Source: Novosphingobium sp. AAP83
Lineage (GTDB): Bacteria > Pseudomonadota > Alphaproteobacteria > Sphingomonadales > Sphingomonadaceae
Reading direction: 5' to 3'
DNA: 64,000 nucleotides
NCBI RefSeq assembly: GCF_001295795.1
Contig: NZ_LJHY01000016.1
Span: forward strand, 310,001 to 374,000
Each line of letters opens with the position of its first letter. Position 1 is the stretch's first letter. This document shows positions 1 to 64,000 of the stretch, one piece after another. Both the position numbers and the translations under genes were made by a program. The notes below the pieces were generated by a model. It worked only from the letters and a program-made list of their open reading frames with translations, made no database searches and was not told the DNA's origin.

Positions 1-373
1 CCGGTGCTATTTCGGCCAGGTGGCTGAGCATCGGACGGAAAATGACGAGCGTCAGATAGTCAGAAGCGCAAATGCGGAAATGGCGCGTCGATGTGGCAGG
101 ATCGAAATGCGAAGTGGTGCTTACCACGGTGTCTGCGTTGTCGAGCACCAGCCGCACATGGGGCTGAAGTTGCAATGCCAGTGCGGTGGGTATCAGTTTG
201 CGACCCTGCAATACAAACAACGGGTCGCCGAAGAAATCGCGCAACCGGTTGAGCGCAGCGCTGACCGCAGGTTGGCTAAGATACATCTGCTCGGCAACGC
301 GGGTGATGTTCGGTTGCGCGATCAGTGCATCAAGTATGCCGAGCAAATTCAGATCAAGCCCTTTGAAACGCAT
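1..373 (-). CDS. LysR-family transcriptional regulator (3' part outside window)
   Basis: A DNA-binding transcriptional regulator. The reverse strand reads MRFKGLDLNLLGILDALIAQ from an ATG at 371-373 and stays open for 124 codons to the window edge, so only the N-terminal winged helix-turn-helix (residues about 5-65, with the LysR-typical SQPAVSAALNRLR core) and the start of the effector domain are visible. The opening residues resemble NodD/NahR-type LysR proteins. A strong Shine-Dalgarno, GAGGAGG, lies just upstream. It is divergent from a TonB-dependent receptor fragment and the aromatic catabolic operon, so it probably controls them through the intergenic region. The effector is not knowable from this piece. 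Confidence 0.88.
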   Translation of the reverse strand, partial: MRFKGLDLNLLGILDALIAQPNITRVAEQMYLSQPAVSAALNRLRDFFGDPLFVLQGRKLIPTALALQLQPHVRLVLDNADTVVSTTSHFDPATSTRHFRICASDYLTLVIFRPMLSHLAEIAP

Positions 374-402
374 CGCAGCCTCCTCTGCAGCGCATGAGGT
401 AT

Positions 403-445
403 AATGAAAACTGATATGTAATACAAAATTTAATTCATTTTCATT
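403..445. promoter_or_regulatory. Inverted repeat in the lysR/receptor divergent intergenic region
   Basis: AATGAAAA at 403-410 is mirrored exactly by TTTTCATT at 438-445 around an AT-rich 27-bp spacer. It sits between the divergent LysR gene (start 373) and the TonB receptor fragment (start 513), where a LysR operator and overlapping promoters would be expected. Seen: the repeat and the AT-richness. Inferred: operator function. Confidence 0.4.
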
Positions 446-512
446 GTGAAGTCGCGATCACTATCACCCTTCAAACAGCTGCGCCTACAGCAGGATTTTT
501 GGAGGAGGTTGC

Positions 513-1280
513 ATGACTGCCAGAAGCTCCAAATTGATCTTGGCTTTGGGAACGGCCCTGACGGTGACGGCCACTTCGGCTTATGCTCAGGAACAAGCAG
601 ACCGCGCCGCCAGCGCGGCTTCTTCAACCGAAATCATCGTAACCGCCCAGCGCCGCAGCGAGAGCTTGCAGAAGATCCCGGTGAGCTTGACCGCGGTTAC
701 CGCAGACATCATCCAATCCCGCCAGATCAACGATTTGAACCAGATCGCGCGTGCCGCGCCACCATTGCAGATCGGCAGCGACAACGGGTTTTTCGTGCGC
801 GGCGTGGGTACGCTGACATTCACCGACACGATCGATTCAAGCGTTGTGCTGTTGCTTGACGAAGTGAACCTTGGTCGCCTGTTCCTCGCTGCTCCGCAGT
901 TCATCGATCTTGAACGGATCGAGGTCTTGAACGGCCCGCAAGGCCTACTCTTCGGCAAAAATGCCTCGGCAGGTTTGCTCAATATCGTCACCGCCAAGCC
1001 TAAGCTTGGTGTCTATTCCGGCAAGACCGGTGTTGAAATCGTGCAACGCGATGCGGCCGGCAGTGCCAGTGGTGTAGCGGTCCGCGAAGTGCTGAACATC
1101 CCGCCAGGAACCACTGCTGCACTGCGCCTCAACGCCCTGTATTCGTTTCAGGAACCCGGCACCACTTTCGTCGACACACGGCAACCCGGCGTCCGCAACA
1201 ACGGCGGTCAGGCAACCCCGAAGCTGACGCTGGTAAGCACGTGCTCGCTCGACTCGTTCCGCTCTGTGGCGCGAATATGA
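513..1280 (+). pseudogene. TonB-dependent receptor, truncated after the plug domain
   Basis: Intact receptors of this family bring large ligands across the outer membrane and run about 700-850 residues; this frame stops after 255. It has a signal peptide ending ATSAYAQ, the plug domain with the hallmark IEVLNGPQGLLFGKNASAG, and only the first barrel strands. From about residue 240 the sequence no longer looks like a receptor and ends in a short unrelated tail. The start is secure, with GGAGGAGG at 501-508. It heads the catabolic operon, so it was probably the substrate importer before a deletion removed the barrel. A plug-only protein would not work as a transporter. The hairpin that follows may mark the deletion scar. 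Confidence 0.8.
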
Positions 1281-1302
1281 GCGTGAAGTGCTAAGCTCCA
1301 CC

Positions 1303-1347
1303 TTAAAGAGCTGGCTGGATGGCTCTGCCTGACAGCCAGCTCTTTAA
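1303..1347. repeat. Perfect 15-bp inverted repeat downstream of the truncated receptor
   Basis: TTAAAGAGCTGGCTG (1303-1317) and its exact complement (1333-1347) flank a 15-nt loop, forming a strong hairpin 22 bp after the receptor stop codon. No T-run follows, so it is not a standard intrinsic terminator. It could be a processing or attenuation hairpin, or a scar from the event that cut the receptor. Confidence 0.6.
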
Positions 1348-1407
1348 AGGCGACGTAATTCCCGTGGCAGCCAACGCCACAAAAGTGATCGATGAGGTAA
1401 TTTGGTG

Positions 1408-2523
1408 ATGCAAGATTTGAATGTCCTCGTGGTTGGCGCTGGTATTGGCGGACTGACATCTGCAATCGCGCTGCGCCGCAGCGGGCATCGCGTCACCCTG
1501 GCCGAACGTGATCCGCAATGGTCAGTTTACGGTGTCGGCATCATCCAGCAGTCCAACGTGGTTCGTGCGATGGAACAGCTTGGCATATTGGACGAATTCC
1601 TCTCTGCCGCCTGTGGTTTTGACGCGGTCGATATTTTCACGCCTGATGGCACGAAAGTGGCCCGGGTCCCCTCGCCCCGTCTGGTCGAAGGACGTCCGGC
1701 CAATGTCGGAATTGGCCGCCGCGCCTTGCAAAAGGTATTGGGCGATAGCGCGCAGGCGCTCGGTGCAAATCTGCGTCTCGGTCTGACAGTCCAGGCATTT
1801 GACGACGATGGCACCTGCGTGAACGTCCGTTTCTCGGATGGCACAGAGGCAGCCTATGGCGTCGTGATCGGCGCAGACGGAGTTTACTCCGATACGCGCA
1901 GGGCGATTTTTCCGGATACCGAAGGTCCGGAGTTCACCGGTCAGGCCGTTTGGCGATACAACCTGCCGCGCCTTGCCGATATGGATGCGCTGCAAGTCTA
2001 TAACGGACCGACCGGCATCGGGCTGGTGCCGATGAGCCACGATGTGATGTACATCTATGCCACTACGCCGGAACCCGATAACCCCCGCCATGCCAAAGAA
2101 GGTCTGGCCGGGGTCATGCGTGCCAAGCTGGCGAACTGCTCGCCTGCGATCAAGGCCTTGGCCGAACAGATTACCGACGATGAAGGCGTAGTCTATCGCC
2201 CGCTGGAAGCCCTGATGGTGCGCGGGCCTTGGCACAAAGGCCGGATCGGCCTGATTGGCGATGCCGTGCACGCAACCACGCCGCATCTGGGCCAAGGAGC
2301 GGGCATGGCCATCGAGGACAGCATCGTTTTGGCCGAAGAACTGACCCGCCATGACAGCGTCGAAGATGCCCTCGCGGCCTTCCGCGACCGCCGCTTTGAA
2401 CGCTGCCGCTATATTGTCGAGAGCAGTCTGGCGATTTGCAACGGACAATTGGGCAAAGGCCTGCCTGTCGACAACCACTTGGCCACCGGCGAAATGTTTG
2501 CCGTAACCGCACAACCGATCTGA
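1408..2523 (+). CDS. FAD-dependent aromatic-ring monooxygenase (class A flavoprotein)
   Basis: Predicted NAD(P)H- and FAD-dependent hydroxylase of the UbiH/PheA/salicylate-hydroxylase type that would put a hydroxyl on an aromatic ring before cleavage. The 371-residue protein has an N-terminal Rossmann motif GAGIGG (residues 10-15), the mid-protein GADGVYSDTR and the FAD-ribityl motif GDAVHATTPHLGQGAG. The ATG at 1408 was chosen because GAGG lies 10 bases upstream; GTG at 1405 and TTG at 1402 are also possible. Ten bases separate it from the dioxygenase gene. The monooxygenase-then-extradiol-dioxygenase order supports an aromatic substrate, but the exact one cannot be read from sequence. Confidence 0.87.
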   Translation: MQDLNVLVVGAGIGGLTSAIALRRSGHRVTLAERDPQWSVYGVGIIQQSNVVRAMEQLGILDEFLSAACGFDAVDIFTPDGTKVARVPSPRLVEGRPANVGIGRRALQKVLGDSAQALGANLRLGLTVQAFDDDGTCVNVRFSDGTEAAYGVVIGADGVYSDTRRAIFPDTEGPEFTGQAVWRYNLPRLADMDALQVYNGPTGIGLVPMSHDVMYIYATTPEPDNPRHAKEGLAGVMRAKLANCSPAIKALAEQITDDEGVVYRPLEALMVRGPWHKGRIGLIGDAVHATTPHLGQGAGMAIEDSIVLAEELTRHDSVEDALAAFRDRRFERCRYIVESSLAICNGQLGKGLPVDNHLATGEMFAVTAQPI

Positions 2524-2533
2524 GGGAAAAATC

Positions 2534-3436
2534 ATGAGCCGCGTGAACGACATCCGCTACGTCGGGTATGGTGTTGCCGATCTGGATGCTGAAAAGGCCT
2601 ATTATCTAGACTTGTGGGGCCTGGAACTGGTGGAAGGCAATGATACTACGGTCTGGTTGAAAACACCGGGGCATGACGAACATCATGTTGTCCGGTTGCG
2701 CAAAGCCGAAGCCAACCGCATCGACATTGTTGCCTTGGCAACCGAAGACCGCGCAAGCGTTGATGACCTGCATGGCAAGGTTGCAGCTTCAGGCGCAAAG
2801 ATCGTCCATGCCCCGCGCGACTTGACCAGCCCCGGGGGCGGATACGGCTTCCGTTTCTTTACACCCGATGGTTTGCAGTTCGAGATTTCGAGCGATGTCG
2901 CGCGCGGACCAGCGCGCGAGCTGGAGCGTTGGGAAGCTGTGCCCGAACGGATCAGCCACATCGTGCTCCACTCGCCCGATCATCACGGGCTGGTCAAATG
3001 GTTCTGCGATGTGCTCGGCTTCAAGATCAGCGATTGGCTCGGCGATTTCATGTGCTTCTTGCGCTGCAATACCGCGCATCACCGGCTTGCAATTTTGCCC
3101 GGGCCGCCATGCCTTGATCACGTGGCCTATGATATGTTGAGCGTGGACGACATGATGCGCGGCGCACACCGCCTGAAGGTCAAGGGCACAAACATCAGTT
3201 GGGGGCCGGGACGACATACCGCTGGCAACAACACGTTCAGCTATTTCGTCACACCGGGTGGCTTTGTGACCGAATATACCGCGGAACTCGAAGTGGTAGA
3301 TTTCGAAAACCGCGAACCCAAAGTCTACCCGCCAGCGCCGCTGGTGATGGACCAGTGGGGTATCGGCGTCGGCGGGCCACAAACCATGCCGCACTCTGTA
3401 GCTAATCCCGACCTATTCGTGTCGGCGGGAGATTGA
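2534..3436 (+). CDS. Type I extradiol ring-cleavage dioxygenase (VOC fold)
   Basis: Fe(II)-dependent enzyme expected to open a catechol ring next to the diol. Its 300 residues form two vicinal-oxygen-chelate modules. Spacing matches 2,3-dihydroxybiphenyl dioxygenase: metal ligands His142, His196 (in LDHVAYD) and Glu247 (in TEYTAE), with second-sphere His183, His228 and Tyr237 all present, so it should be active. GAGGG precedes the ATG with good spacing. Its stop lies directly before the hydrolase start, indicating coupled translation. It may cleave a catechol with a bulky substituent, but BphC-like and other catechol specificities cannot be told apart here. Confidence 0.9.
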   Translation: MSRVNDIRYVGYGVADLDAEKAYYLDLWGLELVEGNDTTVWLKTPGHDEHHVVRLRKAEANRIDIVALATEDRASVDDLHGKVAASGAKIVHAPRDLTSPGGGYGFRFFTPDGLQFEISSDVARGPARELERWEAVPERISHIVLHSPDHHGLVKWFCDVLGFKISDWLGDFMCFLRCNTAHHRLAILPGPPCLDHVAYDMLSVDDMMRGAHRLKVKGTNISWGPGRHTAGNNTFSYFVTPGGFVTEYTAELEVVDFENREPKVYPPAPLVMDQWGIGVGGPQTMPHSVANPDLFVSAGD

Positions 3437-3438
3437 TC

Positions 3439-4596
3439 GTGGCACTGTTTGAATACTTTCCGAATTACATCTGGAACCTCTCGGTCGCGATCGCGATGGA
3501 AAGCGGTGGCCGGATCGGTGAAATCATCGATATGTGCCAACCGATCAAGGATGCTGCCGCTTCCGGGTCTGATGCCGGAACGCCGCAATTCATGGCGCAA
3601 TGGGCCGCTATGGGTGCCAAGCTGCTTGAACTGGCATCAGAAGATGAAGCCAAAGGTCGCCTGTTTTCCGCGTCGGACAAGCTGGAGCGCGCCTCGCTCT
3701 ATCTGTTCACCGCCGAACGCATGCAGGGCCACGGCGCTCCGGGCCGCACCGAAACTTATGCCAAGGCGCGCACGGCTTTCGAGAAATCGACAGTGCTGGG
3801 AAAGCTCAACCGCGAACGGGTGGAAATCCCCTTGGCAACTGGCACCATGCCTGCGCTGTTCACCCGCGCACCCGGCGATGGGCCAAAGCCGGTGGTGGTG
3901 TTCTGCAACGGGTTGGATAGCTGCAAGGAATTGCTCTACTGGACCCGCCTGCCCCATGAACTGGCGCGGCGCGGCATTTCAACGCTCTGCGTAGATCAGC
4001 CCGGCAGTGGTGAGGCCTTGCGCCTTCAGAACTTGGCTGTTGACCCCCATAGCGAGAACTGGGCCTCCAAGGCCGTCGACTGGCTGGAACAACAGGCTGA
4101 TGTTGACCCCGCGCGTATCGGCATGACCGGTATCAGCCTTGGCGGCCACTTTGCCCCGCGCGCGGTTGCCTATGAGCCCCGCTTTGCCAGCGGCGCAGTT
4201 TGGGGCGCCAATCACAATTGGCGCGAAGTGCAGGACAAGCGCCGCGCCAATGAAGGCGAAAATCCGGTGCCGCATTACTGGGCGCACGTGTTCTGGGCAT
4301 TTGGTGCCATGGACATGGACGATTTCCTCGAACGGTCATCGGCGATGAACCTCAACGGCCACATGGACCGCATCAAGGTGCCATTCCTCGTCACGCACGG
4401 TGCCAAAGATCGCCAGATCAGCGTTGGCTATGCCGATGATCTTTATGAGCAACTGGTCAATTCGCCGCACCGTAAAAAGGTGATCTTCACCCCACGTGAA
4501 GGCGGTGTTGAGCATGTGGGCGCGGATAACATGTCTTATGGACGCGATCTGCTGGCCGACTGGTTTGCCGAGACTTTGGGTGGCAACACCAACTAA
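3439..4596 (+). CDS. Alpha/beta hydrolase, C-C bond hydrolase-like (2,6-dihydroxypseudooxynicotine hydrolase type)
   Basis: Predicted serine-type hydrolase acting on the meta-cleavage product or a related diketone. About 130 N-terminal helical residues precede the alpha/beta core, an architecture known from 2,6-dihydroxypseudooxynicotine hydrolase, which breaks a C-C bond. Nucleophile Ser233 (GISLGG), Asp324 (HGAKDR) and His359 (GVEHVG) form a plausible triad. GTG at 3439 is preferred because GGGAGA sits six bases upstream; TTG at 3433 would overlap the previous gene. Other FrsA-like esterases share the fold, so the specificity is inferred from position after an extradiol dioxygenase. Confidence 0.82.
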   Translation: MALFEYFPNYIWNLSVAIAMESGGRIGEIIDMCQPIKDAAASGSDAGTPQFMAQWAAMGAKLLELASEDEAKGRLFSASDKLERASLYLFTAERMQGHGAPGRTETYAKARTAFEKSTVLGKLNRERVEIPLATGTMPALFTRAPGDGPKPVVVFCNGLDSCKELLYWTRLPHELARRGISTLCVDQPGSGEALRLQNLAVDPHSENWASKAVDWLEQQADVDPARIGMTGISLGGHFAPRAVAYEPRFASGAVWGANHNWREVQDKRRANEGENPVPHYWAHVFWAFGAMDMDDFLERSSAMNLNGHMDRIKVPFLVTHGAKDRQISVGYADDLYEQLVNSPHRKKVIFTPREGGVEHVGADNMSYGRDLLADWFAETLGGNTN

Positions 4597-4626
4597 CCCC
4601 AACTTTTTGCCTGAATTGGAAAGACT

Positions 4627-5406
4627 ATGACGCGCCGATTTGTCGACCTCTCGATTACGCTTTGCAACGATGTGGTCAGCGACCCACCGTTCCTTCGCCC
4701 TGAAATCACCTATCAAAAGCATGGTGAGACGATGGACGAACTGGGCCATTTTTTCCCCGGCGTGACCGCAGACCAGACGCCCGATGGCGAAGGTTTTGCT
4801 GCGGTGGAATGGGTGAAGCTTACCACGCACAACGGCACGCATCTGGATGCGCCATGGCATTTCCACCCCACGCAAGACGGCGGCAAACCATCGCTGACGA
4901 TTGATGAAATCCCTCTCGAATGGTGTTTCCAGCGCGGCGTGAAGCTTGATTTTACCGCCCTGCCCGATGGCTATGTCGTCACCGCCGACGATGTTGCCAA
5001 AGAACTCGCGCGGATCGGCCATGATCTGCAACCGCTCGATATCGTGCTGGTCAATACCGCCGCTGGAAAGGCGCTGGGCGATCCCGATTATGTCAGCCGT
5101 GGCTGCGGCATGGGCTACGAGGCGACAATCTACCTCACCTCGCGCGGTGTGCGCGTGACCGGCACCGATGCCTGGAGCTGGGACGCACCCTTCGTCCACA
5201 CCGCGCGCAAGGTTGAGGAAACCGGTGATACTTCGTTGATCTGGGAAGGGCATAAGGCCGGTCGCGATATCGGCTATTGCCATCTCGAAAAGCTGCACAA
5301 CCTGGAAGTTCTGCCACCGCACGGCTTTACAGTCAGCTGTTTCCCGCACAAGATCCAAGGCGCATCAGCGGGATGGACCCGCGCCGTCGCCATTTTTGAG
5401 GATTGA
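4627..5406 (+). CDS. Cyclase-family metal-dependent hydrolase (kynurenine formamidase-like)
   Basis: A 259-residue member of the cyclase/KynB superfamily, Mn/Zn enzymes that hydrolyse amides or lactones or act on cyclic ketones. The defining HxGTHxDxPxHF motif is intact at residues 68-79 and supplies the metal ligands. GGAAAG precedes the ATG. It lies between the hydrolase and the FAH gene in the same operon, so it may open a lactone or process a side product of ring cleavage. No tryptophan-pathway neighbour is present, so a true kynurenine formamidase role is unlikely. Confidence 0.83.
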   Translation: MTRRFVDLSITLCNDVVSDPPFLRPEITYQKHGETMDELGHFFPGVTADQTPDGEGFAAVEWVKLTTHNGTHLDAPWHFHPTQDGGKPSLTIDEIPLEWCFQRGVKLDFTALPDGYVVTADDVAKELARIGHDLQPLDIVLVNTAAGKALGDPDYVSRGCGMGYEATIYLTSRGVRVTGTDAWSWDAPFVHTARKVEETGDTSLIWEGHKAGRDIGYCHLEKLHNLEVLPPHGFTVSCFPHKIQGASAGWTRAVAIFED

Positions 5407-5409
5407 TCA

Positions 5410-6372
5410 ATGCGCTTGGCAACCCGGCAAAATGGCACGCCCGATGGCGAACTGGTGATCGTATCGGCAGACGGCTTGCATTGCGCGCCCATCGCGGGCT
5501 TCCCGAACCTGCTCCAAGCGCTTGAGAACTGGCAGGCGGCGCAGCCTGCACTCATGCTGGCAGGACAAAGCCTCGCCGCAGGTTCGGGGGAGCACCTCGA
5601 TCCCGCAACCTTGCGCGCGCCCCTGCCTCGCTCATGGCAATGGCTCGATGGATCGGCCTTCCCTACCCACGGCGATTTGATGCAGGTGGCCTTTGGGCTT
5701 GACCCGATCGATAAGGTGCGCCCGCTGATGTATCAGGGCATGTCCGACCGGTTCTATGGCCCCAACGATCCCGTGCCCTTCCCCGATGAAAGCGACGGCA
5801 TCGATTTCGAAGGGGAATTCGGCGTAATCGTCGATGCTGTGCCGATGGGCACCAGCCCCGCCGATGCCGCCGCGCACATCCGCCTGATCGTCCAGATCAA
5901 CGATTGGTCGCTCCGCGCCATCGCCCCTGTTGAAATGAAGACCGGCTTTGGCTGGGTTCAGGCCAAGCCCGCGTGCAGCATGGCACCATTTGCTGTCACC
6001 CCCGATGAACTGGGCTCAGGCTGGCGCGATGGCCGCATTTGCCTTGATCTGGAAGTGGTGTGGAACGGCAAGCGGTTCGGCCTCGTCAACGGCGAACAGA
6101 TGGCGTTCTCGCTGCCCGAACTCGTCGCCCACGCCGCCCGCACGCGCGATCTTGTCGCTGGCACCATCATCGGCACCGGCACCGTCTCGAACGCAGAATA
6201 CGCCGTCTGCGGTTCTGCCTGCATATCCGAACGCCGCGCCATTGAAATCATCGCCGACGGTGCCCCCGCCACCAGCTTCATGCACTTTGGCGACACTATC
6301 CGCATGGAAGCGCGCGGGCCCGATGGGAACACCCTGTTCGGCGCGATTGATCAGCAGATCGTCAGCATCTGA
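5410..6372 (+). CDS. Fumarylacetoacetate hydrolase (FAH) family protein
   Basis: FAH-fold proteins hydrolyse, hydrate or decarboxylate 2-oxo and 1,3-diketo acids, typically late in ring-cleavage pathways. The 320-residue protein carries DFEGEFGVIVD, giving metal ligands Glu134 and Glu136, and an IND motif with Asp165. The N-terminal 90 residues form the usual small domain. It starts four bases after the cyclase stop and is the last gene before a strong terminator, so it probably handles the final 2-oxoacid of the operon. Hydratase, decarboxylase and hydrolase roles cannot be separated from sequence alone. Confidence 0.87.
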   Translation: MRLATRQNGTPDGELVIVSADGLHCAPIAGFPNLLQALENWQAAQPALMLAGQSLAAGSGEHLDPATLRAPLPRSWQWLDGSAFPTHGDLMQVAFGLDPIDKVRPLMYQGMSDRFYGPNDPVPFPDESDGIDFEGEFGVIVDAVPMGTSPADAAAHIRLIVQINDWSLRAIAPVEMKTGFGWVQAKPACSMAPFAVTPDELGSGWRDGRICLDLEVVWNGKRFGLVNGEQMAFSLPELVAHAARTRDLVAGTIIGTGTVSNAEYAVCGSACISERRAIEIIADGAPATSFMHFGDTIRMEARGPDGNTLFGAIDQQIVSI

Positions 6373-6487
6373 GCCTCAAGTCTATTGCAAAAAACGCAAC
6401 CGCAACGCTACTCTTCGCACTTGCAGCAAAGTGCGATCTGAACGAAAACAAACTCGCCTTTCAGGCATCCTCTCCCAAACTTTCCAA

Positions 6488-6515
6488 GGGCCAGCGCAAG
6501 CTGGCCCCTTTTTTT
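6488..6515 (+). terminator. Intrinsic terminator of the ring-cleavage operon
   Basis: GGGCCAGC (6488-6495) pairs with GCTGGCCC (6500-6507) around a GCAA tetraloop and is followed by a run of T to 6515. This is a textbook rho-independent terminator 115 bp after the FAH gene; the convergent reductase gene ends beyond it. Confidence 0.9.
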
Positions 6516-6586
6516 ACGCGCTGCGCAAGCATAGCGCCACTCGCCCCATGAGCGCGGCTACAGCACGGATCTACGCGCAAGACCGT

Positions 6587-7792
6587 CTATGGAATTGTCT
6601 CGAACGTAAGTCCGGCGTGCGCCTGAAGCCGGGCGATCAGCCTGTCGCCAAGGATCGTCGCTGGCGTCCAAAAGCCTCCCGGCACTTCATCCGGCACGTC
6701 TTTGGCAAGGCACGCTGCGGCTTGAGACAGCATCTTGGCGGTTGATCCATAGCCGGGATCGCGGTCACCGGTGACACGGCACCTGATCTTGTCGCCCTTG
6801 GCCGTTGATCCAAGGAAAACCAGATCAAACCGTCCTTCCCGTTGCGCCTTCTCGTCCGGTCCCTCGCCCGGTTTTGGTAGCACCCTGGTTTCCAGCAGCC
6901 AGCGGACCGGGGGTATCGCCAGCCCGATCATCAGCGCACCCATGCCCCAAGTCGCCACCCGGGCCACACCCTTGCCTTTGGTCACTATGGCTTCTTCGTA
7001 CCTGAATTCAGCACCATAGCTATAGTCGCTCAACGCGTTTGAGCGATGCACGACCCGGGTGTTGATGCCAGCCATGATGAAGGGCGCTATCCATGCGCCA
7101 TAGGCATCGTCATATGCGATCTTCACATCGTGTTGCTGGACAGACAACTGATGCCCCGGCGGGCACAGGCTGTAGGGGTCTTTCAGCTCGCGGCGCAGAT
7201 CGGCATCGACCACCGCTTCCTTGACCATGTTGATCATGCTCGCAACGGTGCCGCCTGAAGCGCCACCCTTCATGGTTGCCACGCGCATGTCGATCCGGTC
7301 ACAGGTTTCACCGAACTGTTCCAGGGCTTGGCGTTGCAGAAAATGGACACCCATATCAGAGGGGATAGAATCAAAGCCGCAGCAATGAACGATCCTCGCG
7401 CCACTCTTCTTCGCGTCCGCTTCATGGCGCAATTGCATCTTGCGGATCCACTGCGGTTCCCCCGTCAGATCGCAATAATGCGTGCCGGTTGTGGCGCATA
7501 TCTGCACCAGCAAATCACCATAAAGCGCATATGGGCCGACGGTGGACATCACGACTTTGGTCTGCGCACACATCTGCTGCAATGCGGCTTCATCCGCCGC
7601 GTCAGCCACGATCATGTCAATTCCAGAAAGCCCGATCTCGTCACTCACTTGTTGCAGCTTGCTTTGTGACCGTCCGGCAATCGCCCACACAACCGACCCG
7701 TCTGCAAACTGATCTTTCATGTACCGCGTTATGATCTGGCCAACGAAACTGGTGGCCCCGTAAACGATAATCTCGTATTTCTTATGCGTCAT
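6587..7792 (-). CDS. Saccharopine dehydrogenase-like NAD(P)-binding protein (trans-acting enoyl reductase type)
   Basis: A 401-residue oxidoreductase opening with MTHKKYEIIVYGATSFVGQI, a Rossmann GxTxFVG nucleotide-binding loop typical of the saccharopine-dehydrogenase-like family that includes mycobacterial trans-acting enoyl reductases. The ATG at 7792 was preferred to an in-frame GTG at 7831 because family members start at this motif. It converges on the catabolic operon. In this setting it might reduce an unsaturated or keto intermediate, but the true substrate is unknown and no lysine-pathway gene is nearby. Confidence 0.8.
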   Translation of the reverse strand: MTHKKYEIIVYGATSFVGQIITRYMKDQFADGSVVWAIAGRSQSKLQQVSDEIGLSGIDMIVADAADEAALQQMCAQTKVVMSTVGPYALYGDLLVQICATTGTHYCDLTGEPQWIRKMQLRHEADAKKSGARIVHCCGFDSIPSDMGVHFLQRQALEQFGETCDRIDMRVATMKGGASGGTVASMINMVKEAVVDADLRRELKDPYSLCPPGHQLSVQQHDVKIAYDDAYGAWIAPFIMAGINTRVVHRSNALSDYSYGAEFRYEEAIVTKGKGVARVATWGMGALMIGLAIPPVRWLLETRVLPKPGEGPDEKAQREGRFDLVFLGSTAKGDKIRCRVTGDRDPGYGSTAKMLSQAAACLAKDVPDEVPGGFWTPATILGDRLIARLQAHAGLTFETIP

Positions 7793-7910
7793 AATTGTTT
7801 CCAGTGCCCCAAGAATTGGGGCTGCCGACACCGGCTGAGCAGCCGCCCCCGTGTACCGGCGGCAAAAGTGTGTAAGAAACTGCCTGCATCAGCAAGCCAA
7901 TAAACAAGCT

Positions 7911-8060
7911 CCCCTTCCACACGCTGGAACAGCGCAGCGTGAAGGCTTGGGCTTGAAGGTCACGCCAGCAGGGGCAAAAGTCTATATCTACCGCTACCGC
8001 TATCGGCTACGGGTAGCGCGTCAAGGTCGCGCAAGCTCTACACTGCACGAATGGCTTTAA
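7911..8060 (+). pseudogene. Relic of a tyrosine-recombinase integrase N-terminus
   Basis: A short open frame encodes GLGLKVTPAGAKVYIYRYR (about 7944-8000), which resembles the arm-type DNA-binding N-terminus of phage and island integrases (GxGLRVTPxGxKxxxxxYR). No catalytic domain follows and the frame stops at 8060. If the match is right, this is what remains of an integrase that once mobilised part of the region. The match is short and made by eye, so moderate caution applies. The rest of 7793-8397 has no convincing gene, apart from the palindrome listed next. Confidence 0.45.
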
Positions 8061-8155
8061 ACCTGCTGACGCAGCCGTAAGCGAACGAGCGTGAACCCGA
8101 TCGTCGTCGCAATGAAAAAGGCAGCAATACCAACCTGCAGTGATCCTGATCTATG

Positions 8156-8259
8156 AGGATTGCTTGAGCCCGTCTGCTGGCGAGGAGCAGTCGCAGCGGC
8201 GATGAGGTTCATCGTTGCAAAGCTGCGACGCTGTCCAGCGGGCGGGCTCAAGCAATCCT
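8156..8259. repeat. 104-bp imperfect palindrome with 17-bp perfect ends (MITE-like)
   Basis: AGGATTGCTTGAGCCCG at 8156-8172 is the exact reverse complement of 8243-8259. Inside it GTCGCAGC (8190-8197) mirrors GCTGCGAC (8222-8229), so the whole element can fold into one long hairpin. It lies in gene-free DNA beside an integrase relic. Size and terminal repeats suit a small non-autonomous mobile element. No target-site duplication was seen. Confidence 0.65.
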
Positions 8260-8397
8260 GCGAGCGATTTTTGGCGGTCCTCTTGATCAGGAAAATCGCC
8301 TCAGGCCAGGCGAGAAATCAAGTAACGGCCAAGTTGGTGTTAACCAGAAGCATAGACAAAGGAGAGGTTTGAACATCTTTAGTCCATTTATAACTGG

Positions 8398-10017
8398 CTA
8401 CGGATTTTCACTTGCTGACTTTTCAAGATAGCTTGCGATCTGGAGCACGGTTTCCAGGTCATCGATCGGCGAAGCCACCATTTTTGTGCCCGGATAATAG
8501 GTTTGCGGGTTGGAGATGAAGGCCACCAGCGTATCGCGATCCCATTGCACGCTGGTCTTGGGATCTCGCAAAGCCGCAGAATAGCTGTATCCCGGCAATT
8601 GGCCGGACCGACGGGTGGAGACTCCGTTCAGGTTCGGTCCGATCTCTCCGGTGGTGAAGCTGCCGGCAACATGGCAACTGGCACAATTCTGCCCAAAGAG
8701 TTTGCGAGCGCGTTCTTCATCATATTTGAAATTGAACAATGTCTGGGTAAACCGCTCCTGATAGACGCCGCGGCTGTTGAAGTCTTTTATCATGTCGCCC
8801 GTAACCGGGTTCTGGAACGGCATTGCAACACGTTTCGCTTGGGCCGCGGAAGGCGCACCTGGCCGGATGCGCAGCAAACGGCCCTTTGAAGAGTCTGTTA
8901 TCGCATAGATAAAGCCATCCGGGCCGACAGCCACAGAACGAATCCGTTCCTTGATGTCATCCATCAACGCTTCTTCCTGCACCACAACATTGTCTTTGAT
9001 GCGCAGGCGGCGCACCACATGCCCCATCAGTTCGCTTGTAAAAAAGTCTCCGCGCCAGCGAGGGAACTGCGAGCCGTTGTAATAGACGAGATCGGACGGC
9101 GCACGTGATGGCGACCAGGATGCTACAGGATCCACGAACGCGGGATCTTCCTGCTTGTCGGACATGGCGCGCCCTGTGTAGTCAAAACCCCACGAAACCA
9201 ACGGCCAGCCATAGTTGCCACCAGGTTTTACGAGATTCAACTCGTCCCCACCCTTTGGTCCTAGATCAATGACATAGATGCGACCGTCGTCGGTGCGGGT
9301 GATCCCGGCAGAGTTCCGGAACCCGATTGCCCACAGTTCCGGCAGAGCACCTTCGACCTTGCTGAACGGACCGTTGGCGACGGCACGACCGTCACGGTCG
9401 ATATGGATGATCTTCCCGGAATGATTGTCGGTCCGTTGCACCATCCCGCGGCTCCCTTGCCCGCCGGAACCCACGCCAACCAGCATGGTCTTGTCAGGCA
9501 GGAACAGTATTCTGAGGATGCTGGGTCCTCCCGGCGGGGCTGGCCGGGCTGTGCTGAAGATTATCTGCTGATCAGCGAGGCGCTCGCCGTCAAAACGAGC
9601 CTTGAGGATCGATCCGGTCCTGGCGCTGTCGGTACCGGTTACGAATGTCAGGTAAAGTGTTTTGTTTGTTGCAAAATCAGGATCAAGCTTAACGTCCAGC
9701 AGACCATCGAAAATGCTGCCGTTCAATACCTCCGGCACCCCTTCAATGGCTTTTGGCTGCAAGGTTCCCTTTTTTACGATGCGCAACTTTCCAGGTCGTT
9801 CGGTGATCAGCATATCGCCGTTCGGTAACCACGCCATTGCCCACGGGTGATCCAATCCGTTGACCACCTCTTCAGTCCAGTATCCTCGATCATCCACGCG
9901 ATCGGCAGTTGCCGCACGGCTGAGGCCTGTCATCAGAAGGGCGAAACATGCGAATACCGAAATCGTCGGCGGACCGTAACGCCGCAACTGCGCGTTCCCT
10001 TTGCTGTTGTGTTTCAT
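8398..10017 (-). CDS. PQQ-dependent sugar dehydrogenase-type quinoprotein fused to cytochrome c
   Basis: A periplasmic oxidoreductase of the soluble glucose dehydrogenase/YliI beta-propeller family (residues about 40-420) with a C-terminal c-type cytochrome domain. Haem attaches at Cys445-Ala-Ser-Cys448-His449, and Met513 (in GTKM) is the likely distal ligand. A Sec signal peptide opens the protein. The ATG at 10017 has GAGGTG just upstream and replaces longer readings of the frame. The fusion would pass electrons from substrate through PQQ to haem and on to the respiratory chain. Divergent from the tetR gene with a 179-bp shared gap, it is probably under that repressor. The substrate could be an alcohol, aldehyde or sugar. 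Confidence 0.87.
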   Translation of the reverse strand: MKHNSKGNAQLRRYGPPTISVFACFALLMTGLSRAATADRVDDRGYWTEEVVNGLDHPWAMAWLPNGDMLITERPGKLRIVKKGTLQPKAIEGVPEVLNGSIFDGLLDVKLDPDFATNKTLYLTFVTGTDSARTGSILKARFDGERLADQQIIFSTARPAPPGGPSILRILFLPDKTMLVGVGSGGQGSRGMVQRTDNHSGKIIHIDRDGRAVANGPFSKVEGALPELWAIGFRNSAGITRTDDGRIYVIDLGPKGGDELNLVKPGGNYGWPLVSWGFDYTGRAMSDKQEDPAFVDPVASWSPSRAPSDLVYYNGSQFPRWRGDFFTSELMGHVVRRLRIKDNVVVQEEALMDDIKERIRSVAVGPDGFIYAITDSSKGRLLRIRPGAPSAAQAKRVAMPFQNPVTGDMIKDFNSRGVYQERFTQTLFNFKYDEERARKLFGQNCASCHVAGSFTTGEIGPNLNGVSTRRSGQLPGYSYSAALRDPKTSVQWDRDTLVAFISNPQTYYPGTKMVASPIDDLETVLQIASYLEKSASENP

Positions 10018-10196
10018 GACCACCTCGAAAAACTCCTTGCCTGCGCAGTTACTTTTGTAGAACGCAATTTTTCCTGCAGGCTGATGCCACGAGCATTTAC
10101 TCCCGGGCATTGCTGTCCATGCTCAAACCTTCTTCTCGATGACCTCAACGCCTGTCTTGTTTTGATTTTAGAAAAACTCTTCGGACATGATTGTGA

Positions 10197-10985
10197 ATGA
10201 AAATCAGCGACACCGATACTAACAGAGCGGCCATCCAGCGTCGTAAATATACAAGCGCGATCATGACAAAGCGGCGCCAGCGAGTCATTGATTGCGCCCA
10301 TCGTATTCTGGGTGAAGGCAACATTCCCGCACTCACGATCGAACGGCTGAGCCGTGAAGCGGAAGTGGCGCCCCGCACGATTTACCGCTTGTTTGGAAAC
10401 AAGGAAGGCGTGGTTCAGGCCACGGTGCAGGACCGGTTGAGCGAGGTGCGCAGGCATCTGGCCAAACGACAGGCCGAATACTCGATCGACGTCGTCTTTG
10501 CCGAGTTGGACTGGATGGTCTCGGAGATGGAGCGGGACGACGAATACGCGCGGGTTGTCATCGGCTTTTACTTCTCGATGGAGCAGCGCGAGGCCGCAAT
10601 CCAGGAATTGCGTTCGGTCGGTTACAACCGTTGCCGCAACTGGCTCGACCGTGAAATCCTGGCGGGCAATACCGAAAAGCGCCTTGATCTCGAGCGCATT
10701 GCCCAAGAGTTCGTGTCCATGGAATTTCTGGTCTACCAACGTTGGGCCACGCGTAAAGTAACGGCCGAGCAATGCCGGTTGGAACTGCACAGCAACTTTC
10801 TCAAGATGGCCGCTTTGGTGCTTACCGGAGCCGCCCGCGAGGCTTGCATCAAGATGTTGGTCGCGAAGCAAGCCCAGCTCGGTTCGAGCGAAATCGGCTC
10901 CTTGGCTTCGACCAACCGAGCGGAACGGGATGCCGGTCTCCACTTTGCAGGGGCGATTTCTAGCGCGGAAGAGCATAAGCGATAA
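10197..10985 (+). CDS. TetR/AcrR-family transcriptional regulator
   Basis: A 262-residue regulator. Helix-turn-helix residues lie near positions 42-65 (LTIERLSREAEVAPRTIYRLF, here with an intact YRLFGNKEG motif), followed by a helical ligand-binding domain. An N-terminal extension of about 20 basic residues precedes the usual start; the ATG at 10261-10270 area offers a shorter alternative. It is divergent from the quinoprotein-cytochrome gene and its 3' end overlaps the convergent PQQ dehydrogenase gene by 26 bp. Local control of one or both quinoproteins is the simplest reading. Confidence 0.86.
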   Translation: MKISDTDTNRAAIQRRKYTSAIMTKRRQRVIDCAHRILGEGNIPALTIERLSREAEVAPRTIYRLFGNKEGVVQATVQDRLSEVRRHLAKRQAEYSIDVVFAELDWMVSEMERDDEYARVVIGFYFSMEQREAAIQELRSVGYNRCRNWLDREILAGNTEKRLDLERIAQEFVSMEFLVYQRWATRKVTAEQCRLELHSNFLKMAALVLTGAAREACIKMLVAKQAQLGSSEIGSLASTNRAERDAGLHFAGAISSAEEHKR

Positions 10986-12942
10986 TCTCGTCCGAGCGCC
11001 CGGTCTGGAACCACATGTGCTGGCCTGACGCGACGACCACATATTGACGCCCGCCTGCCATGTAACTCATCGGCGTCGTCTGGCTGCCGCCGGGCAACTT
11101 GTCTCGCCACAGTTCCTTCCCGCTTTTCATCTCAAATGCGCGTAGAAACCCGTCCATGGTAGCGGCGATGAAAAGGACCCCGCCAGCGGTGGTGATCGGG
11201 CCTCCGATGTTCGGCGTACCAAGCCCGACGTCGAACCATAAGGGAACAGGAAATTCGTGGTTGATCGTGCCCAATGGCACGTCCCATAGTGTTTTCCCTG
11301 TCGCCAGATCGATTGCCGTCAGCCCTCCCCATGGTGGCTTTGTACAGGGCGCGCCCATTGGTGAAAGCAGCCATTCGCGCTTTACCTCGTAAGGCGTGCC
11401 AGCCATCGGCGAGACATCCTCGTGTGCCGAAAGTTGCACTGTACCGCTGCCGCTTCCCTCACGTTTGCGGAGCTTGATGACAGAGGCGATGCGGCTGCTG
11501 TTGATGAAATAGATTTGCCTTGCTGGATCGATTGCACCAGCACCCCAGTTAGCCCCCCCCGAGGCGGCGGGATACGTGATGGTGCCGCGCTCGGTAATGG
11601 GGGTAAACAAGCCTTCGCTGCGGTATTGCGCAATCAGATTGCGGCATTGAGCCTTGTCCCAGAAGGTAAAGCCCCACGCATCGTCCGGCGTCACCTTTTG
11701 CGGAACTATCGGGGCAGGCAAACGCGGACGAGGCTGCGTGGGCGATAGCCATTCTCCGGGAACTCCGCCTTGCGGAACCGCCATTTCATCAATGGGAAAC
11801 AGCGGGGCGCCGGTGCGACGATCGAGGATGAAGACAAAGCCCTGTTTGGTCGGCTGAACCAGCGCGGGAATCGATTTGCCGTTACGGACGATATCCATCA
11901 GCGTTGGCTGGGCAGGGGTATCATAATCCCAGATGTCGTGATGAATAAGCTGCCGGGCCCAGACAAGCCTGCCGCTTCGCGCATCAAGCGCCACGATGCT
12001 GTTAGCGTGCCGATTGTCGCCTGGCCGCAATCCGCCATAGTAATCCGGGGAAGCGCTCGACGTTGGCAGAAAAACAAGGCCGCGTTCTTCGTCTGCTGCC
12101 ATGACCGACCACATGTTGGCCGCACCGGTCGTATGGCGACTATCGCCGCCCCAATCCTTATCTGCACCGCCCTCCTGCGGAATGGGATCAAAAGTCCATG
12201 CAGGCGCACCGGTTCTGATGTCAAATGCACGAATAATGCCGCGCGGGGCAGACGCCCGGACATTGTCCAAAACCGAGGAGCCAACGATGATGCGGTCGGA
12301 CACCACGGTTGCCGGAGCCGCAAGTTTGACCTCACCCTTGTGATGAACAGGGCCGGGATCAACACGCACGACCCCACCCGATCCAAAGTCCGGGCAAGGC
12401 TTCCCCGTACGGGCATCAAGGACGACCAACTGCAAGTCGACACTTGCAAGCACGATACGTGTCTGACAGGCGGCTGTGTCCGGCAATGCATTATCCTGCC
12501 ATTGCGACAGGCCGCGACAGGCATATTGATCGGGCAAGGCCAAATCGGGATCGACCTTGGAGTCATAAACCCACACCTCCCGCCCTGTCGCCGGATTCAG
12601 AGCGATGACACGCGAAAACGGCGTGCAGGTGATCAGATTTCCTGCTGCCAGAATTGGCGTTGTCTCATTTGTGCTGTTGACGAGCTGTGCCGGCTGACGC
12701 CGGGTGAGCTCGCCCGTGCTGTAACGCCAAGCAACCTTGAGGTGCCCTACATTTCCGGGAGTTATCTGTGCGGCTGCGGTATAGCGTGTGCCCGCATTGT
12801 TAGCGCCCCATTGCGCCCATTCGGTGTTGGCTGGGCCTCCTTGCGGGATTACCAACGGAGGCAGCGCAGGATTTGCACGCCACCAGAGCACGCCGGCAGC
12901 AATAGCGACCGTTGCGATTACGAGAAGGAGCCGACGAGCCAT
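10960..12942 (-). CDS. Membrane-anchored PQQ-dependent dehydrogenase (glucose/quinate/alcohol dehydrogenase family)
   Basis: A 660-residue eight-bladed quinoprotein that would oxidise an alcohol, polyol or aldose in the periplasm and feed electrons to quinone. A single N-terminal helix (MARRLLLVIATVAIAAGVLW) anchors it, in contrast to the five-helix anchor of E. coli Gcd. Propeller tryptophan-docking repeats (GxxLWxxxL-like, e.g. GKTLWDVPLGT and GKELWRDKLP) are visible. The ATG at 12942 lies four bases past the lipoyl gene's stop, so this is the last gene of the long - strand operon. The substrate is unresolved; adjacency to a diketone-type cupin suggests a secondary alcohol or diol. Confidence 0.87.
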   Translation of the reverse strand: MARRLLLVIATVAIAAGVLWWRANPALPPLVIPQGGPANTEWAQWGANNAGTRYTAAAQITPGNVGHLKVAWRYSTGELTRRQPAQLVNSTNETTPILAAGNLITCTPFSRVIALNPATGREVWVYDSKVDPDLALPDQYACRGLSQWQDNALPDTAACQTRIVLASVDLQLVVLDARTGKPCPDFGSGGVVRVDPGPVHHKGEVKLAAPATVVSDRIIVGSSVLDNVRASAPRGIIRAFDIRTGAPAWTFDPIPQEGGADKDWGGDSRHTTGAANMWSVMAADEERGLVFLPTSSASPDYYGGLRPGDNRHANSIVALDARSGRLVWARQLIHHDIWDYDTPAQPTLMDIVRNGKSIPALVQPTKQGFVFILDRRTGAPLFPIDEMAVPQGGVPGEWLSPTQPRPRLPAPIVPQKVTPDDAWGFTFWDKAQCRNLIAQYRSEGLFTPITERGTITYPAASGGANWGAGAIDPARQIYFINSSRIASVIKLRKREGSGSGTVQLSAHEDVSPMAGTPYEVKREWLLSPMGAPCTKPPWGGLTAIDLATGKTLWDVPLGTINHEFPVPLWFDVGLGTPNIGGPITTAGGVLFIAATMDGFLRAFEMKSGKELWRDKLPGGSQTTPMSYMAGGRQYVVVASGQHMWFQTGRSDEIIAYALPR

Positions 12943-12946
12943 GGAA

Positions 12947-13186
12947 TCAGACTTCGATCGTGGCAATATGAGCACGCACGTCGACAGTATCGCCTTCGTC
13001 GGCAACAATCTCGATCAACGTGCCAGCCGCAGGTGAAGGGACCTCCACGGTTGTCTTTGCGGCTTCAATTTCCACCAGTGGCTCGCCATCGGCGACAGTA
13101 TCACCGACAGATTTGAGCCAACGGACGATCTCGCCATCTTGCATTCCCATACCGAATTGAGGCAGGAGTACCTTGAGTTTTGCCAT
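12947..13186 (-). CDS. Free-standing lipoyl-domain protein
   Basis: Only 79 residues long, this is a single biotinyl/lipoyl-carrier domain starting MAKLKVLLPQFGMGMQDGEI. Lys44 in EIEAAKTTVEV is the expected lipoylation site. Normal E2 subunits add a peripheral-subunit-binding domain and a catalytic acyltransferase core; both are absent here and the frame ends cleanly. It sits 10 bases after E1 beta and four before the PQQ dehydrogenase gene. It presumably accepts an acyl group from the neighbouring E1, like an H-protein-style shuttle. Borrowing of an E2 core and E3 from elsewhere in the genome remains possible. Confidence 0.9.
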   Translation of the reverse strand: MAKLKVLLPQFGMGMQDGEIVRWLKSVGDTVADGEPLVEIEAAKTTVEVPSPAAGTLIEIVADEGDTVDVRAHIATIEV

Positions 13187-13196
13187 TTTCGTGTCC

Positions 13197-14189
13197 TCAA
13201 GCTTTCATACGGGTATCGCTGCGCACCAGTTGGCTGGCAGCGGCGATGATACGATCGACAGTGGGATAAAGCGGCTTTTCGATGTCGGGCGAAAACGGCA
13301 AATGCGTATCGGCCGTGGCCACCCGAAGGATCGGCCCGCGCAATGCATCGAATGCATGCTCGACGATCTGCGCGGAAATTTCACTGGCTGCGCTGCAATT
13401 TTGATGCGCCGGATCAACTACAATCGCACGGCCTGTTTTGCGGACCGACTGCAAAATAAGCGCAATGTCCAGCGGCACCAAGCTGCGCGGATCGATTACC
13501 TCTGCCGAAATACCATCCTTTGCAAGCTTCTTGGCCGCTTTCATGGCCAGAGGGACTCCCCCGGCGATGGCGATGATAGAGATGTCGCTTCCCTCTTGCT
13601 TGATGTCCCCGCAACCAAGCGGGATCATAAAGTCCGGATCCTCGGGAACGTCCATTTTACCCGACCAGCACGTGCTGTCCTCAAAGCAGAGCACCGGATT
13701 ATCATCACGGATTGCAGCTCTGAGCAGCCCGAGTGCATCATAGGCGTTGGATGGCACGATGATCTTGAGGCCGGGCACGTTCATGAACATGGAATAAGGC
13801 CGGTCGCTGTGCTGGGCAGCGTTGGAATTGCCATAGAACATGCAACTGCGGATCACTAAGGGGAGACGGGCCTGCCCTCCGTAAATGTAGCGTGATTTTG
13901 CGATGATGCTGATGATCTGGTCCATCGCAGGATACAGGAAGGACGAGATAGTCGCATCGACGATCGGGCGTGTTCCGACCATCGCTGCACCGGCTGCGGC
14001 TCCGATAAAGCCGTTTTCGGAGATAGGCGTATCGCGCACCCGCTCTGTGCCGAAAGCTTCAACGAGGCCGGTTGCCGTACCGAATACGTTGCAGACGAGG
14101 TCTTCACCCATAAGAAATACGGTTGGATCGCGCTGCATCTCATCGAACTGAGCTTGCCGGATCGCCTCCAGATAAGTCAATTTGGCCAT
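13197..14189 (-). CDS. 2-oxoacid dehydrogenase E1 component, beta subunit (pyruvate/acetoin type)
   Basis: The 330-residue beta chain of a thiamine-diphosphate enzyme that decarboxylates a 2-oxoacid, or cleaves an acyloin or diketone, and transfers the acyl fragment to lipoate. It has the transketolase pyrimidine-binding region (GEDLVCNVFG, RVRDTPISENGFIGAAAGAAM), the conserved GGQARLPLVIR and AQHSDRPYSMF segments, and a C-terminal domain with DPRSLVPLD. It starts 12 bases after E1 alpha, so the two form one heterotetramer. Catalytic completeness looks normal. The acyl donor is not known, and acetoin-dehydrogenase-like use is an open alternative. Confidence 0.9.
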   Translation of the reverse strand: MAKLTYLEAIRQAQFDEMQRDPTVFLMGEDLVCNVFGTATGLVEAFGTERVRDTPISENGFIGAAAGAAMVGTRPIVDATISSFLYPAMDQIISIIAKSRYIYGGQARLPLVIRSCMFYGNSNAAQHSDRPYSMFMNVPGLKIIVPSNAYDALGLLRAAIRDDNPVLCFEDSTCWSGKMDVPEDPDFMIPLGCGDIKQEGSDISIIAIAGGVPLAMKAAKKLAKDGISAEVIDPRSLVPLDIALILQSVRKTGRAIVVDPAHQNCSAASEISAQIVEHAFDALRGPILRVATADTHLPFSPDIEKPLYPTVDRIIAAASQLVRSDTRMKA

Positions 14190-14201
14190 GATCGTGTCCG
14201 T

Positions 14202-15203
14202 TCAAATTTGGACGAAGGCAGGGATCGGAAGGCGATCCACAAAGACGTCGTCAAAGGCTTCAGCTTGTGTCGGATAAGCGCTGTCCCGCGCGAATTGCAG
14301 CGCATCGGCCACTTCTGCGGACACCTCATCCTCGATCCGGGCGAGAACATCTGCCGCGACGCCCGAATCCAGCAGGCGGGCACGGTAGAGATCAATGGGG
14401 TCGCGCTTTTTCCATTCGTCGACCTCGTCCCCGCGATCAAGCAACACCCGGCCCATATTCACGGCATGGTCTGCGTAACGGTACGTCAGGGTTTCGATGA
14501 AGGTTGGGCCGCCACCGCTTCGCGCTCTCGCCACAGCTTCAGCCATGACAGCTTCGACGGCATCGACATCTTGTCCATCCACTTGGGCAGAAGGCATGTC
14601 ATAGGCTTTAGCACGGTCCGTCATGTGCTTGACCGGCACCCCTGCCGAAGATGGGGTTGAAACTGCATAACCATTGTTTTCGCAACAAAAAATAACCGGC
14701 AGTTTCCAAACAGCAGCAAGGTTCATGCCTTCGTGAAAAGCACCTTCACCCGTTGCGCCATCTCCGAAGAAGCACAAGGTCACTCGGTCATTGCCAAGCA
14801 GTTTCGAACCCAGCCCTGCCCCTGCCGCCACCGGCACACCGGACCCCACAATGCTGGTCTCGCCAAGGCTGCCGACCGAGAAATCCGACAGATGCATGGA
14901 TCCGCCCTTACCCTTGCAGATGCCGGTGGCCTTGCCCAGCAGTTCAGCCATCAGCGGACGAAGCGCTGCACCCTTTGCGATCGGGTGGCCGTGGCTGCGG
15001 TGCGTGCCGACCATGTAATCATCGTTGCGCAGCACGATGCAGGTACCAACGCCCGAAGCCTCCTGTCCGGCGTAAGTGTGAAGCGCGCCCGGGATCTCGC
15101 CTTTGGCATGAATGGCCTCGGCTACCGTTTCGAAATGCCTTATGCGCAGCATGCGCCGCAATTTTTCAAGCGCGTTGCTATTGGAGATGTCGGTCATCGT
15201 CAT
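14202..15203 (-). CDS. 2-oxoacid dehydrogenase E1 component, alpha subunit (pyruvate/acetoin type)
   Basis: The 333-residue alpha chain partners the downstream beta subunit. The thiamine diphosphate-Mg motif is intact, starting GDG at 147-149 and ending in NN at 176-177; HRSHGHPIAKGA and KGKGGSMHLSD match the acetoin/pyruvate E1 alpha family. ATG at 15203 has GAGAG upstream; a second ATG at 15197 is nearly as good. Gaps of 12 bases on both sides place it inside the operon. Which 2-oxo compound it takes cannot be read from the sequence. Confidence 0.9.
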   Translation of the reverse strand: MTMTDISNSNALEKLRRMLRIRHFETVAEAIHAKGEIPGALHTYAGQEASGVGTCIVLRNDDYMVGTHRSHGHPIAKGAALRPLMAELLGKATGICKGKGGSMHLSDFSVGSLGETSIVGSGVPVAAGAGLGSKLLGNDRVTLCFFGDGATGEGAFHEGMNLAAVWKLPVIFCCENNGYAVSTPSSAGVPVKHMTDRAKAYDMPSAQVDGQDVDAVEAVMAEAVARARSGGGPTFIETLTYRYADHAVNMGRVLLDRGDEVDEWKKRDPIDLYRARLLDSGVAADVLARIEDEVSAEVADALQFARDSAYPTQAEAFDDVFVDRLPIPAFVQI

Positions 15204-15215
15204 CTTCTCTCAATC

Positions 15216-16502
15216 TTATTGGGCGTGTGCGGGTATCGAACCTGCGACAATCAATTCCAGCGGCGCAGAATACATCGGCTCTGCGGCCCCGCTGGTGATG
15301 GCGTAAACGTTTTCCATGTGGCAGGGCCCATGGCGTGTGCCGAAAAACAGGCTGTCAAGGCTGATCAGCATCCCCTCCTCCATGATGAAACCCTGCTTGA
15401 CCCCGGCGAGCCCCGCAGAGGGATAGGGCAAGGGGATTTCCAGCGGCATGAAGCCGATGCCATGCGCCACGACGAGCAGCTTTTCCGGCGATGTCACGCC
15501 GTTTGCGCGCAGATGTTCCAGTCCGATCGCAGGTAAGCTGTTGGTCGAAACACCCGGTCGTAGATGGTCGACCATCTTGAGGAAGCCGTCGCGCAAGATG
15601 TTGTGCAGTTGTTGATAGGCAGCTGTCGGCTTGCCGATAACTGCCGTGCGGTTGATGTCGATCCAAAGCCCGTCATGCAGCCCCTGGGTCTCGAGAATGA
15701 CGATATCACCGCTGCGCAACGCGCGATTGCCGGCAGTGCGAAAGAGGTCGGGGATGAAATCATCGCCCTCGTAACTTCCGCCGAAAAGCATGCCGCCATC
15801 ATCCACCGGGATGACCTTGTTTCGCACCATGAAATCACACAGACGCGCCTGGACATCATTCCAGTCCGCACCTTCATGTAGCAGGCTGCCGGCATGGGAA
15901 ATGACGCTGTCCGCCAATTTGCCAACTTTGCGGTAGCGGGCCAACTCCTCCGGCGTCTTCACGACGCGCACCTGCATGATCATATCGAGTGCATCGACGA
16001 ACGTATGTGGTGCATGGCGACCAACCGCCACAGACATCCGGTGCTCATCAAAACCAATCGTTGCGTTTGTCAGCCCGTGATCGGCCAGTGCAACGCCGAC
16101 GGCGGCGGCAACGTCGGGTTGACAGCTTCCGCGAATACTACCGGCGATTGCCATAGCATCATCGGCCAATTGGGACGCTTTGCGGTCCGGATCGATGTAA
16201 CGGCTGACCTCACAAAAATTCAGCATGTCGAAGGTGCGAATTTCGTCGAATTGGCAGGTCTGGGCATCGCGGTTCAAGACAGCCACCACCCCAACAGTCG
16301 CTTCTGGAATAACTAGAATTACGGGGGATGATGGATTTGCCGGGATAATTGCAGCGGCAAACGGTTCCATTTGCGTCCAGCGTTCAAGGACGGAATGATA
16401 TCCGGTGACATAGCGCACGTCGTGGGGATGCGTGAGCACCAGAGCCGCAAGCCCTTCAGATGCCATGCGCGAGCGAAGGCGCGTAATATGCTGGCCAGTC
16501 AT
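15216..16502 (-). CDS. M24 (creatinase/Xaa-Pro peptidase-fold) enzyme with altered metal site
   Basis: A 428-residue two-domain protein of the pita-bread fold: N-terminal creatinase-like domain to about residue 165, then the M24 catalytic domain. The second metal Asp (WIDINRT), the His (VVAHGIG) and both later Glu residues (EEGM, MEN) are recognisable, but the first metal Asp is replaced by Glu in ILETQGLHDG. Such changes occur in non-peptidase M24 members such as creatinase and DMSP lyase DddP. In this operon a C-N, C-O or C-S bond-cleaving role is as likely as dipeptide hydrolysis. Gaps to neighbours are 12 and 3 bases. Confidence 0.83.
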   Translation of the reverse strand: MTGQHITRLRSRMASEGLAALVLTHPHDVRYVTGYHSVLERWTQMEPFAAAIIPANPSSPVILVIPEATVGVVAVLNRDAQTCQFDEIRTFDMLNFCEVSRYIDPDRKASQLADDAMAIAGSIRGSCQPDVAAAVGVALADHGLTNATIGFDEHRMSVAVGRHAPHTFVDALDMIMQVRVVKTPEELARYRKVGKLADSVISHAGSLLHEGADWNDVQARLCDFMVRNKVIPVDDGGMLFGGSYEGDDFIPDLFRTAGNRALRSGDIVILETQGLHDGLWIDINRTAVIGKPTAAYQQLHNILRDGFLKMVDHLRPGVSTNSLPAIGLEHLRANGVTSPEKLLVVAHGIGFMPLEIPLPYPSAGLAGVKQGFIMEEGMLISLDSLFFGTRHGPCHMENVYAITSGAAEPMYSAPLELIVAGSIPAHAQ

Positions 16503-16505
16503 GGT

Positions 16506-16952
16506 TCAGGCCGCTGCTTTGGAGATATCTGCCTGCGGGGTGCCAGCAGTTAGATCGCGCAAGAATTCGTGGTTCAGGATGAATCGCACTTCTCCTGCAT
16601 CATCGGTGAAGGCAACGGCGCCGTGGCCCATGAAAAGGTATTCCGTCGGAACTTCGCAGCGGGCCTGACTGTGACGAGAACCGATCGGCTCGTACCCGAA
16701 TGTGCCAGCTGGCGCAGACCCTACATCATAAATCAATTCACCGCTGACGACGAAGTACTGCCCATGACCGAGATGCCAATGTGGCGCAAAGGTCGCGCCA
16801 GGCTGCATCGAGACCCACAAAACCCAGTCGCCTGTCTCTTCGCTATAGCGAAGGAGGCGGATGCTCGTGCCTTCCCCGAGTTCGTGCGTATCAACATCGG
16901 CGATGTTGATGATCAGGTCACCGATTTTTCCGGCATCGTGTTTTGCTATCAT
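16506..16952 (-). CDS. Cupin-family dioxygenase, Dke1 (acetylacetone-cleaving enzyme)-like
   Basis: A 148-residue single-domain cupin. PHWHLGHGQYF gives His58 and His60, and GSRHSQARC gives His94, matching the three-histidine iron site of Dke1, which cleaves acetylacetone to acetate and methylglyoxal. The flanks also align by eye: LLRYSEETGDW before, and FMGHGAVAFTDDAGEV after (Dke1 has GPLNFIDDNGKV). ATG at 16952 is supported by AAGGAGAG six bases upstream. 2,4'-dihydroxyacetophenone dioxygenase-type cupins are the main alternative. Either way, an oxidative C-C cleavage of a dicarbonyl is the likely job. It lies three bases before the M24 gene. Confidence 0.8.
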   Translation of the reverse strand: MIAKHDAGKIGDLIINIADVDTHELGEGTSIRLLRYSEETGDWVLWVSMQPGATFAPHWHLGHGQYFVVSGELIYDVGSAPAGTFGYEPIGSRHSQARCEVPTEYLFMGHGAVAFTDDAGEVRFILNHEFLRDLTAGTPQADISKAAA

Positions 16953-16983
16953 TATCACTCTCCTTGGGCCGCCTAGGGCGGGC

Positions 16984-17745
16984 TTACATCGTGGCAGTGA
17001 GACCCTCATCCGCAGCAATGACCGCGCCATGCAACGCGCTTGACGCTGGACTGACGAGGAAAAGTATCAGGTCGGCAATCTGGACAGGGTCCATGAAAAA
17101 TTGCCGCCTCGGACTGGGATGCCCTTCCATCAGCAAGGCAATTGCTCCCTCGCCCTCGGGCGTGCGCAACGGCGCGGTCAATGGCGTTGCCACCGCGCCC
17201 GGGCAGACACAGTTGATCCGGATGCCTTTGGGGCCTTGCTCTGTAGCCAGTGCGCGCGCAAGCATTGCGACGCCAGCTTTCGAAGCCGAATAGGCGCTGT
17301 CGCCCGCGCGGCCAGCGGTACCGCTAACCGAGCTGACAAAGACAATGCGCCCTTCCCCATGGGAAATCATGGCTGGCAGAACCGCTTGGGTAACGTAGAA
17401 GCTACCCTTCAAATTGACGTCGATATGGCGATCGAACAGATCAATCGGGCTTTCTGGAACAGGGTTCGACTGCCAGACAGCCGCATTGTTGATCAGGATC
17501 TGGGCTGGTCCCAGGATATCGGCAAGTTCTGCAACGCCGCGCATGACGGCAGCGGCATCGGCAAGATCAAGCTGTCTGGCACAGGCGATGTCCCCCCGGG
17601 CAACTGCTGCATCGAGCTCATCTTGAGGCGCGTTCGAGAGCACACCCACACGCACGCCCTGTGCGGTCAATGCCCGCGAAACAGCCTCGCCAATGCCCGA
17701 TGTGCCGCCGGTAACCAGCGCGACTTGGCCCGTAAGGCCGGTCAT
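16984..17745 (-). CDS. Short-chain dehydrogenase/reductase (SDR)
   Basis: A classical SDR of 253 residues that would interconvert an alcohol and a ketone with NAD(P)H. The TGGTSGIG cofactor loop is at 12-19, NNAA at 86-89, and the catalytic Ser/Tyr152/Lys156 (YSASK) are present. The ATG at 17745 shares ATGA with the stop of the upstream ABM gene, and GGAGG sits eight bases upstream, showing translational coupling. In this operon it could make or reduce a ketone used by the cupin or E1. Confidence 0.89.
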   Translation of the reverse strand: MTGLTGQVALVTGGTSGIGEAVSRALTAQGVRVGVLSNAPQDELDAAVARGDIACARQLDLADAAAVMRGVAELADILGPAQILINNAAVWQSNPVPESPIDLFDRHIDVNLKGSFYVTQAVLPAMISHGEGRIVFVSSVSGTAGRAGDSAYSASKAGVAMLARALATEQGPKGIRINCVCPGAVATPLTAPLRTPEGEGAIALLMEGHPSPRRQFFMDPVQIADLILFLVSPASSALHGAVIAADEGLTATM

Positions 17746-18062
17746 AGCGCCATGCCTCCGCCGGTGGAGGTATCCGTCAAAGGCTTGCAGCGCGTTATGA
17801 CAGGCTCGCCTTCGACGCAGGCCCATCCTGCTGCCGACATGGCCTTGTGATACGGCATTTCAGGATGAGCGAGGTAGGCCGCTTCGTTGGCAAACACTTC
17901 TGTTATCAGGAAGACCGAAGGATCGTCATCCGAGCGCATGACCTGATACACTAGCACGTCAGGCTCGCCGGCCCGCACGTCTTGCTGGAGTTGGGTCATC
18001 AATTGTGCAAACTCGTTTGACTTATCCGGTTTTGTACGGACATGCATGACGATACCGATCAT
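17742..18062 (-). CDS. Antibiotic biosynthesis monooxygenase (ABM/YgiN-like) domain protein
   Basis: A 106-residue dimeric alpha/beta-barrel protein of the ABM family, related to quinol monooxygenase YgiN and to anthrone oxygenases. The MIGIVMHVRTKPDKSNEF opening and the central FLITEVFANEAAYLAHPEMPYH block are typical. It is the first gene of the - strand operon and is coupled to the SDR gene by an ATGA overlap. Its start is only 17 bp from the start of the divergent TPR gene, so its promoter must lie within that gene. Cofactor-free oxygenation or simple ligand binding are both possible. Confidence 0.85.
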   Translation of the reverse strand: MIGIVMHVRTKPDKSNEFAQLMTQLQQDVRAGEPDVLVYQVMRSDDDPSVFLITEVFANEAAYLAHPEMPYHKAMSAAGWACVEGEPVITRCKPLTDTSTGGGMAL

Positions 18063-18079
18063 TAGTCAGGCCTTTTCAG

Positions 18080-19588
18080 ATGAGTGAGAGAGTGTTGCAG
18101 AATGCCGCGCAACTGGCTCAGGGGCCCAAGCCCGAACTGGCTCGTCCACTGATTACCAATCTGCTTGCTACAGCGCCTGATGACGCCGATGCGCTCACCT
18201 TGCTCGGCATTATCGAACAGCGCGCCGGCAACATTCCAGCCGCACTTGCTGCGCTTGGCCGCGCCAGAGAATGCGATCCTGCTAATCCTGCCCGGCTGGG
18301 CAACCACGCTTTGGCCCTTAAGCGAGCCGGGCACTTTAACGAGGCTATTACAGCTTTGCAGGAAGCGTTGGCATTGCGCCCGCGCGCACCCGTTACACTT
18401 GCCAATCTCGGAGCCTGTCTCATTGAAACCGGGCGCCCCGGCGAAGCGGTCCCCCACCTCGAACGGGCGCTCGAAATCGATGATCGGCATTTTGATTCGC
18501 TGAACAATCTTGCCATTGCACTCACGCGCATTGGCAAGGCAGCGGAAGCCTTGCGGATTTATGACCGCGCACTGATGTTGCGCGCCGACCACCTTGAGAC
18601 CCGGCTGAACCGGATCGATGCCCTCGCTGTGCTTGACAGTCATGCTGCGGTCAACGAGGTGAAGGCCATGCTGGCAAGGTATCCGGAACACCCCCGTGCC
18701 TCGAACCAGTTGGGTATGCTCCTTGAGGCTCAAGGAGAGCGCGACGACGCGATAGAAATCTATCGATCTTCCATCGACAAAGCCGGATTGTTTCACCCAA
18801 TCGGTGTGAATCTTACCCGCGTACTCGTGCAAACCGGTCGCTATCGGGAAGCCATCACGCTCGCGGACCAATTGATCAGTGACCTTCCCAGCGTCACCAC
18901 CCCGATGGCACTGAAATGCGCGGCCCTTGCGCGGGCCGGGCTCCATACAGATCTTGAAGCAATGCTGGATCTCGACCGGTTTGTAAAAATCATCGACTTT
19001 GAAGAAATTGATGGTTTTGCCAGCAGAAAAACCTTTGATGCAGAACTGGCCCGAGAGCTTTCCGGCCACACATCGCTGACCTTTGACCCTAAGGGACTGG
19101 TTACGCGTCAAGGCTGGCAGAGTGACGATCTGGCCGATGCCACAACGCCTGCACTCTCCGCGCTCATCAATCTGGCAAAAAATGCCATCTCCACTTATCT
19201 CACCAACCTGCCCGAAGGCGATCATCCCTTTCAGATGGCGCGTCCGGACAAATGGTCGCTGACGATGTGGGGCACTATCCTGAACCCGGGTGGCGAGGTC
19301 GGGGCGCATATTCATGCTCCCAACTGGCTCTCGGGCGTTTATTACCCCGATTTGCCAAATGTCGTTTCTGCAAGTGAAGAGGGCTGGCTTGTTATGGGTG
19401 CCCTGCCGAACGAACTCGGTGGTGGTGGAATACAGCGGCGATACGAACCCGCTGCCGGCCGAATGATCCTGTTTCCGTCTTATATCTGGCATGGGACTTT
19501 GCCATTTTCCGGAGATCAGCCTCGGCTGAGTATTGCGTTCGATTGTGTTCCGATGGGCGTCGGGCGGCCTCATCGCCTTGAACGCTAA
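18080..19588 (+). CDS. TPR protein with C-terminal 2OG-Fe(II) oxygenase-like domain
   Basis: A 502-residue protein. Residues 1-290 are tandem tetratricopeptide repeats; the C-terminal 200 residues match the putative 2OG-Fe(II) oxygenase family (2OG-FeII_Oxy_5). GAHIHAPNWLSGVYY supplies the HxH-type metal residues, and a distal IWHGTLPF plus QPRLSIAFD supply the second His and the 2-oxoglutarate Arg. No signal peptide is seen. It converges on a TonB receptor gene and is head-to-head with the ABM gene. It may hydroxylate a protein or a small molecule of the pathway. ATG at 18080 is weakly supported; GTG at 18092 is an alternative. Confidence 0.85.
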   Translation: MSERVLQNAAQLAQGPKPELARPLITNLLATAPDDADALTLLGIIEQRAGNIPAALAALGRARECDPANPARLGNHALALKRAGHFNEAITALQEALALRPRAPVTLANLGACLIETGRPGEAVPHLERALEIDDRHFDSLNNLAIALTRIGKAAEALRIYDRALMLRADHLETRLNRIDALAVLDSHAAVNEVKAMLARYPEHPRASNQLGMLLEAQGERDDAIEIYRSSIDKAGLFHPIGVNLTRVLVQTGRYREAITLADQLISDLPSVTTPMALKCAALARAGLHTDLEAMLDLDRFVKIIDFEEIDGFASRKTFDAELARELSGHTSLTFDPKGLVTRQGWQSDDLADATTPALSALINLAKNAISTYLTNLPEGDHPFQMARPDKWSLTMWGTILNPGGEVGAHIHAPNWLSGVYYPDLPNVVSASEEGWLVMGALPNELGGGGIQRRYEPAAGRMILFPSYIWHGTLPFSGDQPRLSIAFDCVPMGVGRPHRLER

Positions 19589-19593
19589 CCGCA

Positions 19594-19629
19594 CCGGTCT
19601 GGTTAAACCCCAAGGTTTAACCAGACCGG
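19594..19629. terminator. Bidirectional hairpin between convergent genes
   Basis: CCGGTCTGGTTAAACC (19594-19609) and its exact complement (19614-19629) enclose a CCAA loop. The perfect 16-bp stem sits six bases after the TPR gene's stop and before the stop of the convergent TonB receptor gene. T-runs are poor, so termination efficiency is inferred from stem strength and position. Confidence 0.75.
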
Positions 19630-19683
19630 CACGACGGTCATCTCGTGCTGGCGCAAAAAACAAGGATCGCCTTGGTACGACCA

Positions 19684-22008
19684 TCAGAATTTTGCAGCCA
19701 GCTCAATACCGTATGTTCTTGGAGGAGCGTAGTTGGTGAAGTTGAACAATCCAGCGACCGAATTTGCCGATACGCGATAGACCTTGTCCAAAAGGTTGCG
19801 GCCGAACACCGACACTCGATAACGATCGCTAGGCGAAGACCAGATCAGACTGGCCCCGACAAGCGTGCGGGCCTCGCCCTGCGTCCGCTCAGCGTTCAAG
19901 GTTACCGATTCAAATTCGGACTGGTAATTCATATCGGCATTTACACTGACCGACCCCCAAGGTTGTGGCGGAAATTCGTAATTTGCCGTCAGGTTCGCGG
20001 TGACTTCGGGGACATTTCGCAGCTTGAGGAAGCTTGCATCGACATTGCGTCCGCTGCCATCGATATCGGTGAAGAATTGAAGGTATCTTGCCTCTTGCCA
20101 GCCGAATGAAGCCCCAAGGGTGAGGCCGTTAACAGGCACTGCGGCGAATTCCATTTCAATCCCGTAGACCTCGGCCGATCCGGCATTGGTAGTGCGGGTT
20201 TCCTGCCCTGGAAGGCCTGTGATCGGGTCCGTGAACGGCACCACCGCGTCGCGCTGCAAGTCGTTATATTTGACATAGAAACCCGCTGCGTTGAACCGTA
20301 GCTTGCGGTCTGCCGTTTCGGTCTTGATGCCGACTTCGAAGCTGTCGGCAGTTTCTTCCCCGAACGGAAGCGCTGATGTTGCCGTCATGGCCTGCTCGTT
20401 ATAGCCGCCAGATTTATACCCTTGGCTGTACGTGAAGTAGCTGTTTACGCTATCGGCAATTTCCCACCGCACACCAGCGCGGATAGTTGGTTTGGAAAAA
20501 CTGGCGTTGTCAGAAAATTCTGGCCAGAAGCCGGTAGCAATTGTGGAACGGCGCACTTGTGGCCGAACAGAGAATGACTTGTCTTCCTTGGTGTATCGCG
20601 CCCCGAAGAAGGCATATAGTGGATCTGCGATCTTGTATTCGGCCTCGCCGAATACGGCATAGCTGTCGACCTTGTAATCAGCAGTAGATTGGTTCGGGTC
20701 GCTAAGCGCGGTAGGGTCGCCAAGGAAGCGAAGGAACCCGAGGAACGATGTTGCGCTCGCGTCCAGCGTCTGCCCCCAATACATGCCGCCAACAGTTATC
20801 TTGAACCGATCCGAAAAATCGGAACTGAACCGGCCTTCGAGGCTATATTGTTCGCGAACATCATCGCGAGTAGAAACAAATAGATAGGCATTTTCGCCCG
20901 TATAGTCAGAGGGCAGGATGGATTTTGCCCGGCGGTAGCCGCCGACAACGGTGAAAGCTCCCAGATCTGCGGCACGGTGTTCCGCGCGAAGATAGACTCC
21001 GTCAACATCTATGCGATGGCCATTTAATGTACCTGGGCAGCGAGGAGCGTTGGCGTCGCCTGCACAGAGGGTTGTACCGGTGTCAAAAGGACTTCCTCCG
21101 GTCGTTTGAATGCCAGGAAAACCTAGAACATCAAAAAGAAAGCCTCGTGGTGACTCGTTGACACTTGGTGGACTGCCTCCGCGATCACGCAAAATCTCGT
21201 AGGTCAGCATCACGTCCGTTTCGGAAGATGGTTCCCACAGCAATTTGGCACGCCCACTAAAATACTCGGGGCTTCCGAGCGGACGGTTGTCACCAGGTGT
21301 CTGCCCCGGAACGACATCGACCGTGTTGGATTTGGACTGCCTGTAAAACCCGTCGCCTTTCAGATACGATCCTGACGCCCGGAAAAAGAGGTTGGAACTG
21401 ATCGGCACGTTAAGCGACGCTTTTGCTGAGAACGTGTTGAAGTTTGCATATCCAAGACGGAGTTCAGCGGCCAACTTGTCGTCCGGCCGTTTTGTCATCA
21501 CGTTCACAACGCCGCCAACGGTGTTCTTGCCAAACAAGGTTCCCTGCGGCCCGCGAAGAACTTCGATTCGCTCGATATCGAACAAGTCAAACAATTGGGT
21601 TTGGACGTGGGCGAGAACAAAATCGTCGACAACGACACCGATGGCAGGTTCAAAAGTCAGGATGATGTCGCCTGTCGACTGGCCACGAATACCGATCGAG
21701 GCAGCGTTGAACCCGGGAACATTGGTGATTACGACGTTAGGAATGTCGCCGGTTAGCGCGCGAATATCGACTGCGAATTTGCGTTCGATTGCCTGCGAAG
21801 AAAACGATGTGACTGCAACGGGCGTTTCCTGCAACGATTCAGAGACGCGGCGCGCCGTTACCACAATCGCGTCAAGACTGGATGTCTGGTCTTGGTCGGC
21901 ACCACTTTGAGCATCGGTCTGGGCCAATGCTGTTGAACTGACGCCTGAAATCATAGCAGCGAACATTGCCGAGCAGGCAACGAATTTACGTCGGCGGAAA
22001 CCACCCAT
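19684..22008 (-). CDS. TonB-dependent receptor
   Basis: A full-length outer-membrane receptor of 774 residues for active uptake of a substrate, powered by TonB. A signal peptide ending SSTALAQ, the plug with IERIEVLRGPQGTLFGKNTVGG, and a complete barrel ending in an aromatic residue (ELAAKF) are all seen. ATG at 22008 has GGGAGAG six bases upstream, making a longer N-terminus unlikely. Lower GC than the core genes fits an accessory origin. It probably imports the substrate of the adjacent operons and may cover for the broken receptor near 0.5-1.3 kb. The ligand is unknown. Confidence 0.93.
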   Translation of the reverse strand: MGGFRRRKFVACSAMFAAMISGVSSTALAQTDAQSGADQDQTSSLDAIVVTARRVSESLQETPVAVTSFSSQAIERKFAVDIRALTGDIPNVVITNVPGFNAASIGIRGQSTGDIILTFEPAIGVVVDDFVLAHVQTQLFDLFDIERIEVLRGPQGTLFGKNTVGGVVNVMTKRPDDKLAAELRLGYANFNTFSAKASLNVPISSNLFFRASGSYLKGDGFYRQSKSNTVDVVPGQTPGDNRPLGSPEYFSGRAKLLWEPSSETDVMLTYEILRDRGGSPPSVNESPRGFLFDVLGFPGIQTTGGSPFDTGTTLCAGDANAPRCPGTLNGHRIDVDGVYLRAEHRAADLGAFTVVGGYRRAKSILPSDYTGENAYLFVSTRDDVREQYSLEGRFSSDFSDRFKITVGGMYWGQTLDASATSFLGFLRFLGDPTALSDPNQSTADYKVDSYAVFGEAEYKIADPLYAFFGARYTKEDKSFSVRPQVRRSTIATGFWPEFSDNASFSKPTIRAGVRWEIADSVNSYFTYSQGYKSGGYNEQAMTATSALPFGEETADSFEVGIKTETADRKLRFNAAGFYVKYNDLQRDAVVPFTDPITGLPGQETRTTNAGSAEVYGIEMEFAAVPVNGLTLGASFGWQEARYLQFFTDIDGSGRNVDASFLKLRNVPEVTANLTANYEFPPQPWGSVSVNADMNYQSEFESVTLNAERTQGEARTLVGASLIWSSPSDRYRVSVFGRNLLDKVYRVSANSVAGLFNFTNYAPPRTYGIELAAKF

Positions 22009-22089
22009 AGCACTCTCCCAAGTGGCACTCGGCCGTTTATTGACACGGCTCGAAGTGTGACGCGCCATTCTCCGGCGCAGCCATAAACA

Positions 22090-22101
22090 AACATATATGT
22101 T
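22090..22101. promoter_or_regulatory. Palindrome upstream of the TonB receptor gene
   Basis: AACATATATGTT is a perfect 12-bp palindrome 82 bp upstream of the receptor start, in AT-rich DNA where a promoter is expected. It could be a regulator's binding site. From 22105 to 22592 nothing recognisable as a gene was found; short open frames there lack start signals and family resemblance. Confidence 0.35.
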
Positions 22102-22592
22102 CATTTTTTGAAAGAGGAAAAATCAAGCATGATTGATTTTATTTTGCCAAGATCATTCGCGATTTCCAGCCGAGGAAATCCGCCGAACCAAAAAGGCGTC
22201 GTTCAATGTGGAAAATTCGCAAAAGGGGATAGGCCAGCTTCTTTGGCACGAACTCAAAAATCGGGTTAAGCCGCCTGCCTCTGCAGGAGTATTGCCGCCG
22301 TCAGAAACAGTGGTTGTATGCCGCCGCTGCGGTATGAACAGAAAGCCGACGAGTGTCTGCTCATAGAGCTTTTGCTGCCCGACATGCCGCGAGGAGTGTA
22401 TTAAATCGATGACCGGCGACCAGCCGAAAGCCCCTCCCAGTCCATGAACGCAAGGACTAAAGCAGAGCACATCGGGTTGGGCGTGGGTCGGGTGGAGTTT
22501 ACGCCCGTTCGGCAGTCAAAATCGGCCCGTCAAAGGTAACGCACTTTGGTAGGAAGACCATGATTTTCCTTGGGAAAGCACCTTAAAGAAGG

Positions 22593-22668
22593 TGGTGCCG
22601 CTTAGAGGATTCGAACCTCTGACCCCATCATTACGAATGATGTGCTCTACCGACTGAGCTAAAGCGGC
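22593..22668 (-). tRNA. tRNA-Thr (anticodon CGT)
   Basis: The reverse strand folds as a full cloverleaf of 76 nt. The acceptor stem pairs GCCGCTT with AAGCGGC; the anticodon stem CATCA/TGATG carries loop TTCGTAA, giving CGT, which reads ACG threonine codons. The T-loop GGTTCGAATC is present and CCA is encoded. The 3' end points toward the catabolic region, the usual orientation of a tRNA used as an integration site. Confidence 0.96.
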
Positions 22669-22741
22669 GTGCCTTGTGGGCAGGGATGGGCCTTTACCTA
22701 TGGGTGGGGGGCTAGGCAACCGTTTTTTCGTTAGGCTGAGG

Positions 22742-24025
22742 TCAGCCTCGGGTTTCGTTGCTCCATTCGGTGACCGCTTCAACCATTACGGTGGCGATCT
22801 GCGTGATGTCGGCCTCGTTGGTGATCAGCGGGGGCGTGGTGTAGAGAATGTCGCGGAAGGGGCGCAGCCACACGCCTCGGGCGATGCAGGCGGCAGAGAG
22901 GAGGTCGGCAGGGGCCGTGCCATCCAGCTGGATCACGCCGATGGCACCGCGCACCCGCACATCGCGCACCCCGGACAGATCGCGCGCCGGGGCGAGCAGG
23001 CGCTCCAGTTGGCGGCCTATGGTGCGCGATTGTTCAAGCCTCGGTTCCTGCTCGAACAGATCGAGCGAGGCGTTGGCGGCAGCGCAGCCCATCGCGTTGC
23101 CCATATAGGTCGGCCCGTGCATCAATGCGTGCAGCGGATCGTCCGAAAGGAAGCCTTCATAAATCCGCGCGCTGGCGATGGTGGCAGCCAGTGGCAAGGT
23201 ACCGCCGGTCAAGGCTTTGGACAGGGTGACGATATCGGGCTGCACACCGGCAATCCGGCACGCGAACATGTCGTCGCCCAGCCGCGCAAGGCCGACGAAA
23301 ATCTCGTCAAAGATCAGCAACAGATCATGCGCATCTGCCAAACGGCGCAAGGCCTGGAGCGTAAACGCATCGTGGAACACCATGCCGCCCGCGCCCTGCA
23401 CCAGCGGTTCCACAATAATCCCGGCCAGTTCACCGCGATGCCGGTCAAGCAATTCGCCCAGCGCAGCCTCTTGGGCCGGATTGCGCGGCAGATCGACCAC
23501 GAGTTGTTCGAGCAGCGCGCCTTTGAACAGGCTGTGCATGCCCTCATCAGGGTCACATACGCTCATCGTGGCGAAAGTGTCGCCGTGATAGCCGCCGCGA
23601 AAGCACAGGAATTTGACGCGGCGCTGGCCCTGATTAAGCCAGAACTGCGCCGCCATCTTCATCGCCACTTCCACCGCGACCGATCCGGAATCGCTGTAGA
23701 ACACATGGTTCAGATCGCCGGGCAGCATCGCTGCCAGCCGCTCTGCCAGAATATAGGCCTGTTCGTGCGCCAATCCGCCCAGCATGACATGGGGCAGCGT
23801 TTCAAGCTGGCGCTGAATGGCGGCTTCGATATGGGGATGGCGGTAACCGTGGACGGTAGCCCACCAGCTCGAAATGCCATCCACCAGTTCGCGCCCGTCA
23901 GCCAATGTCAGTCGCACGCCCTTGGCAGATGTCACAGGCAGTGGCGGGCGCACGGTCTGCATCTGGGTATAGGGCAGCCAGACGTGCCGGCGTCCGCGGG
24001 TGTACCAATCGGGTTGCTGTGTCAT
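22742..24025 (-). CDS. bioA: Adenosylmethionine-8-amino-7-oxononanoate aminotransferase
   Basis: PLP enzyme of biotin synthesis, transferring an amino group from S-adenosylmethionine to 8-amino-7-oxononanoate to give 7,8-diaminopelargonate. The 427-residue protein shows the BioA hallmarks WLPYTQM, DGISSWWATVHGYRHP and YSDSGSVAVEVAMKM, plus the PLP lysine in LSKALTGGTLPLAAT. ATG at 24025 is preferred to a TTG 30 bases upstream. No other bio gene is next to it, so the pathway is split in this genome. The gene ends 73 bp from the tRNA-Thr. Confidence 0.94.
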   Translation of the reverse strand: MTQQPDWYTRGRRHVWLPYTQMQTVRPPLPVTSAKGVRLTLADGRELVDGISSWWATVHGYRHPHIEAAIQRQLETLPHVMLGGLAHEQAYILAERLAAMLPGDLNHVFYSDSGSVAVEVAMKMAAQFWLNQGQRRVKFLCFRGGYHGDTFATMSVCDPDEGMHSLFKGALLEQLVVDLPRNPAQEAALGELLDRHRGELAGIIVEPLVQGAGGMVFHDAFTLQALRRLADAHDLLLIFDEIFVGLARLGDDMFACRIAGVQPDIVTLSKALTGGTLPLAATIASARIYEGFLSDDPLHALMHGPTYMGNAMGCAAANASLDLFEQEPRLEQSRTIGRQLERLLAPARDLSGVRDVRVRGAIGVIQLDGTAPADLLSAACIARGVWLRPFRDILYTTPPLITNEADITQIATVMVEAVTEWSNETRG

Positions 24026-24058
24026 CGCAACGCCAGATGCCCTTATCCGGGGCAAGGT

Positions 24059-24610
24059 TCAAGCGCCCTGACGCCTTCCCCTACTGCCACCACGAAAGGA
24101 CCAGCGCCCCGCATCACCCCACGGCCCGCCCAGATAGTGATGCAGCGCCAACCCGGCAAAGCTGAAGGAGCGTGCCGCAAACGCCTCCTGAAGATGCATT
24201 TGCAGCGCAATGGCGTCTTTGCGCAGGACTTTGTTCTGCACGGTGATATGCAATCGCGGAACATGATCGTCTTGCAGCGTCAGCAATCCGTGGAAGTGAT
24301 CGGCCACTTCATCGCGCAGTGCCATCATGGCAGGGCTCTCGATGCGCAAGGCGGTGCCGCTGCCAAGGTCCATCACGCCTGTCAGCCGCGCTTCAACCGG
24401 GGGATTTTGCGCGGCGATGCGCGATAGCAACGCCTTCGCCTCATCGAGGACATAAGGCGGCAGGGCGTGCAACAAGGTGACATGCGCCCTCACCTGATTG
24501 CGCTCTGGCGGGAAGTGCGCCTTGCGCAAACCATCGGCCCATGCCTGCATCGGCGCAGGCAGTTCGGCCGTTACGATCAACGGCGCGCCGGAAGAACTTG
24601 GTGGCTGCAC
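24059..24610 (-). CDS. 2'-5' RNA ligase family protein (2H phosphoesterase)
   Basis: A 183-residue member of the 2H phosphoesterase superfamily, which opens 2',3'-cyclic phosphates or joins 2'-5' RNA ends. Both catalytic HxT motifs are present: HVTLLH near residue 43 and HITVQN near residue 120. It follows 33 bp upstream of bioA on the same strand and may be cotranscribed. The physiological substrate of bacterial members is uncertain, so only the chemistry class is claimed. Confidence 0.85.
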   Translation of the reverse strand: MQPPSSSGAPLIVTAELPAPMQAWADGLRKAHFPPERNQVRAHVTLLHALPPYVLDEAKALLSRIAAQNPPVEARLTGVMDLGSGTALRIESPAMMALRDEVADHFHGLLTLQDDHVPRLHITVQNKVLRKDAIALQMHLQEAFAARSFSFAGLALHHYLGGPWGDAGRWSFRGGSRGRRQGA

Positions 24611-24691
24611 AATGCCAGCTTTCGCATGTCAGGCTGCAAAGGCAAGCGGATGTCGGGACAATCTGGAAAGGCCCGAGTTTGAAGGAAGTAG

Positions 24692-24757
24692 GGGAACACT
24701 CGGCAAAGCCGCGGCGAACTGTTTACACAGTTCATCCGGCATAGCCGGAGTGTTCCC
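24692..24757. repeat. 66-bp nested inverted repeat (cruciform-like)
   Basis: GGGAACACTCGGC (24692-24704) mirrors 24744-24757 with a single inserted base, and within it GAACTGT/ACAGTTC (24716-24733) forms a second perfect stem. The inner part holds the 12-mer AACTGTGTAAAC on the - strand, which also occurs upstream of purB. It lies between mltG and the 2'-5' RNA ligase gene. Confidence 0.65.
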
Positions 24758-24871
24758 TGGATCCCGGGCGATGCTTAAGAAGCGTCACCCCGTGCCTCCG
24801 AGAACCTGCTTAGGGAAAATACGTTAACGATAATAGAGATTTTAACCGAAATGGAGGCATCTCCAGATTTT

Positions 24872-25846
24872 TTACATGTCGCCGCGCGCCTTGCGTAGGG
24901 CGAACCATTTGGCGACGTTGGCATTATGCTGTTGCAGCGTATCTGCAAAAATATGCCCGCCGGTGCCGTCTGCCACCATAAACAACGCATCAGTCTCTAC
25001 CGGATCAAGCACGGCAGCAATCGAATCACGCCCCGGATTGGTAATCGGCCCTTTGGGCAGCCCGACCATCGTATAAGTGTTATAGCCATTGACCGCCTGA
25101 ATTTCAGATTGGCGAATGCGCCGTCCCAGCGGTTTTCCCCGCGTGATCGGATAAATGATCGTAGGATCAGCCTGGAGCAGCATGCCCTGCCGCATGCGGT
25201 TGGAATAGAGGCCCGCCACCATCCGCCGCTCATCCGGCTTGCCGGTTTCCTTCTCGACAATCGAGGCAAGGATCAGCGCTTCTTGCGGGGTCTTGGCCAC
25301 AGTGCGGGCGGTGCGCTTGGCCCAAAGCTCGGCCAGCGTCTTGTCCATCGCGGCTTGCATGCGTTTGAGCACGGCAGCGCGCTTTTCACCCTTTTGCCAG
25401 TCATAGCTATCGGGCAGAACACTGCCATCTTCGGGCACATCAACTGCGCCGGTCAGATCCTTGTTGGCCATTAACCGGTCCACCACCATCACCGATGGCA
25501 TGCCTTCAGGAATGGTGATCAGTCGGCGGATAACTTTGTCACCCTTGAGAATTTCAAGGATGGTCGCCTCGCTCGCCGCTTTGGGCAGGAGAAACGAGCC
25601 CGCTTTGATCTCGGTCCCGCCACCCAACAACTTGGCACGCAGTTTGAACAGCGTGGCGGATTCTACCGCGCCGCTTGCCTCAAGTTCGTCGGCAAGAACG
25701 CTGAGGCCAGCGCCCTCGCCCACGTCGAACTCAACCTGCTCGGCCAAAGGGCCGCTGGCGTGCCAGCCCCCCACAAGCCATGCAACAAGAGCAACCACAA
25801 GCAGCGCGCCAGCCAATACAGGGAAGCCTTTGCGACGCCGCGCCAT
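24872..25846 (-). CDS. mltG: Endolytic murein transglycosylase MltG (YceG-like)
   Basis: Inner-membrane lytic transglycosylase that cuts nascent peptidoglycan and sets glycan strand length. The 324-residue protein has one N-terminal transmembrane helix (about residues 9-27), a LysM-like part, and the YceG core with LASIVEKET containing the catalytic Glu, LQADPTIIYP and YNTYTMVGLPKGPITNPG. It lies 14 bases downstream of fabF in the order acpP-fabF-mltG common in proteobacteria. Confidence 0.93.
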   Translation of the reverse strand: MARRRKGFPVLAGALLVVALVAWLVGGWHASGPLAEQVEFDVGEGAGLSVLADELEASGAVESATLFKLRAKLLGGGTEIKAGSFLLPKAASEATILEILKGDKVIRRLITIPEGMPSVMVVDRLMANKDLTGAVDVPEDGSVLPDSYDWQKGEKRAAVLKRMQAAMDKTLAELWAKRTARTVAKTPQEALILASIVEKETGKPDERRMVAGLYSNRMRQGMLLQADPTIIYPITRGKPLGRRIRQSEIQAVNGYNTYTMVGLPKGPITNPGRDSIAAVLDPVETDALFMVADGTGGHIFADTLQQHNANVAKWFALRKARGDM

Positions 25847-25860
25847 GGCCGTCAGTCCTC

Positions 25861-27123
25861 TCAGTCTTCCACTTGCTTCATGATGATGCTGGCGTTGGTG
25901 CCGCCAAACCCGAACGAATTGTTCAAAATGGCGCGGACCTGCCGCTTCTTTGCCACCAAAGGCACAAGATCGACCCCTTCGGTGCCCTCATCCGGGTTTT
26001 CAAGGTTCAGCGTTGGCGGCACGATCTGATCGCGTAGCGCGAGGATGCAGAAGATAGCTTCCACAGCACCTGCACCGCCCAGCAAATGCCCGATGGCGGA
26101 TTTGGTGCTGCTCATCGAAGCGCCCGACAGGTCATCGCCCAGCACGCGCTTTACCGCCGCCAGTTCGATCGTGTCTGCCATGGTCGAGGTGCCGTGAGCG
26201 TTGACATAATCGATGTCGCCCGCGCTAAGCCCGGCCTTTTTCAACGCCATGCGCATGGCCAATTCCGCGCCCTTGCCATCGGGATGGGGTGCGGTCACGT
26301 GATAGGCATCGCCAGACAGGCCATAGCCGACCACTTCGGCATAGATTTTCGCGCCGCGCGCCTTGGCGTGCTCGTACTCTTCCAGCACAACAACGCCCGC
26401 GCCTTCACCCATGACAAAGCCGTCGCGGTCCTTGTCGTAAGGGCGGCTCGCCTGTTCGGGACGATCATTGTAGCTGCAATTCAAGGCGCGTGCCTGTGCA
26501 AACCCGGCAACGCCGATCGGGCAGATCGTGCCTTCTGCCCCCCCTGCCAGCATGATGTCGGCATCGTCATCGCGGATCATCCGCGCTGCGTCACCAATCG
26601 AGTGTGCGCCGGTGGAGCAGGCGGTGACCACCGCGTGGTTCGGTCCCATCAGGCCATACTTGATCGAAACCTGGCCCGAGATCAGATTGATCAGGCGACC
26701 GTGGACGAAGTGCGGTGAAACACGCGACGGGCCCTTCGCGGCCAGCACGAGTGATTCGCTCTCGATTCCCGGCAGCCCGCCGATGCCCGAACCGATCGAA
26801 CAGCCCGCGCGCAAACGCATCTCTTCGGGCATGTCCTCAAGGCCGGCATCTTCAATCGCCTGCCCTGCCGCATCGATGCCATAGATGATGAACGGATCAA
26901 CCTGCCGCTGTACCTTATGGTCAACGCGCTTGTTCGGATCGAAGCCATATTCATGGTCTGCCGGCTTCACCTCACACGCGATGCGGCATTTCTGATCGCT
27001 CGCGTCAAAACGCGTGATGGGGCCTGCGCCAGATTTACCGGCAATCAGGTTTTTCCAAACGATTTCCACGTCTGCACCCAGCGGGGTGACGAGGCCAAGT
27101 CCGGTAACGACGACACGACGCAT
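25861..27123 (-). CDS. fabF: 3-oxoacyl-[acyl-carrier-protein] synthase II
   Basis: Condensing enzyme that extends acyl-ACP with malonyl-ACP in fatty-acid synthesis. The 420-residue protein has Cys169 (TACSTG), His310 (NAHGTST), Lys341 and His346 (KSAIGHLLGGAG), a complete KAS I/II active site, and ends with GFGGTNASI. ATG at 27123, with CGGAG upstream, gives the usual MRRVVVTGLG start. It lies downstream of acpP and upstream of mltG on the same strand. Confidence 0.96.
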   Translation of the reverse strand: MRRVVVTGLGLVTPLGADVEIVWKNLIAGKSGAGPITRFDASDQKCRIACEVKPADHEYGFDPNKRVDHKVQRQVDPFIIYGIDAAGQAIEDAGLEDMPEEMRLRAGCSIGSGIGGLPGIESESLVLAAKGPSRVSPHFVHGRLINLISGQVSIKYGLMGPNHAVVTACSTGAHSIGDAARMIRDDDADIMLAGGAEGTICPIGVAGFAQARALNCSYNDRPEQASRPYDKDRDGFVMGEGAGVVVLEEYEHAKARGAKIYAEVVGYGLSGDAYHVTAPHPDGKGAELAMRMALKKAGLSAGDIDYVNAHGTSTMADTIELAAVKRVLGDDLSGASMSSTKSAIGHLLGGAGAVEAIFCILALRDQIVPPTLNLENPDEGTEGVDLVPLVAKKRQVRAILNNSFGFGGTNASIIMKQVED

Positions 27124-27147
27124 TGAAATCTCCGGGAAATATGCAAA

Positions 27148-27179
27148 CAGGCTCAGCCCCAAAAGAGAGGCTGAGCCTG
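27148..27179. terminator. Hairpin between acpP and fabF
   Basis: CAGGCTCAGCC (27148-27158) pairs perfectly with 27169-27179 over a 10-nt loop. It resembles GC-rich palindromes dispersed in sphingomonad genomes. Lying between acpP and fabF, it could lower fabF expression relative to acpP by partial termination or RNA processing. No T-run follows on the - strand. Confidence 0.5.
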
Positions 27180-27286
27180 CCGAAGTCCTCCCCTTCCCCG
27201 CCTGTTACAGGCTAGGGGGCTCCTCGATCCAAGCGCTCTGCGGTCAAGCAATGCGCAGGACAGGAAGCCCGGGTGGCTCTGGGCGA

Positions 27287-27523
27287 TCAGCCCTTGTTTT
27301 CGTCGATGAACTTGATCGCATCCTGCACGGTCGAGATCTTCTCGGCCGCATCGTCAGGGATCTCGACGCCAAATTCTTCTTCGAAGGCCATGACCAGCTC
27401 GACAATGTCGAGCGAGTCAGCGCCCAGATCATCGATGAAGCTTGCTTCTTCGGTCACTTTGTCTGCCTCGACGCCGAGGTGCTCGACAACGATCTTCTTA
27501 ACGCGGTCGGCGGTATCGCTCAT
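27287..27523 (-). CDS. acpP: Acyl carrier protein
   Basis: The 78-residue acidic four-helix carrier of fatty-acid synthesis. Ser37 in [10 protein letters not shown] receives the 4'-phosphopantetheine arm. Length and the [18 protein letters not shown] start are typical of alphaproteobacterial AcpP, and fabF follows. High expression is expected. No oddities seen. Confidence 0.97.
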
Positions 27524-27638
27524 GAAATGCCCCTTCGAAGGAAAGCTAGTGTTTCTGGTTCGGCTTTCGCCCTAATCAACGGAATGCTGGCTGGCAAGTG
27601 GTGTGGTGATGTTGGGCACACCGCAAACACGATCCAGC

Positions 27639-29420
27639 TTATCCCTTGCTCGGTTCAACCACGCGCACATGCAGTTCACGCAGTTGTTTAAGTGCTGCCG
27701 GAGACGGAGCCCCCATCAGCAAATCTTCGGCTCGCTGGTTCATCGGGAACAGCGTGATTTCGCGCAAGTTCTGCGCGCCGCAGATCAGCATCACGATGCG
27801 GTCCACGCCCGCGGCCATGCCGCCGTGCGGCGGTGCGCCATACTGAAACGCGCGGTAAAGCCCGCCAAACCGCTCTTCCACATCGGCTTTTGAAAGGCCG
27901 ATAAGCTCGAACGCCTTGACCATGGTTTCGGGTGACTGGTTGCGGATCGAACCCGATGCAATTTCGAATCCGTTGCAAACCAGATCGTACTGGAAGGCAT
28001 TGATCGTCAAAGGATCCTGATTGCACAGCGCATCCATCCCGCCTTGCGGCATCGAAAACGGATTGTGGCTGAATTCGACCTTTTTGTTGTCCTCGTCCCA
28101 TTCGTAGAACGGGAAGTCGATGATCCAGCACAGCTCGAAGCGGTCCTTGTCAATCAGGCCAAGCTGCTCGCCCACGCGGGTGCGGGCAAGGCCGGCCAGT
28201 TTCGCGGCCTGCTCTTCCTTGCCAGCGGCAAAGAAGCAGCCATCGTCCGGCCCAAGGCCCAGCGCATCAAACAGCGCGGCCATCTTCTCTTCGCCGTGAT
28301 TCTTGGCAATCGGGCCGCCAAACACGCCAGCCTTGCGCGTGGCATAACCCAGCCCTGCATGGCCTTCAGCACGCGCCCAATCGTTCATTTCATCAAAGAA
28401 CTTGCGGCTCTTGTCCGCGGTGTTCGGTGCCGGGATCAAACGGACAGTGCCGCCGCTGCCCACAATCTTTTCGAACAGGCCAAAGCCGGATTCGCGGAAT
28501 TCTTCTGAAACCTCGCGGATGATGATCGGGTTGCGCAAGTCGGGCTTGTCCGAACCATACTTCAGGATCGATTCGGCATAAGGGATGCGCGGGAAGCTTC
28601 CCGTCGGCGTTACGGCGCGCTCACCTGCAAAGGCCTCGAACACGCCGCCGATCACCGGCTCCATCGTTTCCCAAACTTCTTCCTGCGTGACGAAGCTCAT
28701 TTCCAGATCGAGCTGGTAGAACTCGCCCGGCAGACGATCTGCGCGCGGGTCTTCATCGCGGAAGCACGGAGCGATCTGGAAGTAACGGTCAAAGCCCGCC
28801 ACCATCAGCAATTGCTTATACTGCTGCGGCGCTTGCGGCAGGGCATAGAACTTGCCCGGATGAATGCGGCTTGGCACCAGAAAGTCGCGCGCGCCTTCGG
28901 GCGAGGACGCCGTCAGGATCGGCGTGGAATATTCCGTAAATCCGGCGCCTTCCATCCGGCGGCGCATGTCGGATATCACCTTGGTGCGCGTCACGATATT
29001 GGCGTGCAGCGTTTCGCGGCGCAGATCGAGGAAGCGATAGCGCAGGCGGATATCCTCGGGATATTCCTGTTCACCCGCCACCGGCATCGGCAGCTCTTCG
29101 GCAGCAGACAGCACCGTCGCGCCGCGTGCGTAAACTTCAATCGCTCCGGTCGGCAGGTTGGTGTTCACCGTACCTTCCGAACGCGCCTTCACTTCGCCAT
29201 CAATCGTAACGACAGATTCGACGCGCAAGCCCTCAAGGATCGCCAGCGCCGGGCTGTCCACATCGGCCACGATCTGCGTCATGCCATAGTGATCGCGCAG
29301 ATCGACGAACAAGACGCCGCCGTGATCGCGCTTGCGATGCACCCAGCCTGAAAGGCGGACAGTCTGCCCGACATCACCGCGCGTAAGGGCGCCGCAGGTA
29401 TGGGAACGATAAAGGTGCAT
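27639..29420 (-). CDS. aspS: Aspartyl-tRNA synthetase
   Basis: Class II synthetase that charges tRNA-Asp; in many alphaproteobacteria the enzyme also charges tRNA-Asn, followed by amidation, but this cannot be decided here. The 593-residue protein has the N-terminal OB anticodon domain ([23 protein letters not shown]), motif 2 [21 protein letters not shown], the bacterial GAD insertion, and motif 3 [16 protein letters not shown] at 29420 has GGAAAGAG upstream; a longer in-frame extension is not family-like. It is divergent from rnd. Confidence 0.96.
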
Positions 29421-29587
29421 CGAAACTCTTTCCAATCGGTCTGCAATCGGGCAGGGGAAACAAGCGCGGCTAACAGGCGATGGCTGCGGATTTGTCAAGC
29501 CAAAGCCCCTAAGCAGGCTAACGCGAAGTCTCCGGCAGGGGACACCACCCGGCCCTTTTCACCATCGGGCCATACCAGAAAAGTCCG

Positions 29588-30823
29588 ATGAAGATACATC
29601 CGCTCATCACCACGACCGAAGCCCTCACCGACCTTTGCAACCGGTTTGCCCAAGGCGAGTTCATCACGGTCGATACCGAATTCATGCGCGAGAACACCTA
29701 TTGGCCGGAATTGTGCCTGGTGCAGATCGCCGATGACAAGGAAGCCGCCGCGATTGATCCGCTGGCGCCGGGCATGGACTTGAAGCCCCTGCTCGATCTG
29801 ATGTGCGACAATGAAAACGTGCTGAAGATTTTCCACGCTGGCGGTCAGGACGTGGAAATCATCTACAATCTCACCGGCAAGACCCCTCACCCGATCTTCG
29901 ATACGCAAATCGCGATGATGGCGGTCAGCCAGTCCGAACAGATCGGCTATTCCAACCTTGTCGAATCATGGCTTGGCCTGGCAATCGACAAAGGCGCGCG
30001 CTTCACCGATTGGTCGCGCCGCCCGCTAACCGAACGCCAGATCGAATATGCTATCGGTGATGTCACACACCTCTCCAAGATTTTCCCCAAGCTTTTGAAG
30101 CGCCTGATCAAAACCGGTCGCGGCGCTTGGCTCGATATCGAAATGGAAAAGCTGGCTGATCCCGCGAATTACCGCGCCGATATGGAAACCGTGTGGCAGA
30201 AAATCCGCGCGCCCAGCCGCAACCCCGCGGTGCTTGGCCGCCTCAAGGCGCTGGCCGCATGGCGTGAGCGCGAAGCGATGGACAAGAACATCCCGCGTGG
30301 CCGGATCATGCGCGATGAAACACTGGCCGATATCGCCAGCCACCCCCCGCGCGATCAGGCAGACCTTGCCAAAGTGCGCGGCCTCTCCACCGGTTGGAAG
30401 GAAAACGACATCGGCCGCCGCCTGATGCAAACCATCGCCGACGCCAAACCGCTGACCGAAGCCGAAATGCCGCCCAAGGCCCCGCGCGGTGCTCCCCTTG
30501 GCAAAGAAGGTGCGCTGGTTGCCGACCTGCTCAAATTGCTGCTCAAAATCCGCAGCCGCGAAATCGACATCGCCGCGCGCCTGCTCGCCCGCACCGACGA
30601 TCTTGAACTGCTCGCCGCCGGACAGCGCAAGAACCTGTCGATCCTCGAAGGCTGGCGATTCGAACAATTCGGTCGCGATGCGCTCGATCTGGTCGAAGGC
30701 AAGCTCGCCTTCGCGGTCGTCAACGGCAAGCTGAAGATGACCCATGTCGATGACATCGGCGATGCCGACGCAGAGCCTGCGGTTGAGGAAGAGCCTGAAG
30801 TTGCCACTGCGGTCGAGGATTGA
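29588..30823 (+). CDS. rnd: Ribonuclease D
   Basis: 3'-5' exoribonuclease that matures tRNA 3' ends. The DEDDy exonuclease residues are all visible: Asp29 and Glu31 (VDTEFMRE), Asp88 (HAGGQDVEI), and Tyr154 with Asp158 (YAIGDVTHL). An HRDC domain spans about residues 210-290 (AAWREREAMDKNIPRGRIM). The acidic C-terminal tail makes the protein 411 residues, slightly longer than E. coli RNase D. Confidence 0.94.
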   Translation: MKIHPLITTTEALTDLCNRFAQGEFITVDTEFMRENTYWPELCLVQIADDKEAAAIDPLAPGMDLKPLLDLMCDNENVLKIFHAGGQDVEIIYNLTGKTPHPIFDTQIAMMAVSQSEQIGYSNLVESWLGLAIDKGARFTDWSRRPLTERQIEYAIGDVTHLSKIFPKLLKRLIKTGRGAWLDIEMEKLADPANYRADMETVWQKIRAPSRNPAVLGRLKALAAWREREAMDKNIPRGRIMRDETLADIASHPPRDQADLAKVRGLSTGWKENDIGRRLMQTIADAKPLTEAEMPPKAPRGAPLGKEGALVADLLKLLLKIRSREIDIAARLLARTDDLELLAAGQRKNLSILEGWRFEQFGRDALDLVEGKLAFAVVNGKLKMTHVDDIGDADAEPAVEEEPEVATAVED

Positions 30824-30829
30824 ACAATA

Positions 30830-30926
30830 TCCGTCGACAAGCTCAGAGTGAGCGGCTGTTGTGATTTGTCGCGAGTTGGTTAGGTTTCCTCCCATACCCG
30901 CTCGTCCTAAGCCTGTCGAAGGACGC
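30830..30926. repeat. Imperfect inverted repeat of sphingomonad dispersed-repeat type
   Basis: GTCGACAAGCTCAG near 30833 and CTAAGCCTGTCGAAGGAC near 30907 are divergent copies in opposite orientation of a short GTCGA-rich repeat often seen between sphingomonad genes. Together they fill the gap between rnd and oxyR and could fold as a terminator for rnd. The link to a known repeat family is from memory, not a search. Confidence 0.5.
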
Positions 30927-30952
30927 TGCACCACACCCGGACCGGACGCGCC

Positions 30953-31849
30953 ATGAGCACATACCTGCCCACCCTCAAGCAGTTGCAATACCTCGTCGCG
31001 CTGCACGAACACGGGCATTTCGGGCGCGCAGCAGACGCCTGCTTCGTCTCGCAATCCACGCTATCAGCGGGCCTGCGCGAACTCGAATCACTACTGGGCG
31101 TGATGTTGGTTGAACGCACCCGCCGCGTCGTGCGGTTCACCACGCTCGGCAATCAGGTTGTCGCCAAAGCGCACCGCCTGCTGCGTGAGGCCGAGGAACT
31201 GTCCGAACTCGTGCAAAGCCATGGCACGCCCTTGGGCGGTGAATTGCGGATGAGCGTGATCCCCACTATCGCGCCGTTCCTGCTCCCCCGCATCCTGCCG
31301 CGCCTGCGCAAAGAGCGTCCGCAATTGAAGCTGTTCCTGCGCGAAGAGCCCAGCGCCGCCGCTATCGAATCGCTCCACCACGGCCGCGCCGATTGCGTGC
31401 TGCTGGCGCTGCCTTACGCCACCGGCGAAGTCGAAGCCGAAGTGCTGTTTCAGGACCCGTTGTTCGTCGCCTTCCCCAAAGATGACCCGCGCGATCCACC
31501 GGCCACAATCACCGCCGACATGATCGACGAAACACAACTGCTCCTGCTCGAAGACGGTCACTGCCTCAAAGAGCACGCGCTTGCCGCCTGCAATCGCCCC
31601 GAAATGCGCGCCAGCGCCACGATGATCGGCACGAGCTTGCACACCCTCGTCCAGATGGTCGACAATGGTCTCGGCCTCACGATGCTGCCCCAAATGGCAA
31701 TCGACGCGGGCATCCTCCACGACACCCAGATCGTCGTCCGCCCCCTCAAAGCCGACCACGCTTGGCGCGACATCGCCATCGTCTGGCGCAAAAACAGCCC
31801 ACGGGCGGAGGAATTCAGATTGTTGGCTGCGGAATTGCGGGCGGGTTGA
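30953..31849 (+). CDS. oxyR: Hydrogen-peroxide sensor/regulator OxyR (LysR family)
   Basis: A 298-residue LysR regulator that senses peroxide by a disulfide switch. HTH residues sit at about 20-45 (FVSQSTLSAGLRELE). The effector domain keeps both OxyR cysteines, Cys204 and Cys213 in EDGHCLKEHALAAC, aligning with Cys199 and Cys208 of E. coli (EGHCLRDQAMGFC). No catalase or alkyl hydroperoxide reductase gene is adjacent, so targets lie elsewhere. Confidence 0.92.
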   Translation: MSTYLPTLKQLQYLVALHEHGHFGRAADACFVSQSTLSAGLRELESLLGVMLVERTRRVVRFTTLGNQVVAKAHRLLREAEELSELVQSHGTPLGGELRMSVIPTIAPFLLPRILPRLRKERPQLKLFLREEPSAAAIESLHHGRADCVLLALPYATGEVEAEVLFQDPLFVAFPKDDPRDPPATITADMIDETQLLLLEDGHCLKEHALAACNRPEMRASATMIGTSLHTLVQMVDNGLGLTMLPQMAIDAGILHDTQIVVRPLKADHAWRDIAIVWRKNSPRAEEFRLLAAELRAG

Positions 31850-31861
31850 CTTTTGCCGGGC

Positions 31862-31881
31862 ATGCGCAGAAAAATGCGCAT
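31862..31881. promoter_or_regulatory. Palindrome abutting ccdA, possible autoregulatory operator
   Basis: ATGCGCA and TGCGCAT flank GAAAAA, and the repeat ends exactly at the ccdA start codon. CcdA-type antitoxins repress their own operon, and an operator here would cover the ribosome-binding region. No clear Shine-Dalgarno is visible for ccdA, so the same hairpin could also limit translation. Confidence 0.5.
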
Positions 31882-32133
31882 ATGACCGAGCACAAGCATG
31901 ACTTCCCCGCTGGCGCACGCAAGGCTACAAACGTTTCATTGGATTCAGGCCTTGTTGCTGAGGCAAAACGCTTGGGCGTAAACATTTCAAGGGCATGCGA
32001 AGCCGGGCTTTCGGCAGAAATCGCGCAAACTTATGCGCAGCAATGGAAAGCGGAAAACGCTGCGGCGCTCGTCAGTTCAAACGAATGGGTAGAACGTAAT
32101 GGCTTGCCGTTGGCGCGCTATCGTCAATTCTAA
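31882..32133 (+). CDS. ccdA: Type II antitoxin CcdA
   Basis: An 83-residue antitoxin with an N-terminal ribbon-helix-helix DNA-binding part (KATNVSLDSGLVAEAKRLGVNISRA begins near residue 14) and a C-terminal toxin-binding tail ending NGLPLARYRQF, both typical of CcdA. It neutralises CcdB and represses the operon. The ATG at 31882 was chosen over a longer frame reading into oxyR because family proteins begin here. Its TAA overlaps the toxin's ATG by one base. Confidence 0.92.
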   Translation: MTEHKHDFPAGARKATNVSLDSGLVAEAKRLGVNISRACEAGLSAEIAQTYAQQWKAENAAALVSSNEWVERNGLPLARYRQF

Positions 32134-32432
32134 TGGCAAAGTACGACGTGTATTATGCCAAGGCTGATAAAACGCTGTTAGTTGATTGTCAGGCAGACAT
32201 TCTTGAACTTCTTGATACCCGGGTCGTCGTTCCGCTCTTGCCGGTCGCAGATGCACCCAAGCCAGCTAGACACCTGAACCCGCTCATCGAACTGGGTGGG
32301 GAGTCTTATGTGATGGCGACGCAGTTTCTTGCGTCTATTTCTGTCAGGGACTTGGGTGATAAAATTGCTACGCTTTCAGATAGAAACGATGATGTAAACA
32401 GGGCGTTAGACACCCTAATCACCGGTTTCTGA
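32133..32432 (+). CDS. ccdB: Type II toxin CcdB (gyrase poison)
   Basis: A 99-residue toxin that traps DNA gyrase on cleaved DNA. It matches CcdB along its length: YDVYYAKADKTLLVDCQADILELLDTR in order, VVVPLLP, LNPLIELGGESYVMATQFLAS and a short C-terminal end. The C-terminus is TLITGF rather than the WGI of the F-plasmid toxin, whose Trp is needed for gyrase binding, so potency may differ. The pair appears intact and chromosomal, between oxyR and pgsA. Confidence 0.91.
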   Translation: MAKYDVYYAKADKTLLVDCQADILELLDTRVVVPLLPVADAPKPARHLNPLIELGGESYVMATQFLASISVRDLGDKIATLSDRNDDVNRALDTLITGF

Positions 32433-32439
32433 TACATCC

Positions 32440-33033
32440 TCAGTCCATGTGCTTCAAACCCACCCGCAGATAATCCCAGCCGGTCACCAGCGTCAGCACC
32501 GCTGCTGCCCACAGCGTGGTCAAGCCCACCGTATGCGGCACGTTGACCACGATCACACCAATGTCTGCCGTCCACCCCGGCAACGCTTGCCCCAGAATCA
32601 AGGCGCCAAGGCACACCATCTGGAACGTCGTCTTCCACTTGGCCAGACGGCTCACCGGCACAGAAACCTGGATCCCGCCCAAAAACTCACGCAAGCCCGA
32701 AACCGCGATTTCGCGCAACAGAATGATCAACCCTGCAATCACATGCATATCGCCCACATAGGGCCCGCGCAAAATGCCTTGTGCGGTCAGCACGAGAATC
32801 ACCGCTGCCACCATAATCTTGTCGGCAATCGGATCGAGGAAAATGCCCAGTTTGCTCACCGCACCTTGCGCCCGTGCCAGATAGCCGTCGAAGTAATCGG
32901 TAATGCCCATCAGGCAATAAACGCCAAAGGCAATGCCATAACCCGGCCGCCATTCAGGCCACCAGAGGAGGGCCGCCAGCACCGGAACCGTGAAAATGCG
33001 CGACAGCGTGAGCAGGTTGGGCAAGGACAACAT
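32440..33033 (-). CDS. pgsA: CDP-diacylglycerol-glycerol-3-phosphate 3-phosphatidyltransferase
   Basis: Membrane enzyme making phosphatidylglycerol phosphate, the first committed step to phosphatidylglycerol and cardiolipin. The CDP-alcohol phosphotransferase motif DG-AR-G-D-D is complete (DYFDGYLARAQG followed by LDPIADK). The 197-residue protein opens MLSLPNLLTLSRI and has about five membrane helices. ATG at 33033 has CAGGTG upstream. It lies seven bases from the convergent ccdB stop and is divergent from an LplT-like carrier. Confidence 0.92.
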   Translation of the reverse strand: MLSLPNLLTLSRIFTVPVLAALLWWPEWRPGYGIAFGVYCLMGITDYFDGYLARAQGAVSKLGIFLDPIADKIMVAAVILVLTAQGILRGPYVGDMHVIAGLIILLREIAVSGLREFLGGIQVSVPVSRLAKWKTTFQMVCLGALILGQALPGWTADIGVIVVNVPHTVGLTTLWAAAVLTLVTGWDYLRVGLKHMD

Positions 33034-33183
33034 GACACCTGCATACCCATCATTTGCGTCAAACGGAATCGTAACATGCACCGGTTAGACACGGTGAAGC
33101 GAATTTCTTTCAGGCAAATCCCTCTTGCCGATCTTCATCGCGGGGTTAAGGGTGCGCGCAAGACAGGTGCTGGCAAGAGATAA

Positions 33184-34488
33184 ATGACAACATCGACGCA
33201 TCTGGTGCGCACGCGCCGCTTCCTCCCTTTGTTCATCACCCAGCTGTTGGGCGCGTTCAACGATAATCTCTACAAAAACGCGATGGTCCTGTACGTCGTT
33301 TACAGCGTTTACAATTCCGAAGCCGCCGAAGCGCGATTTTCTGCAATTGCCTCGGCGCTGTTCATTCTTCCGTTCTTCCTGCTGTCCGCGCTTGCAGGCC
33401 AATTGGCCGATATGCGCGATAAGGCGAAGATCATCCGCATCGTCAAGGCATGTGAAGTCGCAATCATGGTGGTGGGCGGTGCAGGCCTTGCGATGGCGTG
33501 GGCGGGCTTTGAAGTCCAACCTATCGCCATTCCGCTGATGCTGGCCGCCCTCTTGGCAATGGGCGTGCATTCCACATTCTTCGGCCCGATCAAGTACGCT
33601 ATTCTGCCGCAGCATCTGCACGAAGGCGAAGTGCTGGCAGGCACCGGCTTGGTTGAGGCTGGCACCTATATCGCAATCCTTGCTGGCACGATTCTGGCAG
33701 GATGGATTCCGGTCGAGGTTGCCGCTGCAGGCGTCGTGATTACCGCGCTGGTCGGATATCTCACCGCCCGCGAAGTTCCTCCGGCACCGCCCACGATTGA
33801 GGACCAGCACGTTGATTACAATATCTTGCGCTCATCCATAAACCTGATCCGCAGAACCACGCAGCATCGCCAGGTCTTCATGGCGATCATCGCCATCAGC
33901 TTCTTCTGGGCAGTCGGCACGATCCTGTTCATCCAGTTTCCGCCCCTGGCCAAGAACGTGCTATTCGCCAGCAAAGAGGTCGCCAGTCTGTTTCTGGTGA
34001 TGTTCTCGGTTGGCATCGCGATTGGCTCGGTTGCCATCAACGCCCTGCTTAAAGGCACTGTTTCAGCGCGTTATGCGCCCGCCTCGGTCATCGCGATGGG
34101 TGTTTTTATCGCCGCGTTCCATTTCGTATGTCAGGCTTGGCCGCAGCACATGGGCACACAGTTGATGAATACAAGCCAGTTCATCGCCCAACCGCTTGCG
34201 ATCCCGCTGCTGCTCAGCCTTTTGTTCATCGCGATTGCGGGCGGCATGTTCGTGGTGCCGCTCTATGCGTTTCTCACCACCGTGGTCGACAAGTCTGAAA
34301 CCGCGCGCACGATTGCAGCCAACAATATTGTCAATTCCGGTGCGATGGTTGCAGGTTCGCTTCTGGCGGTCGGCCTTAGCGCCGTCGGCGTTGCGATTAT
34401 CGATCAATTGCTGCTCGGCGCGGCACTGTGCGCCGTGTCGGCATGGCTTGGCTGGTTGCTCTACAAGGCAGAGCAAACCGCGACCTGA
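33184..34488 (+). CDS. LplT-like MFS transporter (lysophospholipid transporter type)
   Basis: A 434-residue, 12-helix major facilitator protein. The opening FITQLLGAFNDNLYKNAMV is the hallmark of LplT and of the MFS half of Aas-type acyltransferase fusions, which flip lysophospholipids inward for re-acylation. Here the acyltransferase domain is missing, as in stand-alone LplT. Proximity to pgsA fits a phospholipid role. Substrate assignment is by family resemblance only. Confidence 0.83.
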   Translation: MTTSTHLVRTRRFLPLFITQLLGAFNDNLYKNAMVLYVVYSVYNSEAAEARFSAIASALFILPFFLLSALAGQLADMRDKAKIIRIVKACEVAIMVVGGAGLAMAWAGFEVQPIAIPLMLAALLAMGVHSTFFGPIKYAILPQHLHEGEVLAGTGLVEAGTYIAILAGTILAGWIPVEVAAAGVVITALVGYLTAREVPPAPPTIEDQHVDYNILRSSINLIRRTTQHRQVFMAIIAISFFWAVGTILFIQFPPLAKNVLFASKEVASLFLVMFSVGIAIGSVAINALLKGTVSARYAPASVIAMGVFIAAFHFVCQAWPQHMGTQLMNTSQFIAQPLAIPLLLSLLFIAIAGGMFVVPLYAFLTTVVDKSETARTIAANNIVNSGAMVAGSLLAVGLSAVGVAIIDQLLLGAALCAVSAWLGWLLYKAEQTAT

Positions 34489-34755
34489 TCAGGCGATAAA
34501 CGCCATCACCGCCATAAAGCAGGCGCAATAGGCCATCAGGAAATCGCGCAAGTCCTGCATCGTGATCCGTTTGAGGTTCACCGGCTCGGACCGCACTTCC
34601 ATCTCGCGCAAACGCTCTTCGGCGCGGCGCAGGGCAGCCACCACTTCCGGCTCCTGCCGGGGCAGTTCGCGCAGGACATGCGTCGGCAAACTGCGGCGGA
34701 AAGAATGGCGGGTAGTGCCATAACGGGCTGCGGCGTTGACGTGCTGGCTGTTCAT
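34489..34755 (-). CDS. Small hypothetical protein with C-terminal membrane anchor
   Basis: An 88-residue protein not recognised. It has a basic N-terminus (ARYGTTRHSFRRSLP), a charged helix (LRRAEERLREMEV) and a hydrophobic C-terminal segment, DLRDFLMAYCACFMAVMAFI, that looks like a tail anchor. The ATG at 34755 is the most likely start; the ribosome-binding site is weak. Its stop codon abuts that of the convergent transporter gene with no spacing. Confidence 0.62.
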   Translation of the reverse strand: MNSQHVNAAARYGTTRHSFRRSLPTHVLRELPRQEPEVVAALRRAEERLREMEVRSEPVNLKRITMQDLRDFLMAYCACFMAVMAFIA

Positions 34756-34861
34756 GCACACGGATCTTAACGAATTCTTCACCATTCGATATAGAGCACA
34801 CCTGACCAATTTGGATGCGTTTCAAGCTGGGACAGCTTTGCCGCCCATTGTCACGCCCATC

Positions 34862-34889
34862 AAAAAGGCCGCCCCCGAAGGAGCGACCT
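34862..34889 (-). terminator. Intrinsic terminator of csbD
   Basis: On the - strand AGGTCGCTCC (34889-34880) pairs with GGGGCGGCCT (34875-34866), two pairs being G-U in RNA, around a TTCG tetraloop, and is followed by five T. It begins 25 bp after the csbD stop. Confidence 0.88.
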
Positions 34890-34914
34890 TTCCGTGTTCA
34901 AAAAGGGAAGTTGA

Positions 34915-35097
34915 TCAGACGCTGTCGCCCAGCGCGCCCTTGACCTTGCCCTTAAGTTGCTGGGCTTCGCCCTTACGCTCTTGCACTGCGCCTTCGGCCT
35001 GAAGGCTGGCGTTGTCCGTCGCGTTGCCGATCGCCTGCTTCACATTTCCTGCTGCTTCATTGGCAAGGCCTTTGGCTTTGTCGGTCATTTCACCCAT
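34915..35097 (-). CDS. CsbD-family stress protein
   Basis: A 60-residue hydrophilic protein of the CsbD/YjbJ family, abundant small proteins induced in general stress with no settled biochemical role. MGEMTDKAKGLANEAAGNVK and the KGKVKGALGD end are characteristic. AAGGAGATA lies seven bases before the ATG at 35097, indicating strong translation, and a canonical terminator follows. Confidence 0.9.
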   Translation of the reverse strand: MGEMTDKAKGLANEAAGNVKQAIGNATDNASLQAEGAVQERKGEAQQLKGKVKGALGDSV

Positions 35098-35179
35098 CGC
35101 GTATCTCCTTGTAAAACCCGCGCATTGCTGCGCTGTCACGTCGGATACGATACGCTTGAGGCGATGCCGGGTTCCCGCG

Positions 35180-35626
35180 CTAGGCAGTAACACCCGCCAT
35201 CTGCAAAATCAGCGCCCATTCGTCAGGCCGCACCGCCCCCACCGACAAGCGCGATAGGCGGATCAAGTCCATCTGCGCCAATTCGGGCGTCGCTTTCACT
35301 TGTTTCAGCGTCACTGTGTTCGGCAGCTTTTCCACCGGCTTGACTTTCACCGCCGCCCACTTGCCCTCGGGGTCCGTCGGATCAACCAGCCCGCCCACGC
35401 TGATTTCGATCACGCCGACAATCTCGATACCGATATTGGAGTGATAGAAGAACGCAAGATCGCCCGCCTGCATCGTGCGCAAATTGCGCGCAGCCAGGTG
35501 ATTGCGCACCCCGTCCCATGTGCCCTCGCCCTCTGCCACCAGATCATCCCAGCCATAAACGTCAGGCTCGGACTTCATCAGCCACAAATTGCGTCCACTT
35601 GTGTCGGCGATGTTGATTTTGGTCAT
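35180..35626 (-). CDS. EVE domain-containing protein
   Basis: A 148-residue protein made of one EVE (PUA-like) domain, related to thymocyte nuclear protein 1 and to readers of modified bases in DNA or RNA. LWLMKSEPDVYGWDDL, TWDGVRNHLAARNLR and GDLAFFYHSN are diagnostic. It stands alone here, with no restriction gene beside it, so the modified base it reads, if any, is unknown. Confidence 0.9.
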   Translation of the reverse strand: MTKINIADTSGRNLWLMKSEPDVYGWDDLVAEGEGTWDGVRNHLAARNLRTMQAGDLAFFYHSNIGIEIVGVIEISVGGLVDPTDPEGKWAAVKVKPVEKLPNTVTLKQVKATPELAQMDLIRLSRLSVGAVRPDEWALILQMAGVTA

Positions 35627-35688
35627 GAAACACCACGTGAATCCCGTTAAGGCGTTTCCATAGCGCCAATTTCGCGAACTGGAACACC

Positions 35689-36624
35689 ATGCACCTCGAA
35701 ACTCTGCCGGTTATCTCGCTTGCGCGCGACCCGGCCTCTCTGGCCCGCGAATTGGGTGACAGCTTCCAGACGTTCGGTTTTGCCATGGTCAAGGATCACG
35801 GCATTGATCCTGCGCTGATTGCCCGCGCATGGGCGCTCACCGCCGCATTCTTTGCCATGCCCGAAGAGGAGAAGCGCCAGTACCACCTCACAGGGCAAGG
35901 CGGCGCACGCGGCTATACTCCGTTCGGCACCGAAATCGCCAAAGGGGCAAAGCTGCACGATCTCAAAGAGTTCTGGCATGTGGGCCGTGATCTGCCCGCT
36001 GGCCACGTCCTGTCCGATTCGATGCCGCCCAACATCTGGCCGCACAGCCCCACAGGCTTCCGCGAAACCTTCGAGGAGCTCTATGCGCAATTCGACGCGG
36101 TCGGCGCACGCATCCTGTCGCGCATCGCCGTTTGGCTCGGGCTTGACGAATGCTGGTTCGATCCCGCGATCGACGAAGGCAACTCGGTCATGCGGCTCCT
36201 GCACTATCCGCCCGTCCCCGATGCGCAAAGCGGTGCGATTCGCGCCGGCGCGCATGAAGACATCAATCTGATCACGCTGCTGCTGGGTGCCGAAGAGGCG
36301 GGGCTTGAACTGCTGGCCAAGGACGGGCGCTGGATCGGCGTTTCCCCGCCCGAAGGCGCGCTGGTGGTCAACATCGGCGATATGCTGCAACGGCTGACCA
36401 ATCATGTGCTGCCATCAACCACTCACCGCGTGCGCAATCCCGATGGCGAGCGCGCGCAGCACAGCCGCTATTCGATGCCGTTCTTCCTGCACTTGCGCAG
36501 CGATTTTGCGTTCCACACCCTGCCGCAATGCATCACGCCTGAAAACCCGGATCGCTATCCCGTTTCGATCACCGCCGATGAATATCTGCAAGAACGCCTG
36601 CGCGAGATAGGCCTGAAGAAATAG
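35689..36624 (+). CDS. 2-oxoglutarate-Fe(II) oxygenase, isopenicillin N synthase-like
   Basis: A 311-residue non-haem iron enzyme of the IPNS/DIOX family, widespread in proteobacteria with unclear substrates. Iron ligands come from HED (GAHEDINLITLL) and the distal His in TTHRV; RYSMPFF carries the RxS that binds 2-oxoglutarate. DHGI and GYTPFG-like N-terminal motifs are typical. It ends before a strong terminator. Nothing nearby points to a specific pathway. Confidence 0.88.
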   Translation: MHLETLPVISLARDPASLARELGDSFQTFGFAMVKDHGIDPALIARAWALTAAFFAMPEEEKRQYHLTGQGGARGYTPFGTEIAKGAKLHDLKEFWHVGRDLPAGHVLSDSMPPNIWPHSPTGFRETFEELYAQFDAVGARILSRIAVWLGLDECWFDPAIDEGNSVMRLLHYPPVPDAQSGAIRAGAHEDINLITLLLGAEEAGLELLAKDGRWIGVSPPEGALVVNIGDMLQRLTNHVLPSTTHRVRNPDGERAQHSRYSMPFFLHLRSDFAFHTLPQCITPENPDRYPVSITADEYLQERLREIGLKK

Positions 36625-36637
36625 CGCGCCCCAACGC

Positions 36638-36666
36638 AAAAAGCCGCCCGGTCCGGGCGGCTTTTT
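36638..36666 (+). terminator. Intrinsic terminator after the 2OG oxygenase gene
   Basis: GCCGCCC (36643-36649) and GGGCGGC (36655-36661) form the stem, with A-run before and T-run after, so it can work in both directions. It lies between the oxygenase gene and the convergent tRNA-Ala. Confidence 0.9.
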
Positions 36667-36675
36667 CGGGGTGGA

Positions 36676-36751
36676 TGGTGGAGCCTAGCGGGATCGAACC
36701 GCTGACCTCCTGCATGCCATGCAGGCGCTCTCCCAGCTGAGCTAAGGCCCC
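36676..36751 (-). tRNA. tRNA-Ala (anticodon GGC)
   Basis: A 76-nt cloverleaf on the reverse strand. Acceptor GGGGCCT pairs with AGGCTCC (one G-U), anticodon stem CCTGC/GCAGG holds loop ATGGCAT giving GGC, which reads GCC and GCT alanine codons. T-loop GGTTCGATCC and an encoded CCA are present. Confidence 0.96.
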
Positions 36752-36908
36752 ATATATCCATCAGGTTTGCCCTGGGAGGCAAACCGGACCGGCAATCATT
36801 CTTGCCGGGAGCAGCGCCTCTAAGAGAAGCATTCCCCACTGGCAAGATCATTTTTCAATGACCGCCGTTTTTTGTGGCCCGCCCGCAATCGGGCAGGCCA
36901 CAATACCC

Positions 36909-37226
36909 TTAAACTTCGTCGTCGTTCACATCATGGCCGGGCACGCCAAGATCGTCATCGCCGCCAAGGTCAACGTCATTGTCGGGCGAATCGCCGTCTT
37001 CATCAATGTCGAGATCTTCGTCGGCCAGATCCACATCCGGCGCCACATCGGCCTTTTCCTTCTGAATTTCTTCATAAGGGATCGGCTGCTTGGATTTCAG
37101 CACAGGCTCGGACGTCCAAGCGTACTTGCATTCCACGCATACGATCGGGTCATCTTTGCCCAGATCGTAAAAGCGGGTGCCACACTTCGGACAGGTGTGC
37201 TTTGCGCCCCATTCCGGCTTGACCAT
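36909..37226 (-). CDS. TIGR02300-family acidic zinc-ribbon protein
   Basis: A 105-residue protein typical of alphaproteobacteria. A CPKC and CVEC pair forms a zinc ribbon in the first 35 residues, with the FYDLGKDDPIVC core, and the rest is highly acidic (Asp-rich from residue 60 on). Function is not established for the family. It is divergent from aroA with a 180-bp gap. Confidence 0.9.
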   Translation of the reverse strand: MVKPEWGAKHTCPKCGTRFYDLGKDDPIVCVECKYAWTSEPVLKSKQPIPYEEIQKEKADVAPDVDLADEDLDIDEDGDSPDNDVDLGGDDDLGVPGHDVNDDEV

Positions 37227-37406
37227 GAAACTTCCTCAAATCTGGCCCGGTCACATCGATTTGCACCGGGCGGAAAAACTTCACGCTAGATCAGTCCGCC
37301 ACACAACAGCGGAATCAAGCGAGCGCGCGCCTTGCCATAGGCGCGGCACGCTGTCAAAAGCCGCGCGCTTTATCCGGCATTCTTTGTGCGAAAGATTACC
37401 AAATCC

Positions 37407-38756
37407 GTGTCCGCTCACGATACCAATTCGATGCACCCCCGCCGTTTTTCCGCCTCTGGCCCGCTCAGGGGCCGGATTCGCGTGCCGGGTGACAAATCGA
37501 TCAGCCACCGTTCGATCATGCTCGGCGCGCTGGCCGTGGGCGAAACCCGCGTCACAGGATTGCTCGAAGGCGAAGACGTGCTGTCCACTGCCGCCGCCAT
37601 GCGCGCGATGGGCGCCACGATCACCCGCGACGAAGACGGCATGTGGCACGTCCACGGCGTCGGAGTCGGTGGGTTGCTCCAACCGCAACAAGCGCTCGAT
37701 ATGGGCAATTCGGGCACGTCCACCCGCCTGCTGATGGGCCTCGTCGCCAGCCACCCGATCACCGCCACCTTCATCGGCGATGCCTCGCTGTCCAAGCGCC
37801 CGATGGGCCGCGTGATTGATCCGCTCTCCACCATGGGCGCAGAGTTCACCGCCAGCCCCGGCGGCCGCCTGCCGCTCACGCTGCGCGGAATATCGCCTGC
37901 CGTGCCCATCGAATACCGCCTCCCCGTCGCCTCGGCGCAAGTCAAAAGCGCGATTCTGCTGGCAGGCCTCAACACGCCCGGCATCACCACTGTCATAGAA
38001 CCCATCCCCACGCGCGATCATTCCGAACGCATGCTGCGCGGCTTCGGCGCGGAACTCACCGTCGAGATCGCCGCCGATGGCGCGCGCGTGATCCGCGTGC
38101 GCGGCGAGGCCGAACTCAAGCCGCAAACCATCACCGTCCCCGGCGATCCCTCCTCCGCCGCCTTCTTCGTCATCGCCGCCCTCCTTGTCGAAGGCTCAGA
38201 CCTCGTGGTCGAGAACGTCGGCCTTAACCCCACCCGCGCCGCGCTATTTGATGTGCTGCGCCTGATGGGCGGCTCCATCGAAGAGCTTGACCGGCGTGAT
38301 GTCGGCGGAGAACCCGTCGCCGATCTGCGCGTGCGTCACTCCGCGCTCACCGGCATCGCGGTTGATCCTGCCGTCGTCCCCAGCATGGTCGATGAATTCC
38401 CCGTGCTGTTCGTCGCCGCCGCGCTTGCCAAAGGCCGCACCGTCACCACCGGGCTTGAGGAACTGCGCGTCAAGGAATCCGACCGGATCAGCGCGATGCA
38501 CGCCGCACTCTCCCTCGCAGGGGCCACCGTCACCGAAACCGAAGACGGCCTCATCATCGATGGCACCGGCGGCGATCCCCTCCCCGGCACGCCCGAGGGA
38601 CAAGCCGTTGTCACCCATCTCGATCACCGCATCGCGATGGCGCTGGCCGTCGCAGGCCTTGCCAGCCGCCAAGGCATCGAAGTGGACGACACCCGCCCCA
38701 TCGCCACCAGCTTCCCGGTCTTCGAAAGCCTGCTGGCGCAAGTGAGCGGCGCTTGA
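37407..38756 (+). CDS. aroA: 3-phosphoshikimate 1-carboxyvinyltransferase (EPSP synthase, class II motifs)
   Basis: Sixth step of the shikimate pathway, joining phosphoenolpyruvate and shikimate 3-phosphate. The 449-residue protein carries GDKS, SAQVK, RDHSE and NPTR, the motifs that define class II enzymes such as Agrobacterium CP4. Unlike CP4, the loop reads GNSGTSTR, with Gly103 at the place of E. coli Gly96 (Ala in CP4). The start is uncertain: GTG at 37407 gives a family-like MS start, ATG at 37431 is an alternative, and neither has a clear ribosome-binding site. The small membrane-protein gene and cmk follow with overlaps, forming one operon. Confidence 0.93.
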   Translation: MSAHDTNSMHPRRFSASGPLRGRIRVPGDKSISHRSIMLGALAVGETRVTGLLEGEDVLSTAAAMRAMGATITRDEDGMWHVHGVGVGGLLQPQQALDMGNSGTSTRLLMGLVASHPITATFIGDASLSKRPMGRVIDPLSTMGAEFTASPGGRLPLTLRGISPAVPIEYRLPVASAQVKSAILLAGLNTPGITTVIEPIPTRDHSERMLRGFGAELTVEIAADGARVIRVRGEAELKPQTITVPGDPSSAAFFVIAALLVEGSDLVVENVGLNPTRAALFDVLRLMGGSIEELDRRDVGGEPVADLRVRHSALTGIAVDPAVVPSMVDEFPVLFVAAALAKGRTVTTGLEELRVKESDRISAMHAALSLAGATVTETEDGLIIDGTGGDPLPGTPEGQAVVTHLDHRIAMALAVAGLASRQGIEVDDTRPIATSFPVFESLLAQVSGA

Positions 38757-39010
38757 TGGACGAAACGCTTGCCAATATCGCCGGATTTCTCGGCATGGCC
38801 TGCATTATCTTCGCTTATGCCTATGCCACCAAACTGGAAAACCCCAACCCGTTCGTCCAGCACGGCGTCAATCTTGCCGGCGCGGGGTTGCTGACGATCT
38901 CGCTTCTCTACAACCTGAACCCCGCCTCATTGGCGCTCGAATTCTTTTGGGCCGCCATCGCCATCTGGGGCCTTGCCAAAGCCTTCCGCGCCCGGAACAC
39001 AAAGTCATGA
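38756..39010 (+). CDS. Small multi-helix membrane protein between aroA and cmk
   Basis: An 84-residue protein with three probable membrane helices (about 6-25, 38-53, 56-75) and no catalytic motif. Its ATG shares TGATG with the aroA stop and its own stop overlaps the cmk start (ATGA), so it is translationally coupled on both sides. Similar small membrane proteins occur in other alphaproteobacteria; function unknown. Confidence 0.78.
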   Translation: MDETLANIAGFLGMACIIFAYAYATKLENPNPFVQHGVNLAGAGLLTISLLYNLNPASLALEFFWAAIAIWGLAKAFRARNTKS

Positions 39011-39636
39011 TCATCGCAGTAGACGGCCCCACCGCATCGGGCAAAGGCACCATCGCCAAGGCGCTCGCCGCCCATTTCGGCCTGCCCCACCTCGATACCG
39101 GCCTGCTCTATCGCGCGGTCGGACGGCAAGTGTTCCTGAACAGCGGCAACCCCGATGACGCCGCAGACGCGCTCGCCGCCTGCACTTTCGACGCTGCCCT
39201 GCTCGATGATCCCGAACTGCGCACCGAAGTTTCGGGCGGTTACGCCAGCCGCGTCTCGATCCACCCCGCTGTCCGCGCCGCGTTATTCACCCGCCAACAA
39301 GTCTTCGCCAATCAACCCGGCGGCGCGGTCCTCGATGGCCGCGACATTGCCACCGTCATCGCCCCCCAAGCCGACGCCAAACTCTTCATCACCGCCACCG
39401 TCTCCGCCCGCGCCATGCGCCGCTGGGCCGAAATGAAAGGCTTGGGCGTGGACGTGGACCGCACAGAAATCGAAGCCGACCTCGAAGCCCGCGACACCCG
39501 CGACCGCAATCGCGCCGAAGCCCCCTTGCGGCAGGCAGACGGCGCGGAATTGCTCGATACGTCACGCCTGACGAAAGAGATGGCTGTGGCAACCGCGATT
39601 GCGCTGGTGGAAAAGCAGGTGACGGCCAAACCGTAA
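39007..39636 (+). CDS. cmk: Cytidylate kinase
   Basis: Phosphorylates CMP and dCMP with ATP. The 209-residue protein begins MIIAVDGPTASGKGTIAK, with the P-loop GPTASGKGT, followed by the LDTGLLYRAVG substrate motif, LDGRDI and the lid region ARDTRDRNRAEAPL. The ATG at 39007 overlaps the preceding stop. The order aroA-cmk-rpsA is conserved in proteobacteria; here a convergent cyclase gene interrupts it before rpsA. Confidence 0.96.
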   Translation: MIIAVDGPTASGKGTIAKALAAHFGLPHLDTGLLYRAVGRQVFLNSGNPDDAADALAACTFDAALLDDPELRTEVSGGYASRVSIHPAVRAALFTRQQVFANQPGGAVLDGRDIATVIAPQADAKLFITATVSARAMRRWAEMKGLGVDVDRTEIEADLEARDTRDRNRAEAPLRQADGAELLDTSRLTKEMAVATAIALVEKQVTAKP

Positions 39637-39647
39637 GCTTCTCCGGT

Positions 39648-40937
39648 TCAGCCCTCCACGCTTGCGTCGGCGCTAGCCGCGTGTTCATCCGGCACCGTCC
39701 TGAACACGCAGATATCACCCACGCCTTTCAGCGTAGCAATGCTGGCAGGCCCGAATGAGGAGCGATCCGTGGCCCGCAGCCATGTGCTTTCCGAAATCGC
39801 TATGCCGTTTACAGGCGCTGTACCTTCAATCCGCGCAGCAATATTCACCGTATCGCCCCAATAATCATAGGCCATGCGCGTTGCGCCGATCACGCCGCCC
39901 ACTACTGGTCCCGAATGAATACCGATGCGCAAGCCTAGCTCGCTCACCCCGGTAATCTCGCGCAGTGTATCCAAGCCAGCCAGCACGGCACGGCCAAACG
40001 CAATCGCAGCATCGGCGCTATTGCCGACAGCCACGTTACCCCCTGCAATCGCAAGGTAGGCATCGCCGACGGTCTTGACCTTTTCTACGCCGAATTCGCG
40101 CGTACAGGCATCGGCGTGATTGAAAAAACCGTTCAGCAATTCCACCAGATGCCCCGGCGATATGCGCTTGGTCAGTTTGGAAAAGCCCACCATGTCGATA
40201 AAAATTACGCTGGCATCAGCATAAGAATCGGCCACCAATTGCCCACCCCTGATCCGCGCCACAGCGGCGGGCGGCAACATGTTCAACACCAGTTCTTCGT
40301 TCCTTGCGCGTTCAGCATCCAGCGAATCGGCCAGCATAAAGGCCGCGCGACTGGTGCGCCCTACAGCCAGATTGATCGCCATCATGATTGCGGCACCGCT
40401 GAAATAACTCAGGCTTGCATAAGCAAGCGCGGCATCATGATCCTGCGCCGGCACAACCTGCCCAAGCCAGCCTGCAAGATTGCACGCCATCCATAGCAGA
40501 TACAGCTTGGGCTTTCCCGCCAGCGTAACTGCGGCAAATGCGGTAACCCCCAACTGGTTAATCACGCCCACCGCATGAAGCGATGCATGCATCTGGATGA
40601 AATGTGCAAACAGCACATGATTCACGCGCGTCACCAGCACGCCGATCAGCAGCAAAACCGCAAAATCGATCAGCGGATATCGTGCATAGTCTTTCCAGAA
40701 CGTCACGCCCACATAACAGCCTGAAAACAGCAACGTCAGGCCAAGCCAGAAAGCCAGTTGCGCGTTCTCCTCGGTTGCCAAGTAAAGTGGGTTGACGATG
40801 GAATAAGCCAGCGCGACCAGCATGAACAGCACAGCATAAATGCGCACAAACGGGGTACGCAGCGTCCGTGCGTTCAGATTGTAACGCGCTTCAGTGGCTG
40901 CATCGCCAAAGCTGCTAAATACGCTAGGCTGTTCCAT
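39648..40937 (-). CDS. Class III adenylate/guanylate cyclase with six-helix membrane domain
   Basis: A 429-residue cyclase. The N-terminal half has about six membrane helices; the C-terminal 190 residues form the catalytic domain with FIDMVGFSKLT (metal-binding Asp), VKTVGDAYLAIAG and YDYWGDTVNIAARIE, whose Asp, Asn and Arg are catalytic. A short linker helix (LDAERARNEELVLNMLPP) joins them. It likely makes cAMP in response to a membrane signal. It lies between cmk and rpsA on the opposite strand, probably a later insertion into that gene order. Confidence 0.9.
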   Translation of the reverse strand: MEQPSVFSSFGDAATEARYNLNARTLRTPFVRIYAVLFMLVALAYSIVNPLYLATEENAQLAFWLGLTLLFSGCYVGVTFWKDYARYPLIDFAVLLLIGVLVTRVNHVLFAHFIQMHASLHAVGVINQLGVTAFAAVTLAGKPKLYLLWMACNLAGWLGQVVPAQDHDAALAYASLSYFSGAAIMMAINLAVGRTSRAAFMLADSLDAERARNEELVLNMLPPAAVARIRGGQLVADSYADASVIFIDMVGFSKLTKRISPGHLVELLNGFFNHADACTREFGVEKVKTVGDAYLAIAGGNVAVGNSADAAIAFGRAVLAGLDTLREITGVSELGLRIGIHSGPVVGGVIGATRMAYDYWGDTVNIAARIEGTAPVNGIAISESTWLRATDRSSFGPASIATLKGVGDICVFRTVPDEHAASADASVEG

Positions 40938-41221
40938 CGCGATCTCCGTGTGATCGGATGACCTAGCGCCGCCCAGTTAACAGGTCACGCCGCCCACAGT
41001 GTTAACGCTCCCGCCCCCCCCATTTCCCTTGCATTTCCCACCCCCCGCGCCTAAGCGCCGCCAGTCCAACGGGCGCTTGCGCTCCACGGATACCCGCTAT
41101 GGCATACGGCCCGGCGGGTAGTTCGGCCCTTTTTGGCCCACGTGTCGCATGGTGCGGCAGGTGGAGGAAAGACCGGCGGAAACAACCGCCAGGCCGGAAA
41201 CATCGTTACAGGAAGCTCAAA

Positions 41222-42928
41222 ATGGCTACCCATCCCACGCGCGACGATTTCGCCGCGATGCTCGACGAAACGCTTGGCGGAGCCGCCAACGGTGGCTTTG
41301 AAGGCCGCGTCGTCAAGGGCACAATCACTGCAATCGAAAACGACAAGGCCGTCATCGACGTCGGGCTCAAGAGCGAGGGCCGCGTTGCCCTGCGCGAATT
41401 TGCTGCCCCCGGCCAACCGCACGGCCTCTCGGTCGGCGACGAAGTCGAAGTTTATGTTGATCGCGTTGAAAACGCTGATGGCGAAGCCATGCTGTCGCGC
41501 GATCGTGCCCGCCGTGAAGCGGCTTGGGACAAGCTCGAAAACGAATTCGGCGAAGGCAAGCGCGTCGAAGGCGTGATCTTCGGTCGCGTCAAGGGCGGCT
41601 TTACTGTCGATCTTGATGGCGCCGTTGCGTTCCTTCCCGGCAGCCAGGTCGATATCCGCCCCGTGCGCGATGTCACCCCGCTGATGGACATGCCGCAGCC
41701 GTTCCAGATCCTCAAGATGGATCGCCGCCGTGGCAACATCGTGGTTTCGCGCCGTGCCGTTCTCGAAGAAACCCGCGCTGAACAGCGTTCGGGCCTGATC
41801 CTGAACCTCAAGGAAGCGCAGATCATTGATGGCGTGGTCAAGAACATCACCGATTACGGTGCGTTCGTTGATCTGGGCGGCATCGACGGCCTGCTCCATG
41901 TCACCGACATGAGCTACAAGCGCGTCAACCACCCGAGCGAAGTCATCGCCATCGGCGATACCGTCAAGGTGCAGATCATCCGCATCAATCAGGATACCCA
42001 GCGCATCAGCCTCGGCATGAAGCAGCTGGAATCGGATCCATGGGATGGCGTTGCCGCCAAGTATCCGGTTGGCGCAAAGCTCTCGGGCGTTGTCACCAAC
42101 ATCACCGAATACGGCGCATTTGTCGAACTGGAAGCTGGCATCGAAGGCCTCGTCCACGTTTCGGAAATGTCGTGGACCAAGAAGAACGTCCACCCCGGCA
42201 AGATCGTTTCGACCAGCCAAGAAGTCGACGTTCTGGTTCTCGAAGTTGATAGCGACAAGCGCCGCATCAGCCTCGGCCTCAAGCAGGCCCAGCAGAACCC
42301 ATGGGAAGCTTTCGCAGACAAGCACCCGGTCGGCTCGACCGTCACCGGCGAAGTCAAGAACGCAACCGAATTCGGCCTGTTCATTGGTCTCGATGGCGAC
42401 GTCGATGGCATGGTTCACATGTCGGACATCGCTTGGGGCATCTCGGGCGAAGACGCGCTGGCGCTGCACCGCAAGGGTGAAGAGGTCTCGGCCGTCGTTC
42501 TCGACGTTGACGTTGAAAAGGAACGCATCAGCCTTGGCATGAAGCAGCTCGAAAAGGGCGCTCCTGCTGCCGGTGGTGCATCACCTGCTGCCGCTGGCGC
42601 GCTGCGTCGCGGCGAAGTCATCACCGTAACTGTCCTCGAAGTCCGCGATGGCGGCCTCGAAGTTCAGGCTGGCGAAGACGGCGCAACCGGCTTCATCAAG
42701 CGCTCGGATCTGGGCCGCGATCGTGACGAACAGCGTCCTGACCGCTTCCAGGTTGGCCAGAAGCTCGATGCCATGATCACCGGTTTCGACCGTTCGAAGA
42801 AGCCGAACTTCTCGGTCAAGGCACGCCAGCTTCACGAAGAAAAGGAAGCTGTGGAACAGTACGGCTCGTCCGATGCAGGCGCATCGCTGGGCGACATCCT
42901 CGGCGCGGCCCTCAAGGCCAAGCAATAA
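41222..42928 (+). CDS. rpsA: 30S ribosomal protein S1
   Basis: A 568-residue RNA-binding protein that helps mRNA bind the ribosome. Six S1 domains are seen, the central ones repeating VVKNITDYGAFVDLGG IDGLLHV-type cores. ATG at 41222 has AGGAAG upstream. The 284-bp leader (40938-41221) is GC-rich with several short hairpins and might carry autoregulatory structure, as for other rpsA genes. An intrinsic terminator follows. Confidence 0.97.
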   Translation: MATHPTRDDFAAMLDETLGGAANGGFEGRVVKGTITAIENDKAVIDVGLKSEGRVALREFAAPGQPHGLSVGDEVEVYVDRVENADGEAMLSRDRARREAAWDKLENEFGEGKRVEGVIFGRVKGGFTVDLDGAVAFLPGSQVDIRPVRDVTPLMDMPQPFQILKMDRRRGNIVVSRRAVLEETRAEQRSGLILNLKEAQIIDGVVKNITDYGAFVDLGGIDGLLHVTDMSYKRVNHPSEVIAIGDTVKVQIIRINQDTQRISLGMKQLESDPWDGVAAKYPVGAKLSGVVTNITEYGAFVELEAGIEGLVHVSEMSWTKKNVHPGKIVSTSQEVDVLVLEVDSDKRRISLGLKQAQQNPWEAFADKHPVGSTVTGEVKNATEFGLFIGLDGDVDGMVHMSDIAWGISGEDALALHRKGEEVSAVVLDVDVEKERISLGMKQLEKGAPAAGGASPAAAGALRRGEVITVTVLEVRDGGLEVQAGEDGATGFIKRSDLGRDRDEQRPDRFQVGQKLDAMITGFDRSKKPNFSVKARQLHEEKEAVEQYGSSDAGASLGDILGAALKAKQ

Positions 42929-42956
42929 GCTTCCGCGCCTTCACGGCAACGAACAC

Positions 42957-42989
42957 AAAGCCCGTCCGGAGAAATCCGGACGGGCTTTT
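42957..42989 (+). terminator. Intrinsic terminator of rpsA
   Basis: AAAGCCCGTCCGGA (42957-42970) pairs exactly with 42975-42988 around a GAAA tetraloop and continues into a T-run. The stem is 14 bp and starts 28 bp after the rpsA stop. Confidence 0.93.
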
Positions 42990-43022
42990 GCTTTGTCATG
43001 CCATGCGCGCTAGAACCACCCC

Positions 43023-43787
43023 ATGACGCTTCAAATCCACCAGTTCCCCTGCCTGTTCGACAATTACGGCTTCCTCATCCACGATCCCGCCAGCGGCGAG
43101 ACATCCTGCATCGACACGCCCGACGCCGAAACCTATCTGCGCGAAGCCAAAGCCCAAGGCTGGACCATCACGCAAATCTGGAACACCCACTGGCACCCCG
43201 ATCATGCCGGCGGCAACGAGGCGATCAAGGCCGCCACCGGCTGCAAAGTCTTCGCCCCTGCTACCGATGCCCCGAAAATCGCCGCAGTTGATCGCACAGT
43301 AGGGCAAGGCGATACTGTGAAACTCGGCAGCTTCACCGCTGATGTGATCGACGTAGGCGGCCACACACTCGGCCACTGCGCCTATTACCTGCCAGACGCG
43401 ACCACCGCCTTCGTCGGCGATGCGCTGTTCCCCTTGGGCTGCGGGCGCATCTTCGAAGGTACGCCCGACCAGTTCTGGGCAAGCCTCCTGCGCCTCAAAG
43501 CCTTGCCCCCTGCAACCACGCTCTACAGCGCGCATGAATACACCCAGTCCAACGCCCGTTTCGCGCTCCACGCCGATCCTGACAACGCCGCGCTCGCGGT
43601 TTATGCGGCCAACGTCGATTCACGCCGTGCATCGGGCCAATGGACCGTGCCCACCACGCTAGCCGCAGAACTCGCCGCCAACCCGTTCCTGCGCGCCGAT
43701 GCGCCCGAAATCGCCGCCCGCTGGGGCGGTTCGTCCGCCATCGAGACATTTGCTGCCCTGCGCTCTGCCAAGGATACTTTCCGCTAA
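43023..43787 (+). CDS. gloB: Hydroxyacylglutathione hydrolase (glyoxalase II)
   Basis: Binuclear-metal beta-lactamase-fold hydrolase that releases D-lactate and glutathione from S-lactoylglutathione in methylglyoxal detoxification. The THWHPDHAGG motif, GHTLGHCAYY, VGDALFPLGCGR and the C-terminal glutathione-binding helices are all present in 254 residues. A Dke1-like cupin elsewhere in the window would make a methylglyoxal-type product, but the genes are far apart and gloB is housekeeping. Confidence 0.93.
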   Translation: MTLQIHQFPCLFDNYGFLIHDPASGETSCIDTPDAETYLREAKAQGWTITQIWNTHWHPDHAGGNEAIKAATGCKVFAPATDAPKIAAVDRTVGQGDTVKLGSFTADVIDVGGHTLGHCAYYLPDATTAFVGDALFPLGCGRIFEGTPDQFWASLLRLKALPPATTLYSAHEYTQSNARFALHADPDNAALAVYAANVDSRRASGQWTVPTTLAAELAANPFLRADAPEIAARWGGSSAIETFAALRSAKDTFR

Positions 43788-43828
43788 CGCCAATCCTGCT
43801 AAAGCGACGCTGACTTGGGGAAATTTGC

Positions 43829-44857
43829 ATGGCGACGGACAGGAAGATCATTCGGGTAACGTCGTTCGACGTGGCCGAAGCGGCAGGCGTCAGCCAGTCG
43901 ACCGTCAGCCGCGCGCTGGCGGGCGATACCTCGATCAGCGAACCCACCCGCCAGCGCGTGATCGATGCCGCGCGCCGCTTGAACTATCAGGTTGATGAAA
44001 ACGCCGCGCGCCTGCGCCGTGGCCGCACCGGCACCATCGCGGTCGTGATGATCTGCCGCGAGGCGCAAGACCGTAAAGACATCAACCCGTTCTACTTCTC
44101 GCTGCTCGGCAGCACGTGCGCCGCCGCCTCCGCGCGCGGCTATGAAACGCTAGTCGCGTTTCAGGATGCGCCCGAAAACTTCTGGGGCCACTTTCAGGAA
44201 CGCCGCAAGGCCGATGGCATGATCGTGATCGGCACCACAACGAATACCAAGGCGTGGGACTATTTCCGCGCCATGCCCGAAGGCACACTGTGGACGTGCT
44301 GGGGCTCGCCCGACAACGAAATGCCATGGGTACGCAGCGACAACCTCTCCGGCGCCACGCTGGCCACGCGCCACATGCTCGTCCGCGGCTATAGCAACCT
44401 CGTCTGTATCGGCTCGGCCACCTCACCCCAGCGCCAGTTTCAGGAACGCTACGAAGGCTATGCCGAGGCGATGCGCAGCGCAGGGCAAACCCCGCGCCTG
44501 ATCCAGGTCGAATCCGGCCTCTCCCGCGAAGAACAAGGCCGCCGCGCCGCTGCCGCACTGTGTGAATCGGGCGAAGCCTTCGACGCAATCTTCGCCGTCT
44601 GCGATGAAATGGCCTTGGGCGCGCTAAAGGAACTCACCCGGCGCGGTATTTCGATCCCCGATCAAGTCGGCATCATCGGCTTCGACGGCATCCGCGCCGG
44701 CGCATGGTCCACCCCGCCCCTAACCTCGATCGAACCCGATTTCCAAATGGCCGGATCGCTTCTGGTCGAACAATTGCTGGCAAAAATCAACGGCACCGAG
44801 GGCTCGGGACGTCGCGTGCCGGTGAGACTGGTGATCAGAGGCTCAACACGCGCTTGA
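43829..44857 (+). CDS. LacI-family transcriptional regulator
   Basis: A 342-residue repressor. The HTH and hinge helix are clear (TSFDVAEAAGVSQSTVSRAL, then RLNYQVDENAARLRRGRTG), followed by a periplasmic-binding-protein-like sugar-sensing domain with IIGFDGI near the end. No sugar-uptake or hydrolase gene is next to it, so the targets and inducer are not evident. Confidence 0.92.
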   Translation: MATDRKIIRVTSFDVAEAAGVSQSTVSRALAGDTSISEPTRQRVIDAARRLNYQVDENAARLRRGRTGTIAVVMICREAQDRKDINPFYFSLLGSTCAAASARGYETLVAFQDAPENFWGHFQERRKADGMIVIGTTTNTKAWDYFRAMPEGTLWTCWGSPDNEMPWVRSDNLSGATLATRHMLVRGYSNLVCIGSATSPQRQFQERYEGYAEAMRSAGQTPRLIQVESGLSREEQGRRAAAALCESGEAFDAIFAVCDEMALGALKELTRRGISIPDQVGIIGFDGIRAGAWSTPPLTSIEPDFQMAGSLLVEQLLAKINGTEGSGRRVPVRLVIRGSTRA

Positions 44858-44864
44858 CCCCCAT

Positions 44865-44921
44865 TCCTCCCCATTTTTGCGAAGCGCAAATGGGGAGGTG
44901 CCAGCGCGCAGCGCTGACGGA
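44865..44921. repeat. GC-rich palindromic intergenic repeat
   Basis: CCTCCCCATTTTTGC (from 44867) is mirrored by GCGCAAATGGGGAGG (to 44898) with a GAA turn, and a second palindrome, CAGCGCGCAGCGCTG, follows at once. Both are of a kind common between sphingomonad genes. The hairpin may terminate lacI. Confidence 0.6.
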
Positions 44922-45017
44922 CGGGCAAAACGCGGCAAACCGCTGCGCAAGTTGCCAATGCCCCCAGCTGTATTACATATTGGTACACATCAGCGCCCCT
45001 TCACAAAGGACGCTAAA

Positions 45018-45266
45018 GTGGCCCGCAACACATCCGTCACCATCGGCGAACACTTCACCAATTTCATCGCCGCGCAGGTAAGCACAGGCCGCTATGGATC
45101 TGCCAGCGACGTTGTGCGCGCGGGGCTTCGATTGCTGGAAGATCACGAGGCAAAAGTGCGCGCCTTGGAGCTAGCTTTGATCGAGGGTGAGGAAACCGGC
45201 GAGCCAGAGCCATTCGACTTTGATGAATTTCTACAACGCATGAACCGCGAATATAACGCACGGTGA
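45018..45266 (+). CDS. parD: ParD-like type II antitoxin
   Basis: An 82-residue ribbon-helix-helix antitoxin. ARNTSVTIGEHFTNFIAAQV and GRYGSASDVVRAGLRLLE are typical of ParD, and the acidic C-terminus (EPEPFDFDEFL) is the toxin-binding part. GTG at 45018 has AAAGGA seven bases upstream; longer readings run into the repeat. It overlaps the start of a frameshifted parE, so it may now be an orphan antitoxin and self-repressor. Confidence 0.88.
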   Translation: MARNTSVTIGEHFTNFIAAQVSTGRYGSASDVVRAGLRLLEDHEAKVRALELALIEGEETGEPEPFDFDEFLQRMNREYNAR

Positions 45267-45609
45267 GAAGCGTCAGATTCTCGCCAGCGGCTGATGCTGA
45301 CCTGGCGCAGGCATCTGGCGATATTCTGCCGCGAATTGGGGTGTTGCCCAAGCAAACAAGTACGTTTTGGACTTGCGCGCAGTATATAGCGGGCTTGCCC
45401 AAGATAGAACTTTCGGGCGCCGCACCCTTCGCACGGATCTGTTCAAAATCCGCAGCGGCGCACACATGATCTATTACCGCATAACACCAGAGCGCATCGA
45501 TATCATCCGCATCCTGCACGGCAAGCAGGACGTCGAACGCCACCTTCAACCGTTAGCCCCAAAACCAAAAGCCCCTCCCGGACGGACCAGAAGGGGCTTT
45601 TTGATCTAA
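45263..45609 (+). pseudogene. parE: ParE-like toxin, frameshifted
   Basis: Two overlapping frames together spell a ParE/RelE-fold toxin. The first begins at the GTG at 45263 (VRFSPAADADLAQ) and loses family resemblance after about residue 16. From 45313 the frame two bases on reads IWRYSAANWGVAQANKYVLD and continues through DLRAVYSGLAQ, HMIYYRI and RILHGKQDVERHL to a stop at 45609. A one-base loss or two-base gain near 45305-45312 explains it. No slippery heptamer is seen, so the toxin is probably dead. Confidence 0.85.
45567..45602. terminator. Bidirectional terminator between parDE and the ATP synthase genes
   Basis: AAAAGCCCCT (45567-45576) pairs with AGGGGCTTTT (45592-45601) over a 15-nt loop, with A-run and T-run on the outer sides. 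It serves the parDE transcript on + and the F0 operon on -. Confidence 0.85.
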
Positions 45610-45634
45610 CTGCTTACGAAGCGCGTTTAGGCGA

Positions 45635-46189
45635 TCAGTTCACCAAACCGGCAATCGCACCGTCTACCAGCGCCTTGTCGGCTCCGGCGGAGTGGTTCTT
45701 GGCGATCAGGTTGCGTGCAGCGGCAGTTGCCGCTTCGGCAGCCTTGGCGCGCAGTTCGTCGACAGCGGCGCGTTCGGCGGCACCGATCTTGTCGGCGGCC
45801 ATCTTTTCGCGGCGTGCGATCATCGCAGTGGCATCGGCTTCGGCTTTGGTCACGATGGCCGCAGCTTCGGACTTGGCATGCTCGACCATCGACGCCGCGT
45901 CCTTTTCGGCGTTGGCGATCTTGGCGGCATATTCCGCGCGCAGCTTTTCGGCTTCGGCGCGCAGCACTTTGGCTTCGTCGAGCTGCTTGCGGATGGCATC
46001 GATCTGCTTGTCGAGACCTCCGACGATTACGCCGGGGACTTTTTTCCAAACCAGAATGCCAAGGAACACAACCATCGCCAGCGCTGCCCATGCACCCGGA
46101 CCAAGGCCCAATGCAGAAGGCTCAACGTGGTGCTCAACACCACCGTCACCATGTTCAACGACAGCCGTTGTTTCAGCGTGATTAGCCAT
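45635..46189 (-). CDS. atpF: F0F1 ATP synthase subunit b
   Basis: The 184-residue peripheral-stalk subunit: an N-terminal tail, one membrane helix (PGAWAALAMVVFLGILVWKK), then a long Ala/Glu/Lys-rich coiled coil that reaches F1 and delta. It overlaps b' by eight bases, and a stalk of b plus b' is typical of alphaproteobacteria. It is the last gene of the F0 operon, before a terminator. Confidence 0.93.
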   Translation of the reverse strand: MANHAETTAVVEHGDGGVEHHVEPSALGLGPGAWAALAMVVFLGILVWKKVPGVIVGGLDKQIDAIRKQLDEAKVLRAEAEKLRAEYAAKIANAEKDAASMVEHAKSEAAAIVTKAEADATAMIARREKMAADKIGAAERAAVDELRAKAAEAATAAARNLIAKNHSAGADKALVDGAIAGLVN

Positions 46190-46676
46190 GAGCGAGAACT
46201 CCCTTCACGGCAGCCTGTGCCTCATCGGCAGAGATCGACAGACCGGCAATGCGGCTTGCGATGTCCTGCGCGGCCTCAGCGGCAACGCCTTCCACTTCAC
46301 CCAGCGCAGCAGCGCGGGCAGCGGCAATGCGTGCCTCGGCAGAGGTCAGTGTTTCATCGATACGGGCCGTGGCAACGGCAAGCGTTGCTTCGGTAGCCTT
46401 GGCGGCATCCGCCTTGGCGGCAACGATCAGGGCTTGCGCCTCTGCACGCTGCTTGTTCGCCTGGACACGCCAGGACTCTTCCTCGGCGTCGGCGGTGGCC
46501 CGCGCTGCTTCCGCAGCGGCAAGGTCATCGGCGATTTGCTTGTCGCGGCTATCCATCGTGGCCATAACCTTGGGCACCATGCCCCGGCCGATCACGAAAA
46601 AGATGATGCCAAAGAACACCAGCAACCAGAAAACCTGGCTGGCATAAGTGGTGGCAAGCTGTTCAATCTGAGGCAT
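46182..46676 (-). CDS. F0F1 ATP synthase subunit b'
   Basis: A 164-residue second stalk subunit, starting MPQIEQLATTYASQVFWLLVFF... with a membrane helix at about 12-32 and a coiled-coil remainder. Its IGRGMVPKVMATMDSRDKQI segment marks it as the b' (AtpG/AtpX-type) paralogue rather than b. It is encoded between subunit c and b in the F0 operon. Confidence 0.92.
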   Translation of the reverse strand: MPQIEQLATTYASQVFWLLVFFGIIFFVIGRGMVPKVMATMDSRDKQIADDLAAAEAARATADAEEESWRVQANKQRAEAQALIVAAKADAAKATEATLAVATARIDETLTSAEARIAAARAAALGEVEGVAAEAAQDIASRIAGLSISADEAQAAVKGVLAHG

Positions 46677-46751
46677 TGCAGGTGTCCGGGCGTCACGCGG
46701 CCGGGGCGAACCCCGGCCAGCATTTCAACAATCTGTGAAGTTCGCAGCCGA

Positions 46752-46979
46752 TCAGGCGACGAAGATCAGAATCATCGCAACGACGAACGACAGCAGGCCG
46801 AGAAGTTCAGCAGCAGCAAAGCCGATGAACAGACGACCCTGCTGGCCATCAGCAGCGCCTGGATTGCGCAGCGCGCCTTCGAGGAACTTGGCAAACACGT
46901 TGCCCACGCCGAGCGAGGCAAGACCGGCGCCAACAGCGGCGAGACCAGCACCGAGCAGCTTTGCGCTTTCTGCGTCCAT
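46752..46979 (-). CDS. atpE: F0F1 ATP synthase subunit c
   Basis: The 75-residue two-helix proteolipid that forms the rotor ring. The proton-carrying carboxylate is the Glu in FIGFAAAELLGLL of the second helix, and the polar loop has RNPGA. No sodium-binding signature is obvious, so a proton-driven ring is expected. Confidence 0.95.
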   Translation of the reverse strand: MDAESAKLLGAGLAAVGAGLASLGVGNVFAKFLEGALRNPGAADGQQGRLFIGFAAAELLGLLSFVVAMILIFVA

Positions 46980-47045
46980 GTCAAAAACTCCCTTTTCTCA
47001 AATCCGAATGGAACAACAGTTCCAAATTTTGGTGGGTTACAGGTA

Positions 47046-47828
47046 TTAGTGAAGGTTCTCGGCGTCGTTCAGATAAACGCACGTCAGCAGCGCAAAGACA
47101 TAAGCCTGAATGCCTGCAACCAAGAGCTCCAACGCGCAGATACCAATCATCAGCAAGAAGCTTGGCAGTGCGGCGAGGAAGAAGATGCCCACTCCGGCGT
47201 TGGTGCCAGAGATGACGAAGCCCGAAAGCACTTCGAGCAGAACGTGGCCGGCCATCATCGCAACGAAGAGACGCAGACCAAGGCTGAACGGACGCACCAT
47301 GAACGAGATCAACTCGATCGAGAAAATGATCGGGATCATCAGAACCGGCGTACCGTGCGGCACGAACAGCGAGAAGAAGTGAAACCCGTGCTTGGCAAAG
47401 CCGACGACCAGAACGATCGCAAAGCTCATGATGGCAAGCACGCCGGTGACGGTGAAATGGCTGGTAGACGTGAACGGGTGAACCCCGAACAGCGCCAGAG
47501 GCATCAGACCGAGCATGTTGGCGAACAGAATGAACGCGAACAGCGAGAACACGTAAGGCAGGTATTTGCGACCCGACTTGCCGATGTTTGCCATCAGCAG
47601 GTTGTCAACAAAGCCTGTCAGGCCCTCAACCGCCATTTGCCAGCGGCCCGGAACCAGTTCGCGCTTTGAACCACCGGCCACGAACACGATCAGCACCAAA
47701 GTGGTGATCGCCATCCACAGCGCGGAATTGGTGAACGCGATATTGTAGCCACCAATCGCCCACTGATCGGTCCCGAACAGGGACTCAATCGTGAACTGGT
47801 GTACCGGATCGACCTTGCCTTCGGCCAC
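47046..47828 (-). CDS. atpB: F0F1 ATP synthase subunit a
   Basis: A 260-residue stator subunit holding the proton half-channels. The essential Arg lies in RPFSLGLRLFVAMMAGH, where most homologues have RPxSLSLRLFANMxAGH. GTG at 47828 (MAEGKVDPVHQF) suits the sphingomonad family; a TTG six bases upstream is less likely. It is followed by subunit c. Confidence 0.94.
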   Translation of the reverse strand: MAEGKVDPVHQFTIESLFGTDQWAIGGYNIAFTNSALWMAITTLVLIVFVAGGSKRELVPGRWQMAVEGLTGFVDNLLMANIGKSGRKYLPYVFSLFAFILFANMLGLMPLALFGVHPFTSTSHFTVTGVLAIMSFAIVLVVGFAKHGFHFFSLFVPHGTPVLMIPIIFSIELISFMVRPFSLGLRLFVAMMAGHVLLEVLSGFVISGTNAGVGIFFLAALPSFLLMIGICALELLVAGIQAYVFALLTCVYLNDAENLH

Positions 47829-47868
47829 GCGCAAAACCCCGTATCACTCGAATACAACAACAGCGCCC

Positions 47869-48189
47869 TTATTCGGGGCGCCGGCTCGAAAGTCGGATGA
47901 TGTTCCGGAACGCCACAGCGATCCCCATGAACAACATCACCAGTAACCCCCCAGGGCTTGTTCCGGCAAACTGGTCAATGACCCAGCCGATAAACGCGCC
48001 GCCTGCAAGACCGCCAATCAGTTCCGCCAGCACCCGGTTGCCTAAGCGATAATTCGCATCGGTTTCCGCGCCTGCCTTTGGTTGGGTGCGCTGATTTTCC
48101 AGCTCTCGAAGCGCTTTTAACCGCTTGTCGAGCGCGTCGATCCGCGCGTCCTCACCGATAGGTGCGATCTCTGGCGGTTGATCATTCAT
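47869..48189 (-). CDS. atpI: ATP synthase accessory protein AtpI
   Basis: A 106-residue two-helix protein at the head of the F0 operon; AtpI proteins assist c-ring assembly or Mg transport. The N-terminal half is charged and coiled-coil-like, the C-terminal half has GGLAGGAFIGWVIDQFAGTSP and a second helix. The order atpI-B-E-b'-b is the standard alphaproteobacterial arrangement. Confidence 0.9.
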   Translation of the reverse strand: MNDQPPEIAPIGEDARIDALDKRLKALRELENQRTQPKAGAETDANYRLGNRVLAELIGGLAGGAFIGWVIDQFAGTSPGGLLVMLFMGIAVAFRNIIRLSSRRPE

Positions 48190-48395
48190 GCCCGTCCCCT
48201 GTCAGTTGCCCGACCAAAAGTGCAGCATAAACGACGGTTCACCGCCGAGGGCGCCGTCCCCTTAGGCGGGGGGTAACTACGAGTCAACCGCTACAGGCGG
48301 GGTTCACCCACGCTTTCACCGCAAAAGCAATCGCCCTTCACCACTTACGCGGAAAAGGGCGAAATTGCGTTGGCGATTCGTATGCAGAAATCGCG

Positions 48396-48797
48396 TTACG
48401 GACAGCGCGAATCACGCAGCGGCGGTCCTTCCCCGCGCGTTTGCCATGATCCATCGGCGGCCTGATACTTCTCGCCCGGTTTGGTCTGCGCGATCAGCAG
48501 ACAGCCCGATGTCAGCGCATATTCTTCAACCGTGGCGTTATTGGCTTGCGCCTTGCCCGCATAAACGGCTTTGCGCTTGATATTGATGTCTTCCACCACC
48601 GCGCGCAAAGGCGGCGCAGGCGGCGTGACATAGCCCAGATAGCCGTCCATTTTCTCGCCCACCTGCCCCGCGGCGCGGGCCGCAGCATAAGCCGGGTCGC
48701 GTGCCTGGGCATAAGCCGCAACCGGCGCCACAGCGCTCAACACCAGCCCGGAGGCTGCGATGGCCATCATGCACTTGCGAACAGAAAACTGCACCAT
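48396..48797 (-). CDS. ydbL: YdbL-like periplasmic protein (DUF1318)
   Basis: A 133-residue secreted protein with a signal peptide ending APVAAYAQ. YdbL-family features include GQVGEKMDGYLGYV and the NATVEEYALTSGCLLI region. In E. coli, ydbL lies with ynbE and ydbH, and YdbL modulates the YdbH-YnbE lipid bridge. ATG at 48797 is chosen, with an internal MM a few codons later as alternative. The three genes run ydbH-ynbE-ydbL here too. Confidence 0.85.
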   Translation of the reverse strand: MVQFSVRKCMMAIAASGLVLSAVAPVAAYAQARDPAYAAARAAGQVGEKMDGYLGYVTPPAPPLRAVVEDINIKRKAVYAGKAQANNATVEEYALTSGCLLIAQTKPGEKYQAADGSWQTRGEGPPLRDSRCP

Positions 48798-48826
48798 TTG
48801 CCAAATCCCAATATACCCGCGGCCCA

Positions 48827-49084
48827 TCAGAAGATGTCCGGATTGCTATCGATCGTGTTGCCCGCATCTGCTGCAAGTCGGTACACAACCTCCTGTTTGA
48901 TATTGATGTTCAGCTCGATAACGATGGGCTTGTCCGGTGCTTTCACCGAAATGCAGCCCCCCGTTGCCAAACCGGCCACCAACGGCAGCGCCAACAGGCC
49001 GCGCTGCCACAACTGTGATCTGTGTTCCCTCATACGAAATATCGTCGCAGGGATCGCTGATCGGGTCAATTGCTCAGGCTTCAT
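48827..49084 (-). CDS. ynbE: YnbE-like outer-membrane lipoprotein
   Basis: Small lipoprotein partner of YdbH in phospholipid transport between the membranes. A lipobox LATGGC is followed by a short mature part with IVIELNINIKQEVVYRLAADAG, the beta-strand thought to extend the YdbH groove. ATG at 49084 shares ATGA with the ydbH stop, showing coupling, but gives a long signal peptide; the inner ATG at 49033 gives a normal one of 27 residues to the Cys. Confidence 0.86.
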   Translation of the reverse strand: MKPEQLTRSAIPATIFRMREHRSQLWQRGLLALPLVAGLATGGCISVKAPDKPIVIELNINIKQEVVYRLAADAGNTIDSNPDIF

Positions 49085-52000
49085 GGCAGGTTTCCGCTTT
49101 CTGCAGGCTGAATGTTTTGTTGTGAAACGGGCAGCACAATCGCAGGAGACCCTCCCGGACGGAACCCGTTGGTAAACCGCCGCACGATCCGCCCTTGCGC
49201 ATCGACAAGGCCCAATGTGCGGGGGTCTTTGATCGCGGCGGGGTCGTACATTGCCTTGAGCGATGTCATTAGTTGATAGAACGGCGCGCGAATGTTGACG
49301 TTGAACTGGATCGGCAGATTGGCGATCTGGCGGGTGATGAAGTTGCGCTTCGTTCCCTCGCCCTGGCTGACCCCGCCAAACTTCACGTTGGTGACGATGT
49401 CGCCTTCCAGCTCGCCGCGCATCGCGATGGTCATGGTCTTGTAATCCAGCGATTTGAGTGCCGAAAACGCAAAGTTGGCCATCGCCCCCATGTTCTCATA
49501 AGTCAGCGCGCCAACATAGGAGACATTGCCCCCCGGCGCGCGCGATATCAGAGAACCTTCCTCGATCCGCCCGCCGTCGGCATCGAACACCAGCGGAAAC
49601 TGCCCGTCGAAAGTGCCGGTCGCCGCCAGATTGGCCAGCTCCATTTTCTCCAGAAACTTGGCTGCATCAATACCCGCCAAGCTCAGCGTATAGCGCCGCG
49701 CCTCGGCCAGTCCCAAACGTAGATCGGTTGGCTCAAGCCGCAGTGTGCCCCCCAGAAACGGCCAGTTCGCCTCATGCAGACGCAGCACCTGATCGGGTAG
49801 CAGCGAGACATCGATCACCCCGTCATTCACTTCGATTCCCGGATTGACCGAGGCGACCTTCAGCTTCTGGTTGGGCGCGCTCACCATGCCGAGCAGATCG
49901 GTAAACTCGATCGCTCCCGAAAGCCCCTTCACAGGCCCGAATGCTGCTGCCAGATCAAGGTTTTCCGTGCCGAAACGCCCGATGCTGGTCACCCCGCGCG
50001 CGTTCCAGTCAATCACGCCCTGCCCCCGCACCGTGCCCACCGTATTGGCCACCACGCCCAGCGCCAACCGCGTAAGCTGCGCAGGCTGGAATGCCTTGTC
50101 GAACACCAGAGCATCTACAGCTAGATCGGCACGCCCTGTCCCGCTGCCCAGATCATGCCGGATCATGGCACGCCCCACTTCGCGCGCAGTCGTGGCTTCG
50201 CGCAGCAAAGTGCTGGCGGTAATGCGATTATCCGCCAAAGTCAGCGTCGCGCCTTCGCTGTGCAGCCGCTCGAACCGCGCCGGATCAAGCCGGTCAGTCA
50301 GATCAAAGCCCACGTCCGACAGCACCAGCGCGCCTTTGGCAAAGCGCCACTGCCCCGCCGCCTTCGTCACGTCCAGCGGCACAGCGGCCAATTGCGCCTC
50401 AACGCCCGCAAATCTACCGGTAAAGTCGTTGCCCAGCCGCGCATCCAGATCGGCCAGCCGCAGCCGCGTTGCCGATTCGGGTGGCCCCAGCGTCACGTCC
50501 ACCGCCTTGGCCATCAGCACACCGGGCCATGCAAAACCTACAGCGCCGGTTTTCACCACCATCGGCGTTGCACCCAACCGGCCAGACAGATCAAGCGCCG
50601 TTGTACCGGCAGCCACACGCAAACCGCCCGCACCATTGCGCACCACTACGCTTCCGCTTGGCGGGCACAGGTTCAGCCTATTGCCATCAACCGCCATCGA
50701 CCCCAGCGTCAGGCGGTCAAACCGTGCGTTCACGCAGCGCGACCACAAAGCCAATTCGCCACGCGCGCCATAGCTGCCGTTCACCGGCAGCACGAGGTTC
50801 TTCACCGATCCGCCCGGAATCGCGCCCGAAACCAGCGTCATCCCGGCAAAGCTCAGCGCGCCATCGCCGCCTTGCGCAATCATCATCTCGGGGATCGCCA
50901 ACGATCCGCCGCCTGCGCGCCACGGCGCCATCGTCAGCCGGAACAGCGCCTGCCCCGCCCTCCCGCGCTCCATCCGCCCGGTCACCTGCGGCAGGCCCAG
51001 CCCCCCGGTGGCAAAGTTGCCCGCAAGCAAAGGCGGCCCATCGCCGCCGCCGGTCGCCACCTGAAACCGCGACAGCGTGAGCAATTCCTGCCCGCTGCCG
51101 CCCACCAGCCGCGCTTGCGGCATCACCAGCGTCATGCCCGAGGTGCCGCCCGAAGCCCCGTTGCGCCGCGCCGTGATCTCGCCGGTAAGACGGCTCCCGC
51201 GCTCCTCGCGCCGCAAAGCTGCGCGCAGTTGCGCCAGCATCGGCGCAAGCAGGGTTTGCGCCGAACGTGTCTGCGCATCGGCCAGCGCCAGATCCAGCGC
51301 AGGCCCCTGCCGCAGTTCCTCGCCCCGCACCGTCCCGCGAAACTCGGCTTTGTCAAAACCATCGCGCGCGCGCACCAGTCCTTCAAGGCCCAGCAGCCCG
51401 GCATGGACCCCGCCGCTTTGCACGCCGCCGGCCTTGGCCTCGATCCGCCCGGTCAAAACGCCCTCGCGCCAGCCGAGCCCCGAATCAAGCGCGAGCGATT
51501 CTGCGGCCAAGCCCGGCGCGGCCAAAGTCTTGCTGCGCAGCGTCAGATCGCCCGAAACGCCTGTAAGCCCTTTATCGGCCAGCCCATCAATCTGCACCGT
51601 GGACGCGCCCGCACGCACCCCGTTCCCGCACGCCAGACCCGCCCATTGCAGCGGCCCTGCAAACGATGGCCGCTCTTCGCGAATGGCGATCTTGCCAACC
51701 AGCGTCGCGCCCTCGGCTACACAGCCGCCACCCGCCAGCTTGGGCGCAACCGCCGCCAGTGTTCCGGCAAACCCGTTCTGCAACGCGCCCGCGCCATCCA
51801 GCTTCAGGCCCACTTTGCCGAAGTCGGTCAGCATCAGGGCGCGCCCGTCCTCAACCGTCAGGTCCAGCTTGGGAAAGGCAAAAGGTGCATCATCGGCCTT
51901 GGGCGCAAACAGCACTTTATCCAGCGCGCCAAAGCTCAGCTTGCCATCCAAGTATTGCCCGTAAACCCTTGGCCTCAGGAGCTTTACCGATCCGATCACC

Positions 52001-52326
52001 GGCATTCCCCAGCGATATTCCAGCGCCACCAGCACGCGCTCGATGGTCAGGTCGGGCCGCGCGGGATCGCCCACCACCACATTGCGCAACACTTGCGCGC
52101 CCGGGCCAATGCTCTCGATTTCATACGTCGCAGGCAGGCCATAGGCAGCGATCTGGCCCGCGATCACGCGATCGGCCAGTTGCTCACGCGATAGCCACAC
52201 GCCTGAACCCGCCACCAGCACCACGGCCAGCGCAGGCACGCCGATCCGGCGCCAGCGGCTGCGGCGCGGCGCGCTTGCAGGCACTGCCAAAGCACCGGTT
52301 TCCGCCATTTCGAAACTATCTGCCAT
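49081..52326 (-). CDS. ydbH: YdbH, AsmA-like intermembrane phospholipid transport protein
   Basis: A 1081-residue protein anchored in the inner membrane by one N-terminal helix (GVPALAVVLVAGSGVWL) and otherwise periplasmic, with long beta-repeats forming a hydrophobic groove. AsmA-like proteins YhdP, TamB and YdbH move phospholipids to the outer membrane. The C-terminal dicarboxylate-type region (DAKFLEKMELANLAATGTFDG nearby) and the downstream ynbE and ydbL genes support YdbH. ATG at 52326 has AAGGGGG upstream. Confidence 0.88.
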   Translation of the reverse strand: MADSFEMAETGALAVPASAPRRSRWRRIGVPALAVVLVAGSGVWLSREQLADRVIAGQIAAYGLPATYEIESIGPGAQVLRNVVVGDPARPDLTIERVLVALEYRWGMPVIGSVKLLRPRVYGQYLDGKLSFGALDKVLFAPKADDAPFAFPKLDLTVEDGRALMLTDFGKVGLKLDGAGALQNGFAGTLAAVAPKLAGGGCVAEGATLVGKIAIREERPSFAGPLQWAGLACGNGVRAGASTVQIDGLADKGLTGVSGDLTLRSKTLAAPGLAAESLALDSGLGWREGVLTGRIEAKAGGVQSGGVHAGLLGLEGLVRARDGFDKAEFRGTVRGEELRQGPALDLALADAQTRSAQTLLAPMLAQLRAALRREERGSRLTGEITARRNGASGGTSGMTLVMPQARLVGGSGQELLTLSRFQVATGGGDGPPLLAGNFATGGLGLPQVTGRMERGRAGQALFRLTMAPWRAGGGSLAIPEMMIAQGGDGALSFAGMTLVSGAIPGGSVKNLVLPVNGSYGARGELALWSRCVNARFDRLTLGSMAVDGNRLNLCPPSGSVVVRNGAGGLRVAAGTTALDLSGRLGATPMVVKTGAVGFAWPGVLMAKAVDVTLGPPESATRLRLADLDARLGNDFTGRFAGVEAQLAAVPLDVTKAAGQWRFAKGALVLSDVGFDLTDRLDPARFERLHSEGATLTLADNRITASTLLREATTAREVGRAMIRHDLGSGTGRADLAVDALVFDKAFQPAQLTRLALGVVANTVGTVRGQGVIDWNARGVTSIGRFGTENLDLAAAFGPVKGLSGAIEFTDLLGMVSAPNQKLKVASVNPGIEVNDGVIDVSLLPDQVLRLHEANWPFLGGTLRLEPTDLRLGLAEARRYTLSLAGIDAAKFLEKMELANLAATGTFDGQFPLVFDADGGRIEEGSLISRAPGGNVSYVGALTYENMGAMANFAFSALKSLDYKTMTIAMRGELEGDIVTNVKFGGVSQGEGTKRNFITRQIANLPIQFNVNIRAPFYQLMTSLKAMYDPAAIKDPRTLGLVDAQGRIVRRFTNGFRPGGSPAIVLPVSQQNIQPAESGNLP

Positions 52327-52427
52327 TGTCCCCCTTCTTGCGCACTCCCCCGGCTTGGGCAATGCACTGCATGCGAATGCGCCCAACAAAACGCACAGCT
52401 TCGCCAGAGGTGCCCGCCAAACCGCCC

Positions 52428-53168
52428 ATGCCCGATCCTGACCAACTCTTTCCTGAACAAGCCGCGCCCCTTGTGAAAAAAGGAGCAGACTTTGACGGCA
52501 CGGATACCAGCGGCCACCGCGCGCGCCTGCGCAAACGGCTGATGACCGGCGGTGAAGATGCGCTGGCCGATCACGAAGTCATCGAATACCTGTTAATGGT
52601 CGCAAGGCCGCGCATCGATACCAAGCCCATCGCGCGCTCCTTAATCCAGCGCTTCGGCAGCCTCGCCGCCGTGCTGACGGCTGATCCCCAGGCCTTGGCC
52701 CTGCACCCCAACATGGGCGAAACCAGCGCGGCGGCCATGCGCATCGTCGCGCTTGCCGCGCGCCGCCTTGCGCGCAACACCGTGCGCGAACAGCCCGTGC
52801 TGTCAAACTGGCAGGCGCTGCTCGATTACCTGCACATCGATATGGCGCACCTCAATGTCGAACGTGTCCGCGTGCTCTATCTCAACACGCAAAACATGCT
52901 GATCCTCGATCACCTCGTCAGCGAAGGCACGCTTGATGAAAGCCCGATCTACACACGCGAGGTCATCAAAAAGGCGCTCGAAATCGGCGCAGCCTCGATG
53001 ATCCTCGTCCACAATCACCCCTCCGGCTCCCCCCAACCCAGCCGCGCGGATATCCAGATCACCAATAAAATCGCCGAAGCGGGGCGATTGATGGGAATAG
53101 TGGTCCACGACCACATCATTATCGGCCGCGAAGGGCACACATCCTTGAAGGCGAAGGGGCTGATTTAA
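52428..53168 (+). CDS. radC: RadC-family (JAMM) protein
   Basis: A 246-residue protein with N-terminal helix-hairpin-helix region (GHRARLRKRLM) and a C-terminal JAMM/MPN metalloprotease-like domain with HNHPSGSPQPSRAD. RadC was once tied to DNA repair, but its biochemical role is unsettled. ATG at 52428 is picked by family fit; GTG at 52410 is an alternative and no clear ribosome-binding site is seen. It is divergent from ydbH. Confidence 0.9.
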   Translation: MPDPDQLFPEQAAPLVKKGADFDGTDTSGHRARLRKRLMTGGEDALADHEVIEYLLMVARPRIDTKPIARSLIQRFGSLAAVLTADPQALALHPNMGETSAAAMRIVALAARRLARNTVREQPVLSNWQALLDYLHIDMAHLNVERVRVLYLNTQNMLILDHLVSEGTLDESPIYTREVIKKALEIGAASMILVHNHPSGSPQPSRADIQITNKIAEAGRLMGIVVHDHIIIGREGHTSLKAKGLI

Positions 53169-53723
53169 TGTCAGGGAACTGAGGTTCCTACCATTGTCGT
53201 CATCCCGGGCTTGCCCGGAATCCCGCCGCTTCTGTTGCCACGTCGCAAAGTACAGCCATCCAAATACCGCAAAAAGACAAATCCAGCGCCGCGTCAGCTC
53301 TGGATACATTGTATCAATCATCCAAATCCGAGGAAAAGCCGCCAGGAATTTATCAACAAACCGTTACTACTTGCACAGCTTGGGAAATCGGTATCCAACA
53401 TAAGATGTTAACAAAAATTAATTTAGCCGAAAAATACGAATACTTGTTAAAAATATTTTTTATTTTTGTTATATTATAAAAAAAGACAAATATTTATCCA
53501 CCAATTTATCCAAATCCCCCTATCCAAAAAATCTCCGGGTTAAATTTAACAATTTTTATCATACACTTAGCGCAACAAGGCATCCGATTCGGTTAAATTT
53601 TATTAGGGATTGCGGGGACTTGTCCATTTTGGACTATTTACGCTAAGATGATCTCGGCAAGACATTCTTGCTCTGGCCTGCACGAAATTGTCGACCGGAA
53701 AATCCTTAATCAAGAGGTTGGGT
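53169..53723. promoter_or_regulatory. AT-rich 0.55-kb intergenic stretch with repeated short motifs
   Basis: No gene is seen. From about 53400 to 53610 the DNA is strikingly AT-rich against its high-GC surroundings. It holds TATCCA four times (53392, 53495, 53507, 53521), the perfect palindrome GTTAAATTTAAC (53539-53550), a second GGTTAAATTT (53591-53600) and GTCCA-TTT-TGGAC (53622-53634). These look like regulator sites for the gene starting at 53724. The first part has a CCGGGC/GCCCGG palindrome. Confidence 0.5.
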
Positions 53724-54470
53724 ATGCTACCTTTTGCAAACAAGGTAAATATGGACGATAACGACTCACTCAATAGCGAGGCCTTGGATAGTATCCATCC
53801 GATGTTTGCCTTAAGCGACTTGAAGAGAATTGTCGTTCGCGTCGCTCTGGTTGGCGAGATAAAGGATATTAGCACGATTGCTTGGCTGCAATTGGTTGTG
53901 CCCAACCAAATTGTTTCGGTTGTTTCTGAATCCTATATAGGCAATTTTTCGTCGAGCAGAGAAAACTATGATGCTTTATTTGCGGTGGGGCATGATGCGC
54001 GCAGGCTGCAAAACCTGATCCGGCTTTACTTGCCCATCTGGAAAGGCAAACCCAAGATCGCGGTGCTCATCGGTAACATGCCGCCAGACCGCAGCAAGCT
54101 GCTAATGGCAGGCTATGATGACGTGATCGATCAACGCGTCCCCGTCCCCGAAGCGCAAGCCAAACTGCTCGCGATCTACCGCCGCTACCGCGTTTCAAAC
54201 ACCAAGGGCGGAAAACAACTCGTCCCGCTGGTCGACACCTCGCCATGGTGCATCGAACCCTTGAAAGAGCGGGAGCAGGAAATTCTGGCAACCTTGATCC
54301 ATCGATTCCCTGCAAAAGTGCCCACTTACGACTTGTGCAAATCGCCCACCGGTAAAAAAGACCTGTCGCCCTCGTCAGTCAAAGTCATGATCTCGAAGAT
54401 CAGGGCCAAGCTGAAACCCGAATTTTCGATCACCTGCCTATCAGCGGCCTATAGCTTCACACGAGACTGA
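53724..54470 (+). CDS. OmpR-like DNA-binding protein with degenerate receiver-like N-terminus
   Basis: A 248-residue protein. The C-terminal 80 residues look like an OmpR/PhoB winged helix (LKEREQEILATLIHRFP, then SPSSVKVMISKIRAKLK). The N-terminal part resembles a response-regulator receiver in overall layout (VLIGNMPPDRSKLLMAGYDDVIDQ) but lacks a clear phospho-acceptor Asp pocket. No histidine kinase is adjacent. ATG at 53724 has AGAGG seven bases upstream. The 5' half is AT-richer than the rest, which suggests acquisition or a regulated locus. Targets unknown. Confidence 0.7.
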   Translation: MLPFANKVNMDDNDSLNSEALDSIHPMFALSDLKRIVVRVALVGEIKDISTIAWLQLVVPNQIVSVVSESYIGNFSSSRENYDALFAVGHDARRLQNLIRLYLPIWKGKPKIAVLIGNMPPDRSKLLMAGYDDVIDQRVPVPEAQAKLLAIYRRYRVSNTKGGKQLVPLVDTSPWCIEPLKEREQEILATLIHRFPAKVPTYDLCKSPTGKKDLSPSSVKVMISKIRAKLKPEFSITCLSAAYSFTRD

Positions 54471-54683
54471 AAGGCATGCGCGCACCTTGCCCGCCATGCC
54501 CGGCCCAATTCGAACGCCCCCATTACGAGTAGGCGTTGATCCATTTGCGCGTCCCGGGGCGAATTGATTTTCCTAAAGCCCCTGCGCTGGCGTAATCCAT
54601 CCTCATGGCCGCCCGAACCCTTTCCTCAAATGCACTATCCGTTCCCCCGCCCCCTGGAGGCCCCGAACTTCCCCCTCAGGACA

Positions 54684-54700
54684 GTGTAAACTGTGTAAAC
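54684..54700. repeat. GTGTAAAC direct repeat upstream of purB
   Basis: GTGTAAAC occurs at 54684-54691 and again at 54693-54700, one base apart. The 12-mer AACTGTGTAAAC within it also lies inside the 66-bp cruciform at 24.7 kb. The rest of the 349-bp gap before purB shows no gene. Confidence 0.5.
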
Positions 54701-54819
54701 CTTGTCAGGAAAATGCGCCTTTTCCTGAACGGAATCGCATGGCCCCTTGCCTTTGCCGCCCCTGCGCCCTAGCGGCCCCGCACAGCTTACGCGCCAAAAA
54801 TCAGCAGTTGGAGTCGAAC

Positions 54820-56136
54820 ATGGTCCCCCGTTACGCCCGCCCCGCGATGACCGCGATCTGGGAACCCGAAGCGCGCTACCGCATCTGGTTCGAGATTGAA
54901 GCCCATGCGACCGAAAAGCTGGGCGAGTTGGGCGTCGTTCCGCCATCGGGCGCAAAAGCGCTGTGGGACTGGTGGGCGACCAACCCGGTGATCGATGTCC
55001 CCGCGATTGACGCGATCGAAGCCGTCACCAAGCACGACGTGATTGCGTTCCTTGATTGGGTGGCGCAGCAGGTCGGCCCCGAAGCGCGGTTTATGCATCA
55101 GGGCATGACCAGTTCCGACGTGCTCGACACCACGCTGTCGGTCCAGCTTGCCCGTGCCTCCGATCTGCTGATCGCCGATATCGATGCGCTGCTGGCCGCG
55201 ATCAAGCGCCGCGCGTTTGAACACAAATATACCCCCACCATCGGCCGCAGCCACGGCATCCACGCCGAACCCACCACCTTCGGCAAAAAGCTCGCCGAGG
55301 CCTATGCCGAATTTACCCGCTGCCGCGCCCGCCTCGTCGCCGCGCGCGCCGAAGTGGCCACATGTGCCATCTCGGGCGCGGTCGGCACCTTTGCCAACAT
55401 CGATCCATCGGTTGAAGAATACGTCGCCGAAAAGCTGGGCCTTGAGGTCGAGCCGGTATCGACGCAGGTCATCCCGCGTGATCGCCATGCGATGTATTTT
55501 GCAACGCTGGGCGTGATCGCCAGCAGCATCGAACGCCTCGCCATCGAAGTGCGCCACTTGCAGCGCACCGAAGTGCTGGAGGCCGAAGAATACTTCTCGC
55601 CGGGGCAAAAGGGCTCGTCGGCGATGCCGCACAAGCGTAACCCGATCCTGACCGAAAACCTCACCGGCCTTGCCCGCATGGTCCGCTCCGCCGTGACGCC
55701 TGCGCTGGAGAATGTGGCGCTGTGGCATGAACGCGATATCTCGCACTCCTCTGTCGAACGCTTCATCGGCCCCGATGCCACGATCACGCTCGATTTCGCG
55801 CTGGGCCGCCTCACATCGGTGATCGACAAGCTGTTGATTTATCCCGAACGGATGCAGAAGAACCTCGATAAGATGGGCGGCCTCGTCCATTCGCAGCGCG
55901 TGCTGCTGGCACTGACGCAGGCGGGGCTTGAGCGTGACGCCTCGTACCGTCTGGTGCAGCGCAATGCGATGAAGGTGTGGGAATCGGACGGGCAGCTTTC
56001 GCTGATGGAACTGCTCAAGGCCGATCCGGAAGTGGCCGCTGTGCTCAGCGCGGAACAGATCGAGGAAAAGTTCAACCTCGATTACCACTTCAAAGTCATC
56101 GACACGATCTTTGCCCGCGTTTTCGGCGAAGCCTGA
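54820..56136 (+). CDS. purB: Adenylosuccinate lyase
   Basis: Fumarase-superfamily enzyme acting twice in purine synthesis, releasing fumarate from SAICAR and adenylosuccinate. The 438-residue protein has TSSDVLDTTLS, GRSHGIHAEPTTFGKK and the signature GSSAMPHKRNPI. ATG at 54820 follows GGAG with seven bases between; a longer reading lacks family support. Confidence 0.96.
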   Translation: MVPRYARPAMTAIWEPEARYRIWFEIEAHATEKLGELGVVPPSGAKALWDWWATNPVIDVPAIDAIEAVTKHDVIAFLDWVAQQVGPEARFMHQGMTSSDVLDTTLSVQLARASDLLIADIDALLAAIKRRAFEHKYTPTIGRSHGIHAEPTTFGKKLAEAYAEFTRCRARLVAARAEVATCAISGAVGTFANIDPSVEEYVAEKLGLEVEPVSTQVIPRDRHAMYFATLGVIASSIERLAIEVRHLQRTEVLEAEEYFSPGQKGSSAMPHKRNPILTENLTGLARMVRSAVTPALENVALWHERDISHSSVERFIGPDATITLDFALGRLTSVIDKLLIYPERMQKNLDKMGGLVHSQRVLLALTQAGLERDASYRLVQRNAMKVWESDGQLSLMELLKADPEVAAVLSAEQIEEKFNLDYHFKVIDTIFARVFGEA

Positions 56137-56219
56137 ATAACGCGAGGACTCGCCAAGCGCCCCGACCTGTCCTAGCATCGCCTGCGACGGACGGGGCACG
56201 AAGCGAGAGGCCTTAAAGA

Positions 56220-56519
56220 ATGCTGCGTACGATTTTCTGGGTTATGGTGATTGCCGCACTGGCTGCGTTCAGTGCGGCCAACTGGGTTCCGGTGGAAGTG
56301 CGCATCTGGGAAGGGCTGTTGCTCGAAACTCGGCTGCCTGCACTGGTGATCGCTGCGTTCTTGCTGGGTCTGGTGCCGATGTGGATGCTCTACCGCGCCA
56401 CGCGCTGGCGCATGGCACGGCGCATAACGTCGCTGGAAACATCGCTTAACACCCGCTCAGCGCCTTCCTTGAGTTCAACCAACCTCGAAGCCGCCCAAAC
56501 AAGAAACGAGACACCGTGA
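56220..56519 (+). CDS. LapA-domain (DUF1049) membrane protein
   Basis: A 99-residue inner-membrane protein with two hydrophobic helices (about 4-22 and 41-60) and a basic then polar tail, matching the LapA/YciS family, linked in E. coli to lipopolysaccharide assembly. Its stop overlaps the GTG start of pyrF (GTGA), so both are translated together. Function here is by family only. Confidence 0.82.
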   Translation: MLRTIFWVMVIAALAAFSAANWVPVEVRIWEGLLLETRLPALVIAAFLLGLVPMWMLYRATRWRMARRITSLETSLNTRSAPSLSSTNLEAAQTRNETP

Positions 56520-57190
56520 GCAACCCGATCTATCTCGCCCTCGACCTCCCCCGCCTCGATGCTGCGGTCGCCCTTGCCCAGAAGGTGAAGGGCCATGTCG
56601 GCGGATTGAAGCTCGGTCTCGAATTCTTCTGCGCGCACGGTCATCACGGCGTGCACGAAGTGGCCAAAATCGGACTGCCGATCTTCCTTGATCTGAAGCT
56701 GCACGATATTCCCAATACCGTGGCAGGCGCGATGCAATCGATCCACGTGCTCGAACCTGCGATCGTGACTGTCCACGCCTCGGGCGGACGGGCGATGATG
56801 GAAGATGCCAAGGCGGCTGCGGGTGAACATTGCAAGGTCGTGGCGGTTACCGTGTTGACCAGTCTCAATGACGCCGACCTTAACGGCATGGGCATTGCCG
56901 GATCAGCCCACGATCAGGCGTTGCGTCTCGCCGATCTGGCGCAAGAGGCGGGCCTTGATGGCATTGTTTGTTCGGGCCATGAAGTGGCCGCAATCCACCA
57001 GCGTTGGAAGAAAGGCTACTTGATTGTGCCCGGCCTGCGCCCCGCTGATGGCAAGCTGGGCGACCAGAAGCGCTCGGTAACCCCGCGCGCCGCGCGCGAT
57101 GCAGGGGCCAGCGTGCTCGTCATCGGCCGCCCGATCAGCCGCGCCGAAGATCCGGTTGCCGCCGCGCGCGCCATCGAAGCCACGCTCTGA
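56516..57190 (+). CDS. pyrF: Orotidine 5'-phosphate decarboxylase
   Basis: Last step of UMP synthesis. The 224-residue TIM barrel has the catalytic LDLKLHDIPNTV (Lys-Asp network), VHASGG and the phosphate-binding VIGRPISRAEDPV. GTG at 56516 overlaps the LapA-domain stop. It heads a run toward the trp genes. Confidence 0.96.
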   Translation: MSNPIYLALDLPRLDAAVALAQKVKGHVGGLKLGLEFFCAHGHHGVHEVAKIGLPIFLDLKLHDIPNTVAGAMQSIHVLEPAIVTVHASGGRAMMEDAKAAAGEHCKVVAVTVLTSLNDADLNGMGIAGSAHDQALRLADLAQEAGLDGIVCSGHEVAAIHQRWKKGYLIVPGLRPADGKLGDQKRSVTPRAARDAGASVLVIGRPISRAEDPVAAARAIEATL

Positions 57191-57195
57191 CGCCG

Positions 57196-57699
57196 ATGAT
57201 CCGCTTTACGACCGCCAAGCCGCAAGACGTGCCAGCCCTACGCGCGCTGGTAGAGAAATGCTATCGTGGCGACAGCGCAAAACAGGGCTGGACGCACGAA
57301 GCCGATTTGCTGGATGACACGCGCACCAGCGAGGCGGAACTGGCCGGTGTCTTGGCTGACTCCGGTAACCGCGTGCTACTTGCCGCCATGGACGGGCGTC
57401 TTGTCGGCACGGTAACGATCACCGATCTGGGGGAGGCCCGCGCCTATCTTGGCATGCTTTGCGTTGATCCTGAACTGCAAGCCGAAGGCCTTGGCCGCGC
57501 GCTTCTGGCCGATGCCGAAGATACCGCTACCGAAGCATTCGGCGCGAATGTCATGGAAATGACGGTGATCGATGCGCGGCCTGAACTGATCACCTATTAC
57601 GAGCGCCGGGGCTATACCCGCACCGGCGAGAAGCGCCCCTTCCCCGCGCCTGGCGATCACCCCTTCGCCATGGTCGTGCTGGAACGAAGCTTGCGCTGA
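57196..57699 (+). CDS. GNAT-family N-acetyltransferase
   Basis: A 167-residue acetyl-CoA-dependent transferase. Motif A is clear: YLGMLCVDPELQAEGLGRALL, with the QxxGxG/A pyrophosphate loop, followed by a beta-alpha end TYYERRGYTRTGEKRPF. The acceptor is unknown. It starts five bases after pyrF and is probably cotranscribed. Confidence 0.88.
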   Translation: MIRFTTAKPQDVPALRALVEKCYRGDSAKQGWTHEADLLDDTRTSEAELAGVLADSGNRVLLAAMDGRLVGTVTITDLGEARAYLGMLCVDPELQAEGLGRALLADAEDTATEAFGANVMEMTVIDARPELITYYERRGYTRTGEKRPFPAPGDHPFAMVVLERSLR

Positions 57700-57768
57700 A
57701 CGGTTCATCGCCCTGTAATCTCGGCACGTCCACATCTGGCGGCCAAGCAGCTTACGGGAGAGCCTTCA

Positions 57769-58524
57769 ATGAAACGCAAGCACCTCATCGCAGCCGTACT
57801 GGCTGCCATCGCCCCGCTGACAGTGGCCCATGCGCAAGGCGTTTCAGGCGGGCCGGTCATCGCCTCGGGCAATACGCTGTTAAGCATTGCGGCGGAGGGC
57901 AAATCGACCCGCACGCCCGATCTCGCGGTGTTCAGCGCGGGCGTCTCTACACAAGCCAAGACCGCCGGTGACGCCTTGAGCGAAAACGCCAATCGCATGA
58001 CATCCGTGATCGCAGCGCTGCGCAAAGCCGGTATTGCCGAGCGTGATATCCAGACCAGCAACTTGTCGGTCAATCCGGTTTATGGACAGCCCGTGCGCCT
58101 GCCTGATGGATCGTATGAACAGCAGGAACAGGTCATCGTCGGCTATCAGGCGATCAATCAGGTGTCGGTCCGCCAGCGCAAGCTCGATAGCTATGGCAAA
58201 GTGATCGACACGCTGGTTGCCAGCGGTGCCAATCAGGTGAACGGCCCCTCGTTCCAGATCGACAATAGCGATGCTGCAATGGACGAAGCGCGGATCGAGG
58301 CGATGAAGAAAGCCCGTGCCCGCGCCAATCTCTATGCCAAGGCCGCTGGCCTGCGCGTGGTGCGCTTGCTGACGATCAGCGAAAACGCCGGTTGGTCGCC
58401 CCCGCAGCCGCAAGTGATGTTTGCCCGCGCCGAAATGGCCAGCGCGCCAAAATCATCGCCGGTTGCTGCGGGCGAACTGGAAATGACGGTGACGATCAAC
58501 GTGAGCTACGAACTGGCGCAATAG
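57769..58524 (+). CDS. SIMPL-domain (DUF541) periplasmic protein
   Basis: A 251-residue protein with signal peptide ending TVAHAQG and a SIMPL domain. GKSTRTPDLAVFSAGVSTQ, GIAERDIQTSNLSVNPVY and the ARANLYAKAAGLRV segment are typical. Relatives include E. coli YggE, tied to oxidative-stress tolerance. It is exported to the periplasm or envelope; no partner is evident. Confidence 0.88.
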   Translation: MKRKHLIAAVLAAIAPLTVAHAQGVSGGPVIASGNTLLSIAAEGKSTRTPDLAVFSAGVSTQAKTAGDALSENANRMTSVIAALRKAGIAERDIQTSNLSVNPVYGQPVRLPDGSYEQQEQVIVGYQAINQVSVRQRKLDSYGKVIDTLVASGANQVNGPSFQIDNSDAAMDEARIEAMKKARARANLYAKAAGLRVVRLLTISENAGWSPPQPQVMFARAEMASAPKSSPVAAGELEMTVTINVSYELAQ

Positions 58525-58574
58525 AGCCGCCGATAATTTGACAGGAGCGGCGCGTTCACCGTAACGCGCCGCCC

Positions 58575-59240
58575 ATGTTGTCAACCGCTACCGCCCCCGC
58601 CATCAAGATCTGCGGCATCGCCACGCCGCAAGCGCTCGATGCCGCAATCGCGGCACGCGCCGACTATATCGGCCTCGTATTCTTCGCCAAAAGCCCGCGC
58701 AATGTATCGCTACGCGACGCCGCCATGCTGGGTGAGCGTGCGGCGGGCCGTACCAAAGTGGTCGGCCTGTTCGTCGATGCCCTTGATGCGACCGTTGCCG
58801 AAGCAGTCACGGCTGCGCGGCTTGATGTGATCCAGTTGCACGGCAAAGAGACGCCCGAACGGGTAGCCAAACTGCGCGCCCAATTTGGTTTGCCAGTGTG
58901 GAAAGCGCTGTCGGTCGCAAGCCGCGAAGATGTCGCGAACGCCGCCGCCATTGCAGGCGCGGCTGATCTGATCCTGTTCGATGCCAAGGCCCCCAAGGGC
59001 GCAGACCTTCCCGGCGGTTTGGGGTTGGTGTTCGATTGGGACTTGCTAGCGGCTTATCGCGGGCAAGCACCGTGGGGGCTGGCAGGTGGCCTATCGCCCG
59101 ATAACGTGGCCGATGCCGTGCGCCGCACCGGCACCAAACTGGTCGATGTCTCATCCGGCGTAGAAAACGCGCCGGGTGTGAAAGATGCAGACCGTATCCG
59201 CAGCTTCTGCTTCAACGCGCGCACAGCCTCGCAAAAATAA
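58575..59240 (+). CDS. trpF: Phosphoribosylanthranilate isomerase
   Basis: Third step of tryptophan synthesis. The 221-residue TIM barrel opens with IKICGIATPQALDAA and includes VGLFVD, VIQLHGKETPE, the conserved LFDAKAPKGADLPGG and GGLSPDNV. A hairpin and 188-bp gap separate it from trpB, but the trpF-B-A-accD-folC order is the standard one for the group. Confidence 0.95.
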   Translation: MLSTATAPAIKICGIATPQALDAAIAARADYIGLVFFAKSPRNVSLRDAAMLGERAAGRTKVVGLFVDALDATVAEAVTAARLDVIQLHGKETPERVAKLRAQFGLPVWKALSVASREDVANAAAIAGAADLILFDAKAPKGADLPGGLGLVFDWDLLAAYRGQAPWGLAGGLSPDNVADAVRRTGTKLVDVSSGVENAPGVKDADRIRSFCFNARTASQK

Positions 59241-59267
59241 AGGCGACCCTTTTCAGAGCCGCCTTTA
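59238..59267. terminator. Hairpin between trpF and trpB
   Basis: TAAAGGCG (59238-59245) mirrors CGCCTTTA (59260-59267), starting at the trpF stop. No T-run follows. It may attenuate or stabilise the trpF message. The rest of the gap to 59428 shows no clear leader peptide. Confidence 0.45.
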
Positions 59268-59428
59268 CGACGTGGCGGGTGAGCCTTTAGGCCACAGTGG
59301 GTTACTTGCAGGTGAACAGTGCAGACAGGCTGTATCAATGTCGCGGCCCTGCCCCAAAGGCCGCATTCAAGCCATGGTATAGCTAGCGAATCTGGACAAT
59401 CGGCTTGCCCTCTGCCAAGCGCCACAGC

Positions 59429-60655
59429 ATGAGCGTAGAAACCATAAGCCAGACCCCCAACAGCTTCCGCAATCAACCGGACGAGCGCGGCCATTTCGGC
59501 CAGTTCGGCGGACGCTATGTTGCTGAAACACTGATGCCGCTGGTCCTCGAACTTGAGCGCGAATATACCGCCGCCAAGGCTGATCCCGCCTTCAAGGCCG
59601 AGTTCGACGATTTGCTCGAACATTATGTCGGTCGGCCCAGCCCATTGTATTTCGCACCGCGCCTCACCGAGGAACTGGGCGGCGCACAAGTCTGGTTCAA
59701 GCGCGACGAGCTGAATCACACCGGCGCGCACAAGATCAACAACTGCATCGGCCAGATCCTGCTGGCGATGCGCATGGGCAAGACGCGGATCATCGCCGAA
59801 ACCGGCGCGGGCCAGCACGGCGTGGCAACCGCCACCGTCTGCGCGCGCTTCGGTCTGCCCTGCGTGATCTTCATGGGCGCGACCGATGTTGCGCGCCAGG
59901 CCCCCAACGTGTTCCGCATGAAGCTGCTGGGTGCGCAAGTCGTGCCGGTAACCGCAGGCGCGGGCACGCTGAAGGACGCGATGAACGAAGCGCTGCGCGA
60001 TTGGGTGGCGAATGTGCACGACACGTTCTACATCATCGGCACGGCTGCCGGTCCGCATCCCTATCCAGAAATGGTCCGCGATTTCCAAAGCGTGATCGGC
60101 AAGGAAGCGCGCGCGCAGATGCTGGCCCGCACTGGCCGCCTGCCCGACGTGCTGGTTGCAGCCATCGGCGGCGGATCGAACGCGATCGGCCTGTTCCACC
60201 CGTTCCTTGATGATGCCTCGGTCAAGATGCTCGGCGTCGAAGCAGCCGGACACGGGCTCGACAAGGAACACGCCGCATCGCTGGCAGGTGGACGCCCCGG
60301 CATCCTCCACGGCAACAAGACCTATCTGTTGCAGGATGACGACGGCCAGATCATCGAAGGCCATTCGATCAGCGCAGGGCTTGATTATCCCGGCATCGGG
60401 CCTGAGCATTCATGGCTCAAGGAAATCGGCCGCGTCGATTATACCTCGGTGACCGACAAGGAAGCGCTGGGCGCGTTCCAGTTGCTCTGCCGCACCGAAG
60501 GCATCATCCCCGCGCTGGAACCCGCCCACGCGATTGCGGCGGTCCAGAAGCTCGCGCCGACGATGGGCAAGGACCAGATCATCCTCGCCAACTTGTGCGG
60601 ACGGGGTGACAAGGACATCTTCTCCGTAGCGGAGCATCTGGGGGTTTCGCTTTGA
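59429..60655 (+). CDS. trpB: Tryptophan synthase beta chain
   Basis: PLP enzyme that joins indole and serine. The 408-residue protein has [14 protein letters not shown], the PLP lysine in [18 protein letters not shown] and [10 protein letters not shown]-type [17 protein letters not shown] at 59429 is chosen by family fit; the ribosome-binding site is weak. Its stop overlaps the TTG start of a small membrane-protein gene. Confidence 0.96.
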
Positions 60656-60843
60656 ACCGCCGCGACACTCTCCTCACCGGCGGCGTGATTGCGACGATGC
60701 TGGCGTGGTTGAGCTGGACGACGATGGACGAGCCATGGGTCGAGGATTGGTCCCCGACCGAAAACCTGCTTAATGCCTCAGGGTATGTGCTTTGCGCGCT
60801 TGCTCTTCTTCTCCTTTTTGCCGGGATGAGACTTCCCAAATGA
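60652..60843 (+). CDS. Small membrane protein between trpB and trpA
   Basis: A 63-residue protein with two probable membrane helices (about 6-23 and 41-58) starting at a TTG that shares TTGA with the trpB stop. Its own stop overlaps the trpA start (ATGA), so all three are coupled. Not recognised; an uncommon visitor in a trpBA pair, which usually abut directly. Confidence 0.7.
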
Positions 60844-61646
60844 CCACGAACCGCCTCTCCTCCGCCTTTGCCAAGGGCCGCCCGGCCCTCGTCACTTTCG
60901 TCACGGGCGGCGATCCGACGCCTAACGCCACTGCCGCCGTGCTTGATGCACTGGTCGAAGGCGGCGCTGATGTGATCGAACTGGGCATGCCCTTCACCGA
61001 TCCGATGGCCGATGGCCCTGCGATCCAGCTTGCCAACTTGCGCAGCCTTGGCGCGGGCACGACGACGGCGGACATCTTCCGCATCGCCACCGCATTCCGT
61101 GCGCGCCATCCTGAAACACCATTGGTGCTGATGGGCTATGCCAACCCGATGACCATTCGCGGCGGTGATTGGTTTGCCGCCGAATGCGTCAAGGCGGGCG
61201 TCGATGGCGTGATCTGCGTGGACATTCCGCCAGAGGAAGACCCCGAGCTTGGCCCCGCCTTGCGCGGCGCGGGCGTATCGCTAATCCGCCTTGCCACGCC
61301 GACGACCGATGCCGCGCGGCTTCCCGCCGTACTCGATGGCTCGTCAGGCTTTCTTTATTACGTGTCAGTCGCTGGCATCACCGGCATGCAGCAGGCGGCG
61401 CAGACCAGCATTGATGAAGCCGTTGCGCGGATCAAAGCTTCGGCAACGATCCCGGTTGCGGTCGGCTTTGGCGTGCGCACGCCCGACCAGGCCGCTGCCA
61501 TCGCAAAGGTCGCCGATGGTGTCGTGGTCGGGTCGGCGCTGGTCGATCTCGTCGCACAACACGGCGCGAATGCCGCTGGCCCGGTGAGGGAACTCACCGC
61601 CGCGCTCGCCGCCGCCGTCCACTCCGCACGCAAGGAACTCGCATGA
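60840..61646 (+). CDS. trpA: Tryptophan synthase alpha chain
   Basis: Releases indole from indole-3-glycerol phosphate for TrpB. The 268-residue barrel has [28 protein letters not shown] (catalytic Glu and Asp region), LMGYANPM and [14 protein letters not shown] at 60840 overlaps the stop before it, and its own stop overlaps accD (ATGA). Confidence 0.96.
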
Positions 61647-62491
61647 GCTGGCTCAACAAAGTCCGCAACGCCCTCCCCTTCACGCCGAAGCGGGACACCC
61701 CGGACAACCTTTGGATCAAGTGCCCTTCGTGCAGCGAAATGCTGTTCGTAAAGGACTATGAGGACAACCTCTCGGTCTGCCCGCATTGCGACCATCATGG
61801 CCGCATCGGCGCCGATGCGCGGTTCGACCAGTTGCTCGATGCAGGCTATGAACTGCTGCCCGCGCCACGCGTCAAGGAAGACCCGCTCAAGTTCCGCGAC
61901 AGCAAGAAGTATGTTGACCGGATCAAGGCTGCCCGCGCCGCCAATCCGCATGCCGATGCGCTGACCAACGCCTATGGCCGGATCGAAGGCCAGAAGGCGG
62001 TTGTAGGCGTGCAGGAATTTGCGTTCATGGGTGGCTCGATGGGCATGGCCGTGGGCAATGCCTTCATCGCTGGGTGTGAACGCGCGGTGCGCGAAAAGTG
62101 CCCCTATGTTGCGATCACCGCAGCAGGCGGTGCGCGTATGCAGGAGGGCATTCTCAGCCTGATGCAGATGCCGCGCTCGACCGTGGCGATTGCCCGCCTG
62201 CACGCCGCTGGCCTGCCCTATATCGTGGTGCTGACCGATCCGACCACCGGCGGCGTCACGGCCAGTTACGCCATGCTGGGCGATGTGCAGATTGCCGAAC
62301 CCGGCGCACTGATCGGCTTTGCCGGACAGCGCGTGATTCAGGACACGATCCGCGAAAAACTGCCCGAAGGCTTCCAGCGCGCCGAATACCTCCACGCGCA
62401 CGGCATGGTCGATATGGTCACACATCGCCGCGATCTGAAGGCAACGCTGGCGCAAGTGATCGATTATCTTACCTCGGCAAAGGCGGCTTAA
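61643..62491 (+). CDS. accD: Acetyl-CoA carboxylase carboxyltransferase subunit beta
   Basis: Zinc-binding beta half of the carboxyltransferase that makes malonyl-CoA. The 282-residue protein has a CPSC-CPHC zinc ribbon (residues about 29-51), then the crotonase-like core with [27 protein letters not shown] and [16 protein letters not shown]. Its start overlaps trpA. The trpA-accD-folC order is common in proteobacteria. Confidence 0.96.
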
Positions 62492-62500
62492 CGAATTCCT

Positions 62501-62570
62501 CCCTCCCGCTTGCGGGAGGGGTTACTAACCTTCCCCTCTCCCGCTTGCGGAGGGGTTGGGGGTGGGCATC
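62501..62570. repeat. Tandem GC-rich palindromic repeats before folC
   Basis: CCCTCCCGCTTGCGGGAGGG and a second, slightly imperfect copy (CCCTCTCCCGCTTGCGGAGGG) lie about 35 bp apart between accD and folC. Such hairpins recur in sphingomonad intergenic DNA. They could reduce read-through into folC. Confidence 0.65.
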
Positions 62571-62589
62571 TTCTACAGGTGGGCACTCA

Positions 62590-63897
62590 ATGCGCGACTT
62601 CGCAATCTCGGATAACGCTGCCGTTCAGGCCCAGCTTGACCGGTTGGGCGCGCTGTCCCTCCCATCGGGCCGCCTTGGCCTCGATACCGTGCGCGAACTC
62701 TGCGCGCGGCTTGGCAATCCGCAGGATCACATGCCGCCAGTGTTCCATGTGGCGGGCACCAATGGCAAGGGATCAACCTGCACGTACCTCCGCTATATCC
62801 TTGAGGCGCAAGGGCTGACGGTCCATTCCGCCACCAAACCCCACTTGGTGCGCTATAACGAACGCATCCGCATCGCAGGCCAGCTGATCGAGGATGATCT
62901 GCTGGCCGCTTTGCTGAAAGAAGCGCTGGATGCAGGCGAAGACCTTGAGCCGAGCTTCTTCGAGGTGACAACGGTTGCCACCTTCATGGCCTTCAGCCGT
63001 ATTCCCGCAGATGTCTGCGTGATCGAAACCGGCCTTGGCGGCAGACTTGATGCCACCAACGTGATGCCGACCGCGGCCGTCTGCGGCATCGCCACACTGG
63101 GCATGGATCACGAAGCCTTCCTGCTCGCGCCTGAAGACGGCGTGCCAACCGATCCGCTTGCCCGCATCGCATTCGAGAAGGCGAGCATTGCCAAGCCGGG
63201 CGTGCCGCTGGTGACGATGGCCTATCCTGAACGGGCAGAGGCCTCAGTGAAGGCCACAGCCGCGCAGATCGGTGCTCCGGTCGTGATGCGTGGGCACGGA
63301 TGGGACGTGGCGATTGGCGAGGCGATCAGCTATCGCGATGCACAGGGCGCGCTGACGCTGCCCCTGCCCACCTTGCCCGGACAGCATCAGGCCGAGAATG
63401 CTGCGCTGGCCGTGGCAATGATCCGCCACCAGAAGGCGGTGCCGGTCTCGGTCAAAGCCATGGCAAAGGGCATTGTCGAAGCGCGCTGGCCCGCGCGGTT
63501 GCAACGGCTCGGGGCGGGACCGGTCACCGCATTGGCGCAAGGGCGCACGGTATGGCTTGATGGCGGGCACAACCCCGATGCAGGCCTTGCCATCGCGCGC
63601 CATCTGGAAAGCCAGCCGCCGGTGCATCTGATCATGGGCATGCTGGCCAACAAAGACCCCTCGGCGATCCTGAAGCCCTTGGCGGACCGGGCGCTGTCGA
63701 TCTCGGTCGTGCCAGCACCGGGGCATGATGCGCACAAGCCAGAGGACTTTGCGCCGTTTACAGCGCTGCCGGTGAACAGCTTTGGCGCGGTGCCCGAAGC
63801 GCTGGCCGCACTACCGGTAGAGGGCGATGTGCTGATTGTCGGCTCACTTTACCTTGCGGGTGAAGTGCTGCGCCTGAACAACGAAATTCCGTCCTAA
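62590..63897 (+). CDS. folC: Bifunctional folylpolyglutamate synthase/dihydrofolate synthase
   Basis: ATP-dependent ligase that adds glutamate to folates. The 435-residue protein has the P-loop HVAGTNGKGST, the SATKPHLVRYNERI folate loop, VIETGLGGRLDATN and WLDGGHNPDA. ATG at 62590 has AGGTGG upstream. An extension running further upstream overlaps accD out of family and was discarded. It is the last gene of the trp-acc-fol series. Confidence 0.95.
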   Translation: MRDFAISDNAAVQAQLDRLGALSLPSGRLGLDTVRELCARLGNPQDHMPPVFHVAGTNGKGSTCTYLRYILEAQGLTVHSATKPHLVRYNERIRIAGQLIEDDLLAALLKEALDAGEDLEPSFFEVTTVATFMAFSRIPADVCVIETGLGGRLDATNVMPTAAVCGIATLGMDHEAFLLAPEDGVPTDPLARIAFEKASIAKPGVPLVTMAYPERAEASVKATAAQIGAPVVMRGHGWDVAIGEAISYRDAQGALTLPLPTLPGQHQAENAALAVAMIRHQKAVPVSVKAMAKGIVEARWPARLQRLGAGPVTALAQGRTVWLDGGHNPDAGLAIARHLESQPPVHLIMGMLANKDPSAILKPLADRALSISVVPAPGHDAHKPEDFAPFTALPVNSFGAVPEALAALPVEGDVLIVGSLYLAGEVLRLNNEIPS

Positions 63898-63903
63898 CCC
63901 CGC

Positions 63904-63959
63904 TCGTGTCGAGCGAAGTCGAGACACCGCGCAATGTGTCTCGACTTCGCTCGACACGA
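63904..63959. repeat. Perfect 24-bp inverted repeat after folC
   Basis: Bases 63904-63927 and 63936-63959 are exact reverse complements around the 8-nt loop CGCGCAAT, with core GTCGAGCGAAGTCGAG. It resembles dispersed sphingomonad palindromes and would be a strong hairpin terminating folC. From 63960 to 64000 nothing else is seen. Confidence 0.8.
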
Positions 63960-64000
63960 ACGGATGTAGTACAGAGTTATTCTTCCCCAGCCGTGCCCAT

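Follow-up and report, generated by a model that had tools for sequence, protein, structure and literature searches.

A five-gene meta-cleavage operon recurring in sphingomonads and its probable role in flavonoid A-ring degradation

Positions 1408-6372 of the window, the whole 64,000-nt stretch of Novosphingobium sp. AAP83 DNA analysed here, form one five-gene operon ending in a terminator, and this operon probably degrades the aglycone of 5,7-dihydroxy plant flavonoids (the apigenin/luteolin class, also as C-glycosides) by cleavage of the A-ring. With these five genes, a bacterium living in soil or water can most likely break open the rings of flavonoids freed from plant glycosides. It is a version of a pathway known from few other bacteria, and its sphingomonad form is new; a search of the open-access literature by title or abstract start found no description of the sphingomonad operon. 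Plants make flavonoids and their C-glycosides in abundance, as signals and defences, yet published gene sets for degrading them oxidatively are few. According to a 2021 paper, the fde locus was then the sole known genetic determinant of flavonoid utilisation. For one published step, the conversion of X2, the ring-fission product, to the pyranone X3 in Variovorax, the paper describing it assigned no gene. The operon offers a candidate enzyme for this step, from fission product to pyranone, on 5-hydroxylated flavonoids, as well as a probable route of flavonoid catabolism for a large bacterial group of soils and waters.

All five open reading frames lie on the forward strand, intact and without interruptions. 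The sequence-only reading had placed monooxygenase, dioxygenase, hydrolase, cyclase and FAH genes within 5 kb together with one terminator, and computation bore this out, with every gene intact and the active-site residues in place. Pfam matches were well above chance for FAD_binding_3 (1e-28), Glyoxalase (1e-16, two domains) and Cyclase (2e-35), and the FAH gene product matched both FAA_hydrolase (2e-32) and FAA_hydro_N_2 (3e-21). Against three relatives, dN ranged from 0.10 to 0.25 and dS from 0.93 to 1.57, with dS larger than dN in 14 of 15 gene comparisons, a set in which one relative had no FAH match. The intrinsic terminator is at 6488-6507 (forward strand; 8-bp stem, T7 tail, fold z -3.5), in a scan whose total of 11 terminators is close to the chance expectation of 8.8. 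No sigma-70-like promoter was found upstream of the operon by the promoter scan.

Divergent from the operon is a LysR-type regulator gene (HTH_1 and LysR_substrate), whose N-terminal part occupies 2-373 of the reverse strand, since the window begins inside the gene; at full length it encodes 302 aa (C8:309465-310373). Its product shares 43% identity with the LysR protein of the US6-1 operon, and regulators 42-79% identical to the US6-1 protein are present at 8 of 15 loci of relatives. FdeR, the regulator of the fde operon, is likewise LysR-type. Between the regulator and the operon we observed a truncated TonB-dependent receptor gene (513-1280, forward strand), which retains only the Pfam Plug domain, the β-barrel being missing, and aligns, at 34% identity, with residues 72-281 of a receptor ORF of 873 aa at the same position in a relative. 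The earlier reading had noted neither this remnant nor the decayed deglycosylation genes just beyond the window; for uptake as for deglycosylation, the genes beside this copy of the operon are decayed. A hairpin with a 15-bp perfect inverted repeat (1303-1347, forward strand) separates the receptor remnant from the operon, and the RNA fold of 1295-1365 around it reaches -33.6 kcal/mol (z -4.9). Considered as a mobile repeat, it proved to be present in the genome as a single copy.

The first gene (1408-2523, forward strand; from an ATG at 1408 to a stop at 2523, with TTG 1402 as start of the mechanical ORF) encodes a group A FAD monooxygenase of the PRK06847 subfamily with the FAD motifs GAGIGG and GDAVH, and is the proposed flavonoid A-ring 8-hydroxylase. 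It is followed by an extradiol (VOC) dioxygenase gene (2534-3436, forward strand), whose product had been called a complete type I enzyme and proved to be one, with two glyoxalase domains and the 2-His-1-carboxylate site H142/H196/E247; its nearest solved structure by sequence is 3b59 (509.6 bits). A group A FAD monooxygenase adjoining a type I extradiol VOC dioxygenase, as here, is taken as a mark of fde/ifc-type pathways. Downstream of the hydrolase gene are a gene for a Cyclase-family (PF04199) metal hydrolase (4627-5406, forward strand; motif HNGTHLDAPWH intact), the proposed opener of the pyranone lactone, and one for an FAH-family hydrolase (5410-6372, forward strand; PF01557 with PF18288 by Pfam), the proposed β-diketone hydrolase.

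The third gene (3439-4596, forward strand; GTG start, the mechanical ORF beginning at TTG 3433) encodes an α/β hydrolase of 385 aa, which we propose as a retro-Claisen C-C hydrolase by analogy with its relatives. In the predicted model, helices spanning residues 2-119 form an N-domain of about 120 residues ahead of an α/β core that begins at 124, and the triad is S233/D324/H359; a helical N-domain before the core and a Ser-Asp-His triad are also the marks of C-C hydrolases like 2,6-dihydroxypseudooxynicotine (DHPON) hydrolase (2jbw). The suggestion of a meta-cleavage operon with a hydrolase of this kind held up, as 2jbw was the best PDB match both by sequence (2e-16) and by Foldseek, with the Ser and Asp of the triad aligned and the fold matching over its full length (Z 32.1, rmsd 3.1, 334 residues). 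Nor did the enzyme fall among simple esterases: its best full-length matches are C-C hydrolases, although the acylaminoacyl peptidase 3fnb ties with 2jbw at Z 32.1 and FrsA is close behind. Meta-cleavage product hydrolases of the MhpC/BphD type have about 280 aa; they were absent among the model and structure matches listed, which is compatible with kinship to them.

The resemblance to 2jbw would suggest a pathway for N-heterocyclic diols, nicotine- or quinoline-like, and N-heterocyclic diols had been among the assay substrates named in the sequence-only reading. We consider such a substrate very improbable, since identity to 2jbw is only about 20-22% and polyketide-shortening hydrolases match nearly as well: Ayg1p, Wdyg1p and AntI align over their full length at Z 28.6-29.9 (rmsd 3.0-3.3, 339-354 residues, 17-21% identity). 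The neighbour genes point instead to plant flavonoid glycosides, and the Pfam names in the scanned neighbourhood included no prominent gene of N-heterocycle breakdown; the nicotine-like pathway was therefore dropped. The hydrolase shares with 2jbw its helical N-domain, Ser and Asp positions and full-length fold, but differs in operon context and presumed substrate, while Ayg1p, Wdyg1p and AntI, which share the fold and hydrolyse C-C bonds of polyketide-like substrates, are biosynthetic enzymes.

Gene content, intact active sites, fold, conserved gene order and neighbourhood associations are computed results; flavonoids as the substrate, and the regiochemistry and order of the following steps, are our inference. 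The FAD monooxygenase would add an 8-hydroxyl beside the 7-hydroxyl, and the extradiol dioxygenase would cut C8-C8a to give a pyranone bearing the C5 acyl side chain. The α/β hydrolase, modelled on the cuts made in acyl-aryl and polyketide bonds by DHPON hydrolase and Ayg1/AntI, would then break the C4a-C5 acyl bond in a retro-Claisen reaction, with oxaloacetate and a 4-hydroxy-6-aryl-2-pyranone as products. Lactone opening would fall to the cyclase-family enzyme, after which the FAH enzyme would split the diketone acid into a (di)hydroxybenzoate and acetoacetate, the benzoate presumably entering the protocatechuate 4,5-cleavage pathway.

Genes of the neighbourhood bear on both the source and the fate of the substrate. 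The genome's only sequence for a C-glycoside deglycosidase β-subunit (CGDB) is a remnant 0.85 kb before the window, beside the operon's LysR gene. Among 298 genomes of the family, the hydrolase was found in 51 overall and in all 17 with CGDB (Fisher 7e-15, kinship ignored). The two genes lay within 17 kb of each other in six of these 17 genomes, the remnants beside the window operon included, and farther apart or on separate contigs in 11. Since 34 of the 51 hydrolase genomes lack CGDB, C-glycosides would not be the sole source. In 11 of 38 genomes, LigB-family genes lay no more than 20 kb from the hydrolase gene, against about 0.5 expected (kinship ignored); LigA, LigK and a PobA homologue adjoin the operon in G222, and PobA is near it in Sphingomonas R1.

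The link to CGDB could also merely mark plant-associated catabolic generalists, with the operon serving generic meta-cleavage of lignin-type or xenobiotic phenolics such as alkylcatechols or biphenyl-like compounds. LigB is a marker of lignin catabolism, and as a control it too showed a mild enrichment among genomes with CGDB (14 of 17, p 0.016, kinship ignored); US6-1 and PP1Y, hosts among the matches, are known degraders of aromatics. However, CGDB is tied far more tightly to the hydrolase than to LigB, and physically so in the six genomes above, and alkylcatechol pathways are not known to combine a retro-Claisen-type hydrolase with a cyclase or cupin and an FAH enzyme, so that we regard this explanation as quite unlikely. 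Another acylated resorcinol or phloroglucinol aromatic occurring as C-glycosides, for example a xanthone (norathyriol from mangiferin), a dihydrochalcone or an anthrone, could be cleaved by the same logic of hydroxylation, extradiol fission and retro-Claisen cut. C-deglycosylation enzymes are described in PMC8563793 as acting on flavonoid, xanthone and anthraquinone C-glycosides alike; the dioxygenase belongs to a subfamily apart from the fde/ifc-like ones, and close fold relatives of the hydrolase shorten polyketides and were solved with naphthols bound. On the other hand, the presence of LigB near the operon, and of LigA, LigK and PobA at the loci examined, is consistent with release of a hydroxyphenyl B-ring as benzoate, a product not to be expected from xanthones or anthrones. 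We therefore judge such substrates rather unlikely and retain flavonoids as the probable ones.

The earlier expectation of an uncommon substrate is supported. The operon is no one-off: it is present in many sphingomonads, with an uninterrupted cluster in Sphingobium TomTYG65, for example, and related-hydrolase clusters occur in other proteobacteria. Of 15 loci fetched from relatives, 10 share the order monooxygenase, dioxygenase, hydrolase, and a cupin gene takes the position of the cyclase gene in G011, G101 and G165 and also, after an MFS gene, in Sphingomonas R1. One scan of genome contigs gave 80 kept loci with related hydrolases, 53-57% identical to that of the window in the 26 aligned. 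In these fde/ifc-like clusters the hydrolase recurs with a VOC dioxygenase, often with an FAD monooxygenase and a cyclase or cupin; 77 of the 80 have a VOC dioxygenase resembling the Azospirillum one and 75 a Rieske protein. The gene content of these loci, none of which is from H. seropedicae, matches that published for fde and ifc.

Published facts on flavonoids, isoflavones and C-glycosides are drawn from PMC11069340, PMC11303751, PMC8552027, PMC12724307 and PMC8563793. As described there, the fde operon of Herbaspirillum seropedicae SmR1 degrades naringenin by an A-ring meta-pathway and shares with the window operon an FAD monooxygenase (FdeE, 8-hydroxylation) and a glyoxalase-fold ring-cleavage dioxygenase (FdeC). 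FdeE is paired with the Rieske protein FdeD, whereas no such partner gene was found within 1408-6372, and the window has in addition the truncated TonB receptor and C-deglycosidase remnants. The ifc cluster of Variovorax sp. V35, for isoflavone catabolism, likewise contains an FAD monooxygenase (IfcA), a glyoxalase-type dioxygenase (IfcB) and a hydrolase that shares 25% identity with DHPON hydrolase; it differs in having cupins in place of the cyclase, of which IfcD is reported to act on a 2-hydroxy-4-pyranone intermediate. All five of these genes are reported to be similar to fde genes, with identities of 65.8% for IfcB-FdeC and 36.3% for IfcA-FdeE. As stand-ins for FdeC and for V35 we used an fde-like Azospirillum locus and the ifc-like Variovorax locus L161, whose VOC dioxygenase and FAD monooxygenase are 65% and 36% identical to the Azospirillum counterparts; by sequence this is consistent with L161 being ifc but is not proof. 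Judged on these stand-ins, the window dioxygenase is not an orthologue of FdeC/IfcB, being 27% identical to the Azospirillum enzyme and 30% over 149 residues to that of L161 (FAD monooxygenase, 36%) and forming a separate deep clade. With 27-30% identity and so deep a split, its cleavage position may differ.

Against the flavonoid assignment, deletion of the DHPON-hydrolase-like gene in Variovorax is reported to have left daidzein degradation unchanged. No homologue of the window hydrolase was found at E 1e-3 in seven of nine fetched Variovorax loci, the ifc-like ones, nor any α/β hydrolase among ten genes scanned around L161/L162, while L148 and L150 have a homologue of 55-56% identity beside fde-like genes. 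We tentatively suggest, with slightly less than even confidence, that the step generally missing from bacterial catabolism of the flavonoid A-ring is carried out by a DHPON-hydrolase-like enzyme, a retro-Claisen hydrolase that removes the acyl arm derived from the 5-hydroxyl as oxaloacetate, and that sphingomonads built this route on an unrelated dioxygenase and linked it to the deglycosylation of C-glycosides. The enzyme would then be needed for 5-hydroxylated but not 5-deoxy flavonoids, which would explain the unaffected daidzein degradation. The other dioxygenase subfamily, the lack of a Rieske partner and the decayed uptake and deglycosylation genes also count against the flavonoid assignment, and they are also what makes this operon new in comparison with the known flavonoid pathways.

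The window spans positions 310001-374000 of contig C8 in a 4.23-Mb draft genome. Five intact genes occupy window positions 1408-6372 on the + strand, with intergenic gaps of 2-30 bases by ORF reading; an intrinsic terminator lies downstream of them at 6488-6507 (terminator scan and RNA fold). Pfam assigned FAD_binding_3 to the first gene, two Glyoxalase domains to the second, several α/β-hydrolase models to the third (the best at 1e-8), Cyclase to the fourth, and both FAA_hydrolase and its N-terminal domain to the fifth. The monooxygenase falls in the PRK06847 subfamily (466 bits vs a cut-off of 372), and a close relative of the dioxygenase is PDB 3b59 (510 bits), whose molecule name reads only glyoxalase/bleomycin resistance protein/dioxygenase. 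Active-site motifs were in place in the four enzymes read (all except FAH), and comparison of the coding sequences with three relatives looks like purifying selection. The best plasmid-collection matches of the dioxygenase and hydrolase came from Novosphingobium, Sphingobium, Sphingomonas and Croceicoccus, and the host is accordingly treated as a sphingomonad. A hairpin, formed by a perfect 15-bp inverted repeat found once genome-wide, lies at 1303-1347 between a truncated receptor gene and the operon. Downstream, 8398-13008 on the - strand encodes a glucose/sorbosone dehydrogenase-cytochrome c fusion and a PQQ dehydrogenase, with a + strand TetR gene between them.

By sequence, the closest solved relative of the hydrolase (3439-4596) was 2,6-dihydroxypseudooxynicotine (DHPON) hydrolase 2jbw (2e-16), followed by a Yellowish-green 1-like hydrolase. 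An AlphaFold model built from 27 sequences (mean pLDDT 78.8) contained the helical N-terminal domain that the sequence-only reading had proposed. Foldseek ranked 2jbw first and Wdyg1p next, and in VIA-align 2jbw scored Z 32.1 over 334 residues at rmsd 3.1, with Ayg1p, Wdyg1p and AntI at 28.6-29.9. Since acylaminoacyl peptidase 3fnb equals 2jbw (Z 32.1) and FrsA entries are close behind (28.6-29.1), the reaction cannot be read from the fold alone. Hydrolysis of C-C bonds adjoining an acyl group is established for DHPON hydrolase and for the Ayg1/AntI enzymes, and is partly stated in the PDB titles.

Trees of the monooxygenase, dioxygenase and hydrolase, one each, place the window with its relatives, from which 15 loci were fetched. 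The order monooxygenase-dioxygenase-hydrolase was kept in 10 of these, and the dioxygenase lay immediately 5′ of the hydrolase in 13, the exceptions being L131 and L134, the latter chosen as the locus of a more distant hydrolase. A cyclase was downstream in 9/15, in three of them past at least one other gene. A cupin took its position in L123, L167 and L168 and, past an MFS gene, in Sphingomonas R1.

The surroundings of the operon point to C-glycosides. Around the orthologous operon of Sphingobium TomTYG65 lies PF19906, the β subunit of C-glycoside deglycosidase, together with a GMC oxidase accompanied by a Gluconate_2-dh3 gene, two TIM-barrel proteins, a Gfo/Idh/MocA oxidoreductase and a GH3 β-glucosidase. 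The sole PF19906 match in the window's genome (contig C8, 308947-309156) is 0.85 kb upstream of the window and adjoins the operon's LysR gene. Piecewise comparison of C8:307848-309414, outside the window, found remnants of C-glycoside deglycosidase α and β subunits, a Gfo/Idh/MocA oxidoreductase, a TIM-barrel protein and an MFS transporter, every one with large parts gone. Judged from sequence, this is a whole module decayed beside an intact operon; the TonB receptor (513-1280) likewise has no barrel, and the five catabolic genes are untouched by the neighbouring decay. Because uptake and deglycosylation genes are broken, the window copy may live on imported aglycones, or may be on its way out.

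Among 298 genomes of the family, PF19906 occurred in 17, and 51 carried the hydrolase (E <= 1e-60), including all 17 with PF19906 (Fisher 7e-15, computed as if the genomes were independent, although they are not). The two were at most 17 kb apart in 6 of the 17, and farther or on separate contigs in the other 11. Window-branch hydrolases alone occurred in 38 genomes, including 16/17. LigB (PF02900), counted to control for aromatic catabolism in general, was present in 164/298 genomes and in 14 of the 17 PF19906 genomes (p 0.016, with the same treatment of non-independent genomes).

Other clusters were seen in the same genome. On contig C64 (L117, L119), a hydrolase, dioxygenase and FAH, 64%, 57% and 59% identical to those of the window, accompany cupins, another FAD monooxygenase, LysR, MFS and a GH106 α-L-rhamnosidase, which resembles a catabolic island for flavonoid O-glycosides of the rutinoside type. 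A third set, on C38 (L118), combines a hydrolase of 43% identity with a VanA-type Rieske oxygenase, a TonB receptor, a cupin and a PRK06847-type monooxygenase, and its VOC dioxygenase shares 38% identity with that of a fde-like Azospirillum locus. A third GH106 rhamnosidase match, at C42:7958-10621, has two in-frame TAG stops.

At least 11 of the 38 genomes (40 hydrolase places) had a LigB-family gene no more than 20 kb from a window-branch hydrolase, counting the stronger LigB matches among those listed, where a simple estimate from lengths predicts about 0.5. In the one LigB-type neighbourhood examined (genome G222), the operon neighbours were LigK, PrpF, two amidohydrolases, LigA, a Gfo/Idh/MocA oxidoreductase with a PF19858 domain and a PobA homologue; PobA was also near the operon of R1. 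These neighbours fit release of the flavonoid B-ring as 4-hydroxybenzoate or protocatechuate. No such neighbour was found beside the window operon in the stretch read, and the best match to LigB in this genome sits on a different contig, C34.

The chemistry may be compared with isoflavone (ifc) degradation in Variovorax. The parts consulted of that study (PMC11069340) describe IfcA, IfcB, two cupins and a hydrolase that shares 25% identity with DHPON hydrolase, all five similar to fde (naringenin) genes. There, IfcA yields 8-hydroxydaidzein, a peak that matched X2 was obtained with IfcB although some substrate was left, and the cupins act on an intermediate, the pyranone X3; those parts identify no gene for X2-to-X3, and report daidzein degradation unaffected by deletion of the hydrolase gene. 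Going by its published name, X3 retains C8a with oxygen and lacks C5-C8, and we therefore infer a ring cut first at C8-C8a and next at C4a-C5. In a 5-hydroxyflavonoid, the first cut would leave C5 as an acyl carbonyl on the 1,3-dicarbonyl carbon C4a, making C4a-C5 the bond type cut by DHPON and Ayg1-type hydrolases; the four-carbon piece set free would be oxaloacetate. Daidzein has no 5-OH, so that C5 would not be an acyl carbon and the hydrolase would not be needed. Such dispensability is consistent with the knockout, as is the absence of a hydrolase homologue from seven ifc-like Variovorax loci searched (L152-L164), which hold VOC, Rieske, FAD monooxygenase, two FAH genes and a cupin. One of them, L161, read gene by gene, also has a BKACE gene.

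A search of genome contigs with the hydrolase alignment, biased to the Azospirillum branch because a sequence from Azospirillum heads that alignment, confirmed at least 579 hydrolase relatives. Among the best 80 of these, a VOC dioxygenase like that of Azospirillum was found at 77 loci, a Rieske protein at 75, and a related FAD monooxygenase, cyclase or cupin at part of them; 26 aligned hydrolases drawn from the 80 were 53-57% identical to the window's. Published pathways have the same components: besides the ifc genes, in naringenin catabolism FdeE works with a Rieske partner, FdeD, according to the part consulted of PMC8552027. For the window operon, we infer the substrate, cleavage position and step order. 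Since its dioxygenase groups apart from those of fde and ifc, and the Rieske partner present in fde as FdeD is absent, the operon is no strict member of the fde/ifc family, and it probably works like flavonoid A-ring meta-cleavage.
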